From Haloarcula halobia (GTDB lineage: Archaea; Halobacteriota; Halobacteria; Halobacteriales; Haloarculaceae), in the NCBI RefSeq assembly GCF_029338255.1, contig NZ_CP119787.1, forward strand, positions 2,991,631 through 3,055,630: a stretch of 64,000 bases of DNA, written 5' to 3'. The notes below the pieces were generated by a model. The model saw only the letters and a list, made by a program, of their open reading frames with translations. It did no database searches and was not told the DNA's origin. The position numbers were made by a program, and so were the translations under genes. Shown here piece by piece: positions 1 through 64,000 of the stretch; within the stretch, counting starts at the first letter, position 1; each line of letters begins with the position of its first letter.

Positions 1-484
1 CCAGGTCAAGTTCCCGGAGGACGGCGAACTCGAGGTCGCTGTAGCCCTCACCCTTGCCGACCCGCGCACCATCCTCGGTGACCGCCACCGACCCCGAGAG
101 GACGAGGTCGACGGCTCCGACGGCCCCGGGTCCGACCTGGCGGGCGTGGTCGGCCACGTGCGAGACGGTCGGCGCGGCCGCGACGTCGTCCAATCGCCCG
201 GGGTCGAGTTCGTAGAAGCACTCCGCCTCGCGGAGTCGGGGCACCGCCATGTAGACGGTCTTGCCCGCCCGGAGTGCGGCCCGGCGGACCGGGAGCTGCG
301 GGGCGTCGGGGTTGGCCTTCACCGTCTCCGCGGCCCGCCAGGCGTCGGTGTCGGCAAGTCGGGCGGCCGCGTCGTCGGCCCCGGCGAAGTTGGGGATACG
401 ACCGTGGGGCGGGAACGGGAACCGCGCCGCACCCGACGCCTCGAGCGCGTCCCACACCTGTTCGCGGATGGCCGCTTTCTCCAT
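1..484 (-). CDS. 5-formyltetrahydrofolate cyclo-ligase family protein (3' part outside window)
   Basis: About 161 residues are visible; the C-terminus lies beyond base 1. The family converts 5-formyl-THF to 5,10-methenyl-THF using ATP. The start MEKAAIREQVWDAL, the segment FPFPPHGRIPNFAGA and the late motif TEDGARVGKGEGYSDLEF (the glycine-rich GxGxGYxD phosphate-binding loop) fit the family. The ATG at 484 is the first in-frame start after a short gap from btuF. Family assignment is firm; the exact substrate in haloarchaea is inferred. Confidence 0.82.
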   Translation of the reverse strand, partial: MEKAAIREQVWDALEASGAARFPFPPHGRIPNFAGADDAAARLADTDAWRAAETVKANPDAPQLPVRRAALRAGKTVYMAVPRLREAECFYELDPGRLDDVAAAPTVSHVADHARQVGPGAVGAVDLVLSGSVAVTEDGARVGKGEGYSDLEFAVLRELDL

Positions 485-539
485 CGGTAGGCGGTCGTTC
501 GGTCCGGTGCCACTTCAGCGGGGCGGCCGGAACGCAGGG

Positions 540-1673
540 TCAGCGTCGGCGCACTGCCAGGAGTGACACAGCGAGGGCGGCGACGAGTGCGGCCAGCGGC
601 GTGAATCCCGGGCCGCTCTGGCCGGCCGTGGTCGCCGCGCTGGTCGTCCTGGCCGGGGGTGCCGGCGTCACCTCCTCGGTCCCGGTCTCGGTCACCGTCG
701 CTGTCGCCGTCTCCGTCTCGGTGTCGACTGCCACGGCGGACCGCGACACGTAACTGTCGGCGTCGTAGCGCTCGGGGTAGAGCTGGCGCGTCAGGTTGTG
801 CGCGGCGAAGACGACGCTCCGGGGCGCGGGCTGGTTCAGCCAGCGGCGTTCGACGACGACGGTGCTGTTGGTCTCGCCCGCGGTGGTGCTGGCGTACGGT
901 TCCTGGGTGACGAGTGCCTCGTCGCCAGCGGCCAGGACGAGCACCTCGGGGTCCAGCGTGAGGAGGACCTCGTCGCTCAGCTGCGGGTAGCCCGTGAGGT
1001 TGCGCGCGGCGACGTTGTCCGCGCCGGCCAGGTCCAGCATCGCGTCGATGAACGTCGCCCCGCCGACGACGTAGCCGCCCCCGAGCGGGTAGAGTACTTC
1101 CGGGCGGTCCTCGACGTCGGCGGTCTGGTCGCGGACGGCCTCGACGTTCGCGTCCATCCAGGCGTTGGCCTCGGCCGCTCCCTGGCAGTTACCGGTGATG
1201 CGGCCGATGGTCGTCGTCTTCTCGCGGACGTCGTCGATGTCTTCGGCGGCCCGGAGGTGATAGACCGTCAGCCCGACCTCGCGGAGCGGCTCGACGTCAC
1301 CGGCGCTCGCGTTGGGCGCGACGACCAGGTCGGGGTTCGCCCCGACGACCGTCTCGACGCTGACGCCGAACCCTGCCGAGACGTTGGTCCGGCTCTCGGA
1401 CCCGTCGAGATACGAGGCGTACTGCGTGAGTCCGACGACCTGCCCGCGGCCGCCGATCTCCCACATCGTCTGGGCGGCCGAGGGGTTCGTCGTGACGACG
1501 CGCTCGGGGCGTTCCTCGAGGGTTACCTCGGTCCCCGTCGCGTCGGTCACCGTCACCGGGAACGTGCAGTGCTCGCTCGTCGCCGCCGACGTCGCGCCGG
1601 CGGCGGGCGCGGCACCGACGAGCGACGTCACGAGAAGCAATCCGACCAGCAGTGTCGCGTACCGTCTCATCAC
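540..1673 (-). CDS. btuF: BtuF-like cobalamin ABC transporter substrate-binding protein, PGF-CTERM anchored
   Basis: 377 aa periplasmic-binding-type protein (helical-backbone metal/B12 family). It has an N-terminal signal peptide (MMRRYATLLVGLLLVTSLVG) and a mature domain from about residue 35 with the ERPERVVTTNPSAAQTMWEI entry motif. A Thr/Glu-rich linker at about 315-350 precedes a C-terminal PGF motif, hydrophobic helix and Arg tail (PGF-CTERM), implying archaeosortase processing and lipid anchoring outside the membrane. It is divergent from btuCD across a 56-nt gap, the usual haloarchaeal B12 importer arrangement. A siderophore-type substrate cannot be fully excluded. Confidence 0.85.
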   Translation of the reverse strand: MMRRYATLLVGLLLVTSLVGAAPAAGATSAATSEHCTFPVTVTDATGTEVTLEERPERVVTTNPSAAQTMWEIGGRGQVVGLTQYASYLDGSESRTNVSAGFGVSVETVVGANPDLVVAPNASAGDVEPLREVGLTVYHLRAAEDIDDVREKTTTIGRITGNCQGAAEANAWMDANVEAVRDQTADVEDRPEVLYPLGGGYVVGGATFIDAMLDLAGADNVAARNLTGYPQLSDEVLLTLDPEVLVLAAGDEALVTQEPYASTTAGETNSTVVVERRWLNQPAPRSVVFAAHNLTRQLYPERYDADSYVSRSAVAVDTETETATATVTETGTEEVTPAPPARTTSAATTAGQSGPGFTPLAALVAALAVSLLAVRRR

Positions 1674-1729
1674 TCTATCCGCAACGGAGTAACAATAAAT
1701 ATTTACCTACTGCAAGTGGGTTTTCAATA
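1674..1729. promoter_or_regulatory. Divergent promoter of btuF and btuCD
   Basis: 56-nt AT-rich gap between the two starts, holding AATAAATATTTA at about 1694-1705. This symmetrical A/T run could serve as a TATA box in both directions. It lies about 25-30 nt from the btuC ATG and a similar distance from the btuF start, so both transcripts may be nearly leaderless. No B12 riboswitch is seen, as expected in archaea. Confidence 0.55.
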
Positions 1730-2800
1730 ATGCGACTCGGCGGACGACTCCTCACGTGGACGGCCGCCCTCGTGGCGCTGCTCACGGCCGTCGTCACGGT
1801 GAGTGCGGGCATCGGGCCGGTCTGGATTCCGCCGGCAACGGTCGGGAAGGTACTCCTCAACGCCGTCGCCCTGCCGACCGGCGTCGAGCTCGCCGGCGGC
1901 GTGCCCCGGCTTGTCACCACGTCGCCGTTCGCCTACTCCGTCGAGGAGGTCCAGCGGCAGATCGTCATGCAGGTCCGCCTGCCCCGAATCCTGCTGGGAG
2001 CCGTCGTCGGGTTCTCGCTGGCGGCGGCGGGGACCATCATGCAGGGCATCTTCCGGAACCCGATGGCCGACCCCTCCATCATCGGCGTCTCCTCGGGTGC
2101 GGCCGTGGGGGCCGTCGGGTTCATCGTCGTCCCCTTCGCCGTCCCGTTCGGTCTGGGCCTGCGTGGCGCGGCCTTCGCGGGGGCGCTCGTCGCCGCCTTC
2201 GGGGTCTATCTCATCGCGACGCGAAACGGCGAGACGCCGGTCGCGACGCTGTTGCTGGCCGGCGTCGCCGTCCAGACGTTCCTCGGGGCCGTCGTCTCCT
2301 TCCTCCTGCTCCAGGCCGGCGAGAGCATCCGCCGGGCACTGTTCTGGCTGATGGGGCACCTCAAGAGCGCGACGTGGCTCGACGTCTCGACGAGTCTCCT
2401 GCTGGTCGCCGTCCCCTTCGTCGTCCTGCTGGCCTACACCCGCGACCTCAACGTGATGTTGCTCGGCGAGGAGGACGCACAGGGCCTCGGAATCGAGGTC
2501 GAACGCACCAAGCGCGTCCTGCTGGCCGTCTCGGCTGTCATCACGGCCGCGGGTGTCGCCGTCGCCGGCATCATCGGCTTCGTCGGTCTCATCGTCCCAC
2601 ACGTGATGCGGCTGCTCGTCGGCCCCGACCACCGGATTCTGCTGCCGACGGCGGCGCTCGCGGGGGCCTCCTTCCTCGTCGCGACGGACACGCTCGCCCG
2701 GTCGGGCAGCGCGGAGGTGCCCGTCGGCATCGTCACGGCCGCGCTCGGCGCGCCGTTCTTCCTCTATCTCCTCCGCCAGCGGGAGGTGCACGAACTGTGA
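1730..2800 (+). CDS. btuC: BtuC-like cobalamin ABC transporter permease
   Basis: 356 aa FecCD/BtuC-family permease with about ten membrane helices. Family landmarks include VRLPRILLGAVVGFSLAAAG, GIFRNPMADPSIIGVSSGAA and the cytoplasmic coupling segment GFVGLIVPHVMRLLVGPDHR. The ATG at 1730 was chosen because the upstream in-frame start (1652) lies inside the divergent btuF and the residues between are not membrane-like. Its stop overlaps the GTG start of btuD (GTGA), so the pair is translationally coupled. Confidence 0.9.
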   Translation: MRLGGRLLTWTAALVALLTAVVTVSAGIGPVWIPPATVGKVLLNAVALPTGVELAGGVPRLVTTSPFAYSVEEVQRQIVMQVRLPRILLGAVVGFSLAAAGTIMQGIFRNPMADPSIIGVSSGAAVGAVGFIVVPFAVPFGLGLRGAAFAGALVAAFGVYLIATRNGETPVATLLLAGVAVQTFLGAVVSFLLLQAGESIRRALFWLMGHLKSATWLDVSTSLLLVAVPFVVLLAYTRDLNVMLLGEEDAQGLGIEVERTKRVLLAVSAVITAAGVAVAGIIGFVGLIVPHVMRLLVGPDHRILLPTAALAGASFLVATDTLARSGSAEVPVGIVTAALGAPFFLYLLRQREVHEL

Positions 2801-4020
2801 CCGCCGGCGAGTCGCCGATGCTCGACGTCCGGAACCTGTCGGTGTCGTTCGGCGACGTGCAGGTCCTCGCTGACGTCGACTTCACCGTCGACCGGGGGAC
2901 GCTCGTCGGCCTCGTCGGCCCGAACGGCGCCGGCAAGACCACCACGCTTCGGACGCTCAGGGCGACGCTGACGCCCGACGAGGGGCGAGTCCACGTCGCG
3001 GGCAATCCGCTCGCGGACCGGTCGGCGAAGGCGGTGAGTCGCCTCGTCGCGAGCACGCCCCAGGCGACGACGCTCTCCTTCGACTTCACCGTCGAGACGG
3101 TCGTCGAGATGGGTCGGACGCCGCACCTCGGCCGATTCGAGCGCCTCGGCCCGGCGGACCGCGAGGCCGTCGAGTCCGCGATGGCGCGGACCGACGTGAC
3201 CCGGTTCGCCGACCGACAGTTCACCTCGCTCTCCGGCGGCGAGCGTCAGCGCGTCCTGCTCGCGCGGGCGCTGGCTCAGGAGACGCCCGTGCTCGTGCTC
3301 GACGAACCGACGGCGAGCCTCGACATCAACCACGCCGTCCGGACGCTCGAACTCGTCCGTGCCCTCGTGGCCGACGGCAAGACCGCCGTGGCGGCCATCC
3401 ACGACCTCAACCTCGCCGCGCGCTACTGCGACGAACTGCTCCTGCTCACCGACGGGAACGTCCGCGCCGCGGGCGACCCCACGTCGGTCCTCACGAGGGA
3501 GACGCTCGCCGACGCCTTCGACGCGGAGACGCTCGTGACCACGCAGCCGGGAACCGACGCACCGCTGGTCACGCCGCTGGCCGAGCGCGACCCGGCCGGG
3601 ACGAGGGTCCACGTCGTCGGGACCGGGCGGCAGGCCGCGGCGGCCGTCGAGAGACTGGTCGCCGCAGGCATCGAGGTGTCCGTCGGCGTGGTTCCGGCCG
3701 GTGACGCCGCCGCCGAGCGAGCGCGGGAACTGGACTGCGAGGTGGTCACGGTCCCGCCCTTCGCCGGCATCGACGAGGGCTCGCGCGACCGGGCGATGGA
3801 ACTGGCACGCGGGGCCGGGGCCACCGTCGTCGCCGGCGACGTCGGCGACGGGAACCAGGCCGTCGTCGAGGCCGCCCGTCGTCTCGTGGCCGTCGCGGGC
3901 GAGGGCGTCCCGGCGATAGACTCGACGCGGACCACGGTCTCGAGCGTCGAGGCGCTCCCGTCGGTCGTCGCGTCGCTTCCGGAGTCGGTTCCGGCGGCCG
4001 ACCACCAGGCCCGTCGGTAA
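2797..4020 (+). CDS. btuD: BtuD-like cobalamin ABC transporter ATPase with C-terminal extension
   Basis: 407 aa. ABC ATPase domain in the first about 255 residues: Walker A GPNGAGKTT at 41-49, signature LSGGERQRV, Walker B VLVLDEPTASLD, H-loop AIHDLN. The last about 150 residues form an extra domain with a Rossmann-like start (RVHVVGTGRQAAAAVERLV); similar tails occur in haloarchaeal BtuD, with unknown role. GTG at 2797 is preferred because it overlaps the btuC stop; an ATG at 2818 is the alternative. It powers the btuFCD importer. Confidence 0.88.
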   Translation: MTAGESPMLDVRNLSVSFGDVQVLADVDFTVDRGTLVGLVGPNGAGKTTTLRTLRATLTPDEGRVHVAGNPLADRSAKAVSRLVASTPQATTLSFDFTVETVVEMGRTPHLGRFERLGPADREAVESAMARTDVTRFADRQFTSLSGGERQRVLLARALAQETPVLVLDEPTASLDINHAVRTLELVRALVADGKTAVAAIHDLNLAARYCDELLLLTDGNVRAAGDPTSVLTRETLADAFDAETLVTTQPGTDAPLVTPLAERDPAGTRVHVVGTGRQAAAAVERLVAAGIEVSVGVVPAGDAAAERARELDCEVVTVPPFAGIDEGSRDRAMELARGAGATVVAGDVGDGNQAVVEAARRLVAVAGEGVPAIDSTRTTVSSVEALPSVVASLPESVPAADHQARR

Positions 4021-4061
4021 CCAACAGCAAGACCGATACCGTTCGTGGCTGTAGGGCCGGC

Positions 4062-6416
4062 GTGGACGACACCATCGCGTGGCTCCGGACCCGACCGTAC
4101 TACGAGGGCCAGATCGTCGACGAGCGGACCGTTCCCGGTCGCGACGCCCGGTTCGCCGACATCGACCTCGACCCGCGACTCGCGAGCGTCCTCGAGGACG
4201 AGGGCATCACGGACTGCTACGCCCACCAGACGGCCGCCGTCGAGGCCGTTCGGGACGGACGGAACGTCGTCCTCGCGACGGAGACAGCCAGCGGGAAGAG
4301 CCTGGCCTACACGGTTCCGGCCTTCGAGCGGGCGCTCGACCGGCGCGCGACGGCCCTGTACGTCGCCCCGCAGGTCGCGCTCATCAACGACCAGACCGAG
4401 ACGCTCTCCGAACTCGCACAGGGCCTGGGTTTCGCCTCGGGCGTCTCGGTCGCCCAGTACACCGGCCGGCAGTCGACGTCGGAGAAGGAGGCCATCCGCG
4501 ACCGCCAGCCCACGGTCCTGCTGACGACGCCGGACATGCTGCACTACGGCATCCTGCCCCACGCCCATCGCCTGTGGGACTGGTTCGTCGAGCGCCTAGA
4601 GACCGTCGTCGTCGACGAGGTCCACGGCTACCGGGGCATCTTCGGGAGCCACGTCGCGCTCGTGTTGCGACGGCTCCAGCGCATCGCCGAACGGTTCGAC
4701 GCCGACCCGGAGTGGGTCTGCTGTTCGGCGACCATCGGGAACCCCGTCGAGCACGCCGCCGGCGTCACCGGCCAGCCCGAGGACTCGTTCGCGCTCGTCG
4801 ACGAGGACACGAGCGCCAGCGGGCCGCGCCACTGGCTGCTGTGGAACCCGCCGGAGTACGAGGGTGGAGAGGGGTGGGGCAGCGGCCGCCGGAAGTCCAG
4901 CCACGTCGAGACGAAGAACCTGTTCGTCGACCTCGTGGCACGCGGGCTCCAGACGGTCGTCTTCGCCGGGTCGCGCCAGACCGCCGAGCGCTACGCCAGC
5001 GACAGCGCCGACGAGCTCCGGAGCCGCGGCCACCACGACCTGGCCGACGGCGTCGGCGCGTACCAGGCCGCGCTCACCGACGAGCGCCGGCGCGACCTCG
5101 AGTCGAGACTGCAGTCGGGGGACCTCCGTGGGGTGTGGTCGACCAGTGCGCTGGAGCTCGGCGTCGACGTGGGCGGCCTCGACGCCGTCCTCGTCGACGG
5201 CTACCCCGGCACGCGGATGCGGGCCTTCCAGCAAGCGGGCCGGGCGGGCCGGGGCACCGACCCGGCGCTCGTCGTACTCGTCGGCGGCGAGGACCAGTTA
5301 GACCAGTACGTCCTCCGGAACCCCGACGCGCTGTTCGAGACGGGGGCCGAGCGAGCGGTCACGAACCCCGAGAACGAACAGTTGCTCCCGGACCACGTGC
5401 TGGCCGCGGCGGGGGAGAACTGGCTCTCGCCCGACGACGACCGACACTTCGGCGAGACGTTCCCCGACGTGGTCGCGGACCTCGAGTCGGCGGGGAACCT
5501 CGACCGCCGGACCACCGACCAGGGGATCCGGTGGCTCTCGAACGCGCGGCCCCACCACGACATGAGCCTGCGGACCGTCGACGACCGGGAGGTGAAACTC
5601 GTCGCGAATGGCGAGGTCATCGCGCGCCTGCCGTTCGATGACGCCCTGCGCGACGCCCATCCGGGCGCGGTCTACCACCACCAGGGTCGGCGCTACGAGG
5701 TGACCGACCTCGACCTCTCGGCGGGCGTGGCCGAACTCGATCGGACCTGGGCGGACTACTACACGCGGGTGCTCCACGACAAGACGATCACCGTCGAGGC
5801 GGACCTCGACGAGCGCGCCCTGCCGGCCCGTGAGGACGTGCCCGTGCGGTTCGCGTCGGTCACGATGCGCAAGCAGATCACCGGCTACGAGCGCAGAGAC
5901 GGGTCCTCGGGCGAGGTGCTGGGCCAGCGGACGCTCGAGTTACCCGAGACGAGCCTCGAGACCAAGGCGCTGTACTACACCGTCCCCGACGACCTCGAGA
6001 CGCCGCTCCGGCGCGGCGACTACGAGCGGACCGGCGCGACCGAGACGGCCGCCGACGGCGGCGCGGGGGACTTCCCCGGGTCGATCCACGCCGCCGAACA
6101 CGCGATGATATCGATGTTCCCCTTCGAGTACCTCTGTGACCGCGGCGACATCGGGGGCCTCTCGACGCCGCGACACCCCCATACCGGCGAGCCGACCATC
6201 TTCGTCTACGACGGCTACCCCGGCGGCATCGGGCTGACGCGGGCCGCCTACCGGGAGGTGGCCGGCCTGATGGACACGACGCTGTCGATGCTGCGGTCGT
6301 GTGACTGCGCCGACGGCTGTCCGGCGTGCGTGCAGTCACCGCACTGTGGCAACGCGAACGACCCCCTGGACAAGCACGGCGCGATACACCTGCTGGACGG
6401 GCTGACCGACGAGTGA
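4062..6416 (+). CDS. DEAD/DEAH-box helicase with MZB/DUF1998 zinc-binding C-terminus (MrfA/Hrq1-like)
   Basis: 784 aa superfamily 2 helicase. Motif I is ATETASGKSLAY, motif II VVVDEVHGY, motif VI QAGRAGRG. The C-terminal about 120 residues carry the DUF1998/MZB domain with four cysteines (CDCADGCPACVQSPHCGN). MrfA (Bacillus) and Hrq1 (yeast) unwind DNA 3'-5' and act in crosslink or mitomycin-type damage repair; a similar role is inferred. The GTG at 4062 starts MDDTIAWLRTRPYY; no better upstream start is in frame. It converges with the MscS gene one base away. Confidence 0.88.
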   Translation: MDDTIAWLRTRPYYEGQIVDERTVPGRDARFADIDLDPRLASVLEDEGITDCYAHQTAAVEAVRDGRNVVLATETASGKSLAYTVPAFERALDRRATALYVAPQVALINDQTETLSELAQGLGFASGVSVAQYTGRQSTSEKEAIRDRQPTVLLTTPDMLHYGILPHAHRLWDWFVERLETVVVDEVHGYRGIFGSHVALVLRRLQRIAERFDADPEWVCCSATIGNPVEHAAGVTGQPEDSFALVDEDTSASGPRHWLLWNPPEYEGGEGWGSGRRKSSHVETKNLFVDLVARGLQTVVFAGSRQTAERYASDSADELRSRGHHDLADGVGAYQAALTDERRRDLESRLQSGDLRGVWSTSALELGVDVGGLDAVLVDGYPGTRMRAFQQAGRAGRGTDPALVVLVGGEDQLDQYVLRNPDALFETGAERAVTNPENEQLLPDHVLAAAGENWLSPDDDRHFGETFPDVVADLESAGNLDRRTTDQGIRWLSNARPHHDMSLRTVDDREVKLVANGEVIARLPFDDALRDAHPGAVYHHQGRRYEVTDLDLSAGVAELDRTWADYYTRVLHDKTITVEADLDERALPAREDVPVRFASVTMRKQITGYERRDGSSGEVLGQRTLELPETSLETKALYYTVPDDLETPLRRGDYERTGATETAADGGAGDFPGSIHAAEHAMISMFPFEYLCDRGDIGGLSTPRHPHTGEPTIFVYDGYPGGIGLTRAAYREVAGLMDTTLSMLRSCDCADGCPACVQSPHCGNANDPLDKHGAIHLLDGLTDE

Positions 6417-6417
6417 G

Positions 6418-7281
6418 TCACGCCGGGGGGTCGGCTGGCTCGTGGACCGCCATCTCGCCCGAGACGGCGTGCTGGCTCGTCTCGCTGAGATCGATGCCCG
6501 CCTCGCGACACGCCTCGTGGACCCCGCGGATGAACGCCGAGCGCACTGCCGGGACCCGATTCCGGCGGTTGTTCGGCACCCAGACGCGACCCGTCATGAG
6601 GACGGACGTCGGCGCGAGTTCGCCGACGGCGACGACGGGACTGGGGTCCTCCGCGACGTGGTCCAGGTCGCGGGCCACGTTCCTGACGATAGATTCCAGC
6701 TCGTCGAGGTCGGTGTCGTAGCCGACGCCGAACTCGTAGGAGACGCCGATGGGCCCCGTCGCCGTCTCGTTGGTCACCGCGCTGGTCGCAAGGTCGGTGT
6801 TCGGGACGATAATCCGTTCGTTGTCGGGCGTCCGAATGCGCGTGACCCGGAGGTCGATGTCGACGACGACGCCGCGGTTGCCGTTCCACTGGATGGTGTC
6901 GCCGACGTTGATGTCCGGGTCCGTGACGATGAACGCCCCGGAGACGAAGTTGCCCAGCACGTCCTGGGCGGCCAGGCCGACGGCGATCGTGATACCGGCG
7001 GCAATGAGCGTCGATCCGGCGAGGGTGCCCCGGAACCCCGCGAAACTCGCCGCGACGACGACGGCGACGGCGACGATCAGGAGATGCGACAGACTGGTCA
7101 GCGCACTCTCCAGCGTCCGGTCGATGTTCGATCGGCCCAGCGCCCAGTGGATGGTCGGGACCACGACGAGTCGGCCGACCGCGTAGAGGAGTGCCGCGAC
7201 GATGAAGAACTCGGCCCCGTCTTCGACGAGCTGGCCGTACGCCGAAGCGAAGTCCCCCCATCCCGGGTCCGGAATCTGCAT
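6418..7281 (-). CDS. Small-conductance mechanosensitive channel (MscS family)
   Basis: 287 aa. Three N-terminal membrane helices precede the pore-lining helix and beta domain. The typical MscS pore segment is GITIAVGLAAQDVLGNFVSG, followed by INVGDTIQWNGNRGVVVDI and the IIVPNTDLATSAVTN motif. It releases osmolytes on hypo-osmotic shock, a clear need for a halophile. It starts at ATG 7281 and ends one base from the helicase stop. Confidence 0.92.
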   Translation of the reverse strand: MQIPDPGWGDFASAYGQLVEDGAEFFIVAALLYAVGRLVVVPTIHWALGRSNIDRTLESALTSLSHLLIVAVAVVVAASFAGFRGTLAGSTLIAAGITIAVGLAAQDVLGNFVSGAFIVTDPDINVGDTIQWNGNRGVVVDIDLRVTRIRTPDNERIIVPNTDLATSAVTNETATGPIGVSYEFGVGYDTDLDELESIVRNVARDLDHVAEDPSPVVAVGELAPTSVLMTGRVWVPNNRRNRVPAVRSAFIRGVHEACREAGIDLSETSQHAVSGEMAVHEPADPPA

Positions 7282-7372
7282 ACCCCTGCTTCAAACGCGG
7301 CCCACATGAATGTCAGGCGGCCGGGGCTCGGCCGTCGCGCGACAGCAAAGCGGGGCGGTTTTGTGCTCCGAA

Positions 7373-7384
7373 TCCAATATTGGA
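7373..7384. promoter_or_regulatory. Perfect 12-bp palindrome upstream of the rhodanese gene
   Basis: TCCAATATTGGA is perfectly self-complementary and ends 3 nt before the ATG at 7388. The AT-rich core stands out from the GC-rich surroundings. It may be an operator or part of the start region; no regulator is identified. Confidence 0.35.
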
Positions 7385-7387
7385 GTG

Positions 7388-7762
7388 ATGAACAGCGTTC
7401 GTCCGGACGAACTCGAGCGGTTGAGAGAGTCGTCGAACGGGGAGCAGCCATTCGTCCTCGACATTCGTCCGACGTCGGCGTTCGAGGCCGGGTCGATCGA
7501 GGAGAGCCACAATATCCCCGTCTACAACGACCTGCGTCGCGGCGACGACTCGGAACTCCGCGAGCGACTCGGCGAGGTTCCGACCGACAGGGACGTCGTC
7601 GTCGTGTGCAAGATGGGGGTGGTCGCGAAACGCGCGACCGGACTGCTTCTCGACGAGGGATACGACGCGGCGACGCTGCGGGGCGGGATGAGCGCCTGGA
7701 GCGGCTACCAGCGGGGGTCGCTGGGGTACAAACTCCGGTCGCTGCTCTGGAAGCTCAGGTGA
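7388..7762 (+). CDS. Single-domain rhodanese-like protein
   Basis: 124 aa single rhodanese domain: FVLDIRPTSAFEAGSIEES entry motif, active-site loop VVCKMGVVAKRATG with the catalytic cysteine, and the closing motif LRGGMSAWSGYQ. Rhodaneses transfer sulfane sulfur to acceptors such as cyanide or thiols; the physiological partner is unknown. ATG 7388 is preferred over an upstream in-frame start at 7310 because the domain begins at once after it. It converges with lrp. Confidence 0.85.
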   Translation: MNSVRPDELERLRESSNGEQPFVLDIRPTSAFEAGSIEESHNIPVYNDLRRGDDSELRERLGEVPTDRDVVVVCKMGVVAKRATGLLLDEGYDAATLRGGMSAWSGYQRGSLGYKLRSLLWKLR

Positions 7763-7808
7763 GGACTGCGTTCGCTTCACTCGGTTCGCGGCGTCGCCGG
7801 TCGCCTGT

Positions 7809-7829
7809 CGAGGTCGCTGCGCGACCTCG
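7809..7829 (-). terminator. GC hairpin downstream of lrp
   Basis: Perfect 8-bp inverted repeat CGAGGTCG / CGACCTCG around a 5-nt loop. It lies in the gap between the converging rhodanese and lrp genes, just past the duplicated lrp tail at 7837-7866. A terminator role is inferred from position. Confidence 0.4.
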
Positions 7830-7836
7830 CTATCGT

Positions 7837-7866
7837 TCAGCCGACGCGCTCGTCCAGGAGTAGCCT
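7837..7866 (-). pseudogene. Second, diverged copy of the last ten codons of lrp
   Basis: On the minus strand this stretch reads R-L-L-L-D-E-R-V-G-stop. The true end of lrp (7909-7938) reads R-L-I-L-D-E-R-V-G-stop. The 30-nt copies match at 26 positions; the four differences are three silent changes and one Ile/Leu change. The copies lie 72 nt apart. This is a leftover tail, not part of the expressed gene. Confidence 0.6.
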
Positions 7867-7908
7867 CAGTCGGCTAATCCTCACATCTGCGAGTCGGTTC
7901 GCTGCCGC

Positions 7909-8322
7909 TCACCCGACTCGCTCGTCCAAGATTAGCCTCGTCTTCGTACTCACGACCTCGTCCAGCTCCCGGGCCTGCGTGATGAGGTCGTTGACCGCGC
8001 CGGTGTCGGCGGCGTCGACGACCACGACGATGTCCTGTTCGCCCGAGACCTGCCAGACGAAGTCGACGGCGGGCCACTCGGCGATGTGGTCGGTGACGGC
8101 GGCCGTGTCGACGTCGACGTCGACGCCGATCTCGATCATCGCCTTGACGTTCCCGGTGCTCGTCGCGACGGTGAAGCGTTCGATGACGCCCTCGTCGACG
8201 AGTCGCTCGACGCGGTTGCGGACCGTCCCCTCCGAGGTACCTACCTGGTCTGCGATCTCCGTGTACGGGGTTCGGGCGTCCCGGCGGAGTATCGAGAGGA
8301 TCTGGCTGTCGAGGTCGTCCAT
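7909..8322 (-). CDS. lrp: Lrp/AsnC family transcriptional regulator
   Basis: 137 aa. N-terminal winged helix-turn-helix (MDDLDSQILSILRRDART, then EIADQVGTSEGTVRNRVERL) and a C-terminal RAM domain for ligand-controlled oligomerisation (GEQDIVVVVDAADTGAVN). ATG 8322 is preferred over one seven codons upstream because family members start MDDLD. It is divergent from carA; a palindrome in the shared promoter is echoed upstream of carB. It is therefore a good candidate regulator of carbamoyl phosphate synthesis (inference). Confidence 0.88.
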   Translation of the reverse strand: MDDLDSQILSILRRDARTPYTEIADQVGTSEGTVRNRVERLVDEGVIERFTVATSTGNVKAMIEIGVDVDVDTAAVTDHIAEWPAVDFVWQVSGEQDIVVVVDAADTGAVNDLITQARELDEVVSTKTRLILDERVG

Positions 8323-8343
8323 CGAGATGTGTGAGTACCGCAC

Positions 8344-8424
8344 CCCCCGACTTGAGGATTACGAAATTCGTAACTCGTCTTCGAAAGTAACCCTTATCAC
8401 CCAACATAGTATACGCTTCTCGTA
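8344..8424. promoter_or_regulatory. Shared lrp/carA promoter with 15-bp palindrome
   Basis: TTACGAAATTCGTAA (8359-8373) is an inverted repeat with 7-bp arms around one central A, the form expected for an Lrp-type operator. A TATA-like CCCTTATCAC (8391-8400) lies about 28 nt above the carA ATG, consistent with a leaderless mRNA. The 13-nt core ATTACGAAATTCG recurs upstream of carB. Confidence 0.6.
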
Positions 8425-9471
8425 ATGGCTGACGCATACGTAGCGCTGGAGGGTGAGCGCGTCATCGAGGCCCGCGCTCGCGCCCCCGGGACCGCTCGCG
8501 GCGAAGTGGTGTTCACGACCGCATACACCGGCTACGAGGAGAGTCTGACCGACCCCTCCTACGAGGAGCAGATTCTCACGTTCTCGTACCCGCTGATCGG
8601 CAACTACGGCGTCCGGGAAGAGCGCTTCGAGTCCGACCGCGTCCACCCCCGCGGCGCGGTCGCCCGCGAGTTCACCGACGACGTCGCCGAGTGGCTCGAG
8701 AGCGAGGGCGTGCCGGCCGTCGACCACCTCGACACGCGCGACATCGTCACCGAGATCCGCGACGAGGGGGCGATGAAGTGTGGCATCGCGGCCGGCCCGG
8801 ACGTGACCGAGGCGGACGCCCTGGCGGAACTGCGCGAGTGCAAGCACATGTCCGACCACACAGACATCGGGTCGCAGGTCTCCGTGCAGGACACTGTCGT
8901 CCACAACGCCGAGGGCGACGGTGCGACCGTCGCGCTGGTCGACTGTGGCGCGAAGGGCTCCATCGCCGAGTCGCTGGTCGAGCGCGACGCCGTCGTCCAC
9001 GTCCTGCCCTACGACGCCACCGAGGCCGACGTCGCGGCCGTCGACCCCGACCTCCTCTTTGTCTCGAACGGCCCCGGCGACCCCGAGAACTTCGAGGCGG
9101 CCGGCGAACTCGTCGAGAAATACGTCGGCGAGGTGCCGCTGGCGGGCATCTGTCTCGGCCAGCAGGTCGTCGCGAACGCCCTGGGCGGACAGACCGAGAA
9201 GATGGAGTTCGGCCACCGCGGCGTCAACCAGCCGGTGCGTGACCTCCGCTCGAACAAGGTCGTGATGACGACCCAGAACCACGGCTACACCGTCGCCGAA
9301 CCCGGCGACACGCTCGAGGTCACCCAGGTCAACGTCAACGACGACACGCCGGAGGGTCTGGAGAACGACGACCTGAACATCATCACCCGCCAGTACCACC
9401 CCGAGGCACACCCCGGCCCCCACGACTCGCTTGGCTTCTTCGACGACGTGCTGGCGATGACTGGTGAATAG
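8425..9471 (+). CDS. carA: Carbamoyl-phosphate synthase small subunit
   Basis: 348 aa, the usual CarA length. The N-terminal CPSase small domain (FTTAYTGYEESLTDPSY) is followed by a class I glutamine amidotransferase. The nucleophile is the Cys of LAGICLGQQ; the His and Glu of the triad are in YHPEAHPG. It delivers ammonia from glutamine to CarB for arginine and pyrimidine synthesis. carB is not adjacent but lies 2.1 kb downstream on the opposite strand with its own promoter. Confidence 0.96.
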   Translation: MADAYVALEGERVIEARARAPGTARGEVVFTTAYTGYEESLTDPSYEEQILTFSYPLIGNYGVREERFESDRVHPRGAVAREFTDDVAEWLESEGVPAVDHLDTRDIVTEIRDEGAMKCGIAAGPDVTEADALAELRECKHMSDHTDIGSQVSVQDTVVHNAEGDGATVALVDCGAKGSIAESLVERDAVVHVLPYDATEADVAAVDPDLLFVSNGPGDPENFEAAGELVEKYVGEVPLAGICLGQQVVANALGGQTEKMEFGHRGVNQPVRDLRSNKVVMTTQNHGYTVAEPGDTLEVTQVNVNDDTPEGLENDDLNIITRQYHPEAHPGPHDSLGFFDDVLAMTGE

Positions 9472-9580
9472 CGAGGGCTCGAACGCAGTGAGAGGCCTGG
9501 GATAGCGAGGGGCTGAGCGCAGCGAAGTCCCTCGAACCGGAGGGAGCGGCCCTCGGATGGCGAGTGGGGAGCGAAGGGAC
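9468..9580. repeat. Short degenerate repeats after the carA stop codon
   Basis: Three related stretches follow the carA stop: ATAGCGAGGGCTCGAACGCA (from 9468), ATAGCGAGGGGCTGAGCGCA (from 9502) and a looser ATGGCGAGTGGGGAGCGAAG (from about 9557). The second lies within a CGAGGG / CCCTCG hairpin. They are probably terminator or hairpin sequence between carA and the converging EamA gene. Confidence 0.35.
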
Positions 9581-9602
9581 TCGCGAGCAGCCCGACGCCC
9601 GC

Positions 9603-10499
9603 TCAGATAGTGATGAGGACCGCCCCGACGACGACCAGCAGCGCACCGACGACGACGCCGCGAGTGACTCGTTCGACGTCGCGCAGCAGGGCCGCCGAGA
9701 ACAGGATGGTAAACAGCGGCGCAGTGGCTGCCAGCGGGTCGACGACCGCGACGCGACCGCCCTCCAGCGAGAGCGCGGTGAAGAACGCCAGCAGGGCGAC
9801 GGCGGTCAGCACGCCGCTCCCCGTGAAGTACCTGAACGAGGCTCGTGGCGCGGAAATCACGTCGATGCGGCCACGCACCAGCGCGTAGGCCGCAAGCGCG
9901 GCGAGTGCGGCGGTCTCGTTGACCGCGACGGCCTGCAGCGGCGACGCGCCCGTGTCGACGAAGCCGAACCGCCGGAGGACGTTGCCGGCCGCGAAGACGG
10001 CCGCGGCCCCGATCGGAAAGAACAGGTCCCGCGGGTTCCAGCCCGACACGTCGCCCCCCTTCGAGTACGTGAGTACGACAAGGCCGCCCACGAGGACGAC
10101 CACGCCGAGCGCGGTCAGCGGACCGAGTGGTTCGCCGAGGAACCCGAGCGCGAGGAGCGTCGCGAACAGCGGGCGGGTACTGATGCCGGCGCTGTTGATG
10201 CTCGCCCCGACCCGGTCGACGCCCGCGAACACGAAGATGCGCCCCACGGCCGTCCCGAACAGCCCCGCGACGGCGAACACGGCGACGAGTCGCGGCGTCA
10301 GCCCCGCGAACGGCGTCGGCCAGGAGCGGGCCGCCAGCGCGAGCCAGTACAGCGCGGTGTCGACGACGACCACGACGAGTGCCGCCTGGAGCGAGCTGCC
10401 GCCGGCCTCCATGCCCCGCTTGTCCAGAATCGGGCCGAAGCCCCAGATGACCGCCGGGACGAGCGCGAGCGCGTAGACGAGCAGCGGCGTCCCGGTCAT
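9603..10499 (-). CDS. EamA/DMT family transporter
   Basis: 298 aa with about ten predicted membrane helices arranged as two EamA repeats (GFGPILDKRGMEAG in the first, GFVDTGASPLQAVAVNE in the second). Drug/metabolite transporters export or import amino acids, nucleotide sugars or other small molecules; the substrate cannot be read from sequence. It is third in a minus-strand run carB - panE - EamA. The 79-nt gap to panE allows co-transcription. Confidence 0.85.
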   Translation of the reverse strand: MTGTPLLVYALALVPAVIWGFGPILDKRGMEAGGSSLQAALVVVVVDTALYWLALAARSWPTPFAGLTPRLVAVFAVAGLFGTAVGRIFVFAGVDRVGASINSAGISTRPLFATLLALGFLGEPLGPLTALGVVVLVGGLVVLTYSKGGDVSGWNPRDLFFPIGAAAVFAAGNVLRRFGFVDTGASPLQAVAVNETAALAALAAYALVRGRIDVISAPRASFRYFTGSGVLTAVALLAFFTALSLEGGRVAVVDPLAATAPLFTILFSAALLRDVERVTRGVVVGALLVVVGAVLITI

Positions 10500-10578
10500 C
10501 GCTGCATCACGCGGATGGAATCCATCGAGCGCCGGCGACGTCGGGACACCGGGACCGAGTGGACTGGCATCGTGGCCC

Positions 10579-11505
10579 TCACTCGTCGGCGAGCCGAGCC
10601 GCCCACGGGGCCAGCACGCCGGTCACGGCCTCGTTCATCGGCACCTCGACGTCGATGGCCGCGGCGTGGTCGACCACGGCCGCGTTGAGCGCCTCGAGTT
10701 CAAGGGACTTCTCGTGGGTCAGGTCGTAGTGCAGCGACGAGGAGGAGTCGGCGTCCAGGTCGCGGGCGAAGTCCAGCCACTCGTCGACGGTGTCGTCGGG
10801 GAGGGCGACGCCCTCGGCGCGGGCGACCGCACAGACCTCCTCGACGATACGGCGGTACATGGTCCACGAGGCGTCCGTCTCGCGGATAGCCCCCACCGGG
10901 AGGCGCGTGGCGGCGGTCATCCCGGACTGGGCGCAGATGAACGCGAACTTCCGCCAGAGTTCGACGTGGATGTCGTCGGCGAGGACGGCGTCGACCCCCA
11001 CGCACTCGCCGAGGGCCGCGTCCAGCGCCTCGATGCGGTCGGTTCGCTCCCCGTCGAGTTCACCGTAGACGAACCGGGCTGGACCGCCGGTGTGTTCGAC
11101 GACGCCTGGCGAGGCGATCGTCGAGAAGATGTAGGCGACGCCCCCGACGACGTGGGACTCGCCTACCGCTTCGGCGAGCCACCGCTCGTTGTCGACGCCG
11201 TTCTGCAGGGAGACGACGGCAGTGTCGTCGCCGAGCAACGGGTCGAGTTCCGTCGCGGCCTCGCGGGTGTCCTGGGCTTTCACACAGAAGAGCACGACGT
11301 CGACGGGGCCGATGTCGCTCGGGTCATCCGTCGCGGACAGGTCGACGGTGGTGTCGCCGGCGACGCTCTCGAGGACGAGGCCGTCGCGTCTGAGTGCCTC
11401 GAGGTGGGCACCGCGTGCGATGAGGTTGACCTCGTGCCCGGCGTCGGCCAGGCGCGCACCCAGGTAGCCGCCGACGCCACCGGCACCGAAGACTGCGAAT
11501 TCCAT
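10579..11505 (-). CDS. panE: 2-dehydropantoate 2-reductase (ketopantoate reductase)
   Basis: 308 aa. The N-terminal NADP-binding fold has FGAGGVGGYLGARLADAG; the middle holds CVKAQDTREAA and LQNGVDNE. The catalytic Lys lies in LWRKFAFICAQSGMTAATR and the C-terminal domain carries the MNEAVTGVL segment. It reduces 2-dehydropantoate to pantoate for coenzyme A synthesis. It follows carB by 88 nt on the same strand. Confidence 0.9.
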   Translation of the reverse strand: MEFAVFGAGGVGGYLGARLADAGHEVNLIARGAHLEALRRDGLVLESVAGDTTVDLSATDDPSDIGPVDVVLFCVKAQDTREAATELDPLLGDDTAVVSLQNGVDNERWLAEAVGESHVVGGVAYIFSTIASPGVVEHTGGPARFVYGELDGERTDRIEALDAALGECVGVDAVLADDIHVELWRKFAFICAQSGMTAATRLPVGAIRETDASWTMYRRIVEEVCAVARAEGVALPDDTVDEWLDFARDLDADSSSSLHYDLTHEKSLELEALNAAVVDHAAAIDVEVPMNEAVTGVLAPWAARLADE

Positions 11506-11593
11506 GGGCGGGCTTCGCCGGCGCGTGGTGTAACTCTTGGCCCAGACCCGGAACGTGACGATGGGAGCCCGGTCCTCGGTGACCGCGAGCGCC

Positions 11594-14500
11594 TTACTCG
11601 CCGCCCCACTCGCGCGCGGTCTTCGGGCGCTCGCTGATGGCCTGCACGGCGAGAGGCTGGTCCTGGGAGTTGATGGCCTCGAGTGCGGCCTCTGCGCTCT
11701 CGATGGTCGAGAAGTACGTCACCGTGTTCTCGACGCAGGCCTCGAGCACGTCGCGGTTGCGCGAGGCCACGAGGTCGATCTCGTCGTTCTCGATTGCCTC
11801 GATGACGGCCTCGACGTCCGCGTAGTCGTCGAGGCTCTGCACGTCGAAGTGCTTCTCGTAGCCCAGCACGGGGAGGTCGACCAGCGCGGTCCCCGAAAGC
11901 GGGATGGGCTTGCCGACGCACATCTGGGCCTTCTGGTAGGCCTTGCCGAAGGAACCAGCGGTGCCCATGACCTCACCCGTGGACTTCATCTCCGGGCCGA
12001 GACGCGGGTCCGAGCCCGGCAGGCGGTCGAACGGCAGGACGACCTCCTTGACCGAGACCTGCTCGGGGATCTGTTCCTCGACGTCGAGTTCGTCGAGGGA
12101 GGCACCGGCCATCACCTTCGCGGCGAGTTTCGCGATGGGGACGCCTGTGGTCTTTGCGATGAACGGGACAGTGCGCGAGGAGCGCGGGTTCGCCTCCAGC
12201 ACGTACACCTCGCCGTCGCGCACGGCCAGCTGGACGTTCAGCAGGCCGACCGTGTCCAGCGCGTCGGCGATGTCCTCGGTGACCTCGCGGATGCGCGGCA
12301 TGACGTCCTTGATGTCCTGGGAGCGCGGCGGAATCATACACGCCGAGTCGCCGGAGTGGACGCCGGCGGTCTCGACGTGCTCCATCACGCCGCCGATGAG
12401 GACGTCGTCCTCGTCGGCCACGGCGTCGACGTCGAGTTCGACGGCGTCGGCGAGGAACTCGTCGACGAGGATCGGCTTGTCCGGGGAGACGCGAACGGCC
12501 TCCTCGATGTAGGTCTGGAGGTCGTCGTCGTTGTAGACGACGTCCATCGCGCGGCCGCCCAGCACGTACGAGGGGCGCACGAGCACCGGGTAGCCGATCT
12601 CGTGGGCGAGGTCCAGCGCCTCCGCCTCGGAGGTGGCGGTGCCCCCCTCGGCCTGGGCGATGCCGAGTTCGTCCATCAGCTTGTTGAAGCGGTCGCGGTC
12701 CTCGGCTAAGTCCATCGCGTCGACCGACGTCCCGAGAATCTCACAGTCGAGGTCGCGGCGCTCGAGTTCCTGCTCTAACGGGTGGCCGATGTCGACGGAG
12801 GTCTGGCCGCCGAACTGGACCATCACGCCGTCGGCCTCCGTCGCTTCGATGACGTCGGCGACCTCCTCTGCGGTGACCGGTTCGAAGAACAGGCCGTCGG
12901 AGGTGTCGTAGTCCGTCGAGACCGTCTCGGGGTTGTTGTTGACCACGTGGGCCTCGATCCCGGCTTCCTCGAGTGCCTGGACGGCGTGGACCGAACAGTA
13001 GTCGAACTCGACCCCCTGACCGATACGGATGGGGCCGCCGCCGACGACGACGACGCTCTCCAGGTCGCGGTCGATCATCAGTTCGTCACGGTCGATACCC
13101 GAGACGGGGTCCCGCGTCGAGTAGTAGTACGGCGTCGTTGCCCTGAACTCGCCGGCGCAGGTGTCGACCAGTTTGAAGTCGCGGTCGGTGGTCTGCGTCT
13201 CGACCGTGTCGACAGAGATCCCGGCCCCGTCGGTCGCGGCCTCAACCGCTTCCTCATCTTCGTCGTCGACCGCCGGGAGCCAGGAGGCGTGGGTGTCGTT
13301 GAACTCGCCGCCCGCGAGCGCGGTGATCTCCTGGTCGGTGAACCCGGCCTGGGCGGCCGTCTCGAAGTCGCCGTGCTGGGCGGCCTCGGCGGCGTCGGCC
13401 ACTTGCTCGAACCGCTCGACGTACCACTCCTCGATGTCGGTGAGGTCGACGATCTCCTCGACGGTGTAGCCGCGGTCGAACGCCTCGAACATCGCATAGG
13501 GGCGGTCGGGCGTCGGCTTGACGAGATACTCCGACTCGAGTTCGTCGTCGTCGACCTCGTTCCAGTCGACGGCGGGGTCGTACTCCGAGGAGCGCAGCGC
13601 CTTCAGGAGGCTCTCGGGGAAGGTCCGGCCGATGGCCATCGCCTCGCCCGTCGATTTCATCGCCGTCGTGAGTTCGAAGTCGACGTCGCGGAACTTGTCC
13701 TTGGGCCAGCGCGGGACCTTCGTGACGACGTAGTCGATGGCTGGCTCGAACGCGGCGGTGGTCTCGCCGGTGATCTCGTTCTCGATCTCGTGGAGGCGCT
13801 TGCCCATCGCGACCTTCGCGGTCACGCGGGCGATGGGGTAGCCCGTCGCCTTCGAGGCCAGCGCCGAGGAGCGGGAGACGCGGGGGTTGACCTCGACGAC
13901 GCGGTACTCGCCGCCGGGCGTGCCGTCGTCGCGCCAGGCGTGCTGGATGTTACAGCCGCCCTGGATGCCGAGTTCGCGGATGACCTTCAGCGCCGAGTTG
14001 CGCATCTCCTGGTGGGCCTCGTCGGGGATGACCTGGGAGGGCGTTACGACGGTGGACTCCCCGGTGTGGATGCCCATCGGGTCGATGTTCTCCATGTTGC
14101 AGATGATGATACAGGAGTCGTCGGCGTCACGCATCACCTCGTACTCGAGTTCGACCCAGCCCTCGATGGACTCGGTGATGAGCACCTCGCTGTTCCGGGA
14201 GAGGCGCAGGCCCTTGCGTACGCGCTCGACGAGTTCTTCGAACTCGTGGACGACGCCGGAGCCCGAGCCACCGAGCGTGTAGGTCGTGCGGGCGATGACC
14301 GGGAGGCCGCCGACCTCGTCGACGGCGTCCTCGACGCGCCCGCGGAACGCCGCCTCGTCGAAGTCCGTCACGGACTCGCCCTCGTCGAGCGAGATGGTGG
14401 TCGACGCGGGGACCGGTTCGCCAATCGACTCCATCCGCTGGCGGAACAGGTCGCGGTCCTCCGTCGCGTAGATGGTGTCCAGCGGCGTCCCCATCACCTC

Positions 14501-14836
14501 GACGTCGTATTCCTCGAGGACGCCCTCCTCGGCGAGCTCGGCGGTGACGTTGAGGCCGGTCTGGCCGCCCAGGCCGGCGATGACGCCGTCGGGCTGTTCC
14601 TTCCGGATGATCTCGCTTATGGCCTCGGTGTTGATGGGTTCGAGGTACACCTTGTCGGCCATCTCCGGGTCGGTCATGATGGTCGCGGGGTTCGAGTTCA
14701 CCAGGACGACGCGGGCGCCTTCCTCCTGGAGCGCCCGGCAGGCCTGCGCACCGGAGTAGTCGAACTCTGCTGCCTGTCCGATCTTGATCGGGCCACTCCC
14801 GATGAGCAGGATTGTGCGGTCTTCCTCGGCTGTCAT
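11594..14836 (-). CDS. carB: Carbamoyl-phosphate synthase large subunit
   Basis: 1080 aa. Two homologous ATP-grasp halves, the first opening ILLIGSGPIKIGQAAEFDYS and the second VVVGGGPIRIGQGVEFDYC, each followed by the conserved NPETV/NPATI segments. An allosteric MGS-like domain closes the chain (SRNRDVLEACVENTVTYFST). It makes carbamoyl phosphate from bicarbonate, ATP and CarA-derived ammonia. ATG 14836 is preferred over a GTG at 14854: it sits about 29 nt from a TATA-like box and matches the family start. Confidence 0.96.
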   Translation of the reverse strand: MTAEEDRTILLIGSGPIKIGQAAEFDYSGAQACRALQEEGARVVLVNSNPATIMTDPEMADKVYLEPINTEAISEIIRKEQPDGVIAGLGGQTGLNVTAELAEEGVLEEYDVEVMGTPLDTIYATEDRDLFRQRMESIGEPVPASTTISLDEGESVTDFDEAAFRGRVEDAVDEVGGLPVIARTTYTLGGSGSGVVHEFEELVERVRKGLRLSRNSEVLITESIEGWVELEYEVMRDADDSCIIICNMENIDPMGIHTGESTVVTPSQVIPDEAHQEMRNSALKVIRELGIQGGCNIQHAWRDDGTPGGEYRVVEVNPRVSRSSALASKATGYPIARVTAKVAMGKRLHEIENEITGETTAAFEPAIDYVVTKVPRWPKDKFRDVDFELTTAMKSTGEAMAIGRTFPESLLKALRSSEYDPAVDWNEVDDDELESEYLVKPTPDRPYAMFEAFDRGYTVEEIVDLTDIEEWYVERFEQVADAAEAAQHGDFETAAQAGFTDQEITALAGGEFNDTHASWLPAVDDEDEEAVEAATDGAGISVDTVETQTTDRDFKLVDTCAGEFRATTPYYYSTRDPVSGIDRDELMIDRDLESVVVVGGGPIRIGQGVEFDYCSVHAVQALEEAGIEAHVVNNNPETVSTDYDTSDGLFFEPVTAEEVADVIEATEADGVMVQFGGQTSVDIGHPLEQELERRDLDCEILGTSVDAMDLAEDRDRFNKLMDELGIAQAEGGTATSEAEALDLAHEIGYPVLVRPSYVLGGRAMDVVYNDDDLQTYIEEAVRVSPDKPILVDEFLADAVELDVDAVADEDDVLIGGVMEHVETAGVHSGDSACMIPPRSQDIKDVMPRIREVTEDIADALDTVGLLNVQLAVRDGEVYVLEANPRSSRTVPFIAKTTGVPIAKLAAKVMAGASLDELDVEEQIPEQVSVKEVVLPFDRLPGSDPRLGPEMKSTGEVMGTAGSFGKAYQKAQMCVGKPIPLSGTALVDLPVLGYEKHFDVQSLDDYADVEAVIEAIENDEIDLVASRNRDVLEACVENTVTYFSTIESAEAALEAINSQDQPLAVQAISERPKTAREWGGE

Positions 14837-14920
14837 TACCCGACTCGAGCCCACACATCGTAATAAGCCCGGCGAAATGGTACGAGTCTCGAAGCCCGAT
14901 TTCGAATTTCGTAATGCGAG
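14837..14920 (-). promoter_or_regulatory. carB promoter with operator-like motif shared with carA
   Basis: Read on the minus strand, ATTACGAAATTCG occurs at 14915-14903, identical to 13 bases of the carA/lrp palindrome. A TATA-like CTTATTACG lies at about 14869-14861, roughly 29 nt above the ATG. The motif is about 43 nt from the TATA box here and about 31 nt at carA, a difference near one helical turn. Confidence 0.55.
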
Positions 14921-14959
14921 TCCGTCACACGGGGCAGATTCACACCCGCCCGGCCAGAG

Positions 14960-15184
14960 TCAGTTGTCGAGGAACCGGTACCGATATGGCTGCCCCTGGA
15001 TGACCTCCACGTCGTCGGTCTGGGCGCGCCGACCCAGTACCGTCGCGACGCGGTGAGCACTCTCGAACTCCTCGTCGTGTTCCGACAGCACCTCGAGTAT
15101 CTCCCGGGCAGTCATGGGCTCATCCGCGTCGGCGTCTTCGAGCACGGACCGGATGCGCTCGAACTCGCCATGACGTATGGCCAT
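14960..15184 (-). CDS. Small winged-helix-like protein, unknown function
   Basis: 74 aa from ATG 15184 (MAIRHGEFERIRSVLEDADA). The order helix, TAREILEVLSEH, SAHRVATVLGRRAQ and VIQGQPYRYRF resembles a small winged helix with a closing beta wing. An upstream ATG at 15211 is possible, but a TATA-like TTATATGG overlaps it, which favours a leaderless start at 15184. It is divergent from nothing obvious and sits behind the carB promoter. No function is claimed. Confidence 0.6.
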   Translation of the reverse strand: MAIRHGEFERIRSVLEDADADEPMTAREILEVLSEHDEEFESAHRVATVLGRRAQTDDVEVIQGQPYRYRFLDN

Positions 15185-15235
15185 ATACCCATTCAGGGCC
15201 TCATACACCATATAACACCGTCAGACAACCGTCGT

Positions 15236-15304
15236 ACGGCGGTTTCGGCGAAACCGACAGACGGCGGGGTGGCAGCCCGTGTCATACGAAGACGACAATC
15301 GTCT
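15236..15304. promoter_or_regulatory. Two short perfect inverted repeats in an intergenic region
   Basis: GGTTTCGGCGAAACC (15241-15255) has 6-bp arms around GGC. AGACGACAATCGTCT (15290-15304) has 6-bp arms around CAA. They lie upstream of the small gene at 14960-15184 and downstream of the DUF5815 gene. They may be operators of the former or terminator structure of the latter. Confidence 0.3.
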
Positions 15305-15360
15305 GAAATTTTGTCGGCGATAGACCGGGGGTCCGCCGGGGGGCAGTCCCGACCCGGGGC

Positions 15361-15897
15361 TCAGATGGCGGTGTCGTGACGGTCGTCGAAGTTCCGTTCC
15401 CGGCGGTACTGGTCGACGAACGCCGCCACGTCGAACTGGAGCATCTGCCGTTCGAACTCGCTCATCACGGCGTCGTCCTCGGCGTGACTGACCGCGTGTT
15501 CCATCAGCTCGACGAGCAGTTCGACGACGATCTCGTGGAGGCGTCGCGAGTCGAAGTCGGTCACCCACGCCATCGCGAAGCCCACGGCGCCGTCGTCTGC
15601 GGCGTCGGCAACGGCGACCTGGTCGGGGAACTCCTCGATGACGACGCCCATCAGGTGGGCCATCGTGAACTCGTCGTGGTCGTCGGCCGGTTCGATGGTC
15701 TCGGTGAGTATCTCCGCTAAGAACTCGGGGACGAAGCGGGCCAGCGGATGGGCGTCCAGGACGACAGCGTGGGTCCCCCCGCAGTCGCAGTCGAACTCCC
15801 GGATGCCCATGTGGAGGTCGTCGTGGGTGTCGACCACCTCGCCACAGGGGAGTTCGAGTTCGGACTCGCGGCCCCCGGGAACGCGCGGTTCTGCCAT
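15361..15897 (-). CDS. DUF5815-type haloarchaeal protein
   Basis: 178 aa, acidic and soluble. The N-terminus has LPCGEVVDTHDDLHMGIREF then DCDCGGTHAVV, a Cys/His cluster suggesting metal binding. The rest is helical and rich in Asp/Glu. It matches what I recall of the haloarchaeal DUF5815 family; function is unknown. The next minus-strand gene upstream ends 54 nt before its start region. Confidence 0.75.
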   Translation of the reverse strand: MAEPRVPGGRESELELPCGEVVDTHDDLHMGIREFDCDCGGTHAVVLDAHPLARFVPEFLAEILTETIEPADDHDEFTMAHLMGVVIEEFPDQVAVADAADDGAVGFAMAWVTDFDSRRLHEIVVELLVELMEHAVSHAEDDAVMSEFERQMLQFDVAAFVDQYRRERNFDDRHDTAI

Positions 15898-15951
15898 TGC
15901 CAGAGTGTGGGTCCTCGCGTGGTTAAAGGCCGCGATACCGACCGGCAGGGG

Positions 15952-16722
15952 TCAGAACGCCTCGTCGATAGACGGAGCGGGGCCGGGAGCCTGGCCGGCG
16001 GCGACCCGTCGGTAGGCGCTGGTCACGACGGCGATGCCGAAGACGGTCACCAGCTGCGAGAGCGCCGTCGTCACCAGCGTGACCGCGAGCGACTGGCCCG
16101 GGATCCCCACCAGCTGGAGCGGCAGCGACACGACGACGCCCAAGACGAACAGCACCGCCGCCAGTGCGAGGACCGGGACGGCGTTGTCCGTCACCAGGCG
16201 GATGCTCTCGCGGATCGCATCGATGACGCCACTGTCGTTCAGCGCGATCTCCTGGCGGACGAAAAAGAACAGGAGGGCGAGGACGACCCCGGGGAAGACG
16301 AACACCAGCGTCCCGAGTGCGACGGCGACGGCAGTCAGCACGGCGGCGGCCAGCGCGGTCACCATCGTCGGTCCCAGGTCAGCCGTGACCGCCGGGTCGA
16401 AGACGTCCGCCTCGCTGGCAAACAGGCGGATTGCGAGGATACGGAGGATTTCGCCGACGGCAAACAGCACGACGAGCAGGGCCAAGACGGCGCCGAGCGA
16501 GAGGTCGAGCGCCAGCGGCGACTCGGCGGACACCGCCGGCGGTGCCTGGGTCGCTCCCGGGAACACGCTGGCCAGCGACCGGTCGATGGCGGGAGACGCA
16601 GACTGCCAGAGGACGGTGTTGAGGAAACTGTAAACGAGGAAGACGCCGAGGACCGTGACGCCGCGCCGGCTCAGGAGGTCGTCGAGGCCGTCCGCGAGCG
16701 CGGCACCGACTCGGAGAGTCAT
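15952..16722 (-). CDS. Multi-pass membrane protein, unknown function
   Basis: 256 aa with about six hydrophobic segments, among them VTVLGVFLVYSFLNTVLW near the start and FPGVVLALLFFFVRQEIALN in the middle. The FPGVVLAL...VRQEIAL pattern resembles membrane domains that flank glycerophosphodiesterases and are also found alone in haloarchaea. No catalytic motif is visible. It ends close to the following DUF5815 gene on the same strand. Confidence 0.75.
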   Translation of the reverse strand: MTLRVGAALADGLDDLLSRRGVTVLGVFLVYSFLNTVLWQSASPAIDRSLASVFPGATQAPPAVSAESPLALDLSLGAVLALLVVLFAVGEILRILAIRLFASEADVFDPAVTADLGPTMVTALAAAVLTAVAVALGTLVFVFPGVVLALLFFFVRQEIALNDSGVIDAIRESIRLVTDNAVPVLALAAVLFVLGVVVSLPLQLVGIPGQSLAVTLVTTALSQLVTVFGIAVVTSAYRRVAAGQAPGPAPSIDEAF

Positions 16723-16774
16723 GTCACATTCGGCGCGTGACGGAAAGATAAATCTGGCTTTACGTCGCCCGTGC

Positions 16775-17191
16775 TCAGGGCCAGTCGTCGCGCCGTTCCT
16801 CCTCGTCGTCCGTCGCGTCGGGTGCCCGAGGTTCGCCCAGTTCCCATCCCGCGGCCGCCGCGGCGTCCTCGACGGGCAGGTACTCCCATCCGGCCGACTC
16901 GGCCAGTTCGGCGTCGTCGGCGCCGGTGCCGACGAAGACGTGGCGGTCGGTGTCGAACTGGTCTCTGACGTTCGTGAGACTCTCCTCGCGGCCGCGGGGG
17001 CCCGAGAAGAAGTCCTGTCGGATGCGGTGTTTCCGCGTGAAGTTCGTCACCACGTAGGTAGGCTGTTCGGAGATGACGCCGACGTACTCCGACCACTGGC
17101 GCGCGTCGGTGAACACGCTGTCGGGATAGGCCAGTTGCTTGAGGGCGTCTAGGTCGAACGCGAGGGTCATGTCGCCGCTGCCGCCGTCCAT
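16775..17191 (-). CDS. DUF7124-type small haloarchaeal protein
   Basis: 138 aa soluble acidic protein. Conserved-looking core: SEYVGVISEQPTYVVTNFTR, KHRIRQDFFSGPRGREES and HVFVGTGADDAELAESAGWE. An Asp/Glu/Arg tail closes it. It fits a haloarchaea-restricted family; no function is known. A downstream ATG (the Met of DMTLAFDLDAL) is an alternative start. Confidence 0.75.
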   Translation of the reverse strand: MDGGSGDMTLAFDLDALKQLAYPDSVFTDARQWSEYVGVISEQPTYVVTNFTRKHRIRQDFFSGPRGREESLTNVRDQFDTDRHVFVGTGADDAELAESAGWEYLPVEDAAAAAGWELGEPRAPDATDDEEERRDDWP

Positions 17192-17242
17192 GTCTCAGAG
17201 AGTGGGGCCGGCGGAAAAAAGCGCGTCGTTCTCGAGAGCGGG

Positions 17243-17461
17243 TCAGTCCCGGTCGCGCTCTTCGCGTTCGAGCATCGCCGCCTCCCGCTGGACGGCGGCC
17301 AGTTCCCGCTCTGCCGCTGGATTACCGCCGCCGTGGCCCGTCAGGACCGAGGCGTCCAGGACAGACCGGACGAAGCCGCCGTCGTCGCCGTCCTCGGCGT
17401 CCGGGTCGGACCTCTCCTCGGGACGGCGGCCCCACAGGTGTTCGAGGAGCGAACGGAGCAT
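17243..17461 (-). CDS. Small hypothetical protein
   Basis: 72 aa: an amphipathic start (MLRSLLEHLWGRR), a polar Asp-rich middle and a helical end (ERELAAVQREAAMLEREER). GC-rich third codon positions and the tight fit between neighbours support coding. Not recognised. Confidence 0.55.
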   Translation of the reverse strand: MLRSLLEHLWGRRPEERSDPDAEDGDDGGFVRSVLDASVLTGHGGGNPAAERELAAVQREAAMLEREERDRD

Positions 17462-17510
17462 ACGCGAACTACGGACGGGAGCGAGAAAACGGTGACGACG
17501 GCGTCGGGGC

Positions 17511-18761
17511 CTACTCGGCGGTGGCGGGCGCGGCCTCCTTGACGGCCTCGAGGTCGACTTCCTTCTCTAGGAGCATCTCCTTTTTCTCGGCGACCAGACG
17601 CTCCTCGCGGATGAGCTTCTTGAACTTCGACTGCTGGGAGAGGTCACCGATGAGCACGCCGCCGATGAGCTGGCCGTTCTCGAAGGCGAGACGGCGCCAC
17701 TCGCTGTCGGAGTACTTCCGCGCGGCCTCGTCGTCACCGCGGGCCGGGTGGCCAAAGGAGAGGAACGGGAAGTCGAAGTGCGTGATCGAGTACGAGGAGA
17801 CCCAGCGGAACTCGCGTTCCTCGCCGTCGGCGACCATGTTCTGGCCGGCGACCGAGCCCTGCTCTTTCGCCGATCCCCACGCGCCGTTCTGGGCGCGGGC
17901 GTTCAGGATGGTGTCGTAGAACTGCGTGATGTCCCCCGCCGCGTAGACGTCCTCGGCGGCGGTCTGCATGTACTCGTCGACGACGACGCCGTCGTCGAGC
18001 TCGATGTCGGTGCCGCCGAGGAACTCCGTGTTGAAATCGAGGCCGATGGCGACCCCGGCCCACTCGCCGTCGTAGTGGTTACCGTCGGGGTCGACGGCAC
18101 CGGTGACGTGGCCGTCGTCGTCGACCTCGAAGTGGTCGACGCCGGACTCGAAGACCGGTTCGACGCCGTTCTCGCGCAGGGCGTCGTGGATGATCTCCGC
18201 GCCGTCTTTCGAGAGCGCGTAGCGCCACCAGCGGTTGCCACGCATCAGGTACTTCGCGTCGACTCCCTGTGCGGCACAGACCGCCGCCAGGTCGATTCCC
18301 AGCAGGCCGGCGCCGACGATGATGCCCTGCTCGGCGTCCTCGGCGTGTTCGGCGATGCGGCGGGCGTCCTGGAACGTCCAGAAGTGGTCGATACCGTCGG
18401 CGTCGGAGTTCTCGACGGGCAGCTGGGCGGGCGTCCCGCCGGTGGCGACGAGGAGCTTGTCGTACTCGTAGGTGTCGCCCGTGTGGGTGTTGACCTCGTG
18501 AGCGTCGGTGTCGATGTCGGTCACGTGGGTGTTGAGCTGCAGGTCGATGTCGCGGTCGTCGTACCACTCGGGGTCGTGGATGGAGATGGGGGCCTCGGGG
18601 AGCTTGCCCTTCGCGAACTCCTTGATGAGGATACGGTTGTACAGCGCCTCGCCCTCGTCGGTGAGGACGGTCACTGACGCGTCCGGGTCCTTCTCCCGGA
18701 TTGTCTCGGCCGCGGAGGCTCCCGCGATGCCGTCACCGATAATCACGTGCGACGTGCTCAT
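17511..18761 (-). CDS. FAD-dependent pyridine nucleotide-disulphide oxidoreductase
   Basis: 416 aa. FAD-binding GDGIAGASAAETI at residues 9-21, ATGG motif LLVATGGTPAQLP, NAD(P)-binding IIVGAGLLGIDLAAVCAAQG and the second FAD motif DVYAAGDITQFYD. The C-terminal GGVLIGDLSQQSKFKKLI segment resembles rubredoxin- or nitrite-reductase-type oxidoreductases. No redox-active disulphide is seen. ATG 18761 was chosen because the glycine motif follows at once; longer in-frame extensions lack family features. The electron acceptor is unknown. Confidence 0.85.
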   Translation of the reverse strand: MSTSHVIIGDGIAGASAAETIREKDPDASVTVLTDEGEALYNRILIKEFAKGKLPEAPISIHDPEWYDDRDIDLQLNTHVTDIDTDAHEVNTHTGDTYEYDKLLVATGGTPAQLPVENSDADGIDHFWTFQDARRIAEHAEDAEQGIIVGAGLLGIDLAAVCAAQGVDAKYLMRGNRWWRYALSKDGAEIIHDALRENGVEPVFESGVDHFEVDDDGHVTGAVDPDGNHYDGEWAGVAIGLDFNTEFLGGTDIELDDGVVVDEYMQTAAEDVYAAGDITQFYDTILNARAQNGAWGSAKEQGSVAGQNMVADGEEREFRWVSSYSITHFDFPFLSFGHPARGDDEAARKYSDSEWRRLAFENGQLIGGVLIGDLSQQSKFKKLIREERLVAEKKEMLLEKEVDLEAVKEAAPATAE

Positions 18762-18891
18762 GCACGACGGTAGAGGATAGGGCCTAATGTGGATTGCTAT
18801 CTGGGTATCGTTTGCGAGAGCCCACAGAGGGCGGTCGAGAGCGGGTAGAGTCGAGGATTTCAAGACCACACGGTCCATAGTCCGGGGCGAG

Positions 18892-19494
18892 ATGAAGCTC
18901 CACCAGAACCCGCGCCACTGGGCGAGCAAGAAGGCGCTGACCACCCCCGGCATCCGGTCGGTCGCCAACTACGGGCTCGTGAAACTCCACACCAAGATAT
19001 TCCTCGGGAAGGCCGACGAGGCCCGCCGGGAGGAACGGCGCGACCATCTCGACGACTTCTTCGACGCCACGATGGACACCTACGTGGCGGCGCTCCAGGC
19101 CGACTACTCCGAGGCCGAGGCCCGCGAGATAACCCACCTCCAGGCCAACTTCGACTTCTACAACCACGGGTGGACCGAGATGATGGAGATCCCCGTCGAC
19201 GAACTCGAGACCCACTACGAGCGCTACGCCGACTTCTTCGAGACACACGACATCACCATCGACGACCCGCTCGGAGCCTTCGCGCCGGCCGACGGCGTCA
19301 CCGAGGCCCCATCGACCCCCGAGCGACTCGACGACCCAGAGCACCCCCACGCCGTCGGCGGGTTCGCCGACGACGTCTACGTCGAGACGGAGGACGGCGA
19401 CGTGGTCGTCGGCGGGACCGAGGAACCCGAGGACGTCAGCGTCACCGACTCGCCGGTCGTCGACGACGACGTCGAGAACGCCCGGAGCGACTGA
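18892..19494 (+). CDS. DUF6149-type haloarchaeal protein
   Basis: 200 aa. MKLHQNPRHWASKKALTTPG, then a helical core (YVAALQADYSEAEAREITHL, NFDFYNHGWTEMMEIP, HYERYADFFETHDI) and an acidic, likely disordered tail from about residue 130. It matches my recollection of DUF6149; function is unknown. It is divergent from the FAD oxidoreductase and converges with the lipoprotein pair. Confidence 0.78.
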   Translation: MKLHQNPRHWASKKALTTPGIRSVANYGLVKLHTKIFLGKADEARREERRDHLDDFFDATMDTYVAALQADYSEAEAREITHLQANFDFYNHGWTEMMEIPVDELETHYERYADFFETHDITIDDPLGAFAPADGVTEAPSTPERLDDPEHPHAVGGFADDVYVETEDGDVVVGGTEEPEDVSVTDSPVVDDDVENARSD

Positions 19495-19507
19495 GCCGGG
19501 GCCCCGC

Positions 19508-20254
19508 TCACCGGGAGCGTTCCGCGCCACGGACGTCGATGACGAACGGCGCCTGTAACGCGACGAGCCGTCCCCCCTCGTGGAAGCCGTGGACCCCGAA
19601 CGAGTAGATGCCCTCCACGGCGTCGATGCTGACGGTCCGCCGGACGGACCGCTCGGCGGGCGTCTCGTTCGCGGTCCCGTCGTCCGTCGCGTTCGCGGCC
19701 TCGGTTCGCTCGCCCGCCTCCCCGTCCGCGGTCACCGTCGGCCCTGGCGACGCCTCGCCGTCCGACCCGAGCGCGAGCGTCCAGGTGACCACCTCGTCGG
19801 CGCCGACCGCGAGTCTCCTGTCGCGGCGCCCCTTCGCGAGGACGTTCCAGCCGCCCGGGTCGTTCCGAGCGAGCAGCCACCGCCCGATCCGTGTCTCGAA
19901 GGCTGTCGTCGAGCGGTTCGTGAGGGTAAACGAGAGCGCGTCGTCGGCGCGTCGGGCCGGGCCGAGGACGAACGGATTCTGGTCGGGGTACAGCTCGAGG
20001 CCGCCCGAGTAGGCCCGCGGCGAGCAGACGTACACGTCCGCGTCGCCGGGGAGCAACGGACAGCCCAGCGACGAGGGGAACTGGAAGACCGACACGGGGG
20101 TCGAGGCGGCCGTCGCCACCGTCGCTCGCTCGTCGTCGGTGGGGACCGGCGCGGGCGTGACCGAGCGCCTGCGCTCCGGCGTCGTGCGCCCGGGACACCC
20201 GGCCAGGGCGCCGAGCGAGGCCCCCACCGACGCGAGCAGTGCTCGACGACGCAT
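19508..20254 (-). CDS. Tat-type lipoprotein with VTPAPVPT linker (pair member 1)
   Basis: 248 aa. Arg-rich signal (MRRRALLASVGASLGALAGC) with lipobox LAGC, Cys at about 20, suggesting export by Tat and lipid anchoring. A short linker with SVTPAPVPTDDE leads to a beta-rich exported domain (LSFTLTNRSTTAFETRIGRW) ending IYSFGVHGFHEGG. It shares layout and several motifs with the next gene upstream (20306-20923), so the two are probably tandem paralogs. Function is unknown. Confidence 0.75.
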   Translation of the reverse strand: MRRRALLASVGASLGALAGCPGRTTPERRRSVTPAPVPTDDERATVATAASTPVSVFQFPSSLGCPLLPGDADVYVCSPRAYSGGLELYPDQNPFVLGPARRADDALSFTLTNRSTTAFETRIGRWLLARNDPGGWNVLAKGRRDRRLAVGADEVVTWTLALGSDGEASPGPTVTADGEAGERTEAANATDDGTANETPAERSVRRTVSIDAVEGIYSFGVHGFHEGGRLVALQAPFVIDVRGAERSR

Positions 20255-20305
20255 ACGTCCCGTAGACGGTCCAGCAGTATGGGTTGCTCGCTCCGTCCGC
20301 CGGGC

Positions 20306-20923
20306 TCACCCGTTCGAGACGACGTCGAACATGGCGAGACACTCGGAGTAGAGCGACGAGGCGTCCCCGACCGTCTGGACGCCCAGGGCGTACCGCCCCG
20401 GCGAGAGGTCGGCAACGACTGACTCGATGCGGTCGGTGCTGTAGTGTTCGACGGTGTCAAGCACCCAGTAGAACCGCTCGCCGGATTCGAGGCGGCGGAC
20501 CGGGTCCCGCCCGGCGGCCGTCGCGACGCTCGTCCACTCGTCCCCGCGCTTTCGCAGGAGGTGCCAGCTGTCGGCGAACACCGAGAGGGCCCCGCTGGCG
20601 GTCCACTGGAGCGTGAACCGCATCGGCGTGAGGAGGCGGCCGCCGTCCAGGCGTGCGACGGCCCGATCCGGCGTCAGTCTGAGGCTGGCGTCCGATGGCT
20701 GGGTGTGTGAACAGACGGTCTGGTGGGTGCGGTGGTCGATGGTCGGACAGCCCTCCGTCGCGAAGCGGCGGCGGCCGACGCCGGGCGTCGATTCCTCGGT
20801 CGGCACCGGCGCGGGGGTCACCGTCTCCCGGTCCGCCGGGTCGTCGCTCCCGCGGCCGGCAGCGAAGCCGCCACACCCGGCGAACAGACCTGTCACCCCA
20901 GCGAGGAACGCGCGGCGTCGCAT
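20306..20923 (-). CDS. Tat-type lipoprotein with VTPAPVPT linker (pair member 2)
   Basis: 205 aa. Signal MRRRAFLAGVTGLFAGCGG with lipobox FAGC, then ETVTPAPVPTEES. The exported domain has MRFTLQWTASGALSVFADSW and HLLRKRGDEWTSVA, aligning with LSFTL...RWLLARNDPGGWNVLA of the downstream paralog, and ends GRYALGVQTVG. Probably a surface-anchored protein of unknown role, co-transcribed with its paralog (51-nt gap). Confidence 0.75.
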   Translation of the reverse strand: MRRRAFLAGVTGLFAGCGGFAAGRGSDDPADRETVTPAPVPTEESTPGVGRRRFATEGCPTIDHRTHQTVCSHTQPSDASLRLTPDRAVARLDGGRLLTPMRFTLQWTASGALSVFADSWHLLRKRGDEWTSVATAAGRDPVRRLESGERFYWVLDTVEHYSTDRIESVVADLSPGRYALGVQTVGDASSLYSECLAMFDVVSNG

Positions 20924-20986
20924 ACCCGGCGTACGGACCGAACCCTCAAGAGTGCCATGTTCCTGCGGGAGTGGGTGCGGTGGGCG

Positions 20987-22339
20987 CTACTCCCGGCCGA
21001 CCGACTGCTCGACGCCGGGCGCGGTGGGCTCCTGCTCTGCGATGCGGTCGGCACACTCGTAGCCGGCGACGATGGCGCCGTTGAGGCTCCGCTCGGGGTA
21101 CTGCGCCCGGGAGGCCATCCCGGCGTAGTAGACGCCCTCGGCCACCGCCTCGCCCAGGTCGTAGGGGACGACCATGTCGAGGTAGCCCCGCTCGTACACC
21201 GGCGCTGTCCGGGGGTTGCGCGCCGTGCGGACCCAGTTGACCGACTCGCGGTCGAAGTCGGGAAAGAGGTCCTCGATGCCCGCGAGCCACGTCTCGCGAA
21301 CCGCGTCGTCGTCCTGCTGCCAGATGTCCTCCGTGGGCTCCTGGACGTAGCGGGCGACGTAGAGCAGGTGCTCGCCGCCGTAGCGCTCGGCCGGGACGAA
21401 GTTCGTGTGCTCGATGAGCGCGCCGAAGGGCGCCTCGTCGGCGATGTTGAGCCAGTAGGTGTCAAGCAGCGACTCGTCCATGCTGACGACCGAGCAGACG
21501 GTCCCCTGGAAGTCGATGTCGCAGGGGTAGCCCGTCAGGTCCTCGAGGACGTTCGGCATCGTCGCGACGACGACGCCGTCGACGTCGAGGGTCCGGGTCC
21601 CGTCGTCGCTCGCTGCGGTCAGGGCCGAGGCGCGGCCGTCCGTCGTCTCGAGGCCGGTGACCCGCGTCCCCGACTCGACGTGCTCCGGGCCGACGGCGTC
21701 GACCAGGGCGTCGAGCAGGCGGCCGAACCCGCCGTCGAGATAGCCCAGGATCTCGCCGTTCAGGATGTCCCGTTCGCCCCGGAACTTCACCCGGCCAAGG
21801 AGCCACGCGGCGCTGACGTCGTCTTTCCGGTCGCCGAACTTCGCGTCCAGCAGCGGTTCGAAGAAGTTGTCGTAGACCCCCCGCGTCGTGTGCTCGACGA
21901 CGAACTCCTCGATGGGGACGTCCTCGTAGTCCTCCAGGCGCTCGTAACTGTCGAAGGAGGGGACGCCGCCCCGGACGTCGACGTCCAGGACGAGCATCCC
22001 CAGGCGGAACGTGTCGTACAGCGAGAGGTGCGGGTAGGCCAGGATCTCCCAGGGGGTGTCCATCGGGTGGACGACGCCGTCGACGTAGTAGGCGTTCTCC
22101 CCGACGCGCCACGCCACGTCGTCGCCCAGGCCAAGTTCCGCGGCCAGTTCGACGATGGTCTCCTCGGACTTCGAGAGGTGGTGGTAGAACTTCTCGATGG
22201 GATCGCCGGCCGTCTCGTAGACGGCGGCCAACCCGCCCAGGTCGTCGCTGGCCTCGAACACCCGGACCTCGTGGCCGCGCTGTTGCAGCCGATAGGCCGC
22301 AGCCAGTCCGGCGATGCCGCCGCCGACGACGCCAATCAT
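20987..22339 (-). CDS. FAD-dependent amine-oxidase/protoporphyrinogen-oxidase-like protein
   Basis: 450 aa. The start MIGVVGGGIAGLAAAYRLQQ is the FAD-binding beta-alpha-beta fold, with EVRVFEASDDLGGLAAVYET following. The C-terminal FAD segment is VYYAGMASRAQYPERSLNGA. Layout fits the NAD(P)/FAD flavoprotein family containing amine oxidases, phytoene desaturases and UDP-galactopyranose-mutase-like proteins. Haloarchaeal members are often near lipid or glycan genes, but none is adjacent here. Substrate unknown. Confidence 0.8.
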   Translation of the reverse strand: MIGVVGGGIAGLAAAYRLQQRGHEVRVFEASDDLGGLAAVYETAGDPIEKFYHHLSKSEETIVELAAELGLGDDVAWRVGENAYYVDGVVHPMDTPWEILAYPHLSLYDTFRLGMLVLDVDVRGGVPSFDSYERLEDYEDVPIEEFVVEHTTRGVYDNFFEPLLDAKFGDRKDDVSAAWLLGRVKFRGERDILNGEILGYLDGGFGRLLDALVDAVGPEHVESGTRVTGLETTDGRASALTAASDDGTRTLDVDGVVVATMPNVLEDLTGYPCDIDFQGTVCSVVSMDESLLDTYWLNIADEAPFGALIEHTNFVPAERYGGEHLLYVARYVQEPTEDIWQQDDDAVRETWLAGIEDLFPDFDRESVNWVRTARNPRTAPVYERGYLDMVVPYDLGEAVAEGVYYAGMASRAQYPERSLNGAIVAGYECADRIAEQEPTAPGVEQSVGRE

Positions 22340-22452
22340 ACCCCGGGATACCCGGGGCCCGCGGATTTACCTTGTGTTTTTGGGCTGTCACCCCGTGGCC
22401 GGGGTTGAAGCGGTTCGCTACCTTTTTGCCGTCACTGGAAAAATTCGCAGGC

Positions 22453-23328
22453 ATGCTGACCGTCCGGGCGCCGGCGACCAGCGCGAACCTCGGGAGTGGC
22501 TTCGACGTCTTCGGCGTCGCGCTGGAGCGGCCGGCGGACATCGTCCGCCTCTCGAAGGCCGACCGGACGACGATCGAGGTGGTGGGCGCGGGGAGCCAGT
22601 TCATCCCCGAGGACCCGGAGAAGAACACCGTCGGTGCCGTCGCAGAGGCCCTCGAGGCGCCCGCACACATCCAGATAGACAAGGGGGTCCGCCCGGCCTC
22701 GGGGCTCGGGTCCTCGGCCGCCAGCGCCGCCGCGGCGGCCGTCGGCCTCAACGAACTGTACGACCGGGGGTACACGCGCGAGGAACTGGTCCCCGTCGCC
22801 GCGAAGGGCGAGGCCGTCGTCTCCGGGGACGCCCACGACGACAACGTCGCGCCCTCCATCATGGGCGGGTTCACCATCGCGACGCCCGACGGCGTCACCC
22901 AGGTCGACGCGGACATCCCGCTGGTGGCCTGTCTGCCGGACATCGTCGTCTCGACGCGGGACGCCCGCCGGGTGGTCCCCGAGCAGGCCCGCGTCGAGCA
23001 ACTGGTCGAGACCGTCGGGAACGCGGCGACGCTGACGACCGGGATGCACCGGGACGACCCCGAACTGGTCGGCCGGGGGATGCACGACACCATCGTGACC
23101 CCGGCACGGGCGAAGCTCATCGACGGCTACGCACAGGTCCGGGAGGCCGCGCTCGCGGCGGGCGCGACCGGCGTCACCATCTCCGGGGCCGGTCCCACCG
23201 TCATCGCGGCGTGTCACGCCGGCGACCAGCGGGCCATCGCGAGCGCGATGCTCGACGCGTTCGGCGACCGGGGTGTCGACGCCCGCGTCTACCAGACGCA
23301 CATCGGGTCGGGCGCGGAGCTGTTCTGA
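22453..23328 (+). CDS. thrB: Homoserine kinase
   Basis: 291 aa GHMP kinase. N-terminal VRAPATSANLGSGFDVFGVA, ATP-binding PASGLGSSAASAAAAAVGLN and C-terminal GVTISGAGPTVIAAC are the three GHMP motifs in homoserine-kinase form. It phosphorylates homoserine for threonine synthesis. ATG 22453 begins the family-typical MLTVRAPATSANLG. No other threonine gene is nearby. Confidence 0.93.
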   Translation: MLTVRAPATSANLGSGFDVFGVALERPADIVRLSKADRTTIEVVGAGSQFIPEDPEKNTVGAVAEALEAPAHIQIDKGVRPASGLGSSAASAAAAAVGLNELYDRGYTREELVPVAAKGEAVVSGDAHDDNVAPSIMGGFTIATPDGVTQVDADIPLVACLPDIVVSTRDARRVVPEQARVEQLVETVGNAATLTTGMHRDDPELVGRGMHDTIVTPARAKLIDGYAQVREAALAAGATGVTISGAGPTVIAACHAGDQRAIASAMLDAFGDRGVDARVYQTHIGSGAELF

Positions 23329-23335
23329 GGCGCGG

Positions 23336-23551
23336 CTACCAGAATCCCAGGTCGCGCTCGCTGGGCGTCTCGTCCATCGGGGTGTCGCAGTCGGGGCAGG
23401 TGTCCCGCTCCTCGACGATGAACGTCCGCTCGCAGTCCGGGCAGGTACGCAGGATAGTCGTCGTCGGTTCCGGACCGTCGTCGGTGCCGTCCGTTTCCTC
23501 CTCTGTACCGTGGAAGAGCGTCAACACTTGTCGAAGCAGCGAGGACCCCAT
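23336..23551 (-). CDS. Small zinc-ribbon protein
   Basis: 71 aa. Two CPDC motifs (TCPDCERTFIVEERDTCPDC) form a compact zinc ribbon after an acidic N-terminal half. ATG 23551 follows an AT-rich promoter-like stretch at about 23555-23600. The in-frame extension toward 23740 overlaps adk on the other strand and was rejected. Function is unknown; zinc ribbons of this size often bind nucleic acid or partner proteins. Confidence 0.75.
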   Translation of the reverse strand: MGSSLLRQVLTLFHGTEEETDGTDDGPEPTTTILRTCPDCERTFIVEERDTCPDCDTPMDETPSERDLGFW

Positions 23552-23672
23552 CACGCGTAGAATTGTTGACTGTACTGATATTCTTTTTGACCGAATTGAT
23601 CCGGGTGCGGCGACCGACTGACACCGGCGCGGTTTGGACAACCATTTAACCGGCGCCCGAGAACCGGCGACT

Positions 23673-24323
23673 ATGTCGAACCCGCGAATCCTGATTCTGG
23701 GCCCGCCGGGAGCGGGCAAGGGGACACAGAGCGCGAACATCGCCGAGACCTACGGCGTCGAGCACATCACGACCGGCGACGCGCTCCGCGCGAACAAGGA
23801 CATGGACATCAGCGACATGGACACGGAGTACGACACCCCCCGCGAGTACATGGAGGCCGGCGACCTCGTGCCCGACGCGGTGGTCAACGCCATCGTCGAC
23901 GAGGCGCTGAACTCGGCCGACGGCTTCGTGCTGGACGGCTACCCGCGCAACCTCGAACAGGCCGAGGAGCTCGAGGACATGACCGACCTCGACGTGATCC
24001 TCTCGCTCGAGGTCCCCCGCGAGGAACTGGTCGACCGCCTCACCGGCCGACGGGTGTGTGACGACTGCGGCGCGAACTTCCACGTCGAGTTCAGCCCGCC
24101 CGAGGAACCGGGCGTCTGTGACGAGTGTGGCGGCGACCTCATCCAGCGCGACGACGACAACGAGGAGTCCGTGCGCAACCGCCTGGACGTCTTCGACGAG
24201 AACACGGCGCCGGTCATCGCCCACTACGAGGACCACTCCGGATTCGTCGCTATCGACGGCGAACAGGCGCCAGACAGCGTCTGGGCGGATATCCGGGCCG
24301 CCATCGACGCCGAGACGGCCTGA
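23673..24323 (+). CDS. adk: Adenylate kinase
   Basis: 216 aa. P-loop [18 protein letters not shown] at the start, AMP-binding [16 protein letters not shown], and a LID domain with four cysteines (CDDCGANFH and CDECGG) that should hold zinc. It balances ATP, ADP and AMP. It opens the conserved archaeal row adk - DUF106 - cmk - cbf5. ATG 23673 is preferred over 23634; a TATA-like CATTTAACC lies about 28 nt above it. Confidence 0.95.
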
Positions 24324-24381
24324 TATCGCTCGCGAACGAACAGTAAAAACTTGATAAGCCGCCGTCGCTGAATACACCGTA

Positions 24382-25278
24382 ATGGCAAGCACCGCGCCGA
24401 AGGTAGAACGGCTCGCCGACGACGGCGAGGAGCTGACCGAGGCGCTCGCGACGGCGCTCTCGGTCGCAGAGGAGAAGGGCACAGTCACCTGGGCCGACGT
24501 CAGCGACGATCTCACGAGCGGCGAGTGGGGCCGACTCATCGAGTCGGGCCTGCTCGTCGACGCCGACGGCGAGGGGTTCGTCATCGAGGACCCGGAGGGC
24601 GTCCGCGATGCGCTCTCGGAGTCGGAGGCGGCACCCAGCGAGGACGACGACGGGGACGGGGGCTGGTCGACCTGGGACAAGCTGGCCGGCCTGGCGACGC
24701 TCGGCCTCTTTGCCGGGTACTCCATCAACTCCGTCCGGGACGCCATCGGTGGCGTCCTCGACATCGCGCTGGGGCCGCTGGCCAACATCCTCCCCTTCTA
24801 TCTCGTCATCCTGGTCCTGGCGGTCATCACCGGCGCGAACTCCACCATCCTGCAGGACAACCTCATGGACATGTCCGGGATGGGCGACCACCAGGAGAAG
24901 ATGGAGGACCTCAAGGAGCGCCGCAAGAAGGCCAAGGAACGCGACGACCAGGAGGCCCTGGACAAGCTCGAGAAAGAGCAGATGGAACTCATGTCCGACC
25001 AGATGGGCATGTTCAAGAAACAGTTCCGCCCGATGGTCTGGATCATGCTCATCAACATCCCCATCTTCCTGTGGATCTACTGGATGGTCTTCGGTCCCGG
25101 CCTGTCGGGCCTCCAGTCGCCCGTGGCCGTCCTGCCTATCATCGGTGAGGTCACCACCTGGAAGGCCGGCGCCGTTGGCCCGATGCAGGCCTGGATCGTC
25201 TGGTACTTCCTGTGCTCGCTCTCCTTTACCCAGGTCATCAGGAAGGCGCTGAACGTCAAGACGTCCCCGACCGGGTAG
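24382..25278 (+). CDS. EMC3/TMCO1 (DUF106) family membrane protein insertase
   Basis: 298 aa. A winged-helix-like N-terminal part (about 1-80) precedes the DUF106 core: helix at about 130-155, a charged coiled coil ([17 protein letters not shown], about 175-205), the [20 protein letters not shown] segment and two more helices. DUF106 is the archaeal member of the Oxa1/YidC/EMC3 superfamily, which inserts membrane proteins. Its place between adk and cmk is conserved in archaea. The N-terminal extension is less common. Confidence 0.9.
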
Positions 25279-25319
25279 GAACAGACAGCCTCTTTTACGC
25301 GGGTCACGCGAACTCGGAT

Positions 25320-25898
25320 ATGTTGATCACAGTCTCCGGGCCGGCCGGGAGCGGCAAGAGCACGCTCGCGAAGAGCCTCGCCGACGCCCTGGGGTACGAA
25401 CACGTCAGCGGCGGGGACATCTTCCGCTCGCTGGCAGAGGACCGGGGGATGACGCCCCTGGAGCTGAACAAGGCCGCCGAGGAGGACGACCAGATCGACC
25501 GTGACCTGGACCGCCGCCTGCGCAACATCGCAGAGGAGCGCGACGACCTGGTCCTCGAGTCCCGGCTGGCGGGGTGGATGGCCGGCGAGTACGCCGACAT
25601 GAAACTCTGGCTCACGGCGCCACTGGACGTCCGCGCCGACCGCATCGCCACCCGGGAGAACAAGCCCTTCGAGCAGGCCCGCACGGAGACCCGCGAGCGA
25701 GGCGCCAGCGAGGCCCAGCGCTACAGCGACTACTACGACATCGACTTCGACGACCTCTCCATCTACGACCTCTCGGTGAACACGGCCCGCTGGGATCCCC
25801 AGGGCGTCCTCAGTGTCACCCTGCACGCCGTCGAGTCCTACAGCCCCGACGGCGACGAGGGCAAGGCACCCATCGAGGACGTCCGCTACGAGTTCTGA
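25320..25898 (+). CDS. cmk: (d)CMP kinase
   Basis: 192 aa. P-loop [20 protein letters not shown] at the start, then [18 protein letters not shown] and [18 protein letters not shown]. This is the compact archaeal cytidylate kinase, which phosphorylates CMP and dCMP. It follows DUF106 by 41 nt and precedes cbf5 by 4 nt, so the three are probably one transcript. Confidence 0.93.
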
Positions 25899-25902
25899 AC
25901 CG

Positions 25903-26793
25903 ATGTCCCTCCGTGACCCACCTGACGACCGCTCGCCCGACGACCTGCTCGCGTTCGGCGTCGTCAACCTCGACAAGCCCCCCGGCCCCTCGGCCCACCA
26001 GGTCGCCGGGTGGGTCCGCGACGCCACCGGCCAGGAGCGGGTCGCCCACGGGGGGACCCTCGACCCGAAGGTAACCGGCTGTCTCCCCACCCTGCTGGGC
26101 GACGCCGCCCGGATGGCCCGGATCTTCGACGAGGCCGAGAAGGAGTACGTCGCCGTCCTCGAGCTCCACGAGACGGCGCCCGCGGACTTCGACGACGTCG
26201 TCGCCGAGTTCGAGACCGAGCTCTACCAGAAACCGCCCCGAAAGAGCGCGGTCAAGCGAACGCTGCGCAGCCGCCGCATCCACGCACTGGACGTACTCGA
26301 GCGTGCCGACCGCCGGGCGCTCCTGCGGATTCGCTGCGAGTCGGGCACCTACGTCCGGAAGCTGTGTCACGACCTCGGCCTGGCGCTGGGGACCGGCGCC
26401 CACATGGGCGACCTCCGGCGCACCGCGACCGGGATCTTCGACGACTGCGACCTGGTGACGATGCACGACCTGGTCGACGCGCTGGCGTTCGCCGAGGAGG
26501 GCGACGACGCGCCCCTGCGTGAGGTCGTCCAGCCCGCCGAACGGGCGCTCGTGCACCTCCCTCGTGTGACCATCGCCCCGAGCGCCGCCCGCGAAGTCGC
26601 CAACGGCGCGCCCGTCTACGCCCCGGGCGTCCTCGACGTCGCCGACGCCGAGGTCGGCGACCGCACGCCCGACAGCGACGCGCTGGTGGCCTGTTACACC
26701 CCGGACGGAGCAGCCGTCTGTCTGGGGACGCTCGCGGGCGACCCGGCGGCCCAGTCGGGCGTCGTCGTGTCACTCGAGCGGGTGCTCGTATAG
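25903..26793 (+). CDS. truB: tRNA/rRNA pseudouridine synthase Cbf5 (TruB family)
   Basis: 296 aa. Catalytic Asp in HGGTLDPKVTGCLP, then QKPPRKSAVKRTLRSRRIH, RCESGTYVRKLCHDLG and HMGDLRRTATGIF. A PUA domain covers about 215-296. In archaea this is the catalytic subunit of box H/ACA ribonucleoproteins and can also make tRNA psi55. ATG 25903 is 4 nt past the cmk stop. Confidence 0.94.
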   Translation: MSLRDPPDDRSPDDLLAFGVVNLDKPPGPSAHQVAGWVRDATGQERVAHGGTLDPKVTGCLPTLLGDAARMARIFDEAEKEYVAVLELHETAPADFDDVVAEFETELYQKPPRKSAVKRTLRSRRIHALDVLERADRRALLRIRCESGTYVRKLCHDLGLALGTGAHMGDLRRTATGIFDDCDLVTMHDLVDALAFAEEGDDAPLREVVQPAERALVHLPRVTIAPSAAREVANGAPVYAPGVLDVADAEVGDRTPDSDALVACYTPDGAAVCLGTLAGDPAAQSGVVVSLERVLV

Positions 26794-27246
26794 CGGGCCC
26801 ACCGGCGGACAGACGCCGTCTGCAGCAAATCCGGTGTAGACTGGGGACGGATGGCACAAGAGACGGGGACCGACGTCGGGAGATGGCCGCCCGAGTGAGT
26901 CTCTGTGGCCGCTTGCTGTCGCTGCTCCCGTTCGTCCACGTCGTCCGGCACTCACAGATGCGCCTGGCGATGGCACTGGGCGTCCTCGCGCCAGCGGCCC
27001 TCGCCGGCCCTCTCGTGGCTGCCGGCCCCTGGCTCTACCGACGGGGGTTCCCGGCGTCGGGCCCCGCCCGCATCTCCCGGTGGACCTTCGCGGACGCTGG
27101 TCAACCGTGAGGCGGGCGCCGTCGAACTCACCGACACCAGCCCCCGCGGATCGGTGGCCGTGGTCCGGTTCCCCCGCGTCGACGACGTGCCCGCGGCGGC
27201 GGCGAAACGACACCCATAAGTCGGGGACCACCGTCTGCCGAAGTGC
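26794..27246. other. 453-nt stretch between cbf5 and tRNA-Pro; possible decayed small membrane gene
   Basis: A plus-strand frame at 26883-27110 encodes 75 residues with one hydrophobic stretch (MALGVLAPAALAGPLVAAGP). A different frame then reads NREAGAVELTDTSPRGSVAV up to a stop at 27219, which also looks protein-like. A frameshifted small membrane gene is possible but unproven. A tRNA promoter (CCCATAAG, about 27213-27220) lies at the end. Confidence 0.3.
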
Positions 27247-27317
27247 GGGACCGTGGGGTAGCGGTATCCTCGGCGCATGGGGTGCGTCGGACCTGAGTTC
27301 GAATCTCGGCGGTCCCA
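27247..27317 (+). tRNA. tRNA-Pro (anticodon GGG)
   Basis: 71-nt cloverleaf without intron. Acceptor GGGACCG pairs with CGGTCCC and is followed by discriminator A. Anticodon stem GGCGC / GCGTC (one G-U) carries loop ATGGGGT with anticodon GGG. The T arm is CTGAG-TTCGAAT-CTCGG and the variable loop is 5 nt. The D stem is weaker (one G-U and one mismatch). CCA is not encoded. A T-run follows (CCACTTTTTAC). Confidence 0.9.
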
Positions 27318-27403
27318 CTGCCACTTTTTACGGCGTCGCCCTTCCTCGCGAGCCGCCGGCTCGCTTCGGAGAGGGCTCCTTGTAAAAACGTGGGGAAAAA
27401 CGG

Positions 27404-27453
27404 CCGGACGCTCACTGCGTTCGCGTCCGGTGAAACGGCGCGCAGAGCGCGCC
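27404..27453. terminator. Two adjacent perfect hairpins downstream of tRNA-Pro
   Basis: CCGGACGC / GCGTCCGG (27404-27411 and 27423-27430, 11-nt loop) is followed at once by GGCGCGC-AGA-GCGCGCC (27437-27453). They sit between the tRNA and leftover reading frames. Their role is unclear: terminator structure or the end of a lost element. Confidence 0.4.
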
Positions 27454-27576
27454 GTATGCGCATGTCGGAAAGAATGACGACTCGGTGCAGCACGCGCTCG
27501 GCTGGGTGGCGCCCATCGGCTGGGCCTGGAAGTACGGCGGGCGGTCGGCAGTCGTCGACACCTTCGGGGCGCTGGG

Positions 27577-27696
27577 GTGACCGACCAACTGGCGGTCCGC
27601 TTCGAGGAGATCGACGGTCGCGCAGTGATCACAGTCGACGGGACCGACGAGATTCTGAGGTGCGACCCGGCAGCGGTCGTCGACGTGCCGAGATAG
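27577..27696 (+). CDS. Short conserved-looking reading frame, possibly a gene remnant
   Basis: 39 aa from GTG 27577, opening TDQLAVRFEEIDGRAVITVD and ending CDPAAVVDVPR. Its GTG overlaps the TGA of another short frame that ends HALGWVAPIGWAWKYGGRSA then VVDTFGALG (stop 27578-27580) and has no clear start. The overlap and protein-like composition suggest two real small genes or the ends of a decayed pair. Not recognised. Confidence 0.35.
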   Translation: MTDQLAVRFEEIDGRAVITVDGTDEILRCDPAAVVDVPR

Positions 27697-27699
27697 CAC

Positions 27700-28534
27700 G
27701 CCCGAGAACCCCCATTCTCCAGCAGAACATTTTGTCTGCAGATCCAAGCAAAGTTCAAGTAACATCCAGACGTTGCCGTTGAAAAGATGGGTGTACTACC
27801 TGGGCCCCTGGATGACCTTGCACCCTATGCAGATTATTGGACGGTCGCGTTTGCTTGTATCCTACTCGCCGTTCTCTCATTGCCAGTAATAACCAAGACC
27901 ATTGGAATACTTCCGAACGTCAGCCCTTCTTATGTAATTGCTATAATTACGTCTGTCACAGCATTTGTGGCTCTGTATCGGATTCGAAGACCGAGTGATG
28001 GGAACACTCCTTCAGGTGTTAGACAAGATTTTTCGCAGACTGAAGATGGTGAACATCTGGATTTCGGTCTTTTCAATTATGGCCCTGGTGTGGCAATGTA
28101 TTTACAAATTGTCGCTATTGCTGCTGACTCTCCGGAAGAGGCGGAGGAATCTGGTGAAGTGGTCTTCTCACTCAGACCCCGAGAATATCCCGTTCATCTC
28201 GAAGAAGGCGAGTTTCTCGGGTTTATTCATGATGAGAGACTCGGGGGAAGCGCATTCGACTTAGACACGATTCAGCAAAGCGAAGAGATTCCAAAGTACA
28301 TACTCCTATACTTTAGCTATCGCTCTGGTGAGGGAACTCGTGTCCCAAAGAGCAAATCAGGTGAGATGGATCGAATTGATGAAGACATTCTAGATGAGCT
28401 CGTAGAAGACGAAGATAACCCCCGGCGAATGGAAACGTCCAGAATTATCGAGTGTTGTCATTGATTAAACTATCTCAGATAGTCCAATCCTATTTATTCA
28501 CTTGAGGACCATCTGCCCGAGAAGCCCGTATTCT
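27700..28534. repeat. Imperfect direct repeats flanking a low-GC gene
   Basis: GCCCGAGAACCCCCATTCT (27700-27718) and GCCCGAGAAGCCCGTATTCT (28515-28534) match at 17 of 20 aligned positions with one gap. Between them lies the AT-rich membrane gene at 27787-28464. The layout suggests an insertion next to tRNA-Pro, but no integrase or clear att site copy of the tRNA end was found. Confidence 0.4.
27787..28464 (+). CDS. Low-GC membrane-anchored hypothetical protein
   Basis: 225 aa. Two hydrophobic helices at about 18-65 (WTVAFACILLAVLSLPVI; YVIAIITSVTAFVALYRI), then a soluble domain with LDFGLFNYGPGVAMYLQIVA, and a polar C-terminus ending IIECCH. Base composition and A/T-rich third codon positions are strikingly unlike the neighbours, a sign of recent transfer. 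ATG 27787 gives the full first helix. Not recognised. Confidence 0.7.
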   Translation: MGVLPGPLDDLAPYADYWTVAFACILLAVLSLPVITKTIGILPNVSPSYVIAIITSVTAFVALYRIRRPSDGNTPSGVRQDFSQTEDGEHLDFGLFNYGPGVAMYLQIVAIAADSPEEAEESGEVVFSLRPREYPVHLEEGEFLGFIHDERLGGSAFDLDTIQQSEEIPKYILLYFSYRSGEGTRVPKSKSGEMDRIDEDILDELVEDEDNPRRMETSRIIECCH

Positions 28535-28601
28535 GGTGCACTCTTGCTCGATCAGGCCCCGACTGATCCCCCGAATTCACCGAAAAACTAGCTGGTTTGC
28601 A

Positions 28602-28894
28602 TTAGAACTGAAGAACGAGTGCATGAGACTGAAGCAATACGGCAGTGACATCGGATGGAGGATCGATCTCGCCGTCCAAGTTACCCTTCCCGCGTTCTGT
28701 GATTACGTACATTCCGTTACCGAGGTGTTCCAGCAGCCCGTGATCGATGAGTGTCTTACAGCGGGTTCGGATAGACTGCCGTGAGTAGCATACGTATCCG
28801 CTATCTCCCGTTTCCAGGCTAAATAGCCGGTCAAAAGCCGGTCGTTGACGTTGGTGTGGTCGGCGTCACCACCGCTCGGTACCGGCGTCGGCAT
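28602..28894 (-). pseudogene. Frameshifted phiH1-repressor-like winged-helix gene
   Basis: One frame reads NDRLLTGYLAWKREIADTYA; the neighbouring frame continues YSRQSIRTRCKTLIDHGLLE and HLGNGMYVITERGKGNLDGE to a TAA at 28602-28604. The second part has the wing and recognition helix of haloarchaeal phiH1-repressor-type proteins. The change of frame near 28785 implies a lost or gained base. Start is uncertain (28894 is the first in-frame ATG). Such repressors travel with haloviruses and islands, matching the low-GC gene next door. Confidence 0.5.
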
Positions 28895-28909
28895 GACCGT
28901 CGCCGGCCG

Positions 28910-30019
28910 TCAGCGGTCGAGCCGGTACGACTCCAGTGCGGTCTCGTCGAAGGTCACCCCGTGGCCCGGCCGGTCGGGGACGACGAGGTCGCCGTCCTCG
29001 GGTTCCATGGGGTTTTCGAGCACGTCGTCGAACGCCTTCACGTCCGAGTCGCGGTAGAAGTACTCCGCCCACAGTCCGTTCTCGATCGCGCCGAGCAACT
29101 GCACGTGGAGGTCCCAGTTGTAGTGTGGGGCCACCGGGACGTCGTGACTCGCGGCGGTGTTGGCGACCCGGAGCCACTCGGTGACCCCGCCCACCACGGA
29201 GACGTCCGGCTGGACGATCTCGATGGCGCCCTCCCGGAGGAGGTCGGCGAAGCCGTACCGGGAGAACTCCAGTTCGCCCGAGACCACGGGGTAGGAGAGA
29301 GCGTCGTTGACCTCGGCCATGAGTTCGACGCTGTCAGGCATCACCGGTTCCTCGATCCAGTAGGGGTCGTACTCGGCGAAGGCCCGACAGGCCCGCACCG
29401 CCTCCTGTTTGGTGTCCCACTTGCCGTTGGCGTCCATCAGGAGCGTGCGGTGGGGACCGACGGCGTCGCGGACGGCCGCGACGCGTTCGACCTCGCGTTC
29501 GATTGGTTCGCGCCCGACTTTCATCTTCACCGCGTCGTGGCCGCGCTCGACGTACCGCTCCATCTCGTCCCGGAGGCCGTCCAGTCCCTTCTCGTCGCGG
29601 TAGTAGCCGCCGCTGGCGTAGGCGGGGATCCGCTCGTTGCTCCCGCCCAGCAGTTTGTAGAGGGGCATCCCCGCGGCTTTCGCCTTGATGTCCCAGAGCG
29701 CGGTGTCGACGATCGAGATCGCCCGCAACACGACGCCTTTACGGCCGATCTGGACGGTCCCGTCGAACATCTCCCGCCAGAGGCGCGTCGTGTCGCGTGG
29801 GTCCTCGCCCTCGACCATCGGGGCGAGCAGTTCCGCCACTGTGTCGGCGACGATACCGGCGCCGCCGTACCCGAGGGTGTAGCCGACGCCTTCGAGGCCG
29901 TCCTCGGTACGGATGCGGACGATAGCGTGGTCACGTTCCTCCACGACGCGGGTCGCGAAGGCCACCGGTTCCTCGAGCGGGATCGATATCGCGAAACTGT
30001 CGACTTCGCGGACTTCCAT
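28910..30019 (-). CDS. Enolase-superfamily enzyme (mandelate racemase/muconate lactonizing family)
   Basis: 369 aa. Capping domain up to about 125, then the barrel. It has the KxK base pair (AVKMKVGR), metal ligands Asp in LLMDANGKWD, Glu in YWIEEPVM and Glu in VVSGELEFSR, and a late His in VAPHYNWDLH, which favours the mandelate racemase/acid-sugar dehydratase subgroup. ATG 30019 was chosen; a TTG two codons upstream is the alternative. No sugar operon is adjacent, so the substrate is unknown. Confidence 0.85.
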   Translation of the reverse strand: MEVREVDSFAISIPLEEPVAFATRVVEERDHAIVRIRTEDGLEGVGYTLGYGGAGIVADTVAELLAPMVEGEDPRDTTRLWREMFDGTVQIGRKGVVLRAISIVDTALWDIKAKAAGMPLYKLLGGSNERIPAYASGGYYRDEKGLDGLRDEMERYVERGHDAVKMKVGREPIEREVERVAAVRDAVGPHRTLLMDANGKWDTKQEAVRACRAFAEYDPYWIEEPVMPDSVELMAEVNDALSYPVVSGELEFSRYGFADLLREGAIEIVQPDVSVVGGVTEWLRVANTAASHDVPVAPHYNWDLHVQLLGAIENGLWAEYFYRDSDVKAFDDVLENPMEPEDGDLVVPDRPGHGVTFDETALESYRLDR

Positions 30020-30200
30020 GGCCAACGTCGTGTCGCCATCCTAATGAGTGCTGGTGCAGTGCCCATCGCGTCCAGCACCGGACTACTGGCCCGGCGACGG
30101 GCTGCCGTCTCACCGCGCCGGTGAGGGTTGATAGAGCGTCGGACCGGTTCGAGCGTCCGCAGTGTCCCGGACCACGATGTCGACGGGTCGACCCCATCCA

Positions 30201-30233
30201 GACATATTTACCCGGTCCCGACGTGGAACCGAC
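30201..30233 (+). promoter_or_regulatory. Promoter of the MoaB-family gene
   Basis: TATA-like GACATATTTA (30201-30210) ends 23 nt before the ATG at 30234, so the transcript is probably leaderless or nearly so. The rest of the 214-nt gap to the divergent enolase-type gene shows no other clear element. Confidence 0.5.
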
Positions 30234-31256
30234 ATGGTCGATTTCCAGTCCCGCGACACGCGCCGGGGACTCGGCGGGCGCGACGACGAAGAGGACGTGG
30301 CCGAGGATTCGACGGACGAGAGCGACGCCCCGGACGCCGAGGAATCGGGCGACCCGACCGAGGACGACGAGACGGAAGCCGACGAGACGGCGGCCGATCA
30401 GTCGGACCCCCTGACGGCCGAGGAGGCAGGGGCCACCCGGTCGACCGAGGACGACGAGACGGAAGCCGACGAGACGGCGGCCGATCAGTCGGACCCCCTG
30501 ACGGCCGAGGAGGCAGGGGCCACCCGGTCGACCGAGGACGACGAGACGGAAGCCGACGAGACGGCGGCCGATCAGTCGGAGGCGACGACGGCCGAGGAGG
30601 ACGGACCGGCGACGGAGGGGACCGAACGGGACAGCGCGGAGGGGGCAGGCGACACAGAACAGACCGAGCGGTCGGCCCAGCGGGGCCGAGCGTCGAACGC
30701 CGGCCAGCCAGCGCCGTCGGGCCCGGTGGGGAACAAGTCGGCGCACCCACAGCAGGGTGCGTCGACCCGGTCCCAGTCCCGGTCGTCGGGCGTCGACGCG
30801 GCGGTCGTCACCATCGGCACCGCCGGCGACGAGGGCGACCCCACGGGTGAGAAGATCGTCGCGGCGCTCGAACGGGCCGGGCACGCGGTCACCGCCCGCG
30901 AGCGCCTTCGGGGCGACCTAGACGGCGTGCAGCAGTCTGTCGACGCGCTCGTCGGCCGTGACGACGTCGACGTCGTGGTCACGGCGGGCGGGACCGGCAT
31001 CCGGAGCGACGAGGTGGCCATCGAGGCGGTCCACCCCCTGCTGGAGAAGGCGCTGCCGGGCTTTGGCGAGGCGTTTCGCACGCTCCTGTTCGAGCACATC
31101 GGGACCGGCATCGTCGCGGTGCGGACGACCGCCGGCATCGCGGAGTCGACACCGGTGTTCTGTCTGCCCGGCGACCAGGAGGCCGCTGCGCTCGGCGTCG
31201 AGGAGATCGTCGCGGCCGAGGCGGGCGAGCTGGTCGCTTACCTGCGAGCCGAGTAG
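30234..31256 (+). CDS. MogA/MoaB-family molybdopterin protein with acidic repeat extension
   Basis: 340 aa. The C-terminal about 165 residues form a MoaB/MogA domain (AAVVTIGTAGDEGDPTGEKI, DVVVTAGGTGIRSDEVAIEA, TPVFCLPGDQEAAALG), which binds and adenylates molybdopterin or acts in cofactor assembly. The first about 175 residues are a low-complexity Glu/Asp/Thr/Ala tail with two full 29-residue tandem repeats and a partial third (30360 onward). Family members usually are about 160-190 aa. The tail is probably disordered. Confidence 0.85.
   Translation: MVDFQSRDTRRGLGGRDDEEDVAEDSTDESDAPDAEESGDPTEDDETEADETAADQSDPLTAEEAGATRSTEDDETEADETAADQSDPLTAEEAGATRSTEDDETEADETAADQSEATTAEEDGPATEGTERDSAEGAGDTEQTERSAQRGRASNAGQPAPSGPVGNKSAHPQQGASTRSQSRSSGVDAAVVTIGTAGDEGDPTGEKIVAALERAGHAVTARERLRGDLDGVQQSVDALVGRDDVDVVVTAGGTGIRSDEVAIEAVHPLLEKALPGFGEAFRTLLFEHIGTGIVAVRTTAGIAESTPVFCLPGDQEAAALGVEEIVAAEAGELVAYLRAE
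30360..30579 (+). repeat. 87-bp in-frame tandem repeat
   Basis: Copies begin at 30360, 30447 and 30534. The first two are full-length (87 bp) and identical in sequence; the third runs about 46 nt before diverging. Each encodes 29 residues starting EDDETEADETAADQSDPLTA. Lack of silent differences indicates recent expansion or ongoing homogenisation. Confidence 0.9.
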
Positions 31257-31302
31257 CCGGCCCCACCATCGGCGTTTTGTCCGTCGCGCCCCTGGGTGAC
31301 CC

Positions 31303-32127
31303 ATGGAGGAGATTCAGGTCCAGGGCGCCTCGGTCCCCGCGCTCGGACTGGGAACCTGGCAGCTGACCGGCCGGGCGTGCCGGGAGACGGTCGCGACGGC
31401 ACTCGAGATGGGGTATCGGCACGTCGACACCGCGCAGGCCTACGGCAACGAGCGGCAGGTCGGTCGCGGCATCGAGGACGCCGCCGTCGACCGCGACGAC
31501 CTCTTTCTCGTGACGAAACTCGACGTGCGAAACCGCACTCCCGAACGCGTCCGCCGGTCGACCCGGCAGAGCCTCGAGCGCCTCGGTACCGACTACCTGG
31601 ACCTGTTGCTCATCCACCAGCCGAACGTGCCGCTCGTGGCCTCGCTGGCCGACACGCTGGGGGCGATGAACGAGCTCGTCGAGGATGGCCTCGTCCGGCA
31701 CGTCGGCGTCAGCAACTTCCCGCGGTCGATGCTCCGGCGGGCCCGCGAGACCTCGAGCGCGCCCATCCTCACCGACCAGGTGCAGTACCACCCCTACTGG
31801 GACCAGCGGGATCTGCTGACCTACTGTCGCGTCCACGACGTCCTGCTGACCGCGTACAGCCCGCTGGCCCGTGGGGGCGTCCTCGACGACCCGGTGCTCG
31901 TCACCATCGGCAACCGCTACGACAAGACCCCGGCACAGGTCGCGCTCCGGTGGCTCGTCCAGCAGGCGGGCGTGGCGACCATCCCGAAGGCCTCGAGTCG
32001 CGAGCACCTGGCGGAGAACCTCGCGGTCTTCGACTTCGAGCTGACCGACGCGGAGATGGCGCGCATCCGGAACCCGAACCGGCTGAAGACGGGGTATCAC
32101 TTCCTGCGCTCGCAGTTGCCCATCTGA
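31303..32127 (+). CDS. Aldo/keto reductase
   Basis: 274 aa TIM-barrel enzyme. Tetrad: Asp/Tyr in YRHVDTAQAYGNE, Lys in FLVTKLDV, His in DLLLIHQPN. NADPH-binding end IPKASSREHLAENLAVFDFE. It resembles 2,5-diketo-gluconate-reductase-type AKRs; the actual carbonyl substrate is unknown. It lies 46 nt after the MoaB-family gene and 52 nt before hmgA, all on the plus strand. Confidence 0.9.
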   Translation: MEEIQVQGASVPALGLGTWQLTGRACRETVATALEMGYRHVDTAQAYGNERQVGRGIEDAAVDRDDLFLVTKLDVRNRTPERVRRSTRQSLERLGTDYLDLLLIHQPNVPLVASLADTLGAMNELVEDGLVRHVGVSNFPRSMLRRARETSSAPILTDQVQYHPYWDQRDLLTYCRVHDVLLTAYSPLARGGVLDDPVLVTIGNRYDKTPAQVALRWLVQQAGVATIPKASSREHLAENLAVFDFELTDAEMARIRNPNRLKTGYHFLRSQLPI

Positions 32128-32179
32128 GCGGGCCGGCCGAGAGAGCAACTGTTAGGGGCCTCCCCCGCTACCGGCCTGT

Positions 32180-33397
32180 ATGACCGATTCCGAGGCCGTC
32201 GCGCTCGCCGAGCGGGTCCGCGAGGGCGAGTTGCGACTGTACGAACTCGAGGCGCACGCCGACGCCGGGACGGCCGCGGCCGCACGCCGCCACCTGCTGG
32301 CCGAGGAGACGGGCGCCGACCTCGAGACGGTCGGCGCGTACGCCTTCGAGGCCGCCGACGCCGAACCGAACATCGAGAACATGGTCGGGGCCGCCCAGGT
32401 TCCGATGGGCGTCGTCGGCCCCCTGCCCGTCGACGGCGGGGCCGCGTCGGGCGACCACCACCTCCCGCTGGCGACCACCGAAGGCGCGCTGGTCGCCTCG
32501 GTCAACCGCGGCGTCTCCGCGATTCGGAACGCCGGCGGGGCCACCGCCCGCGTGCTCAAGTCCGGGATGACCCGCGCGCCTGTCTTCCGGGTCGAGGACG
32601 TCGCCGAGGCCGGCGCCGTGTCGGCCTGGGTTCGCGAACACGTCGACGACCTGGCCGCGGCCGCCGAGGCGACGACCAGCCACGGCGAGTTGCAGGACGT
32701 GACCCCCTACGTCGTCGGCGACAACGTCTTCCTGCGCTTCTCCTACGACACCAAGGACGCGATGGGGATGAACATGGCCACCATCGCCACCGAGGCCGCC
32801 TGTGAGGTCGTCGAAGCGGAGACGCCCGCGGACCTCGTGGCGCTGTCGGGTAACCTCTGTTCGGACAAGAAACCCGCCGCCATCAACGCCGTCGAGGGCC
32901 GGGGCCGGACCGTCGCCGCCGACGTGCTGATCCCACACGAACAGGTCGAGGAGCGCCTCGATACGACGACGGCGGCCATCGCCGAGGCCAACACCCGCAA
33001 GAACCTCGTCGGGTCCGCGAAGGCCGGCGCGCTCGGATTCAACGCCCACGCCGCCAACGTCGTCGCCGCCGCCTTCCTCGCGCTGGGCCAGGACGCCGCC
33101 CAGGTCGTCGAGGGGAGCAACGCCATCACCACCGTCGACGCCCGCGAGGCGGGACTGTACGCCTCCGTGACCCTCGCCTCGCTGGAGGTCGGCACCGTCG
33201 GGGGCGGAACGAGTCTCCCCACGCAGTCCGAGGCGCTGGACGTGCTGGGCTACGCCGGCGGGGGCGACCCGCCCGGGAGCAACGCCGACGCCGTCGCCGA
33301 GGTCATCGCCGCCGGCGCGCTGGCGGGCGAGCTCTCCCTGCTCGCGGCGCTGTCCTCGCGGCACCTCTCGTCGGCCCACGCGGAACTGGGCCGCTGA
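32180..33397 (+). CDS. hmgA: Hydroxymethylglutaryl-CoA reductase (NADPH, class I)
   Basis: 405 aa. Motifs ENMVGAAQVPMGVVGPLPV, catalytic SDKKPAAINAVEGRG, GTVGGGTSLPTQSEAL and the late catalytic His in SSRHLSSAHAEL. It reduces HMG-CoA to mevalonate, the committed step to archaeal isoprenoid lipids, and is the statin target used for selection in haloarchaea. Length is typical for the haloarchaeal enzyme. Confidence 0.96.
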   Translation: MTDSEAVALAERVREGELRLYELEAHADAGTAAAARRHLLAEETGADLETVGAYAFEAADAEPNIENMVGAAQVPMGVVGPLPVDGGAASGDHHLPLATTEGALVASVNRGVSAIRNAGGATARVLKSGMTRAPVFRVEDVAEAGAVSAWVREHVDDLAAAAEATTSHGELQDVTPYVVGDNVFLRFSYDTKDAMGMNMATIATEAACEVVEAETPADLVALSGNLCSDKKPAAINAVEGRGRTVAADVLIPHEQVEERLDTTTAAIAEANTRKNLVGSAKAGALGFNAHAANVVAAAFLALGQDAAQVVEGSNAITTVDAREAGLYASVTLASLEVGTVGGGTSLPTQSEALDVLGYAGGGDPPGSNADAVAEVIAAGALAGELSLLAALSSRHLSSAHAELGR

Positions 33398-33508
33398 CGG
33401 CCGAGAGACCACTTTCAGTTCCGGACCGGGGCTGGATCCGATTTATGCGTCGCCGGCTGCGACGGTGCCGTGCGTCCGTCGGGCCGCCCCCGCGGGCGCA
33501 CCACCACC

Positions 33509-33637
33509 ATGTCCCTGAACACCCCCGACGCCGAGACGGCGGTATCGCGCGTCCATCGGTTCCGCCACCTCCTGAAGGTGCTCGCGACGACGCTCGCGGC
33601 GCTGGCCGGCCTGGCGACGACGCTCGGCGTGGTCTGA
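33509..33637 (+). CDS. 42-residue single-helix membrane peptide
   Basis: MSLNTPDAETAVSRVHRFRH, then a hydrophobic helix (LLKVLATTLAALAGLATT) to a TGA at 33635. It fills the gap between hmgA and the converging membrane gene, with haloarchaeal codon use throughout. Not recognised; coding is likely but unproven. Confidence 0.5.
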   Translation: MSLNTPDAETAVSRVHRFRHLLKVLATTLAALAGLATTLGVV

Positions 33638-33648
33638 CCGGCCAGCGG

Positions 33649-34002
33649 TCACCGCCGCTGGCTCACCAGGAAACCGACGCCGGCGACGAGGACGACGACG
33701 CCCGCGAGCAGGACGCCGCCGCTACCGACGAGCGGTCCGACGACCAGCAGCGCCCACGCCACCGCGAAGACGGCGTGGGCCAGCGCGAACAACCGGTGCC
33801 CGCGTCCGGCGAAGACGACGGCACCGAGCGTGAAGCCAGTGGTCAGCACCGCCGCCGAGAGGAGCACCGTGCTCACCGCGACATCGCCGACGGGGACCGG
33901 GTTCGGCCGCACGACCGGAGTGAGAAGGTACAGCAGACCGGCGAGGCCGACGAGGACGCCGACGGCGGCGGGCCCGGGTTCGACGTCGAGCGACCGGGTC
34001 AT
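33649..34002 (-). CDS. Four-helix membrane protein, unknown function
   Basis: 117 aa with four hydrophobic helices and short loops, ending VLVAGVGFLVSQRR. Its ATG overlaps the TGA of the upstream DUF5817 gene (ATGA), so the two are translationally coupled and may act together. Not recognised. Confidence 0.75.
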   Translation of the reverse strand: MTRSLDVEPGPAAVGVLVGLAGLLYLLTPVVRPNPVPVGDVAVSTVLLSAAVLTTGFTLGAVVFAGRGHRLFALAHAVFAVAWALLVVGPLVGSGGVLLAGVVVLVAGVGFLVSQRR

Positions 34003-34523
34003 AGCAGGCGGTAGGTCCCGCCCGTCTCCGTGATCTTACCCGCCCGGCGGAGTTTCTCGAGCGCGGCGCGGGTGTAGTCGGCCGGGACGTCGCGCTCGCT
34101 GGCGTAGGCGACCACGTCGTCTTCGGTCGGGTCCTCGAGCGCTCGCAGGGCCGCACGGACCGTCTCCTTGCGGCTCGACCCGCTTCGTGCGCCCCGTTCG
34201 GCGCGCTCGCCGGCGGCGGCGACGGCCTCGCTGTCGATGCCCGAGGACTCGAGGTACGTCTCGTCGTCGACGCCCGACGACTCGGCCTGGCGGTCGAGTT
34301 CGGCGTAGGAGTCCAGCTCCGCGAACGCGTCGCCCTCGCCCTGTCGGTTGGCCAGCATCGAGGCCCGGACCTCGCGGGCGTGGGCCTCGTCGTCCGTCTC
34401 GACGAACTTCCGGCGCTTGGCGTGTTGCTTGCGCGTCCCACACCGGGGGCACCGGGTCGTCTCCGGGCGTCCCTCGACGACCCAGAGTGCGCTGCACTCG
34501 CTACAGCCGACCACCGCGTACAT
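33999..34523 (-). CDS. DUF5817-type zinc-ribbon and winged-helix protein (replication protein H-like)
   Basis: 174 aa. The N-terminal ribbon holds two cysteine pairs (CSECSALWVV and TRCPRCGTRKQH). A polar linker is followed by a C-terminal helical DNA-binding-like domain (RKETVRAALRALEDPTEDDV, then EKLRRAGKITETGGTYRLL). Haloarchaeal homologs are annotated DUF5817, earlier replication protein H; function is untested to my knowledge. ATG 34523 precedes the ribbon; an upstream extension was rejected. Confidence 0.78.
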   Translation of the reverse strand: MYAVVGCSECSALWVVEGRPETTRCPRCGTRKQHAKRRKFVETDDEAHAREVRASMLANRQGEGDAFAELDSYAELDRQAESSGVDDETYLESSGIDSEAVAAAGERAERGARSGSSRKETVRAALRALEDPTEDDVVAYASERDVPADYTRAALEKLRRAGKITETGGTYRLL

Positions 34524-34679
34524 GACCGTGCGTCGGGGCGCGAGCGTAGTGAATCCACCGACCCAACGCTTATACTGCCGGCTGTAACTTCGTACCAATT
34601 CTCGGCACCTGGGGGTTCCGAGTATTTGCTAACTGTTACAGCCGGCAGTATTAGGTACGGCGGCGGTGTCGGGGCGGGC
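34524..34679. promoter_or_regulatory. Divergent promoter with a 17-bp perfect inverted repeat
   Basis: ATACTGCCGGCTGTAAC (34572-34588) and its exact complement (34635-34651) flank a 46-nt spacer. Each arm runs outward into a TATA-like box: GTATAAG toward the DUF5817 gene and GTATTAG toward the cupin gene, whose ATG is about 29 nt on. The arms may be operator or BRE-region sites serving both promoters. Confidence 0.6.
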
Positions 34680-35021
34680 ATGGAAGAGGTCCCCCAGGCG
34701 GCAACCGAGACAGTCGAAGTCGTCGACGGCGTCCACCTGACGGAGATGGCGGCCGGCGAGCGCATGAGCGTCCAGCACTTCCACTTCGAGTCGGGCGCGG
34801 TCATCCCGGAGCACAGCCACGACCACGAACAGGTGGGTTTCGTCGTCCGCGGCACGTTCACCTTCGTCGCCGACGGCGAGGAGTACGTCATCGGCCCCGG
34901 CGACTCATACGTCGTGTCCGGCGGCGAACCCCACCGCGCGGAGAACCGCACCGACGAACCGGTGACCGGTATCGACGTGTTCAGCCCGCCGCGGGTCGAC
35001 GTGGACTGGCAGGCGGGGTAA
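34680..35021 (+). CDS. Cupin domain protein
   Basis: 113 aa single cupin. Motif 1 is GAVIPEHSHDHEQVGFVVRG with metal-binding His residues and Glu; motif 2 is GPGDSYVVSGGEPHRAEN. Small cupins of this type serve as metal-dependent enzymes or sensors; the role here is unknown. It starts about 29 nt below a TATA-like box that abuts the inverted repeat. Confidence 0.88.
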   Translation: MEEVPQAATETVEVVDGVHLTEMAAGERMSVQHFHFESGAVIPEHSHDHEQVGFVVRGTFTFVADGEEYVIGPGDSYVVSGGEPHRAENRTDEPVTGIDVFSPPRVDVDWQAG

Positions 35022-35087
35022 CCCGGCGGTGCAGGGAGCGGCCACCCCCGCGAAAGGGGTTTGTCGCTCGGACCCCCAGATGGACGA

Positions 35088-35903
35088 ATGGGCCGGGCCA
35101 CGCTCCTGGTCGCACTCGGCGTCCTGCTCGCCGGCTGTGGCGGCGGCGTCTCCTCGGGGCCACCGGAGACAGTGACCCCTGCGCCGGTGCCGACTGACGC
35201 GGTGCGGTATCCGCCCGGCGTCACCGCCGACTACGTCGACGCCGCGACGCTGGCCGACGCTCACGCCCGTGGGCTCTCGACGACGAACTACACGCTGACC
35301 ACGCGCCAGCGAGTCCGGACGCCCGATGGACAGTCGCTCCTCCGGATCAATCAGACCCGGCACGTCTCGCGGGATGCCGAGTCGTATCGCGGCCACTTCG
35401 CTCTCGAGACGAACCTGTACGACGACGCGGGCGGGTCGACCATCGAGTTCTGGGGTAACCGCTCCCTGGTGGTCACGCGCTACACGACGGCGAATCCCTA
35501 CCGGGAGCCCGAGATCCGGCGGTGGCCCGGACAGCGTGACCCCTCGATTACGGACCTGACGGACCGGCAGCACATCGAGGGGTTCCTGGCCGGCGTCAAC
35601 GTCGCCCCGGTGCGGCAAACGCCCGACGGTGGCGTCCTGCTCGCTGGCAGTGGCGTGCAAGACAGGACACTGCTTATCGTCCCGCTCGTCGTCACCGAGC
35701 CGCGCAACCTCACGCTGTCGATGCGGGTCCGCCCCGACGGCGTCGTGCGGGCGACACGTGTCACCTACGACGCGACCCACAACGGGGAGCGAGTCCGCGT
35801 CGGACGGACGATGCGCGTGACGGCGGTGGGCACGACACCGGTCACGAAGCCGTCGTGGGTCGAGGACGGCACCCCGGGCGACGAGTACACCGGTTTCTCC
35901 TGA
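35088..35903 (+). CDS. Lipoprotein with VTPAPVPT linker (second pair, member 1)
   Basis: 271 aa. Signal MGRATLLVALGVLLAGC with lipobox LAGC (Cys about 17), then ETVTPAPVPTDAVRYPPGV. The exported domain has TTNYTLTTRQRVRTPDGQSL, HIEGFLAGVNVAPVRQTPDG and GVLLAGSG. It is a clear paralog of the next gene; both share the upstream CGAAA..GGTTTGT promoter-like stretch. No Tat arginines, so Sec export is likely. Function unknown. Confidence 0.78.
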   Translation: MGRATLLVALGVLLAGCGGGVSSGPPETVTPAPVPTDAVRYPPGVTADYVDAATLADAHARGLSTTNYTLTTRQRVRTPDGQSLLRINQTRHVSRDAESYRGHFALETNLYDDAGGSTIEFWGNRSLVVTRYTTANPYREPEIRRWPGQRDPSITDLTDRQHIEGFLAGVNVAPVRQTPDGGVLLAGSGVQDRTLLIVPLVVTEPRNLTLSMRVRPDGVVRATRVTYDATHNGERVRVGRTMRVTAVGTTPVTKPSWVEDGTPGDEYTGFS

Positions 35904-36036
35904 CCGGAGACGTTCCGGACGGGGGGACGGGGCGCCTGAATGAACACGGCCGCGACGTCTCCCCGGTCCACAGACGGCGCCCTGCCTGCCGTGGGCCCGC
36001 GAAAACGGTTTGTGACTGGCTCCCCTGGCACGACCA

Positions 36037-36879
36037 ATGGGCCGGTACGCCGTACTCCTCGCACTGGCCGTCCTGCTTGCCGGCTGTAGCGCCGTCGTCT
36101 CCTCGGACGAGCGAGCGACGGTGACGCCGGCACCGGTGCCCACCGACGGCACTGGGTACCCGCCGGGCGTCACCAGCGACGGCGTCGTCGCGACGGAGCT
36201 GGTCGACGCACACGTCCGGTCGCTGGCGACGACGAGCTACACGCTGACGACGGTCCAGGAGATACGGGCCGAAGACGGGACGGTGCTGCGCCGGACCAAC
36301 GAGACGCGGACGGTCGAACCCGGCCCCGGGGCCTACCAGGGGCGGTTCTACCAGGAGCGGGAAACGGCCGGGGGCGGGCAGGAGCGGGGGGTGGTCAAGT
36401 TCTGGAGCAACGGGACGTACGTCGTCACGCGCTACTGGAACCAGGAGGGTGACGGCGAGCGGGACGTCCGCCAGTGGAGCACCGAGAGCGACGCCCCGAT
36501 AACGGACCTGACCGAGCGGCACCACCTGAAGGGGTATCTCGCGGGGGTGAACGTCGCACCGACGCGGCGGACGCCCGACGGCGGCGTCCTGCTTGCCGGC
36601 AGCGGGTTCGACAACCGCGAGTACTTCGTCGTCCCGATCGTCCTCAGCGACCTGTCCGACCTCAGACTCCAGATGCGCGTCCGGTACGACGGCGTCGTCG
36701 TGGTCGCCCACGTCACCTACTCCGCGATACAGAACGGTCGGCCGGTCGAGGTGCGGCGAGAGACCCGCGTGACCGACGTCGGGAACGCGTCGGTCGAACG
36801 GCCCGCCTGGACCAGCGAGCCGTCTACCGTCGGGGACCGCACCGGCCAGCGACTGCCGCTGTACGTCCGGGACGGATGA
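36037..36879 (+). CDS. Lipoprotein with VTPAPVPT linker (second pair, member 2)
   Basis: 280 aa. Signal MGRYAVLLALAVLLAGCSA with lipobox LAGC, then ATVTPAPVPTDGTGYPPGV. The body aligns throughout with the preceding paralog: TTSYTLTTVQEIRAEDGTVL, KGYLAGVNVAPTRRTPDGGV, LLAGSG. Tandem duplication including the promoter region is the simplest reading. Function unknown; it is probably displayed on the outer face of the membrane. Confidence 0.78.
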   Translation: MGRYAVLLALAVLLAGCSAVVSSDERATVTPAPVPTDGTGYPPGVTSDGVVATELVDAHVRSLATTSYTLTTVQEIRAEDGTVLRRTNETRTVEPGPGAYQGRFYQERETAGGGQERGVVKFWSNGTYVVTRYWNQEGDGERDVRQWSTESDAPITDLTERHHLKGYLAGVNVAPTRRTPDGGVLLAGSGFDNREYFVVPIVLSDLSDLRLQMRVRYDGVVVVAHVTYSAIQNGRPVEVRRETRVTDVGNASVERPAWTSEPSTVGDRTGQRLPLYVRDG

Positions 36880-37231
36880 CCCCGGTGCGCGACCGTCGGG
36901 AAAGTCCCCGCGTTCCCGCCACAGAGGCGATCGGACAGGGCAGAGAACGTCTGGAACAGGTCCCCGTCCGGCAGTAACGGGCTGGGGAGTGCCGCGTCCG
37001 GGTCACGGTTTTTCCACCGGGCCGGGCTCACTCGTCGGGAGCGCCAAGGAGTCCGCCGCGTCGAACGGGGAGTCTGAGTGAGACGCAGGTCCCGGGCGCC
37101 GTCGGCCAAAACGGGTTCGATCGTGGCGGTGTCGGGCGAGGAGGGTCTCCGACGACCAGCCGCCGTCTCCACGCTCGCCTCGACGACCGACGCGATGCCC
37201 CGGCGGCGACGCCGCCGGAGTCAGACGCTCG
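36880..37231. other. Intergenic region without convincing genes
   Basis: About 350 nt between the lipoprotein pair and the icd tail region. No reading frame has protein-like content on either strand. A GGCGGCGACGCCGCC hairpin (37201-37215, arms GGCGGC/GCCGCC) lies near the icd end. Confidence 0.4.
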
Positions 37232-37255
37232 CTATGCGAGCTTCTCGATGTTCTC
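37232..37255 (-). pseudogene. Second, synonymous copy of the last eight codons of icd
   Basis: On the minus strand this reads E-N-I-E-K-L-A-stop (GAGAACATCGAGAAGCTCGC then ATAG). The true icd end at 37288-37311 encodes the same residues with GAGAATATCGAGAAATTGGC then GTAA. All six base differences are silent. The stop lies in the loop of a GCTCGC-ATA-GCGAGC hairpin. It is a leftover 3' tail 56 nt beyond the real one. Confidence 0.65.
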
Positions 37256-37287
37256 ACGGTTGCACCGTGAGAGGACGAGAAATTGGC

Positions 37288-37300
<13 letters not shown>
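37253..37300 (-). terminator. Hairpins after and across the icd stop codon
   Basis: On the minus strand, GAGAAATTGGC-GTAA-GCCAATTTCTC (11-bp arms) places the icd stop in its loop. It is followed by CTCACGGT-GCA-ACCGTGAG (8-bp arms). These are likely termination or mRNA-end structures; the second hairpin abuts the duplicated tail. Confidence 0.5.
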
Positions 37301-38550
<1,250 letters not shown>

Positions 38551-38710
38551 ATCGCGGTGATTGACAGTCGGCGGTAAAGGATTGCCGTTTTGCGCCTGAC
38601 ACGGTAACGAGGACCATACGACTGCGGCGGCGTCGGTGGCTCACCGCGATGCTTGGGATACCAGGGGATCGCTGGCGAGACGTTTTCTCCCCGGCGCTCG
38701 AGCTGTGGGT

Positions 38711-39559
38711 ATGCACGTCGTCGTCCACGGCGGGGCCGGCAGCGCGCCCGCGGACCCCGTCGCCCGACAGGAGACGCTCGGTGCGGCCGCGGCAGACGCG
38801 AGCACCGTCGAGGACCCGCTCGAGGCAGTCTGTGCGGCCGTCCGGCCGCTCGAACGGGACCCGGCGTTCAACGCGGGCGTCGGCGGCGCCGTCCAGAGCG
38901 ACGGGACGGTCCGGACCGACGCGGGCGTGATGACCGCCGACGGCGTCGCCGGGGGGGCCTGCGCGATGCCCGGCGTGGCACACGCCACCGACGTGGCGTG
39001 CGTCGTCGCCCGCGAGACGCCACACCTCCTGCTCGCGGGCGACCCGGCGGTCGAGCTCGCCCGGGCGGCCGGTATCGAGACCGACGAGACGCTGCTGACC
39101 GACGAGACGCACGATCGCTGGACGGCGGCCGACCCGCCCGGCGGCGACCGGCTCGACCACCTCGCGTGGGTGCGCGAGCACTTCCAGGGGACCGACACCG
39201 TAGGCGCGGTGGCGACCGACGGCGACCGACTCGCCGTGAGCACCTCGACGGCCGGCCGGTGGTTCGCGCTGGCCGGTCGGGTCGGCGACGTCCCGCAGCT
39301 GGGCGCGGGCTTCTACGCCGACGAGCGCGGCGGGGCGAGCGTGACCGGCGACGGGGAGGCCATCGCGCGGTTCGGTCTCGCCCGGCGCGTCGTCGCGGCG
39401 CTGGAGACCTTCGGACCGCGACGGGCCGTCGACGAGACCCTCGCGGCCTTCGACGCCGAGACCGGCGGCAAGGCCGGCGTCGTCGTGATGGACGCGGCCG
39501 GCCACGTCGGGGTCGAGTACAACACCGAAGCGATGCAGACCGCGCGAGCCCAGCGGTAG
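38711..39559 (+). CDS. Plant-type L-asparaginase / isoaspartyl peptidase (Ntn hydrolase)
   Basis: 282 aa. The start MHVVVHGGAGSAP and NAGVGGAVQSDGTVRTDAGV are family signatures. The autocleavage site and nucleophile Thr lie in GTDTVGAVATDGDRLAVSTS, followed by GVGD-type loop GRVGDVPQLGAGFYAD. The enzyme self-cleaves and hydrolyses asparagine or beta-aspartyl peptides. ATG 38711 directly precedes the conserved beta strand. It is divergent from icd. Confidence 0.9.
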   Translation: MHVVVHGGAGSAPADPVARQETLGAAAADASTVEDPLEAVCAAVRPLERDPAFNAGVGGAVQSDGTVRTDAGVMTADGVAGGACAMPGVAHATDVACVVARETPHLLLAGDPAVELARAAGIETDETLLTDETHDRWTAADPPGGDRLDHLAWVREHFQGTDTVGAVATDGDRLAVSTSTAGRWFALAGRVGDVPQLGAGFYADERGGASVTGDGEAIARFGLARRVVAALETFGPRRAVDETLAAFDAETGGKAGVVVMDAAGHVGVEYNTEAMQTARAQR

Positions 39560-39751
39560 GGAGTGTCCGAGGGCGGCCCCAGGGCATCGTCGCGACCGTT
39601 CGGCCCGCTGTCGAGTTGAACGGTCCCGTCGGACGGTGCGTATCAACCGCCGAAATCGGACCGAAATCGGCAGTTTCAGACCGGCTCCGTCGGGACGTCG
39701 ACGCCAGGGGCGGACTCAGGAGTTGTTGGCCTCGCCGCCGAACGGCGGGCC

Positions 39752-40069
39752 GTGAGTCTCGCTCTCCTCGCACTCGCCTGAGGGTTCGCCGTCCTGGCCG
39801 CCACCGTCGCCGCCCGCGACGCAGCGCGCCGCAGCGGCCCCTGGCTCCAGGCCGGGGCCGCCACGGGCTGTGTCGTCCTGTTCGGGTGCAGCGTCCTCGT
39901 GCTGTACGTCGACCCGCTGGCGACGCGCTACGCGCTGGTGACCGGCCGCCCCGGGAGCGCGCTCTCGCCCCGCGAACTCGTCGGCCTGTTCGCCGGCGCC
40001 GCCGCGGTACTGACGGTGGCTGTCCTCGCCGCCGACGGGACCCTGACCCGGAGGCGGCGGCCGGCGTAA
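39752..40069 (+). pseudogene. Small membrane protein gene interrupted by an in-frame TGA
   Basis: 105 codons in one frame. GTG 39752 begins VSLALLALA, TGA follows at 39779-39781, and the same frame resumes GFAVLAATVAARDAARRSGP, then VVLFGCSVLVLYVDPLATRY and LVGLFAGAAAVLTVAVLAAD to a TAA at 40067-40069. The TGA falls inside what would be the first membrane helix. One base change (for example TGG to TGA) would explain it; a sequencing error is the main alternative. The uninterrupted protein would have three helices. Confidence 0.6.
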
Positions 40070-40107
40070 CGACAAACGCTTTCAGTCGGACCCGCTAACC
40101 CGGAGCC

Positions 40108-41004
40108 ATGAGCGATGTGGACTTCGACTCCGAGCAGTACGAGAAGTGCCGCGAGGCCGGCGAGATTCTGGCGCAGGTCCGCGACGAGGCAGCAGAGCGC
40201 GTCGAGGTGGGCGTCTCCCACCTCGAGGTGGCCGAGTGGGCCGAGGACAAGATCCGCGAACTCGGCGGCGAACCCGCGTTCCCGGTCAACATCTCCATCG
40301 ACGAGGAGGCCGCCCACGCGACCCCCGGGCGCGACGACGAGACGGTCTTCGGCGAGGAGATGGTCAACCTTGACATCGGCGTCCACGTCGACGGCTGGCT
40401 GGCCGACACCGCGGTGACGGTCGACCTCTCGGGCCGCGACGAACTGACCGCGGCGTCGGCGGAGGCGCTGGACGCCGCGCTCGAGGTGGCGGGCCCCGGC
40501 GTCGACGTCGGGGAGATCGGGGCGGCCGTCGAGGAGGTCATCGACGGCTACGGGTACAACCCCGTCGTCAACCTCACCGGCCACGGCCTGGGCCACTGGG
40601 AACAGCACACCTCGCCGAACATCCCGAACCGCGAGGTCTCCCAGGGCGCGACGCTCGAACCGGGGATGGTCGTCGCCATCGAACCGTTCGCCACCGACGG
40701 CCGCGGGAAGGTCCAGGAGGGCGCCGACGAGGAGATCTTCGCCCTCGAACGGGAGGGGTCGGTCCGGAATCGACAGGCCCGCCAGGTCCTCGAACAGGTC
40801 GTCGAGGAGTACAGGACGCTACCCTTCGCCGCCCGGTGGCTCGACTCGCCGCGGGCCAGCATGGCCCTGCGACGGCTCAAGCAGGCCGACCTCGTCCACG
40901 GGTACCCCGTCCTCAAGGAGGAAGACGGGACGTACGTCAGTCAGAAGGAACACACCGTCATCGTCACCGAGGACGGTGTGGAAGTGACGACCCGGTCGCG
41001 ATAG
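40108..41004 (+). CDS. map: Methionine aminopeptidase, type II
   Basis: 298 aa. Metal ligands are in VNLDIGVHVDGWLADTAVTV (two Asp), GHGLGHWEQH (His), VVAIEPFAT (Glu) and the late HTVIVTEDG (Glu). The helical insertion typical of type II enzymes lies at about 190-255. It removes initiator methionine from new proteins. It starts 38 nt after the interrupted membrane gene. Confidence 0.95.
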   Translation: MSDVDFDSEQYEKCREAGEILAQVRDEAAERVEVGVSHLEVAEWAEDKIRELGGEPAFPVNISIDEEAAHATPGRDDETVFGEEMVNLDIGVHVDGWLADTAVTVDLSGRDELTAASAEALDAALEVAGPGVDVGEIGAAVEEVIDGYGYNPVVNLTGHGLGHWEQHTSPNIPNREVSQGATLEPGMVVAIEPFATDGRGKVQEGADEEIFALEREGSVRNRQARQVLEQVVEEYRTLPFAARWLDSPRASMALRRLKQADLVHGYPVLKEEDGTYVSQKEHTVIVTEDGVEVTTRSR

Positions 41005-41011
41005 GCCAAAC

Positions 41012-41215
41012 TTAGGCGTTGTTCATCCGCGTGATCTCGGTCGTGCCACAGACCAGGCACGTGCTCACCCGGTAGGGTTCCCGGGAGAAAGCGGCGTTCG
41101 CCGACTCGGTATCGGGACTCTCGGTCAGTATCTCGACGCTGACCGCGTGCGGCGTCTCGGATTCACAAGCCGTACAGCCTTCCTCGTGGTCGACGCCTTG
41201 CTTCGTTGTTGCCAT
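41012..41215 (-). CDS. Small zinc-ribbon protein (DUF7835-like)
   Basis: 67 aa. Cysteine pairs in GCTACESETPHAVSVE and STCLVCGTTEITR form a probable zinc beta-ribbon. ATG 41215 follows a TATA-like TTTATGC about 29 nt upstream; a start ten codons earlier is less likely. Haloarchaea-specific; function unknown. It converges with map. Confidence 0.75.
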   Translation of the reverse strand: MATTKQGVDHEEGCTACESETPHAVSVEILTESPDTESANAAFSREPYRVSTCLVCGTTEITRMNNA

Positions 41216-41451
41216 ACTACGTTCGTCTCGGGGCGAGATGTGCATAAATACCCCATTCGGTTCGCCACCGTTCAGTTCGTTTTACGGCACTCAAGCCCGG
41301 TTTGAGCCGGTTTTGGACGGGATTTCGGGGGACGACAGGGGTCGATTTCGGCCGTGAACGAACCGTTCGCCGGCGTGAACGGCCGACGCCTTTATGTACC
41401 CCTATCGACGACGGCGAAGCCGTTTAGGACACCGGGGCGGACTGTCGCCAC
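41216..41451. promoter_or_regulatory. Divergent promoter region of the zinc-ribbon and HIT genes
   Basis: 236 nt without a gene. TGCATAAATACC at about 41240-41251 supplies a minus-strand TATA box for the zinc-ribbon gene. CCGTTTAGGAC at about 41419-41429 lies some 27 nt above the HIT-gene ATG. A second plus-strand CCTTTATGTACC sits near 41390. The AT content is raised relative to the surroundings. Confidence 0.5.
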
Positions 41452-42009
41452 ATGGACCAGGTGTTTGCGCCGTGGCGGATCGAGTGGGTCGAACGGGACG
41501 AGAAGAACCCCGACGTCGATTGCGTGTTCTGTTCGTTCCGCGACGACGACGCGGACCGGGAGCACAACGTCGTCGCCCGGAGCGACCACGCCTTCGTCCT
41601 GCTGAACAACTACCCGTACAACCCGGGCCACGTGATGGTCATCCCCCACGCCCACACCGGGTCGTACGGCGACCTCGACGACGAGACGCTGCTGGACCAC
41701 GCCCATCTGAAACAGCGAACCTTCGCAGCCCTCGAGTCGGCGATGGAGCCAAACGGCTTCAACGCCGGCCTGAACCTCGGCGGGCCGGCCGCCGGCGGTT
41801 CCATCGGCGATCACCTCCACACGCACGTCGTCCCGCGCTGGGAGGGCGACACCAACTTCATGCCGGTCGTCGCGGACACGACGGTCATCGTCGAAGCGGT
41901 CGAGGACACCTACGACCGCCTCCGCGGGGCGTTCGCCGAGCAGGACGGGACCACCCTGCCCGGGCCCGATGCCGCCGTCCGGGTCGAGACGCCCCCAAAG
42001 GGTCTTTGA
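41452..42009 (+). CDS. HIT family nucleotide-binding protein
   Basis: 185 aa. N-terminal CVFCSFRDDDADREH suggests a metal site. NNYPYNPGHVMVIPHAHTGS is typical, and the histidine triad is HLHTHVVPRW. Members hydrolyse or transfer nucleoside monophosphate groups (AP4A-like). Family is clear; substrate is inferred. It is followed 24 nt on by the CDF transporter. Confidence 0.9.
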   Translation: MDQVFAPWRIEWVERDEKNPDVDCVFCSFRDDDADREHNVVARSDHAFVLLNNYPYNPGHVMVIPHAHTGSYGDLDDETLLDHAHLKQRTFAALESAMEPNGFNAGLNLGGPAAGGSIGDHLHTHVVPRWEGDTNFMPVVADTTVIVEAVEDTYDRLRGAFAEQDGTTLPGPDAAVRVETPPKGL

Positions 42010-42033
42010 GCAGCCCCCGCTACCTCCGGATAG

Positions 42034-42945
42034 ATGTCGCGCCGTAGTACCCTCCGGCGGGTCGGCCTCCTCGTGCTGACGGTCAACCTGGCCCTGGTCG
42101 TCCTGAAGGGGGTCGTCTGGATGGCCTCGGGCAGCCTCGCCGTCCAGTCCGAGGCGGTCAACAGCGCGGCCGACACGACCTACTCGCTGGTCATCGTCGC
42201 CGGCCTCTACCTGACGACCCAGCCGCCGGACTTCGAACACCCCCACGGCCACGAACGCATCGAACCGTTCGTCTCGCTGTTCGTCGCGGCGGGCATCTTC
42301 GTCGCCGGCGGCGTCGTGCTCTGGCAGGCCGGCAGTGCCCTCCTGACTGGGAACGTCAGCGTCACCAGCGGGCCGGCCGCAATCGGCGTGTTGCTCCTCT
42401 CGGCGGCCGCGAAGTACGGCCTCTATCGCTACTGTCTGGCGGCCGGCCGGGAGCGCAACTCCCCGGCGCTGGTCGCGACGGCCAAGGACAACCGCAACGA
42501 CATTCTGACTGCTGGCGCGGCGCTCGTCGGCGTCGCCGGTGCACTGCTGGGCTTCCCCGTCGCCGACCCGCTGGCGGCCATCGTCGTCGCCGTCGGTATC
42601 CTCTACACCGGGGTCGAGGTGGTCCGGGACAACGTCACCTACCTCGTCGGCGGCGCGCCGCCGGAGGAACTCCGCCGGGAAATCCTGAACCGCGCGCTCG
42701 CCCACCCGGACGTCGAGGGCGCCCACGACGTCATCGCCCACTACGTCGGCCCCGAGATCGACGTGAGCCTCCACATCGAGGTGGAGGGCGACCGGACCCT
42801 GAACGAGGCCCACGACATCGAGACGGCCGTCATCCAGGCGGTCAAGGACCTACCGGAGGTCGACGACGTCTTCGTCCACGTCGACCCCAAGGAGCTCGGG
42901 GAGTGGAAGGAGGACGACGAGGTGGAGCGACTGGCCGACTGGTGA
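42034..42945 (+). CDS. Cation diffusion facilitator (CDF) transporter
   Basis: 303 aa. Membrane helices occupy about 10-200 with SEAVNSAADTTYSLVIVAG, HPHGHERIEPFVSLFVAAG and the second metal-site helix NRNDILTAGAALVGVAG. The cytoplasmic C-terminal domain (about 205-290) has HVDPKELGEW. It exports divalent metals such as Zn, Fe or Mn in exchange for protons. The first site carries N-x-x-D rather than D-x-x-D, which may affect metal choice. Confidence 0.9.
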   Translation: MSRRSTLRRVGLLVLTVNLALVVLKGVVWMASGSLAVQSEAVNSAADTTYSLVIVAGLYLTTQPPDFEHPHGHERIEPFVSLFVAAGIFVAGGVVLWQAGSALLTGNVSVTSGPAAIGVLLLSAAAKYGLYRYCLAAGRERNSPALVATAKDNRNDILTAGAALVGVAGALLGFPVADPLAAIVVAVGILYTGVEVVRDNVTYLVGGAPPEELRREILNRALAHPDVEGAHDVIAHYVGPEIDVSLHIEVEGDRTLNEAHDIETAVIQAVKDLPEVDDVFVHVDPKELGEWKEDDEVERLADW

Positions 42946-42956
42946 CCGGCCGCTGG

Positions 42957-44240
42957 TCAGTCGGCGAGTCGTGCCCGGGAGAGCGGTTCGCCGAAGGCGT
43001 AGACGGTGTTGTGGCTCGTCACCTCGACGTCGACGACGTCGCCGACCGCCAGCCCGCGGTCCTCGGCGTCGGCGACGACGACCTGCCGGTAGGCCTCGTC
43101 GTAGCCCACGAGCGAGGCGTCGGTGCCGTCCTCGACCAGCAGGACCGACGACTCGCGGCCGATCATCTCCTCGTAGGCCGCGCCGGTCAGGTCCATCTTC
43201 AGCTCGGTCATCGCCTTCGAGCGGTCCTTCTTCGTCTGGCCGCCCAGCCCCTTCATCTCGGCGGCGTCGGTTCCGGGCCGCTTCGAGAAGCGCGTGACGT
43301 TGATCTTCTCGGGGTGAGTCTCCCGCAGCAGGGCCATCGACTGCTCGTGGTCCTCGGGATCCTCGGTGGGGAAGCCGACGATGAAGTCCGTCGAGAGCGT
43401 CCAGTAGTCGAGCGCCTCGTCGAAGGCCTCGACGACCTCCAGATACTCGTCCACGTCGTGTTGACGGCGCATGTCCGCGAGCACGTCGTCGCTGCCAGAC
43501 TGCACGGGCGCGTGGATGAAGTTGTACAGCTCGTCGTGCTCGGCGAAGACGGCCGCGAGGTCCTCGCGCACGCCGTGGAGTCCCTTCGGGTTGGCCATCC
43601 CGACGCGGACGCGGAACTCGCCGTCGATCTCGGTGCAGATGCGGTCCAGCAGTTCGGGCAGGCGACTCGTCCCCTGGTTGGTGTCCCAGCCGTAGACGCC
43701 GGTGTCCTGGCCGGTGATTCGGAGTTCCTTCGCGCCCGCGTGGACGAGTGCGCGGGCCTTCTGGACGTTCTCTTCGACGCTCGGCGAGTCGATGCGGCCG
43801 GTCGCCTGCTTGGTGATGCAGTAGGAGCAATCGGACATGCACCCGCGAGCGATCGGGAGGATGCCGACCACCCCGTTCAGTACCGTCTCGGTGTCTGGCG
43901 TCACGGTCGGACACTCGCCGTTGAGGACGTGCTGGGGCACGTCGTCCCAGTGGAGCACCTCGGCGTCGACGCCCGCCTCGCGGAACTGCTCACCCTGGGC
44001 GAGCGCCATACAGCCGGTTATCACGAGGTCCGCGGGCGTCTCCGCGTCGAGTTCCCTGGCTCGCTCGAGCATGTTGCGCTCGGTCTTCTCGAGGACCGTA
44101 CAGGTGTTGAGGATGGCTACGTCCGCCGACTCGGGGCCGTCGGCGGGGTGGTGGCCTCCCTCGCGGAGCGCCTGCTCGATCTGCTGGGTCTCCCCTCTGT
44201 TGGAGGTACACCCGTACGTCTCGATGTGGTAGCGAGCCAT
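42957..44240 (-). CDS. tRNA t6A37 methylthiotransferase (MtaB/CDKAL1 family)
   Basis: 427 aa radical-SAM methylthiotransferase. The N-terminal UPF0004 domain has YHIETYGCTSNRGETQQIEQ and further Cys in ILNTCTVLEKTERN and VITGCMALAQ. The radical-SAM cluster is CMSDCSYC. Then comes FIHAPVQSGSDDVLADMRRQ and a C-terminal TRAM domain. It converts t6A to ms2t6A next to the anticodon. It converges with the CDF gene. Confidence 0.92.
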   Translation of the reverse strand: MARYHIETYGCTSNRGETQQIEQALREGGHHPADGPESADVAILNTCTVLEKTERNMLERARELDAETPADLVITGCMALAQGEQFREAGVDAEVLHWDDVPQHVLNGECPTVTPDTETVLNGVVGILPIARGCMSDCSYCITKQATGRIDSPSVEENVQKARALVHAGAKELRITGQDTGVYGWDTNQGTSRLPELLDRICTEIDGEFRVRVGMANPKGLHGVREDLAAVFAEHDELYNFIHAPVQSGSDDVLADMRRQHDVDEYLEVVEAFDEALDYWTLSTDFIVGFPTEDPEDHEQSMALLRETHPEKINVTRFSKRPGTDAAEMKGLGGQTKKDRSKAMTELKMDLTGAAYEEMIGRESSVLLVEDGTDASLVGYDEAYRQVVVADAEDRGLAVGDVVDVEVTSHNTVYAFGEPLSRARLAD

Positions 44241-44307
44241 CTGCGGTCACCCGACTGTTCGTGCCGGGAGCAAAAAGGGCGACGGTTGGCGGGTTCGTGC
44301 CGCCCGG

Positions 44308-44961
44308 TCAGGCCGCGTCGGTCGCCGCTCCGTCGCGCTGGCCGCGCCACTCCTCAACGATGACGTCGCCGCTCGACGCCCCGATTCGTTCGGCCCCGGC
44401 CTCGAACAGTGCCTCGGCCTCGTCCCACGACCCGACGCCGCCACTGGCTTTCACCGGTCGGTACTGACTCAGTATCTCGACGTCGTGGACGGTGGCGCCA
44501 CCCTCGCTGAACCCGGTGGCAGTCTTGAGGAAGTCCGCGTCGGCCTCGGCGACGAGCGCACCCACGCGGTGGAGTTCCGCGTCGGTCAGCAGCGGCGCCT
44601 CGACGATGATCTTCACGGGGACGGGGACGGCCGCGACCACCTCGGCGACCTGGTCGCGGACGGCCTCGTCCGCGCCGGCTTTCAGCAGGCCGACGTTACA
44701 CACCACGTCGAGCTCGTCGGCCCCGTCGTCCCAGGCCTGCTGGGCGGCCCGACAGACCGGGACCGTCGCGCCCTGGCCGTGTGGAAAGTCGAGCACCGTC
44801 ACGAGCGGGACGTTCGCGTACTCGGCGGCGAGCGGGACGTAACCCGGGGGGACGCACGCTCGCATGCCGTGGCGACGCGCCGCGTCCAGGCAGGCCCGCA
44901 CGTCGTCGGGCGTCGTTGTCGGTCCGAGGACGGTGTGTTCGATGCGCTCGGGGACGTCCAT
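44308..44961 (-). CDS. deoC: Deoxyribose-phosphate aldolase
   Basis: 217 aa TIM-barrel aldolase. Family segments: RACVPPGYVPLAAEYANVPL, DELDVVCNVGLLKAGADE, the Schiff-base Lys region FLKTATGFSEGGATVHDV and the second Lys in VKASGGVGSWDEAEAL. It splits deoxyribose 5-phosphate to glyceraldehyde 3-phosphate and acetaldehyde. udp lies 1.5 kb away on the other strand, so both nucleoside-catabolism genes share this neighbourhood. Confidence 0.94.
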   Translation of the reverse strand: MDVPERIEHTVLGPTTTPDDVRACLDAARRHGMRACVPPGYVPLAAEYANVPLVTVLDFPHGQGATVPVCRAAQQAWDDGADELDVVCNVGLLKAGADEAVRDQVAEVVAAVPVPVKIIVEAPLLTDAELHRVGALVAEADADFLKTATGFSEGGATVHDVEILSQYRPVKASGGVGSWDEAEALFEAGAERIGASSGDVIVEEWRGQRDGAATDAA

Positions 44962-45051
44962 GGGGACTAGACACCGGGAAAGCACGTAAACGTCCCGACG
45001 AGCGGGCCGTCTCCGGAAAGTTTTCCCCCCTCCGGGTCCGCGTGGAGAACG

Positions 45052-45888
45052 ATGATACTGCCTACGGGGTTCGGACTCCCGCCGTTGCTGTATCTCCTCG
45101 TGCTCGTCGGCGGGACGGTCCTGGTCGGGTCGCTCCTGTGGGCGCTGGAACCGCCAATCGACCAGCGCACGGTCGTCGCCCTCGCGCCGTGGATGGCCAT
45201 CGGCGGGGTGCTCCACGCGTTCAACCAGCGCCCCATCGCGGCCTACGACGCGACCGTCCAGCCGCTGTTTGGCACGCCGGCGGTGTACATGTCGACGTTC
45301 ATCACTGTCGGGCTGACCTGGGTCGTCCTCTCGCTGGTGGGCGTCCAGCGCGGGTCGGCGAGGAACATCAGCCGCAACCTGGGCCTGGTCGGGACGGGGG
45401 TCCTGACGGTCCTGCTGGTCATCGCCATCGCGATGGCGGTGCAGTCGGACCGCCTGAGCGTCATCTGGCCGACGGCCTCTGTCGTCGTCGCCGCCGTCGT
45501 CTCGCTGGTGACGGTGGCCGTCGTCGCGTTCTGGCGGACGCCGGTCTTCGTCCGTACGCGCTACGCCGCGCCGGTGGTCGTGTTCGCCCACGCGCTCGAC
45601 GGGGTCTCGACGGCCGTGGGGACCGACGTCCTCGGCATCGGCGAGCGCTCGCCGCTCCCGCGGGAGATAATGGAGTTCGCCGGAACGCTCCCGACGGCTC
45701 CCTTCTTCGGGTCGGGGTGGCTCTTCATCCTCGTCAAACTGCTCGTGGCCGTGGCCGTGGTCGTCCTGATGCACCAGTACCTCGAGGACGAACCGGCCGA
45801 GGCGAGCCTGCTGGTCTCGTTCGTCGCCGCCGTCGGTCTCGGCCCGGCGAGCAACAACGTGGTGCTGTTCCTCTTTCTCCCCCAATAA
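45052..45888 (+). CDS. DUF63 family membrane protein
   Basis: 278 aa with about seven membrane helices. Conserved polar sites fall in APWMAIGGVLHAFNQ, VFAHALDGVSTAVGTDVLGI and GERSPLPREIMEFAGTLPTA. DUF63 is an archaea-specific membrane family of unknown function. It is divergent from deoC and followed 45 nt on by another membrane gene. Confidence 0.9.
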   Translation: MILPTGFGLPPLLYLLVLVGGTVLVGSLLWALEPPIDQRTVVALAPWMAIGGVLHAFNQRPIAAYDATVQPLFGTPAVYMSTFITVGLTWVVLSLVGVQRGSARNISRNLGLVGTGVLTVLLVIAIAMAVQSDRLSVIWPTASVVVAAVVSLVTVAVVAFWRTPVFVRTRYAAPVVVFAHALDGVSTAVGTDVLGIGERSPLPREIMEFAGTLPTAPFFGSGWLFILVKLLVAVAVVVLMHQYLEDEPAEASLLVSFVAAVGLGPASNNVVLFLFLPQ

Positions 45889-45933
45889 CGCGGGTTCAAA
45901 ACGCTCTTTGTCCCCCCTGCCGACGCGGTAGGT

Positions 45934-46416
45934 ATGCTCACCCTCACGCTGGGCCAGTGGGTCGTTGTCTGTCTGCTCTCGGGGTTCGTCGCGGCGGTGC
46001 TGATGAACGTCCCGATGGTCGTCCAGCCCGAGGGGTACCTTCCGGCCTACGTCGCCGCCGCCGGCCTGACCGGTACCGACCCGACGGAGGTCGGTCGGGG
46101 ACTCGCCGTCGCCGTCCACCACGTCACCGGGACGGTGGCGCCCCTGCTGTACGGCGCCGTCGTGCTGATCCTCTCGCTGGTCCTCCCGACGGTGGCCTCG
46201 CTGAACGGCGTCCCGGCGATCCCGCACCTGGTCGGCGTCGTCGGCCTCGTACTGTTCGTCTTCTATTTCTTCGAGCGGGTGGCGATGCCCCGCGCGGGCG
46301 GCCGACTCGAAGCCGACCGGGAGCGAATCGTCCAGCAGTGGGCGCTCTCGTCGTTCATCTACGGGGTGACGGTGGCGCTGCTCGTCCCGGTGATGGTGAC
46401 CCTGCTGGGGATGTAG
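45934..46416 (+). CDS. Four-helix membrane protein, unknown function
   Basis: 160 aa with about four helices. A conserved-looking VVQPEGYLPAYVAAAGLTGT and HHVTGTVAPLLYGAVVLILS suggest a defined haloarchaeal family. Its stop lies 46 nt before udp; it may share a transcript with DUF63 upstream. Confidence 0.75.
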   Translation: MLTLTLGQWVVVCLLSGFVAAVLMNVPMVVQPEGYLPAYVAAAGLTGTDPTEVGRGLAVAVHHVTGTVAPLLYGAVVLILSLVLPTVASLNGVPAIPHLVGVVGLVLFVFYFFERVAMPRAGGRLEADRERIVQQWALSSFIYGVTVALLVPVMVTLLGM

Positions 46417-46462
46417 CCGCGAATCCCCACCGGTTTTGAAGGTGCTTGTCGAACCACGTCAC

Positions 46463-47188
46463 ATGGCGAAACAACCCCACCTGCTCGTCGAACCGGGCGA
46501 CCTGAACGACCTCGCGCTCGTCCCGGGCGACCCCGGTCGCGTCGACCGCATCGCCGGCCACTGCGAGGACAGCGAGGTCGTCGCACAGAACCGCGAGTAC
46601 AAGCTCGTCAACGCCACCTACGAGGGACGCGACCTGACGATCTGCTCGACCGGCATCGGGTCGCCCTCGACCGCCATCGCCGTCGAGGAACTCGAGGCCG
46701 TCGGCGTCGAGACGCTCATCCGCGTCGGCACCACCGGCGCGCTCCAGGAGGGCATCGAGATCGGCGACATGGTCGTCGCCACCGGCGCCGCGAAGGACGA
46801 GGGGACGACCGGGCGCTACGAGGACGACACGGTTCCGGCGGTCCCCGACTACGACGTGCTCTCGGCGCTCGTCGACGCGGCCGAGGCAAACGACGAGGAC
46901 GTCCACGTCGGCCCCATCGCGACGGACGACGCCTTCTACGCCGAGACCGACGAATACGTCGAGAACTGGGAGGGTGCGGGCCTCCTCGCGGTGGAGATGG
47001 AGGCCGCCGCGCTCTTCTCGCTGGCCCGCCGGAAGGGCCTCCGTGCGGGCGCTATCTGCACCGTCGACGGCAACCTCGTCGAGGGGACCCAGAAGGGCGA
47101 GACCGAGGCCGACGAGCTGCCCGCGAAGGCAAAGGACAACGTCGAGCGGGCCATCGAACTCGGCCTGAGCGCCGCGGCGTCGCTGTAG
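46463..47188 (+). CDS. udp: Nucleoside phosphorylase (uridine phosphorylase-like)
   Basis: 241 aa. Motifs LALVPGDPGRVDRIAGHC, CSTGIGSPSTAIAVEELEAV, RVGTTGALQEGIEIGDMVVA and AVEMEAAALFSLARRKGLR are those of the PNP/UDP family in its uridine-phosphorylase form. It splits nucleosides with phosphate into base and ribose 1-phosphate. ATG 46463 is preferred over 46436. deoC nearby handles the deoxyribose branch. Confidence 0.92.
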   Translation: MAKQPHLLVEPGDLNDLALVPGDPGRVDRIAGHCEDSEVVAQNREYKLVNATYEGRDLTICSTGIGSPSTAIAVEELEAVGVETLIRVGTTGALQEGIEIGDMVVATGAAKDEGTTGRYEDDTVPAVPDYDVLSALVDAAEANDEDVHVGPIATDDAFYAETDEYVENWEGAGLLAVEMEAAALFSLARRKGLRAGAICTVDGNLVEGTQKGETEADELPAKAKDNVERAIELGLSAAASL

Positions 47189-47236
47189 CCGCCCGCCGCC
47201 GGTGCGTTTAACCGACGCTCGCCCGTTCCCCGGGAT

Positions 47237-48721
47237 ATGCTCGACCGAATCGCCGAACGGGTCCGTCTCGCCGCGGCGCGGGCCCGGCGATTCGAACGGC
47301 GCGAACTCCAGGACCTGCGGCGGTGGCTCGAGCGGACCGACCACCTCGTCCACCTCTCGGTGCTGGTGTTCGTCCCGCTACTCATCTGGGTGGTCACGGC
47401 CGTCGCCAACGCCATCCCGTCGCTGAGCTTCCTGCTCTTCCCGCCGCTGGCGGCCGGCACCTTCACGCTGTTCGTCGACCCACACGGCAAGTACTCGAAC
47501 CCGGGCCAGTTCGTGGCCGGGTTGACCATCGGGGCCGCCTGCGGGCTGGCGGCGCTGTGGCTGTCCGGCGCCGTGCTGACGCCGCGAACCGGCACCTTCC
47601 AGGTCAACGCGACGGCCGCGGCCTTCGCCGTCTTCGCGACGGGCGCGATCACGTGGCCACTGGACATCGAGGAACCGTCGGCCCACGCGACGGCGCTGCT
47701 GACGCTGCTCGTCCAGCCCGACCAGCGCCTCGCGTTCCTGGGCAGCATCTTCCTCGCGAGCTCGCTCGTCGCCGGCGTCTTCGTCGTCTGGCGCGACCAG
47801 TTCTACGACCGGCGCGCCACCTACATCTACGAGTCGACGCAGGGCGACGACCGGGTGCTCGTTCCGATGCGCGGGGACCACGCCGGCCGGACGGCGATGC
47901 TTGGGGCGCGACTCGCCGCCGCCCACGAGGCGGGCAAGGTGGTCCTGCTGGACATCGTCTCGGACACGGCGGCCGCCGAGGCCGAACGCTCGCTGCTCGA
48001 GGACTCCGACGAGACGCCCCAACACGACGGTGGTCACGCCCTGGACCCGACCGGCGGCGACACGCCGGGCAGTCTCACGGGCGCGGACAACCTCAAGGCC
48101 CAGGTCGACTGGCTCGAGACCCACGCCGCCCGCATCGAGACGCAGGTCGGGGTCCCCTGCCAGGTGGCCGTCGCCGTCGACACGGGCACGCCCGCCGCGA
48201 CGGCGATCCAGACGGCCGACGAGGCGAGCTGCGACCTCGTCGTCGCGCCCTACGAGAGCGAGCACGGCGCCCTCTCTCCGTTCCTCCGGCGCCTGTTCCG
48301 GGCCGAGCTGGACGTCGTCGTCCACCGCTCGCGAAGCGAGCGGACCCGCTGGAAGGAGGTCCTCGTCCCGGTCCGGCGGGCCAGCGACGTCGCCAACCGG
48401 ATGGTGGACTTCGCGACGCGGTTGGCGGGCAAGAGCGGTCGAGTGGCCGTCGGCACGTGCATCGGCGACCGGGACGACAGGCGGCGGGCCGAGGAGATGC
48501 TGGCGAGCCTCGTCGATCCCTTCGACGGCGACATCGAGACGCGGGTCAGTCGCTCGGCCATCACCGACTTCCTCTCGTCGACCGGGGGCGCCTACGACCT
48601 GGTCGTCATCGGTGCCAGTCAGGACCGCAGCGCCGCATCGCGGTTCGTCTCGCCGCCGACCTTCGAGCGGCTCGAGGACGTCGAGACGGACGTGGCCATC
48701 GTCGACAGCGGCCACGTGTAG
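47237..48721 (+). CDS. HPP-family membrane protein fused to universal-stress-type domains
   Basis: 494 aa. About four to five membrane helices (50-190) contain the HPP-like LLFPPLAAGTFTLFVDPHGK. The C-terminal about 300 residues show two alpha/beta units resembling USP domains: VLVPMRGDHAGRTAMLGARL with LVVAPYESEH, and VLVPVRRASDVANRMVDFAT with DLVVIGASQDRSAASRF. The combination suggests a transporter or sensor with nucleotide-binding regulation; no substrate is evident. Confidence 0.82.
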   Translation: MLDRIAERVRLAAARARRFERRELQDLRRWLERTDHLVHLSVLVFVPLLIWVVTAVANAIPSLSFLLFPPLAAGTFTLFVDPHGKYSNPGQFVAGLTIGAACGLAALWLSGAVLTPRTGTFQVNATAAAFAVFATGAITWPLDIEEPSAHATALLTLLVQPDQRLAFLGSIFLASSLVAGVFVVWRDQFYDRRATYIYESTQGDDRVLVPMRGDHAGRTAMLGARLAAAHEAGKVVLLDIVSDTAAAEAERSLLEDSDETPQHDGGHALDPTGGDTPGSLTGADNLKAQVDWLETHAARIETQVGVPCQVAVAVDTGTPAATAIQTADEASCDLVVAPYESEHGALSPFLRRLFRAELDVVVHRSRSERTRWKEVLVPVRRASDVANRMVDFATRLAGKSGRVAVGTCIGDRDDRRRAEEMLASLVDPFDGDIETRVSRSAITDFLSSTGGAYDLVVIGASQDRSAASRFVSPPTFERLEDVETDVAIVDSGHV

Positions 48722-48726
48722 GCGCC

Positions 48727-49914
48727 CTACTCGTCCTCGTCGGTGAACTCCGCGGCCGTCTCCTCGTCGTCGACCTCGGTGATGTGGTCGGCCAGGCTCT
48801 CCATCCCCTTCTGGCCCAGCGCCGACTGGACCAGCAGATGGCCCCCGATGACCATCGGGCTGATGACCGTATCGGCCCCGGCACGGCGGAGCTTCTCGAT
48901 GTTCTCGCGCTCGGCGGCGGCCGCGACGATGTTGACGTCGGGGTTGAGGTTGTTCGCCGTCAGTATCGCCAGGGCGTCCTGCGCGTCGTTGCTCGTGGCG
49001 ACCACCACCGCCCGCGCATCGGCGATGCCGGCCCGTATCAGCGGGTCCTCGTCGCTGGGGTCCGCGGTCAACACCGGGATGTCCCGTTGCTGGAGGCGCG
49101 AGGCGACGTCCTTGTCCTCCGTGATGACGATGTAGTCCACCGCGTCCGCGAACTCTTCGAGTACCGGTTCGGTCATGTCGCCGTAGCCCAGGACCAGCAC
49201 GTGGTCCTCGAGCAGGTCTAGTTGTGCGTCAGTCATGCGTCCGAGTGCCTCCGAGAGGCGTTGTTCGATGGCCGGCCCCAGCAGCGATCCCAGCGCGATG
49301 GCGAAACTGGCCGTCCCGAGGACGACGACCGACATCGCGAACAGTTTCGCCTGCTGAGTCTGGGGCGTGAGGTCGCCGTAGCCGACCGTGCTGGCGGTGA
49401 CGATGGAGTAGTAGAAGGCGTCGGTCAGCGTCGAGACGTTGCCGAACTCGTCGCGCAGCGCGTACGTGCCGACGGTCCCGTACACCTGCGCCGCGACCAG
49501 GGCGGCCCCGGCGGCCAGCTGGGCCGTCGTCAGGTCGACGGACCGCGTGAACCGATGACGGTTCAGCAGCATCGTCGGCAGCGAGACGAGCGACAGGACG
49601 ACCAGCGGGAACGAGAACGCCGACGTCTGGACGAGCCCCTGCACCGCCGACACCGGGAGCAAGACGACGGTTGCGTACCAGGCGATACGGAGTCGGCGGC
49701 GCAGGCCGACGACGCTCAGCAGCAACGAGAACCCGGTGAGCGCGCCGGTGAAACCGGCGGTCCGCTGGATCGTCTCCGGGATGTACACCGCGAGCGGGCC
49801 CGAGACCGTGACGTCGCTGATGTTGATGACCCCCGTCGCAAAGGAGAGGACGGCCACCAGCGTCGGCAGGAGTATCGTCGCCCGTGCCCCGAGCCAGTCG
49901 CGCGACCAGTCCAT
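48727..49914 (-). CDS. Potassium channel with RCK/TrkA-N domain
   Basis: 395 aa. About six membrane helices, with the selectivity filter in TASTVGYGDLTP (about residue 190). The cytoplasmic RCK domain opens VLVLGYGDMTEPVLEEFADA and has ITEDKDVASRLQQRDIPVLT. It is a voltage-gated-type or RCK-gated potassium channel; ligand is unknown. ATG 49914 (MDWSRDW) gives a clean start. It is divergent from the two TrkA-C-type genes. Confidence 0.9.
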   Translation of the reverse strand: MDWSRDWLGARATILLPTLVAVLSFATGVINISDVTVSGPLAVYIPETIQRTAGFTGALTGFSLLLSVVGLRRRLRIAWYATVVLLPVSAVQGLVQTSAFSFPLVVLSLVSLPTMLLNRHRFTRSVDLTTAQLAAGAALVAAQVYGTVGTYALRDEFGNVSTLTDAFYYSIVTASTVGYGDLTPQTQQAKLFAMSVVVLGTASFAIALGSLLGPAIEQRLSEALGRMTDAQLDLLEDHVLVLGYGDMTEPVLEEFADAVDYIVITEDKDVASRLQQRDIPVLTADPSDEDPLIRAGIADARAVVVATSNDAQDALAILTANNLNPDVNIVAAAAERENIEKLRRAGADTVISPMVIGGHLLVQSALGQKGMESLADHITEVDDEETAAEFTDEDE

Positions 49915-50018
49915 ACCTGCTCGATACCCGGTCGACGGGCTATATATGCTGTCATTCGCCCGGCAGACGACCCCGAACTGCCGGAACCCATTTGGCACTC
50001 GCCGCTCACGGTGGGGAC

Positions 50019-51257
50019 ATGGCTTCCCTTCCGCTCGAAATTCTCATGGGAATCTATCTGGGGTTGCTCGTGGGCGTCATCCCGGCGCTCGTCTCGTGGG
50101 CGCTCGGGTTCGGGTTCAAGTACTTCACCGGGGTGACGCTCCCCGGATTCCCGGTGGCCCTGCTCGCCATCGCGCTGGCGGGCGTCAGCGGGGGACTCCT
50201 GGCGCTCGCGGACCAGTCGATAACGCAGTTGCCGAACGCGGAGCGCATCGTCACGGCGATACTGCTCGTCGGAATGGTGTCGATGTACGCCCACAGCAAG
50301 GGCGACAAGATGGGTGCCGAGTTCCCCAAGCGACTCTCGCTCGAGAAGTTGCGCGACCGGCGCATCTCGACCGACGTCATCGAGATGATGGGCGGGCGAG
50401 ACGAGGTCCGCATCCGGGTCGTCGGCGAAGTGGCCGACATGGAGGGGTACCCGCCACTTTCCGAGCCGCTCCGGGCGGAGGTTCGGGGCAGCGAGTGGAC
50501 CTTCCCGGCCGACCTCAGGATCGGCGAACTCGAGGCCCGGCTGGCAGACCGGCTCAAGACCGAGTTCGACCTGGGCGACGTCTCCGTCTCCGTCGACGAG
50601 CGGGGGCGGGCAACCGTGGTCGCCGCCCCACCGTTCTCCGGGCTCTCGAAGCGCGTCGGGACCGGTCGCCACGCCGTCTCCGTCGACGCGCTGTTGCCGA
50701 CCGGGCTGGCGCGAAACGACGAGGTGACGATTCTGACGACGGACGCGCAGATCCGGGGGACCGTCGTCAGCGCGTGGTGTGGCGAGCCCGACGCGGCCGT
50801 CGAGACGCCGGCGGAACCCGAAACGCCCGACGAACCGGAGGTCGACGGCGTCGAGCAACCGCCCGTGCCGGTCCGCGCGCCGACGACGACCGGCGGCGAG
50901 GGTCGACTCACCGTCGCGGTCACCCGGACGGACGTCCAGCCGCTGTTGCGGGCCGCCGAACCGAAGGTGGTCGTCGAGCCCCGCGGCGTCCGCCGGGAGT
51001 ACGAACTCGTCTCGCTCCTGCGGCGCGCCGGGAACCGGTTCCGTAAACTCAGCGTCCGCGCCGGCGGCGCCCTCGACGGGACCACCCTCGGCGAGGCCGG
51101 CATCCGCGGGACCTACGGCGTCGGCGTCCTGGCAGTCAGGAAACAGGGGGGCTGGACGGTGGGGCCCGGCGGCGACACCGCCGTCGAGGCCGGCGACGAG
51201 CTGTACGCGGTCGGGGCGCGCGACGATCTCGAGGCGTTCGCGGAGGGGGTGGCGTGA
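50019..51257 (+). CDS. Membrane-anchored TrkA-C domain protein 1
   Basis: 412 aa. Three N-terminal helices (about 5-90) precede an ordered cytoplasmic region and a C-terminal RCK-C/TrkA-C domain (about 330-405: KLSVRAGGALDGTTLGEAGI, GVLAVRKQGGWTVGPGGDTA). An acidic Pro-rich linker lies at about 255-290. It has no TrkA-N Rossmann motif, so it is probably a regulatory subunit rather than a complete RCK protein. Coupled by GTGA overlap to the next gene. Confidence 0.8.
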   Translation: MASLPLEILMGIYLGLLVGVIPALVSWALGFGFKYFTGVTLPGFPVALLAIALAGVSGGLLALADQSITQLPNAERIVTAILLVGMVSMYAHSKGDKMGAEFPKRLSLEKLRDRRISTDVIEMMGGRDEVRIRVVGEVADMEGYPPLSEPLRAEVRGSEWTFPADLRIGELEARLADRLKTEFDLGDVSVSVDERGRATVVAAPPFSGLSKRVGTGRHAVSVDALLPTGLARNDEVTILTTDAQIRGTVVSAWCGEPDAAVETPAEPETPDEPEVDGVEQPPVPVRAPTTTGGEGRLTVAVTRTDVQPLLRAAEPKVVVEPRGVRREYELVSLLRRAGNRFRKLSVRAGGALDGTTLGEAGIRGTYGVGVLAVRKQGGWTVGPGGDTAVEAGDELYAVGARDDLEAFAEGVA

Positions 51258-53257
51258 CGGGGCCCGTGATCCTCCAGAGCGGCGGCGCCACCGCGATGTT
51301 GCTCCAGGAGGGGGCCGAGCTGCTGGGGCTGGGCATCGCCGTCGCCACCGTCTCGGGACTCGTCGCGCTCCTCTATCGCTGGTACGTCCGCGAACACGTC
51401 CCGAACGGGCTGGCCGTGCTCTTTGGCCTGACCGTCGTCGCGCTGTACCTCGGGACGACGACGGCGCTCGGGCAGGTCATCGGTGGCGAGGAGGGCGTGC
51501 TCCAGTTGCGTGCGGTCCTGCCGAACCTCGCCGCGTTCGCCGTCGGCGGCGTCGCCTCGTACGCCGGGCTGAAGATCGGTGACCGACTCGGGACGGACCT
51601 CTTCGTGACGGCGGGCGGGCGGCAGGTCGAGGCCGACGTCAGTGAGATCGTCCAGACGGTCGGGCGCGTCACCTCGGTCAAGCTCCCAGAAGAGATAGAC
51701 GACATCGTCGGGTACGACCCGATGCCCGAGGCGACCAAGGAGACCCTCGAGAACCGGCGGTTCCTCTTTCCCCGCCGGCTGACCAGAGACGAGCTCCGGA
51801 GCCGACTGGTCTCGCGGCTGAAGGCCGACTACGGCGTCGGCCACGTCGACGTCGAACTCGACGACGGCGGGACGGTGACCTACCTCGCCATCGGGTCGCG
51901 GGCGGCCGGCATCGGCCCGACGCTGCCGCCCTCGACCAACGCCGTCGCCATCCGGGCCGACCCGGCCAACGCCGCCAGCGCCGGCGACCTGGTGCAGGTC
52001 TGGGGGACCGACCCGCCGCGGCGACTCCTGACGGGCGAGCTGCGCGGCGTCGCCGGCGAGACGGTCACCGTCGCCATCGACGCGGCCGAGACGCCGAAGG
52101 TCGACCAGACCGAACGCTACCGCCTCGTGACCCTGCCCGTCGAGGACCGTCCCGACCGCGAGTTCGCCTCGCTCCTGCGGGCCGCCGACGAGACGATGGG
52201 TACCGTCACCGTCGGCCCCGGGAGCGCCCTGGACGGCGCGACGGTCGACAGCGTCGACGCGACGGTCGTCGCGATAACCCAGGACGGGACTACGCCGCGG
52301 ACGATTCCCGCTTCCGGCGAGTCGCTGTCGGCCGGCGACGTCCTCTATCTCATCGCGAAACCGGCGGCACTCAGGAGCATCGAGACGGCCGCCGAGGGCA
52401 CGGCGACGGACGCCGGCGTGGACGCGCCCCCCGAAGTGTCACCAGCCACCGACCCGGGAGGTGACGGCGACCTCCCGGACGGGGCGGACGACGGCGGAAA
52501 GCAAACGGGCGGAACCGAACCGGCGGACGACGACACTCCCACGGACCCGACGGACGGCGCGACGCCGGACGCGAGTGTGGCCGCCGATGTGGCGACCGGT
52601 GCGGCGGCCGACGCCGAAACGGCAGACGACACCGGCGGGACGGTGCCGCCGGACGCCGACGCCGGGGACGCCCCGGCCACGGAGCGCGATGCCGGGGACG
52701 TCCCGGCCACTGAACTCGAGATCGGAGATGTGGACGGCGCCGGCGCTCGCGAACCAACCGACGGCGACGGCCCCGAATCGGCCGACACGGACGACGACCG
52801 GGAGCCGGCCGACGGCGGCCCCGACGCGAGCGACGAATCGACGCCGGGACCGGACGACGGGCACGCCGGCGGCGAAGACAGTACCGACCCCCCGACGGAG
52901 GAAGGTGGCGTGGTCGGGGCCGACGAAGACGTCGCTCCCGGGGCCGACGGAGACGACGACACCGACCCGCTCGAGGACGACGGCTTCGGTTCGCTGACGG
53001 ACGAGGCGGGCGACGAGGCCGTCGACATCGACGACTTCCTCACCTCCTCGGCCGACGTCGAGGTCTGGGACCCGGAGGACCGCCTGCCGTCGGACGACGA
53101 GGAGCGCGACGCTGCCGACACCGACGCCGCCGGAGGCAAGGAGACGGGCGGCGCTGCCGACGAGACGCCCGAGAACGGCGTGGCCGATGAGCAAGCCGAC
53201 GGCGAGGACGAGGAGGAGGACGCGGCCGACGACGCGACCGACACCGGGGAACGCTGA
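51254..53257 (+). CDS. Membrane-anchored TrkA-C domain protein 2 with long acidic tail
   Basis: 667 aa from GTG 51254, overlapping the upstream stop (GTGA). N-terminal helices (about 15-110), a middle region like that of protein 1, and an RCK-C-like domain (about 300-378: GTVTVGPGSALDGATVDSVD, GESLSAGDVLYLIAKPAA). From about 385 to the end it is an Asp/Glu/Ala/Gly/Thr-rich, presumably disordered tail of nearly 290 residues. Probably works with its neighbour and the channel at 48727-49914. Confidence 0.78.
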   Translation: MTGPVILQSGGATAMLLQEGAELLGLGIAVATVSGLVALLYRWYVREHVPNGLAVLFGLTVVALYLGTTTALGQVIGGEEGVLQLRAVLPNLAAFAVGGVASYAGLKIGDRLGTDLFVTAGGRQVEADVSEIVQTVGRVTSVKLPEEIDDIVGYDPMPEATKETLENRRFLFPRRLTRDELRSRLVSRLKADYGVGHVDVELDDGGTVTYLAIGSRAAGIGPTLPPSTNAVAIRADPANAASAGDLVQVWGTDPPRRLLTGELRGVAGETVTVAIDAAETPKVDQTERYRLVTLPVEDRPDREFASLLRAADETMGTVTVGPGSALDGATVDSVDATVVAITQDGTTPRTIPASGESLSAGDVLYLIAKPAALRSIETAAEGTATDAGVDAPPEVSPATDPGGDGDLPDGADDGGKQTGGTEPADDDTPTDPTDGATPDASVAADVATGAAADAETADDTGGTVPPDADAGDAPATERDAGDVPATELEIGDVDGAGAREPTDGDGPESADTDDDREPADGGPDASDESTPGPDDGHAGGEDSTDPPTEEGGVVGADEDVAPGADGDDDTDPLEDDGFGSLTDEAGDEAVDIDDFLTSSADVEVWDPEDRLPSDDEERDAADTDAAGGKETGGAADETPENGVADEQADGEDEEEDAADDATDTGER

Positions 53258-53299
53258 GTCGACGGAACGCTCTTTAGGCGCGGGCCCCCCTGCCAGACT

Positions 53300-53578
53300 A
53301 TGGAGTGGAAACTGTTCGCACACCTGCGCGACGTCGCCGGCGGCGAGTCGGTCACCGTCGACGTCGAGGGCGGCGCCACCGTCGAGGCGGCGCTGGAGGC
53401 GCTCCTCGCGGCCCGCCCGGGGTTGCGCGAGGAGGTCCTCGACGAGGGTGGCGACCTGGCGCCACACATCCACGTGCTCGTCGACGGCGAGGACCCGTTC
53501 GCCGGCGGCGACGGCTTCGAGACGGTCGTCGACCCCGGGACGGAACTGGCCCTGTTCCCCCCTGTCAGCGGCGGCTAG
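53300..53578 (+). CDS. Ubiquitin-like small archaeal modifier protein (SAMP1/MoaD type)
   Basis: 92 aa beta-grasp protein ending SGG. MEWKLFAHLRDVAGGESVTV and the closing TELALFPPVSGG are typical of archaeal MoaD/SAMP proteins, whose C-terminal GG is adenylated by UbaA. It may modify proteins, supply sulfur for molybdopterin, or both. Its stop shares CTAG with the stop of the converging GNAT gene. Confidence 0.9.
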   Translation: MEWKLFAHLRDVAGGESVTVDVEGGATVEAALEALLAARPGLREEVLDEGGDLAPHIHVLVDGEDPFAGGDGFETVVDPGTELALFPPVSGG

Positions 53579-54471
53579 GTTCCTGTCAGGTCCGCCGTGA
53601 GCACGAAGTCCGGCCACTCGCTGATGCCGGCGCGGGCGAACGCCGCCTCGGCCACGTGTCGCGGGGTCTCCGGGATCAGCACCCGCGTCCGCTCGACGCC
53701 CAGCGCCGCGGCGTCGCTGCGAATCGCGTCGAACAGCGCCGCCGCGGCGTCGGCGTCCGCCCACGCACCGACGGCGTACTCGGCCAGCGACCCGTCGCCC
53801 GCGGGGTCCTCGGTGGTCCGGACCCGGCAGGCCATGCCCCGCGTCCCCGCCGCTTTGACCGCGAAGACGGCCGCCTCGTCGGCCAGTCGGGCGAGCGTCG
53901 CCCGGGTCAGCTCCGAGAGCGCCCAGCTCCGGCCCGGATCCAGCGCCAACCCGGACAGCGCCGTCCGGGCGTCGCTGCGGGTCCAGTACGACCAGGCCGC
54001 CGCCGGGTCGGACGCGACGGCCATCGCCGGGTCGGCGTCACGGGGTTCGGGGTGGACCCACCGGAACTCGCAGGTCGGCTCGAAGCCCGCGGCGACCGAC
54101 TGCCCGAGGCCGGCGTCGTTCCACGAGAACACCATGTTCCGGGCGACCGTCGCACCGCCGTCCCGCGCCCACTCGAAGAGGTCCTCGACCATCGCCAGAC
54201 CGTGCCCACTGCCCCGGTGGTCGGGGGCGATCCGCATCCCCTGTAACCAGGCCTCGGTATCAGAGAGCAGGAGGCCCTGGCAGACGCCCACCACCGACCC
54301 GTCGGCGGCCTCGGCGACGACGGTCCGCTGGTCCGGGCCGTCGCTGTCGACCCACCAGTCGAACGCGTCGGGGACGTAGTCGACCATCTCGCGGTCCGGC
54401 CAGACGTCGGCGGTGAAGGCGGCCACGTCGTCGGAGTCCTCGTGGCCTGCCTGGCGAACCCGTGGTGACAT
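53575..54471 (-). CDS. GNAT family N-acetyltransferase
   Basis: 298 aa. The acetyl-CoA-binding site is MRIAPDHRGSGHGLAMVEDL (about 75-95), preceded by VGVCQGLLLSDTEAWLQG. The C-terminal half looks like a second, degenerate GNAT fold (RTRVLIPETPRHVAEAAFAR). Substrate unknown. ATG 54471 is preferred over 54498. It overlaps the SAMP gene by four bases tail to tail. Confidence 0.85.
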   Translation of the reverse strand: MSPRVRQAGHEDSDDVAAFTADVWPDREMVDYVPDAFDWWVDSDGPDQRTVVAEAADGSVVGVCQGLLLSDTEAWLQGMRIAPDHRGSGHGLAMVEDLFEWARDGGATVARNMVFSWNDAGLGQSVAAGFEPTCEFRWVHPEPRDADPAMAVASDPAAAWSYWTRSDARTALSGLALDPGRSWALSELTRATLARLADEAAVFAVKAAGTRGMACRVRTTEDPAGDGSLAEYAVGAWADADAAAALFDAIRSDAAALGVERTRVLIPETPRHVAEAAFARAGISEWPDFVLTADLTGT

Positions 54472-54753
54472 AGACGGACGTCGGTCGCCATCGGGCAAAA
54501 ACCTACGGCGCCGCCCGGGGTGTCCGCGGGCGACGGCGGGACCATCGGAGCGGGTTGCCCCGGACGGTCTGAGCGCGTCTCAGAGTGGGCAGCGAGCGCG
54601 ACACCGCGGTAGAGACCTCCCAGTGCCGACTGCGCGTCGTCCTCGACCGCCGCCATGGACGACACCCGGACCGCGGGTATACGCTCGACGACGACGCGCT
54701 CACCTGTACCACAGTTAGCATAAATTTATATACTTGTCAGTAATCTAATTATC
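54472..54753. promoter_or_regulatory. Intergenic region with strong TATA box
   Basis: No convincing gene in the first 240 nt. AAATTTATATAC (54722-54733) in an AT-rich block lies about 25 nt above the ATG at 54754, an excellent haloarchaeal promoter for a leaderless transcript. Confidence 0.55.
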
Positions 54754-55581
54754 ATGGCGTTCGATATGCCAAACCGACGGACGTTCCTGCAGATAAGTGG
54801 TCTCGCAGCCGGCGCGGCGTTGCTTCCCCTGTCCGCGACAGGTGTCCAGGCAAAGAAGCCCAACGCCGTGTTCGACCTCGACTTCAGCGACGCCGACGAC
54901 GCCGCTGACAACACGAGTTCGAGCGCGGGGTGGGTCGTCGACCGCCGGGCCCCGGAGTCGTGGACGACGGATTCAGGACGGCTCTGCATCGACATCGACG
55001 AATCGGCCGAGAAGAGCGGGTTCTACCGCTATCAGGGCAAGAAGTACCAGGACGCAGACGGCGAGTACTGGAACGCCGGCACCGGCTCCCGTCTCTCGTA
55101 CAGCTTCTACATCGACCCTGCCTGGGAGACCGACGGCGAAGCACACGAGTCCGGCGTCTGGCCCGTCCTCGGAAACGCAAACGGGGGCATCAGTGCCTAT
55201 CCCATCCTCGCGTATCAGGACAGCGACGCGAGCGACACTGGTGACCCACAGTTCCGTACCTACGTCTACGAGTCCGACGAGGACGGCAACTTCGACGGCG
55301 CCAAGTGGATCGACCTCGGCCTCCCGAAGAAGCTCGGCATCGACCCCGAGGCGGGCGGCTGGGTCGACATCGAAGCCCAACTCCAGCAGTTCAGAGACGG
55401 CGCTGCACTCAAGTGGCGAATCAACGACAAACTCGTCGTCGACGAGCGCGGATACAACGTGTTCGCACCGAGCACGCAGTTCCTCGAGTTCATCTTCAAC
55501 AGCATCAACTTCGGGACCGACGCGACGTACCACTACGACGACGTCGTGCTCTCGACGCCCGGCAACGCCCGGAACAAGTAA
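54754..55581 (+). CDS. Tat-exported protein, jelly-roll-like, unknown function
   Basis: 275 aa. Signal NRRTFLQISGLAAGAALLPL carries the twin-arginine motif; cleavage is likely after GVQA. The mature domain has FDLDFSDADDAADNTSSSAG, YRYQGKKYQDADGEYW, LSYSFYIDPAWETDGEAHES and FNSINFGTDATYHYDDVVLS, resembling beta-sandwich carbohydrate-binding or polysaccharide-lyase folds. No lipobox. Its A/T use in the promoter and somewhat less extreme codon choice differ from neighbours. Function is not assigned. Confidence 0.75.
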   Translation: MAFDMPNRRTFLQISGLAAGAALLPLSATGVQAKKPNAVFDLDFSDADDAADNTSSSAGWVVDRRAPESWTTDSGRLCIDIDESAEKSGFYRYQGKKYQDADGEYWNAGTGSRLSYSFYIDPAWETDGEAHESGVWPVLGNANGGISAYPILAYQDSDASDTGDPQFRTYVYESDEDGNFDGAKWIDLGLPKKLGIDPEAGGWVDIEAQLQQFRDGAALKWRINDKLVVDERGYNVFAPSTQFLEFIFNSINFGTDATYHYDDVVLSTPGNARNK

Positions 55582-55634
55582 GGACGGACCGCACCGGGTA
55601 CGGTACCCGAGACCCCAATTTATGCGATACCCGA

Positions 55635-56882
55635 TCAGAGCCAAGGCGTCGAGCGGGCCTGGATCTCCCCGGCGAGCGATTCGGCCATCGTGTCTTCGAC
55701 GTCGCCGCTGTTTGCGAGCGCCCACATCAGCTTGACCTTCGCCGTGCCGGGGAGCATGTCTTCGCCCTCGAGGACGCCGGCGTCAAGCAGGTCCCGGCCG
55801 GTGTCGTAGACGCGGTCACAGACCCGCCCCTCGAGACACTGGCTGGTCATGACGACGGGGACGTCCAGGTCTTCGATGACCGATATCCACTCGGTGTTGA
55901 CGTGGCCCAGGCCCGTCCCCTCGATGACGATGCCCTCGCTGTGCTCGGCGGCCGTCTCGAGCAGCGTCGTGTCCATCCCGGGCGTGAACTTCACGAGTTC
56001 GACGTCGGTCTCTACGTCGTCGGTCAGGGCGAGGTCGGTCGCCCCGCGCTCGGTGTACTCCCGGCGGAAGGTCACCGCGTCGTCGCCGTCGACGTCGTAG
56101 TCGACCCGGCCGAGCGGTTTCGCGCCGACCGTCTCGAAGGCGTCACGGCGGGAGGTGTGGTTCTTGCGGACGCGGGTGCCACGGTGGAGCGCACAGCGGT
56201 CGTCCGACTCGTCTTCGTGCATGCAGACAAGCACTTCCGCACAGTCGCTCGTGGCTGCCTCGACCGCCGAGACCGCATTCATTACGTTGTCCGAGGAGGG
56301 ACGGTCCGCCGAGCGCTGACTGCCGGTGAAGACGATGGGCACCGGCGTGTCGAGCATGAAGGCCATCGCCGCGGCGGAGAACTGCATCGTGTCGGTGCCG
56401 TGCATGACGACGACGCCGTCCGCGCCGGCCTCGATCTCCTCGTAGATGGCGGTCGCGAGGTCACGCCAGACGGCCGGCGTCATGTTCTCCGAGAGGATGT
56501 TGGCGACGACGCGGCCCCGGTAGTTGGCCATCCCGGCGAGGTCCGGCACCGCCCGGAGGACGTCCTCGGCGTCGAACTGCGCGGTCACCGCACCCGTGCG
56601 GTAGTCGACGGTCGAGGCGATGGTCCCACCGGTGGAGATGAGCGACACCGTCGGGAGGTCGTCGTCGAACTCGATCTCGGACTGGGCCTGCTCGTCCTGT
56701 GCGCTCTCGACGTCGTAGACGCCCGACTCCAGGACGTCGACGTCGGCGTCCGTGCGGTCGATGCCGACGTTGTACCCGCCGTCGAGCTTGACGACGAGGT
56801 GGTCGGGCGTACTGGAGGGGAGCAAGACGCCCTCGTAGGTCTGGCCCGCGCGGTCGACGCGGACCCGGTCGCCTGCGTTCAT
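55635..56882 (-). CDS. gatD: Glutamyl-tRNA(Gln) amidotransferase subunit D
   Basis: 415 aa. An N-terminal beta-barrel AnPRT-type domain (RVRVDRAGQTYEGVLLPSST) is followed by an L-asparaginase-like domain: SLISTGGTIASTVDYRTGAV, VVMHGTDTMQFSAAAMAFML and GTGLGHVNTEWI. In archaea GatD with GatE converts Glu-tRNA(Gln) to Gln-tRNA(Gln), GatD supplying ammonia. gatE is outside the window. ATG 56882 begins MNAGDRVRVDR. Confidence 0.95.
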   Translation of the reverse strand: MNAGDRVRVDRAGQTYEGVLLPSSTPDHLVVKLDGGYNVGIDRTDADVDVLESGVYDVESAQDEQAQSEIEFDDDLPTVSLISTGGTIASTVDYRTGAVTAQFDAEDVLRAVPDLAGMANYRGRVVANILSENMTPAVWRDLATAIYEEIEAGADGVVVMHGTDTMQFSAAAMAFMLDTPVPIVFTGSQRSADRPSSDNVMNAVSAVEAATSDCAEVLVCMHEDESDDRCALHRGTRVRKNHTSRRDAFETVGAKPLGRVDYDVDGDDAVTFRREYTERGATDLALTDDVETDVELVKFTPGMDTTLLETAAEHSEGIVIEGTGLGHVNTEWISVIEDLDVPVVMTSQCLEGRVCDRVYDTGRDLLDAGVLEGEDMLPGTAKVKLMWALANSGDVEDTMAESLAGEIQARSTPWL

Positions 56883-56989
56883 GCGCGCCCCTTCCTGCCC
56901 GTGCGACTTGAACCCACTCGTTTCGAGACGGCGCAGGGTTCTGACACGCGCCCGAAAGGACCATAGGCGTCCCACCCCCAGAGGGAGGT

Positions 56990-57502
56990 ATGTCCGAGCG
57001 AACGGAGGAACGGACCCGCGACCGCGAGCCGTCGGGTGATTCGACTGCCGGTGACGACACCCTGGGACTCGACGTGGGGAGCGTGGGTCAGTCGACGGAC
57101 GAGGCGGCGGCCCGCGAGTCGACGGCGAACGGCGAGCGCGGCCTCGGCCGGTTCTTCTCGCTCCGGGCGCTCGTCGGGTCGTTCGTCGCCGTCGCGCTCG
57201 GGATGGGCGTCGGGGGCGTGATTCCGCTGATCCCGTTCACCGGCGTCCTGGGCATCGCCCTGGGCGGGTTCGTCTACGGGCTGCTCTCGAAACGGGGCCG
57301 GTACGTAGAGATCGCGCTGGCCGGGGGGACCGTCGCCGGCCTCGCCATCTCCCTCCAGTTCCTCCCGCGTGCCCTCGTCTTCGAGGGGTTCGACGGGACC
57401 CGACTGTTCGCCATCGCGGCCGGTATCGGCCTCGTGTTGGCCGTCGTCGGTCACTACTTCGGCCGCGACCTCCGGGACGGCCTCACGCGGGACCTATCGT
57501 AA
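56990..57502 (+). CDS. Membrane protein with acidic N-terminus, unknown function
   Basis: 170 aa. A charged, probably disordered first 50 residues precede four hydrophobic helices (FVAVALGMGVGGVIPLIPFT, GVLGIALGGFVYGLLSKRG). Gly-rich helices resemble DUF456-like or small pore-type families, but no assignment is firm. It overlaps the ArsR-type gene by nine bases tail to tail. Confidence 0.7.
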   Translation: MSERTEERTRDREPSGDSTAGDDTLGLDVGSVGQSTDEAAARESTANGERGLGRFFSLRALVGSFVAVALGMGVGGVIPLIPFTGVLGIALGGFVYGLLSKRGRYVEIALAGGTVAGLAISLQFLPRALVFEGFDGTRLFAIAAGIGLVLAVVGHYFGRDLRDGLTRDLS

Positions 57503-58141
57503 CTCCCAGCCGTCGCCGTCGGACTCGACGACGTCCTGGCGCTCGAGTCGCCTGAGCGCCTCCTCGACCATCTCGGGCGGCGCCTCGATGTCGCGGGCGA
57601 TGGCCTCGACCGACCGGTGCCCGTTCGAGAGCGCGCTGACGATCTCGGCGAACAGGCGCCCGTCCCCGTTCTCGACGCGCTCGTCGATCCGGTCGCGGAC
57701 CTCGGTGACGCGGCCCTGGACCCACCGCTGGGCCAGCGACAGCTCGTTTTCCAGCTGTTCTAGGCGCTGCAGTTCCCGCGTGAGGTCTTTCAGGTCGCCG
57801 GCGTCGCCGCCGCTGACGTCGATGGAGAGATAGCGGCACGTGGACATGTCGAAACTCGGGCTGGCGGGGTAGGCGCTTTTGGTCCCGAACTCGTAGGGCG
57901 AGACCCGGACCTCGAGCCGCAGGTTCCGGGCGATAGAGAAGTACTTGCGTCGCTGCTCGTCGGTCCGGGACTCGACGAGGCCGGCGTCCTCGAGCTTCTT
58001 CAGGTGGTCGATGACCGCCTTCGGACTGACGCTGAGGTACTCGCTTATCTCCGTCACGTAACAGGGTTTGTGTGCCAGGAGCCGCAGAATCCGGCGGCGG
58101 TTGGCGTTTCCCAGGAGGTCGAGTAACGCAGCAGAGTCCAT
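57494..58141 (-). CDS. ArsR-type winged-helix transcriptional regulator
   Basis: 215 aa. The N-terminal winged helix opens MDSAALLDLLGNANRRRILR and has YVTEISEYLSVSPKAVIDHL with wing VESRTDEQRRKYFSI. A coiled-coil middle (LTRELQRLEQLENELSLAQR) and a second small helical HTH-like end (AIARDIEAPPEMVEEALRRL) follow. No metal-sensing cysteine cluster is obvious. It may regulate the secreted-protein gene upstream at 58192-59064. Confidence 0.85.
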   Translation of the reverse strand: MDSAALLDLLGNANRRRILRLLAHKPCYVTEISEYLSVSPKAVIDHLKKLEDAGLVESRTDEQRRKYFSIARNLRLEVRVSPYEFGTKSAYPASPSFDMSTCRYLSIDVSGGDAGDLKDLTRELQRLEQLENELSLAQRWVQGRVTEVRDRIDERVENGDGRLFAEIVSALSNGHRSVEAIARDIEAPPEMVEEALRRLERQDVVESDGDGWELR

Positions 58142-58191
58142 TCACCTGAGGTTAGGGGCCGCCACTAAAAAGGGTGACTCTCGCACTCGCC

Positions 58192-59064
58192 TCAGACGAG
58201 GTCGTCGGCGACCAGTATCTCGATGGTCCTGCCGGCCATACCGTCACTGTCGGGGCTGGTCTCTGTCGCGCTGTCGGTTCCGGTCTCGGTTTCCGTAGCG
58301 TCCGGCTGCCCGCCCTCGCCGGGGTTCCCCGGCGGGCCGGGTTCCTTCTGCCCCTTGGTGGTGTTCTCGCCGTCCTTCGGCGCGTTCTCGCCGTCCGCAG
58401 TGGTGTTCGCCGCGGTGCCGTTGTTGCTCACGCCCACCTCGGCCGGTGGGCCGGGGCCGTTGGCGTCCGGGCCGGGGGTCCCCTTCCCGGGAACCCCGAG
58501 GTCCGGCCCGCCGGCGATACCGCGAGCGACGTCGGCAATCCGGGGCCCGCGCAGCTCGCTGGCGCTCCGCTTGAGCTGATCGAGTCTCCCGTCGTCGACC
58601 CCGACATCGGCGGCCGCGCTATCTGTGTCCGCGACGGCACCTTTCAGCGCGTCGATGCGGGCCGACAGGCGGCTCTGCTGGGCGACGTACGCCGGACGGG
58701 ACAGGTCCCCGTTTTCGTGGCGTCGCTGAAGCGTCTCGTTCCTGGTCTCCAGGCGCTCGATACGGCGTTCCAGAACCCCCGCCCGCTCCGTGACGAGCCG
58801 TTCGCGCTGTGTAGCGTCGGCCCGTTCGAAATTCGCCTTCCACATCCCGTTTTCCACGGAGTCGTTGGTCGCGGCCGAACTGGACTGGAGGAAGGCGGTC
58901 AACTGCGTCCCGAGAGCCGGCCCGGCGGCCTCGCTGTCGTTCGCCGTCGGGGCTTCCGTCGGCGACGGCGTCGTCTCGGTGGCGGTCTGGGCCGATGCGG
59001 CCGGGGCCACGACGACAGCGAGAACCGCGATCAGCGCGAGGAGAACGACCTGCAGTTGGTTCAT
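58192..59064 (-). CDS. Secreted coiled-coil protein with low-complexity tail
   Basis: 290 aa. Sec signal MNQLQVVLLALIAVLAVVVA with cleavage near ASAQ. A helical coiled-coil core (about 75-150: RERLVTERAGVLERRIERLE) is followed by a Gly/Pro/Asn/Thr-rich tail. The family resembles haloarchaeal secreted proteins with a DUF7096-like core; function is unknown. It is 50 nt upstream of the ArsR-type regulator on the same strand. Confidence 0.72.
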   Translation of the reverse strand: MNQLQVVLLALIAVLAVVVAPAASAQTATETTPSPTEAPTANDSEAAGPALGTQLTAFLQSSSAATNDSVENGMWKANFERADATQRERLVTERAGVLERRIERLETRNETLQRRHENGDLSRPAYVAQQSRLSARIDALKGAVADTDSAAADVGVDDGRLDQLKRSASELRGPRIADVARGIAGGPDLGVPGKGTPGPDANGPGPPAEVGVSNNGTAANTTADGENAPKDGENTTKGQKEPGPPGNPGEGGQPDATETETGTDSATETSPDSDGMAGRTIEILVADDLV

Positions 59065-59159
59065 CGTGTCGCCAGGTACGTCCAGATACACTAAAAATCG
59101 ACAGCTCCGTTCACGCTGTTCACCGACCGTCCCCACCCACACAGACCGTCCAATAGCGT

Positions 59160-59798
59160 TTATCGAGCCCCCTCACCGAGTCTCGGCAACAGATACCACG
59201 CGATGGCGACGGCGCCGACAGAGAGCCCGACGGAGGCAGCGACGAGAGCGAGACCGGGCTCGTACCTGAGCGGCGGGAAGTACCCGAACCCGTAGTCGAC
59301 CACGTCGTTTGCCAGAGCGACGACCAGCGCCGTCGCCAGCGCGCCACGGGTCGTCCGGGCGTAGTGTGGGACCAACAGCCCCTCGGCGACGAACCCGAGG
59401 TGGGTGACGATGATGCCGAAGTACGCCCACGGGGCCGGGAAGTAGGCGTCGAACCCGAGGTTGAGCGCGACGAACGTCCACAGGCCCATCTTGACCAGCC
59501 AGACGAGGGCGATGGTATGGAGGTACGCGAGTGGAACCGAGACGGGGACGTCGTCCAGCGACCGGCCGAGAAACGGCACCAGCGTCACCAGCGACAGCGT
59601 CATCAGGAACAGCGCGGCGGGCGAGTCGGCGTACAGCGGCCAGAGGAACGTCGAGACGTCCGGCATGGTCTCGACGTAGTAGCGGACCCCGACCAGCATC
59701 GCGACGACGTTGACGACGATGAGCCACACCAGGCTCGGCGTGTTCTCCAGGTAGTACCGGGCGTAGCGGCGCGGGAGCGGCCCCCGTTCGGGCTCCAT
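59160..59798 (-). CDS. DUF1405 family membrane protein
   Basis: 212 aa with about six helices. LPRRYARYYLENTPSLVWLI, VNVVAMLVGVRYYVETMPDV, ALNLGFDAYFPAPWAYFGII and THLGFVAEGLLVPHYARTT are DUF1405 landmarks. ATG 59798 is preferred over 59873 because homologs begin just before the LPRRYARYYL segment. Function unknown. Confidence 0.85.
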   Translation of the reverse strand: MEPERGPLPRRYARYYLENTPSLVWLIVVNVVAMLVGVRYYVETMPDVSTFLWPLYADSPAALFLMTLSLVTLVPFLGRSLDDVPVSVPLAYLHTIALVWLVKMGLWTFVALNLGFDAYFPAPWAYFGIIVTHLGFVAEGLLVPHYARTTRGALATALVVALANDVVDYGFGYFPPLRYEPGLALVAASVGLSVGAVAIAWYLLPRLGEGAR

Positions 59799-59873
59799 GT
59801 CACCGTTCGGGGCGCCTCGGGGGAAAGCCCTGTCGGAATCGCGGTCACAACCGCCACACAGCGGCGGTGTCAT

Positions 59874-59939
59874 TGTACGACGATATAACTGTGTGGGCCA
59901 ATTACTATATGCTATCGTGCTGTATGTTCACACGAACCG
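59874..59939. promoter_or_regulatory. Divergent promoter of the DUF1405 and DUF5802 genes
   Basis: AT-rich. TTACTATATGC at about 59901-59911 lies some 30 nt above the DUF5802 ATG at 59940. A minus-strand CAGTTATATCG at about 59890-59880 serves the DUF1405 gene. Confidence 0.5.
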
Positions 59940-60305
59940 ATGTTCGAACAGTTCTCCCGCGGATATTACCTCGGTCGGCTCTACGTCGAACCGACCGACG
60001 ACCGTGCGGCCACGATGTGTCGCGAACAACACGAGCGAGTCAACCAGCAGCTGTACGCCACCGGCGAGGGCATAGAGCGCACAGACCTCCCGCTGGTGAT
60101 GAAGCTCGGCGCCCGACACTTCGCGGTCCACGGGGACCAGGAGGTCCCCGCCGACACGCTGGCGATTCCCCGGGACGTCCTCGAGGAGATGGGCGTCCGG
60201 AACCCGCCGAGTCTCCGCGAGGTCTTCCTCGCGAAGGCCGACCACGCCGCCCAGCTGCTCTCGGTCGCGGAGGGGACGCCGGCCACGCCCGAGCGGGCCG
60301 AGTAG
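59940..60305 (+). CDS. DUF5802-type haloarchaeal protein
   Basis: 121 aa. MFEQFSRGYYLGRLYVEPTD, DLPLVMKLGARHFAVHGDQE and LAIPRDVLEEMGVRNPPSL are the features I associate with DUF5802. Soluble, one domain, unknown function. Starts 30 nt below a TATA-like box; the Vms1-like gene follows 45 nt downstream. Confidence 0.8.
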   Translation: MFEQFSRGYYLGRLYVEPTDDRAATMCREQHERVNQQLYATGEGIERTDLPLVMKLGARHFAVHGDQEVPADTLAIPRDVLEEMGVRNPPSLREVFLAKADHAAQLLSVAEGTPATPERAE

Positions 60306-60350
60306 CGTGGTCGGCAGGATTTAAGCCCGTCCCCCGACGCCTTCCAGTCG

Positions 60351-61244
60351 ATGCTGGACCGGTTGCTCGGCCGAGCGGCGCTGAAAGAGCGCGTCGAGGC
60401 CCTCGAAGCGGAGAAGCACCACCTCGAACGGCAACTCGAGGCCGAGGAGGAACGGCGGGCCGAGGCCACGACGAAGCGCCAGGAGGCTGAACGCGAGGTC
60501 AACCAGCTCGAGGACCGCGTCGCGCAACTCGAGGACCGCGTCAGGCGCCTGGCCGACAGCGACGGTGACCGGTCCTTCCGCAGCGAGGAACAGCTCCGGG
60601 GCGAGCGCCTGACCGCGGTGCTCGACCGCCTGGAGTCCTTCGAGACGGGTCCGGAGGGCGTGTTCACTGCCTACGTCGCCGCCGAGAGCGACCTCCCCGA
60701 GTCGGTCCGCGACGCCTTCGGCGACCGGGCCGAACTCGTCGCGCGTGCCGCCCCCTGCCTCGCGGTCACCGACGACGCCGGCCTGCTGTCGGCCTGTCTC
60801 TCGGTCCCCGTCCCACCGGACCCGTTTGCCTCGTGGGGGGACCAGGTGCGACTGGAGCGGTCGTGGTTCGAACCCACCGGCGAGTACGCCGTCGCACTGG
60901 TACGGTCGGACCTCTTTGCCCTCGGGGAGTACCGGGGCCGCGAGCGGACCGGCTTCCACGGGTTCGACTCGGACCTGAAGAGCCAGCACTCGAAGGGCGG
61001 GTTCTCCCAGTCGCGGTTCGAGCGCCTCCGCGACCAGCAGATCGACACCCACCTCGACCGGTGTCGGGCGGCCATCGAGACGGTGTCGCCGGAGCGGCTG
61101 TACGTCGTCGGGGAGCGGTCGGTCATCCACGAGTTCGCGGCTCTCGCCACGGTGACCCGCGCCGTCGACGCGACGGGCGACCCCGAACCCGCGCTCGACG
61201 ACGCCGTCCGGTCGCTGTGGACGGTCCGCCTCCGAGTGCCATAA
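60351..61244 (+). CDS. Vms1/Ankzf1-type peptidyl-tRNA hydrolase (VLRF1 domain)
   Basis: 297 aa. A coiled coil (about 10-70: ERVEALEAEKHHLERQLEAE) precedes the release-factor-1-like VLRF1 domain. The catalytic loop is SQHSKGGFSQSRFERLRDQQ with the key Gln, following GFDSDLK. In eukaryotes Vms1/ANKZF1 releases nascent chains from stalled 60S ribosomes; archaeal members are presumed to do the same on 50S. No other ribosome-rescue gene is adjacent. Confidence 0.87.
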   Translation: MLDRLLGRAALKERVEALEAEKHHLERQLEAEEERRAEATTKRQEAEREVNQLEDRVAQLEDRVRRLADSDGDRSFRSEEQLRGERLTAVLDRLESFETGPEGVFTAYVAAESDLPESVRDAFGDRAELVARAAPCLAVTDDAGLLSACLSVPVPPDPFASWGDQVRLERSWFEPTGEYAVALVRSDLFALGEYRGRERTGFHGFDSDLKSQHSKGGFSQSRFERLRDQQIDTHLDRCRAAIETVSPERLYVVGERSVIHEFAALATVTRAVDATGDPEPALDDAVRSLWTVRLRVP

Positions 61245-61275
61245 CTTTAGGCGCGGCGGGCGCGTCGATTCGGCC

Positions 61276-62286
61276 ATGGAACTCGCAGTCCTCGCCCACG
61301 AGACGTTTCCCGACCACGCGAAGACCGCCGTGGGACTGCTGCGCTACGGCGACCACGAGGTGCGGGCCGTCCTCGACCGCGACCTGGCCGGCGACAGGGT
61401 CCACGACCACCTCCCCGACGTCCAGGACGCCCCCATCGTCGCCTCGATGGCCGACGCCCCCGACGTCGACGCACTCCTCATCGGTATCTCGCCCATCGGC
61501 GGCGGGTTCGACGAGTCCTGGCGACCCGACGTTCGCGAGGCGCTCGAACGCGGCTGTGACGTCCTCTCGGGCCTGCACTTCTTCCTGGCCGAGGACGAAG
61601 AGTTCGTTCGACTCGCCGACGAGCACGACGCCGAACTCCACGACATCCGCGAGCCCCCCGAAGACCTCACCGTCGCCGAGGGCACCGCCGGCGACGTCGA
61701 CGCCCGCGTCGTCACCACCGTCGGCACGGACTGCTCGACGGGGAAGATGACCGCCTCCTACGAACTCAGGGACGCCGCCCGCGAACGGGGCATCGACGCC
61801 GAAGTCGTCCCGACCGGACAGACCGGCGTCGCCATCGAGGGGTGGGGCATCGTCGTCGACCGGGCCATCGCCGACTACGCGGCCGGGGCCGTCGAGCGCC
61901 TGGTCCAGACGCCCACGGACGCAGACCTGCTCATCGTCGAGGGTCAGGGGGCACTCGCCCACCCCGCCTACTCCGGCGTGACGACGAGCATCCTCCACGG
62001 GTCGGCCCCCGACGCGCTCGTCCTGTGTCACGAGCAGGACCACCAGGCGATCCGGGGCTACGAGTCGGTCCGCATCCCGCCGCTGGACGAGTACGTCGAG
62101 CTCTACGAGCGCCTGGCCGACCCCGTCGCCGAGGCGTCCGTCGTCGCCGGCATGTTGAACACGCGCGGCTTCGACGGGCCGGCCGCCGAGGCCGCCGTCG
62201 CCACCTACGGAGAGGCCATCGACGTCCCGGCGACCGACCCCGTCCGCTTCGGCGTCACCGACGACGTCCTCGACGCAATCCTATGA
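61276..62286 (+). CDS. dgcN: DUF1611 / DgcN-type D-glutamate N-acetyltransferase
   Basis: 336 aa. An N-terminal Rossmann-like domain (about 1-130) precedes a P-loop-like domain with VGTDCSTGKMTASYEL (about 153-168), then LLIVEGQGALAHPAYSGVTT and ALVLCHEQDHQAIRGYE. DgcN acetylates D-glutamate in the route described for marine Proteobacteria and halophilic archaea. The ATGA overlap with an epimerase-type gene (dgcA) supports the assignment. Older annotation: DUF1611. Confidence 0.82.
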   Translation: MELAVLAHETFPDHAKTAVGLLRYGDHEVRAVLDRDLAGDRVHDHLPDVQDAPIVASMADAPDVDALLIGISPIGGGFDESWRPDVREALERGCDVLSGLHFFLAEDEEFVRLADEHDAELHDIREPPEDLTVAEGTAGDVDARVVTTVGTDCSTGKMTASYELRDAARERGIDAEVVPTGQTGVAIEGWGIVVDRAIADYAAGAVERLVQTPTDADLLIVEGQGALAHPAYSGVTTSILHGSAPDALVLCHEQDHQAIRGYESVRIPPLDEYVELYERLADPVAEASVVAGMLNTRGFDGPAAEAAVATYGEAIDVPATDPVRFGVTDDVLDAIL

Positions 62287-63344
62287 ACGGGTCCGTCGAA
62301 CGGTTCGACCTCCCGATCGCCGCGCCCTTCGGCATCGCCCGCGGGACGACCCGCACGAGCGCGTCCGTCGTCGTCGAGCTGACCCACGAAGGGACGACCG
62401 GCGTCGGGGCCGTCACCCCCTCGTCGTACTACGACGAGACGGCCGAGAGCGTCGTCGCGGTGCTCCCCGATCTGCTGGGGATCGTCGAGTCGGTGGGCGA
62501 CCCCCACGCCGGCCAGCACGTCGAGCGGCGACTGCGCGCGCACGCGCCAGACCAACCCGCGGCCCGCAGCGCCGTCTCCATCGCCCTGGCCGACCTGTCG
62601 GCCCGCACGCTCGGGGTCCCGCTCTACCAGCAGTGGGGCCTCGACCCGGACGCCGTCCCGCCGACCACCTACACCGTCGGCATCGACACCCCCGCGGAGA
62701 TGGCGAGCAAGGCCGAGGCGGCCGTCGAAGCGGGCTTTTCGCTCCTGAAGGTGAAGCTCGGGACCGACGACGACCGGGGCCGCCTCGACGCCGTGCGGGA
62801 CGCGGCCCCCGACGCCGAGCTCAGGGTCGACGCCAACGCGGCCTGGTCGGCCGACGAGGCCGTTTCGGCCGTCGACTGGCTCGAGGACACCGGTGTGACC
62901 ATGCTGGAACAGCCGGTCGCTGCCGACGACCTGGATGGACTGCGGACCGTGACCGAGGCCACGTCGATTCCCGTGGCGGCCGACGAATCGTGTGTCGCCC
63001 CGAGCGACGTCCCACGGGTGGCCGACGCCTGCGATATCGTCAACGCGAAACTCGTCAAGTGCGGCGGCGTCCGGGCCGCCAAGCGCCTCTTGCATGCGGC
63101 CGACGCCCACGGCCTCGAGACGATGCTCGGCTGCATGGTCGAGTCGAACGCCGCCATCGCGGCGGCCGTCCACCTCGCGCCGCTGGTCGACTACGTGGAC
63201 CTCGACGGGGCGCTGTTGCTGGCCGCGGACCCCTACGAGGGCGTCGCGCTGGAGGGGGAGGTCTTCGACCTCCGGTCGGTCCAGGCGGGGACGGGCGCCC
63301 GGCGGGCGGACGGACTCGAGTCGACGACCGAGACCGTGAACTAG
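62283..63344 (+). CDS. dgcA: DgcA-type N-acetyl-D-glutamate racemase / dipeptide epimerase family
   Basis: 353 aa enolase-superfamily protein. First Lys pair LLKVKLGTDDDRG, metal ligands in LRVDANAAWSADE (Asp), MLEQPVAADD (Glu) and AADESCVAP (Asp), and the opposing Lys in NAKLVKCGGV, the layout of dipeptide epimerases. With DgcN it would convert N-acetyl-D-glutamate to N-acetyl-L-glutamate. Start ATG overlaps the dgcN stop, so synthesis is coupled. Confidence 0.83.
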   Translation: MNGSVERFDLPIAAPFGIARGTTRTSASVVVELTHEGTTGVGAVTPSSYYDETAESVVAVLPDLLGIVESVGDPHAGQHVERRLRAHAPDQPAARSAVSIALADLSARTLGVPLYQQWGLDPDAVPPTTYTVGIDTPAEMASKAEAAVEAGFSLLKVKLGTDDDRGRLDAVRDAAPDAELRVDANAAWSADEAVSAVDWLEDTGVTMLEQPVAADDLDGLRTVTEATSIPVAADESCVAPSDVPRVADACDIVNAKLVKCGGVRAAKRLLHAADAHGLETMLGCMVESNAAIAAAVHLAPLVDYVDLDGALLLAADPYEGVALEGEVFDLRSVQAGTGARRADGLESTTETVN

Positions 63345-63395
63345 GTGCCTGACATCTCGACGACGACGCAGTTCAAAAAGCGGCGACGGCCGATC

Positions 63396-63869
63396 CTACG
63401 CGTTCTCGACGGCCTCGATCAGTTCCGCGTAGTCGGGCTCGTTGGTCGGGTCGTCGGCGACCCAGCTGTAGGTCACCGTGCCGTCGTCGTCGACGACGAA
63501 CACCGAGCGGTTCGCGACGCCCAGCAGGCCGAGGTCCTCGATGTCGATGCGCTGGTCGTAGGCCTCGATGGCGTCGCGGTCCATGTCGCTGACGAGGGGG
63601 AAGTCCAGGTCGTGCTCGTCGCGGAAGGCGTTCTGGGAGAACGCGGAGTCGGCGCTGACGCCGAAGATGGTCGCGCCGGCGGCCTCGAAGTCGTCGAGGT
63701 GGTCCTGGAGCGCGATCATCTCGTTCGAGCACGGCGGCGTGAACGCGCCGGGGAAGAAGGCGAGGACGACCGGGCCGTCGCCTAGTTCGTCGTCCAGGTC
63801 GAACGCTTCGACTTCGCCGTTTGCGACCGTTGCGGTAAACGTCGGGGCTGTGTCACCAGTGGAAACCAT
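63396..63869 (-). CDS. Peroxiredoxin (AhpC/TSA, Bcp-like)
   Basis: 157 aa. Peroxidatic Cys in FFPGAFTPPCSNEMIALQD (about residue 48), followed by TIFGVSADSAFSQNAFRDEH and LLGVANRSVFVVDDDGTVTY. No second conserved Cys is apparent, suggesting a 1-Cys enzyme or an external thiol. It reduces peroxides. ATG 63869 was chosen; the upstream extension toward 63995 is not domain-like. Confidence 0.9.
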   Translation of the reverse strand: MVSTGDTAPTFTATVANGEVEAFDLDDELGDGPVVLAFFPGAFTPPCSNEMIALQDHLDDFEAAGATIFGVSADSAFSQNAFRDEHDLDFPLVSDMDRDAIEAYDQRIDIEDLGLLGVANRSVFVVDDDGTVTYSWVADDPTNEPDYAELIEAVENA

Positions 63870-64000
63870 CGCTTCACCCTTCGTATCACGGGCGAATAAA
63901 TGTGCCTGGAGAGAGTGTGCCACGCCCCGGCGCGCGATCCGCAGGCCGTGTCCAGTTCGCCGAAGACGAGGGGCACACCCTCCGCTCACAGCCACTCGTC

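Follow-up and report, generated by a model that had tools for sequence, protein, structure and literature searches.

Why does lrp in Haloarcula halobia end twice? The window (the whole stretch of 64,000 nucleotides analysed here) contains on its minus strand an lrp gene whose last codons recur behind its stop codon (Table 1). The minus strand reads AGGCTAATCTTGGACGAGCGAGTCGGGTGA (RLILDERVG*) at 7938-7909 and AGGCTACTCCTGGACGAGCGCGTCGGCTGA (RLLLDERVG*) at 7866-7837. The first-pass annotation had described a duplicated, diverged tail, and we found it as described: the two copies are identical at 26 of 30 positions at an offset of 72, with three silent differences and one Ile/Leu replacement. According to a scan of 2.46 Mb of the same genome (about 70% of it, which is the scope of all genome-wide counts given here), only 8 of 1976 ORF-based genes have their last 27 nt copied at 23 or more of 27 positions within 300 nt downstream. 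The reversed-sequence control reached at most 20/27, so similar tails are not as frequent in control sequence, and the scan and control together ruled out a chance origin of the lrp tail copy.

The 42-nt spacer between the copies holds an inverted copy of the tail, a point absent from the first-pass annotation, and the unit 7938-7867 is thus predicted to fold into a long two-part hairpin whose 5' arm consists of the last codons of lrp. In relatives, each unit opens with tail A, continues through a loop and the inner arm B' to the inverted copy A', and is closed by a linker (mostly GAGTG), behind which the next A begins. They are mostly 59-85 bp long, and 121-127 bp at L009, L019, L181 and L183 (L numbers denote loci), where extra sequence lies inside. 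There is no gene within the lrp units (longest 127 bp), and no T-run behind the hairpin in the sequence. The outer arms are perfect in the window unit and in Haladaptatus.

Table 1. Features of the lrp 3' end in the window (window positions), and examples of tail copies elsewhere in the same genome (positions in G000:C1).
Feature	Position	Strand	Basis
lrp (Lrp/AsnC-type regulator) reading frame, divergent from carA; likely start ATG at 8325	7909..8343	-	ORF list
Tail A, copy 1: nine final codons of lrp with stop (current coding end)	7909..7938	-	
Displaced, untranslated copy of lrp end (copy 2)	7837..7866	-	
Whole 72-bp unit, from tail A through loop, B' and A' to linker	7867..7938	-	covariance model R1
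Inner stem 5' arm (GCGAGTCGG), within coding tail	7913..7921	-	fold; pair counts
Inner stem 3' arm B' (CCGACTCGC)	7889..7897	-	fold; pair counts
Outer stem 3' arm A' (AGGATTAGCC), inverted copy of tail start (7937-7928)	7872..7881	-	fold; pair counts
Linker GACTG (GAGTG in most other species)	7867..7871	-	
Separate GC-rich palindrome CGAGGTCGCTGCGCGACCTCGC, right behind copy 2	7809..7830	.	sequence; L007 alignment
tRNA-Val	G000:C1 1076784-1076857		
tRNA-Arg(cct)	G000:C1 2078691-2078764		
tRNA-Arg(gcg)	G000:C1 907724-907797		
Protein gene, glutaredoxin-like	G000:C1 522315-522572		
Protein gene, hisE-like	G000:C1 939353-939640		
Protein gene	G000:C1 55488-56441		
Protein gene	G000:C1 1091108-1093108		

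The stems were examined for covariation. Over 19 stem pairs (391 cells), 90.5% of the cells are paired. Two-sided changes number 50, as compared to 18.4 +/- 3.6 after shuffling and at most 9 with the partner slid, where sequence relatedness inflates the shuffle control and leaves the slide control unaffected. When units exchange 3' halves, the mean cost is about 7 kcal/mol, and none of 2000 permutations was as good. The stems of the lrp unit thus contain compensatory base changes, as a structured 3' RNA element should. Most units share an unpaired outer position (T5 facing C or T), and this sharing suggests common descent of the units. No Rfam match to the lrp unit came near the gathering score, by which a known RNA family was ruled out.

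lrp DNA was matched in 57 of 60 related genomes, the relatives of the window's genome being Haloarcula in the broad sense. The covariance model, built from 22 units and searched in 392 genomes of the order, matched 45 haloarchaeal genomes (16 of 95 genera) and gave no match in the other 347; its hit to the window unit (E=3.8e-13 at G000:C1:2999497-2999568) is to one of the model's own sequences. lrp lies directly beside the unit at 28 of the best 30 loci; of the remaining two, L177 has lrp with its end not read out, and L173 is without lrp. Of the lrp loci examined, 29 carry one to four units behind the gene, and the carriers include about half of the Haloarcula species, other Haloarculaceae, Halorientalis, Haladaptatus, Halovenus and others. 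In 32 Haloarcula genomes the tail pattern is found only at lrp, close behind the gene, with no large element between the copies; a dispersed mobile repeat was ruled out, there being no tail copies away from lrp in these genomes. Array presence is patchy and changes 21 times or more on the gene-body tree. The trait also erodes: second tails are decayed at L028-L031, and at L029-L031 the hairpin is kept all the same.

Neighbouring copies show 163 synonymous and 31 non-synonymous differences, i.e. 84% synonymous versus 29% expected by chance (the arrays share ancestry, so a p-value for this excess is not to be taken literally), and nine separate arrays have at least three differences each, all silent. 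By this pattern, the untranslated copies evidently were once coding. Copies that began identical, the untranslated one then drifting regardless of frame, would not produce such an excess, and frame-blind drift of this kind fits only a few amplified arrays. Silent differences alone also fit a coding copy that drifts beside a frozen distal copy; comparisons with sister loci argue against such drift.

The displaced copy of L018 is identical (30/30) to the coding ends of the array-free loci L033 and L034, to which the coding end of L018 itself has only 22/30 identity; likewise, the displaced copy of L024 is identical (30/30) to array-free L027, and its coding end is at 24/30. A displaced second tail is common to L165, L168 and L183 at 30/30, and despite this identical tail the three have a different coding end and first unit; between L165 and L183 the coding ends differ at 8 of 30 positions and the gene bodies at 9 of 393. 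The sequence behind the displaced tail joins the flank of an array-free relative in L157/L180 (12/12) and, by alignment, in L019/L017. Tail divergence is 17.8% versus 3.0% in the body for independent close pairs with an array in one member, and 8.4% versus 3.7% for array-free close pairs, the control, in which the tail is 2.3-fold faster. The last 60 nt of the body contain 7 differences in L028/L034 and 5 in L024/L026, so the boundary is not sharp in every pair, and many other arrays lack a close array-free relative that would favour one copy over the other. For the clearest sister sets, these comparisons show a tail that was replaced and a gene body that was not. The first-pass annotation had proposed that the lrp end was replaced by a related allele with the old end left behind, and had suggested asking whether the displaced copy is closer to the native ends of sister strains than the coding copy is. 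For the family the proposal is supported by the synonymous excess, by L018 and L024, where the displaced copy is the closer one, and by L165/L168/L183.

For the window itself, the comparison was made with L007 (the same sequence as L036, Halomicroarcula sp. SYNS111), the closest relative, which lacks a tail copy. The window and L007 differ at 5 of 30 tail positions and at none of the preceding 60 nt. The tails give a tie, with 25/30 matches to L007 for the coding copy and 24/30 for the displaced copy; the L007 lrp flank is matched at 9/12 behind the displaced copy versus 5/12 behind the coding copy. On the sequence evidence, end replacement in the window is plausible, the flank continuity speaking for it and the tail comparison for neither copy.

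Some units are common to more than one locus. L011 and L019 have a common unit (tail 30/30, non-coding 38/41) despite 9% body divergence, and L009's first unit recurs in second place in L015 (28/30, 38/40); gapped identities of non-coding sequence err on the high side in these pairwise comparisons, of which only the best pairs were used. Though the sequences are short, this suggests that units move between lineages without the gene.

We consider it probable that the lrp 3' end has undergone serial end replacement by hairpin units, with the old ends left downstream. The 3' end of lrp would be a recurrent acquisition site. Units would enter always at the same place, immediately upstream of the AGG codon that lies nine codons from the stop, each with its own version of the nine terminal codons and the stop, behind which come a loop, an inverted tail copy and a short linker. 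Because the unit supplies its own codons and stop, lrp would stay intact, and the previous end would be pushed downstream and left untranslated. Repeated arrivals together with local tandem amplification would build the arrays, and recombination between copies would lose them. The units presumably come from other lineages. Candidate agents are the site-specific insertion of a mini-cassette and out-of-register recombination between arrays, the latter being short-tract and possibly anchored in the approximately 20 well-conserved nt before AGG and in the tail. Since the body upstream and the old tail are unaltered in the clearest cases, a site-specific (integrase-like) entry is favoured over short-tract out-of-register homologous recombination between arrays. 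Selection, acting either on the transcript or on DNA in single-stranded form, is probably what keeps the unit paired. Neither a recombinase nor a donor element or free form was found for the lrp units.

In ordinary tandem duplication, slippage or unequal crossing-over would copy the end of lrp locally, along with its 3' hairpin, leaving a coding copy that drifts silently and others that are remnants. Near-identical units (L118, L126, L157 and L041), identical tails (L025) and a truncated last unit (L008 and L126) agree with this, and the arrays of L025, L118, L126 and L157 evidently grew by plain tandem amplification. As the sole process it is already contradicted: coding ends differ at 8/30 over bodies that are 9/393 apart while the displaced tail is unchanged in three species, displaced copies equal the native ends of relatives, and units are common to species with 9% body divergence. 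We therefore regard it as an unlikely account of the locus. We give equally little credence to template switching at a replication fork, which would write A, A' and A in one event and in which repeated templated correction, rather than selection, would keep the pairing. The order of tail, inverted tail and tail, also present at tRNA genes, and the perfect outer arms in the window and Haladaptatus are as expected from such switching, but it cannot yield a different coding end over an unchanged body, and since mismatch and linker are conserved between genera, the units look inherited and not newly synthesised.

The first-pass annotation had likened the pattern to the action of integrases, which target gene 3' ends and regenerate them. 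The replacement part of this claim stands; an integrase or a large element, on the other hand, was not found. Conventional integrative elements that lost most of their length, leaving attL and attR, would share the gene 3' end target, the restored reading frame and the displaced old end with the lrp locus. Against this are the stereotyped unit of mostly 59-85 bp, a hairpin conserved across genera, and tail copies that occur only close behind lrp, and we hold such remnants to be very improbable. A virus or plasmid origin of the units was rejected as well: phage records gave no match, a pattern search of viral contigs gave none either, and three plasmids matched only in part. Selection on a 3' RNA structure of the lrp transcript (for stability, 3' end formation or autoregulation) is a reading of another kind, in which the coding tail would serve as 5' arm and the repeats as extra hairpins. 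The covariation is strong, also against the slid and swapped controls, and the hairpin outlasts the second tail at L029-L031; yet most genomes searched (347/392) have no match, neither a T-run nor a known RNA family was found, and the mostly silent differences of the untranslated copies are left unexplained. This reading is compatible with serial end replacement, and its probability stands on its own; we consider it possible though rather unlikely.

Several known systems resemble the lrp units in part. Integrases and prophages that target gene 3' ends carry a replacement end (e.g. e14 and phage 21 at E. coli icd), and there, as at lrp, a related end takes the place of the gene's own, the former end is displaced and the differences are mostly silent. 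At the lrp units, too, the end of the element restores the reading frame. The lrp unit differs in being mostly 59-85 bp, non-coding, arranged as a hairpin with an inverted tail copy and repeated in tandem arrays; no integrase gene or remnant was found at the units, nor were distant tail copies in 32 genomes. Rickettsia palindromic elements are short palindromic DNA that becomes part of coding sequence, as does the lrp unit, but they insert inside many different genes, whereas the lrp unit supplies the end of one particular gene. Arrays of integron attC cassettes consist of imperfect palindromes in tandem with addition at one end. The lrp units are likewise tandem imperfect palindromes with apparent addition at one end, an analogy only, as they have neither an integrase nor cassette genes. 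The PATEs, MITEs and SMRs of Haloquadratum walsbyi are transposase-free mobile repeats, and the mobilisation of SMRs has been called enigmatic (PMC3119063). Like the lrp unit, these are short and palindromic, with no coding capacity and no transposase gene. They are dispersed through the genome, whereas the lrp unit, which does not occur in many dispersed copies per genome, is practically confined to lrp and carries the end of lrp itself.

Similar duplications are found elsewhere in the genome of the window. Of 37 intron-less tRNA genes in the 2.46 Mb, 14 have a downstream copy of their 3' end, mostly at a distance of about 80-125 nt and once of 267 nt. Between gene and copy lie an inverted copy of the end, gene-specific in part, and a hairpin core common to these units. 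Many Haloarcula genomes, though not all, contain the tRNA-Val unit at its full length or close to it, and several have it in tandem. Besides lrp, seven protein genes have copies of their last 27 nt downstream (2.46 Mb), most of which flank a second kind of palindromic element, TTTTT(C)CCCA.GTTTTT...palindrome...AAAAAGGTGG; 21 copies of this element were found by regular expression, ten of them with a tail-like duplication. The tRNA and protein-gene tail copies may reflect the same process as the lrp arrays. We put forward tentatively, as somewhat short of an even chance, that haloarchaea carry a general class of palindromic cassettes (approximately 60-150 bp) that insert at gene 3' ends, regenerate them and spread by horizontal transfer. 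An undescribed recombinase acting in trans, or recombination triggered by the palindromes, would move them; the lrp arrays would be a gene-proximal-first record of successive ends, with tRNA- and protein-gene-targeting relatives in the same genome. Our search of the open-access literature turned up neither lrp tail arrays nor tRNA palindromes that duplicate tails, which is weak evidence of novelty. At lrp, the last nine codons of a chromosomal regulator would have been exchanged repeatedly without the rest of the gene, and the discarded versions kept in order behind it, making the arrays a natural recorder of gene-end replacement. The lrp, tRNA and protein-gene cases in one genome suggest a largely overlooked class of tiny gene-end elements, and at lrp the question of what moves them can be put to a concrete test.

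GC-rich palindromes of the GCGAGGTCGC type are found inside the lrp units of L019, L009, L181 and L183 or directly behind the last tail, as in the window (7809-7830), where the palindrome stands at the start of the flank common to the window and array-free L007. These palindromes look like a second, separate short element. The stretch behind lrp differs between species: a rhodanese-like gene (7388-7762, +) lies between lrp and an mscS-like gene (6418-7281, -) in the window, the start of the rhodanese-like gene is also present behind lrp in L007, and the mscS-like start directly follows lrp in L008, L010 and L015.
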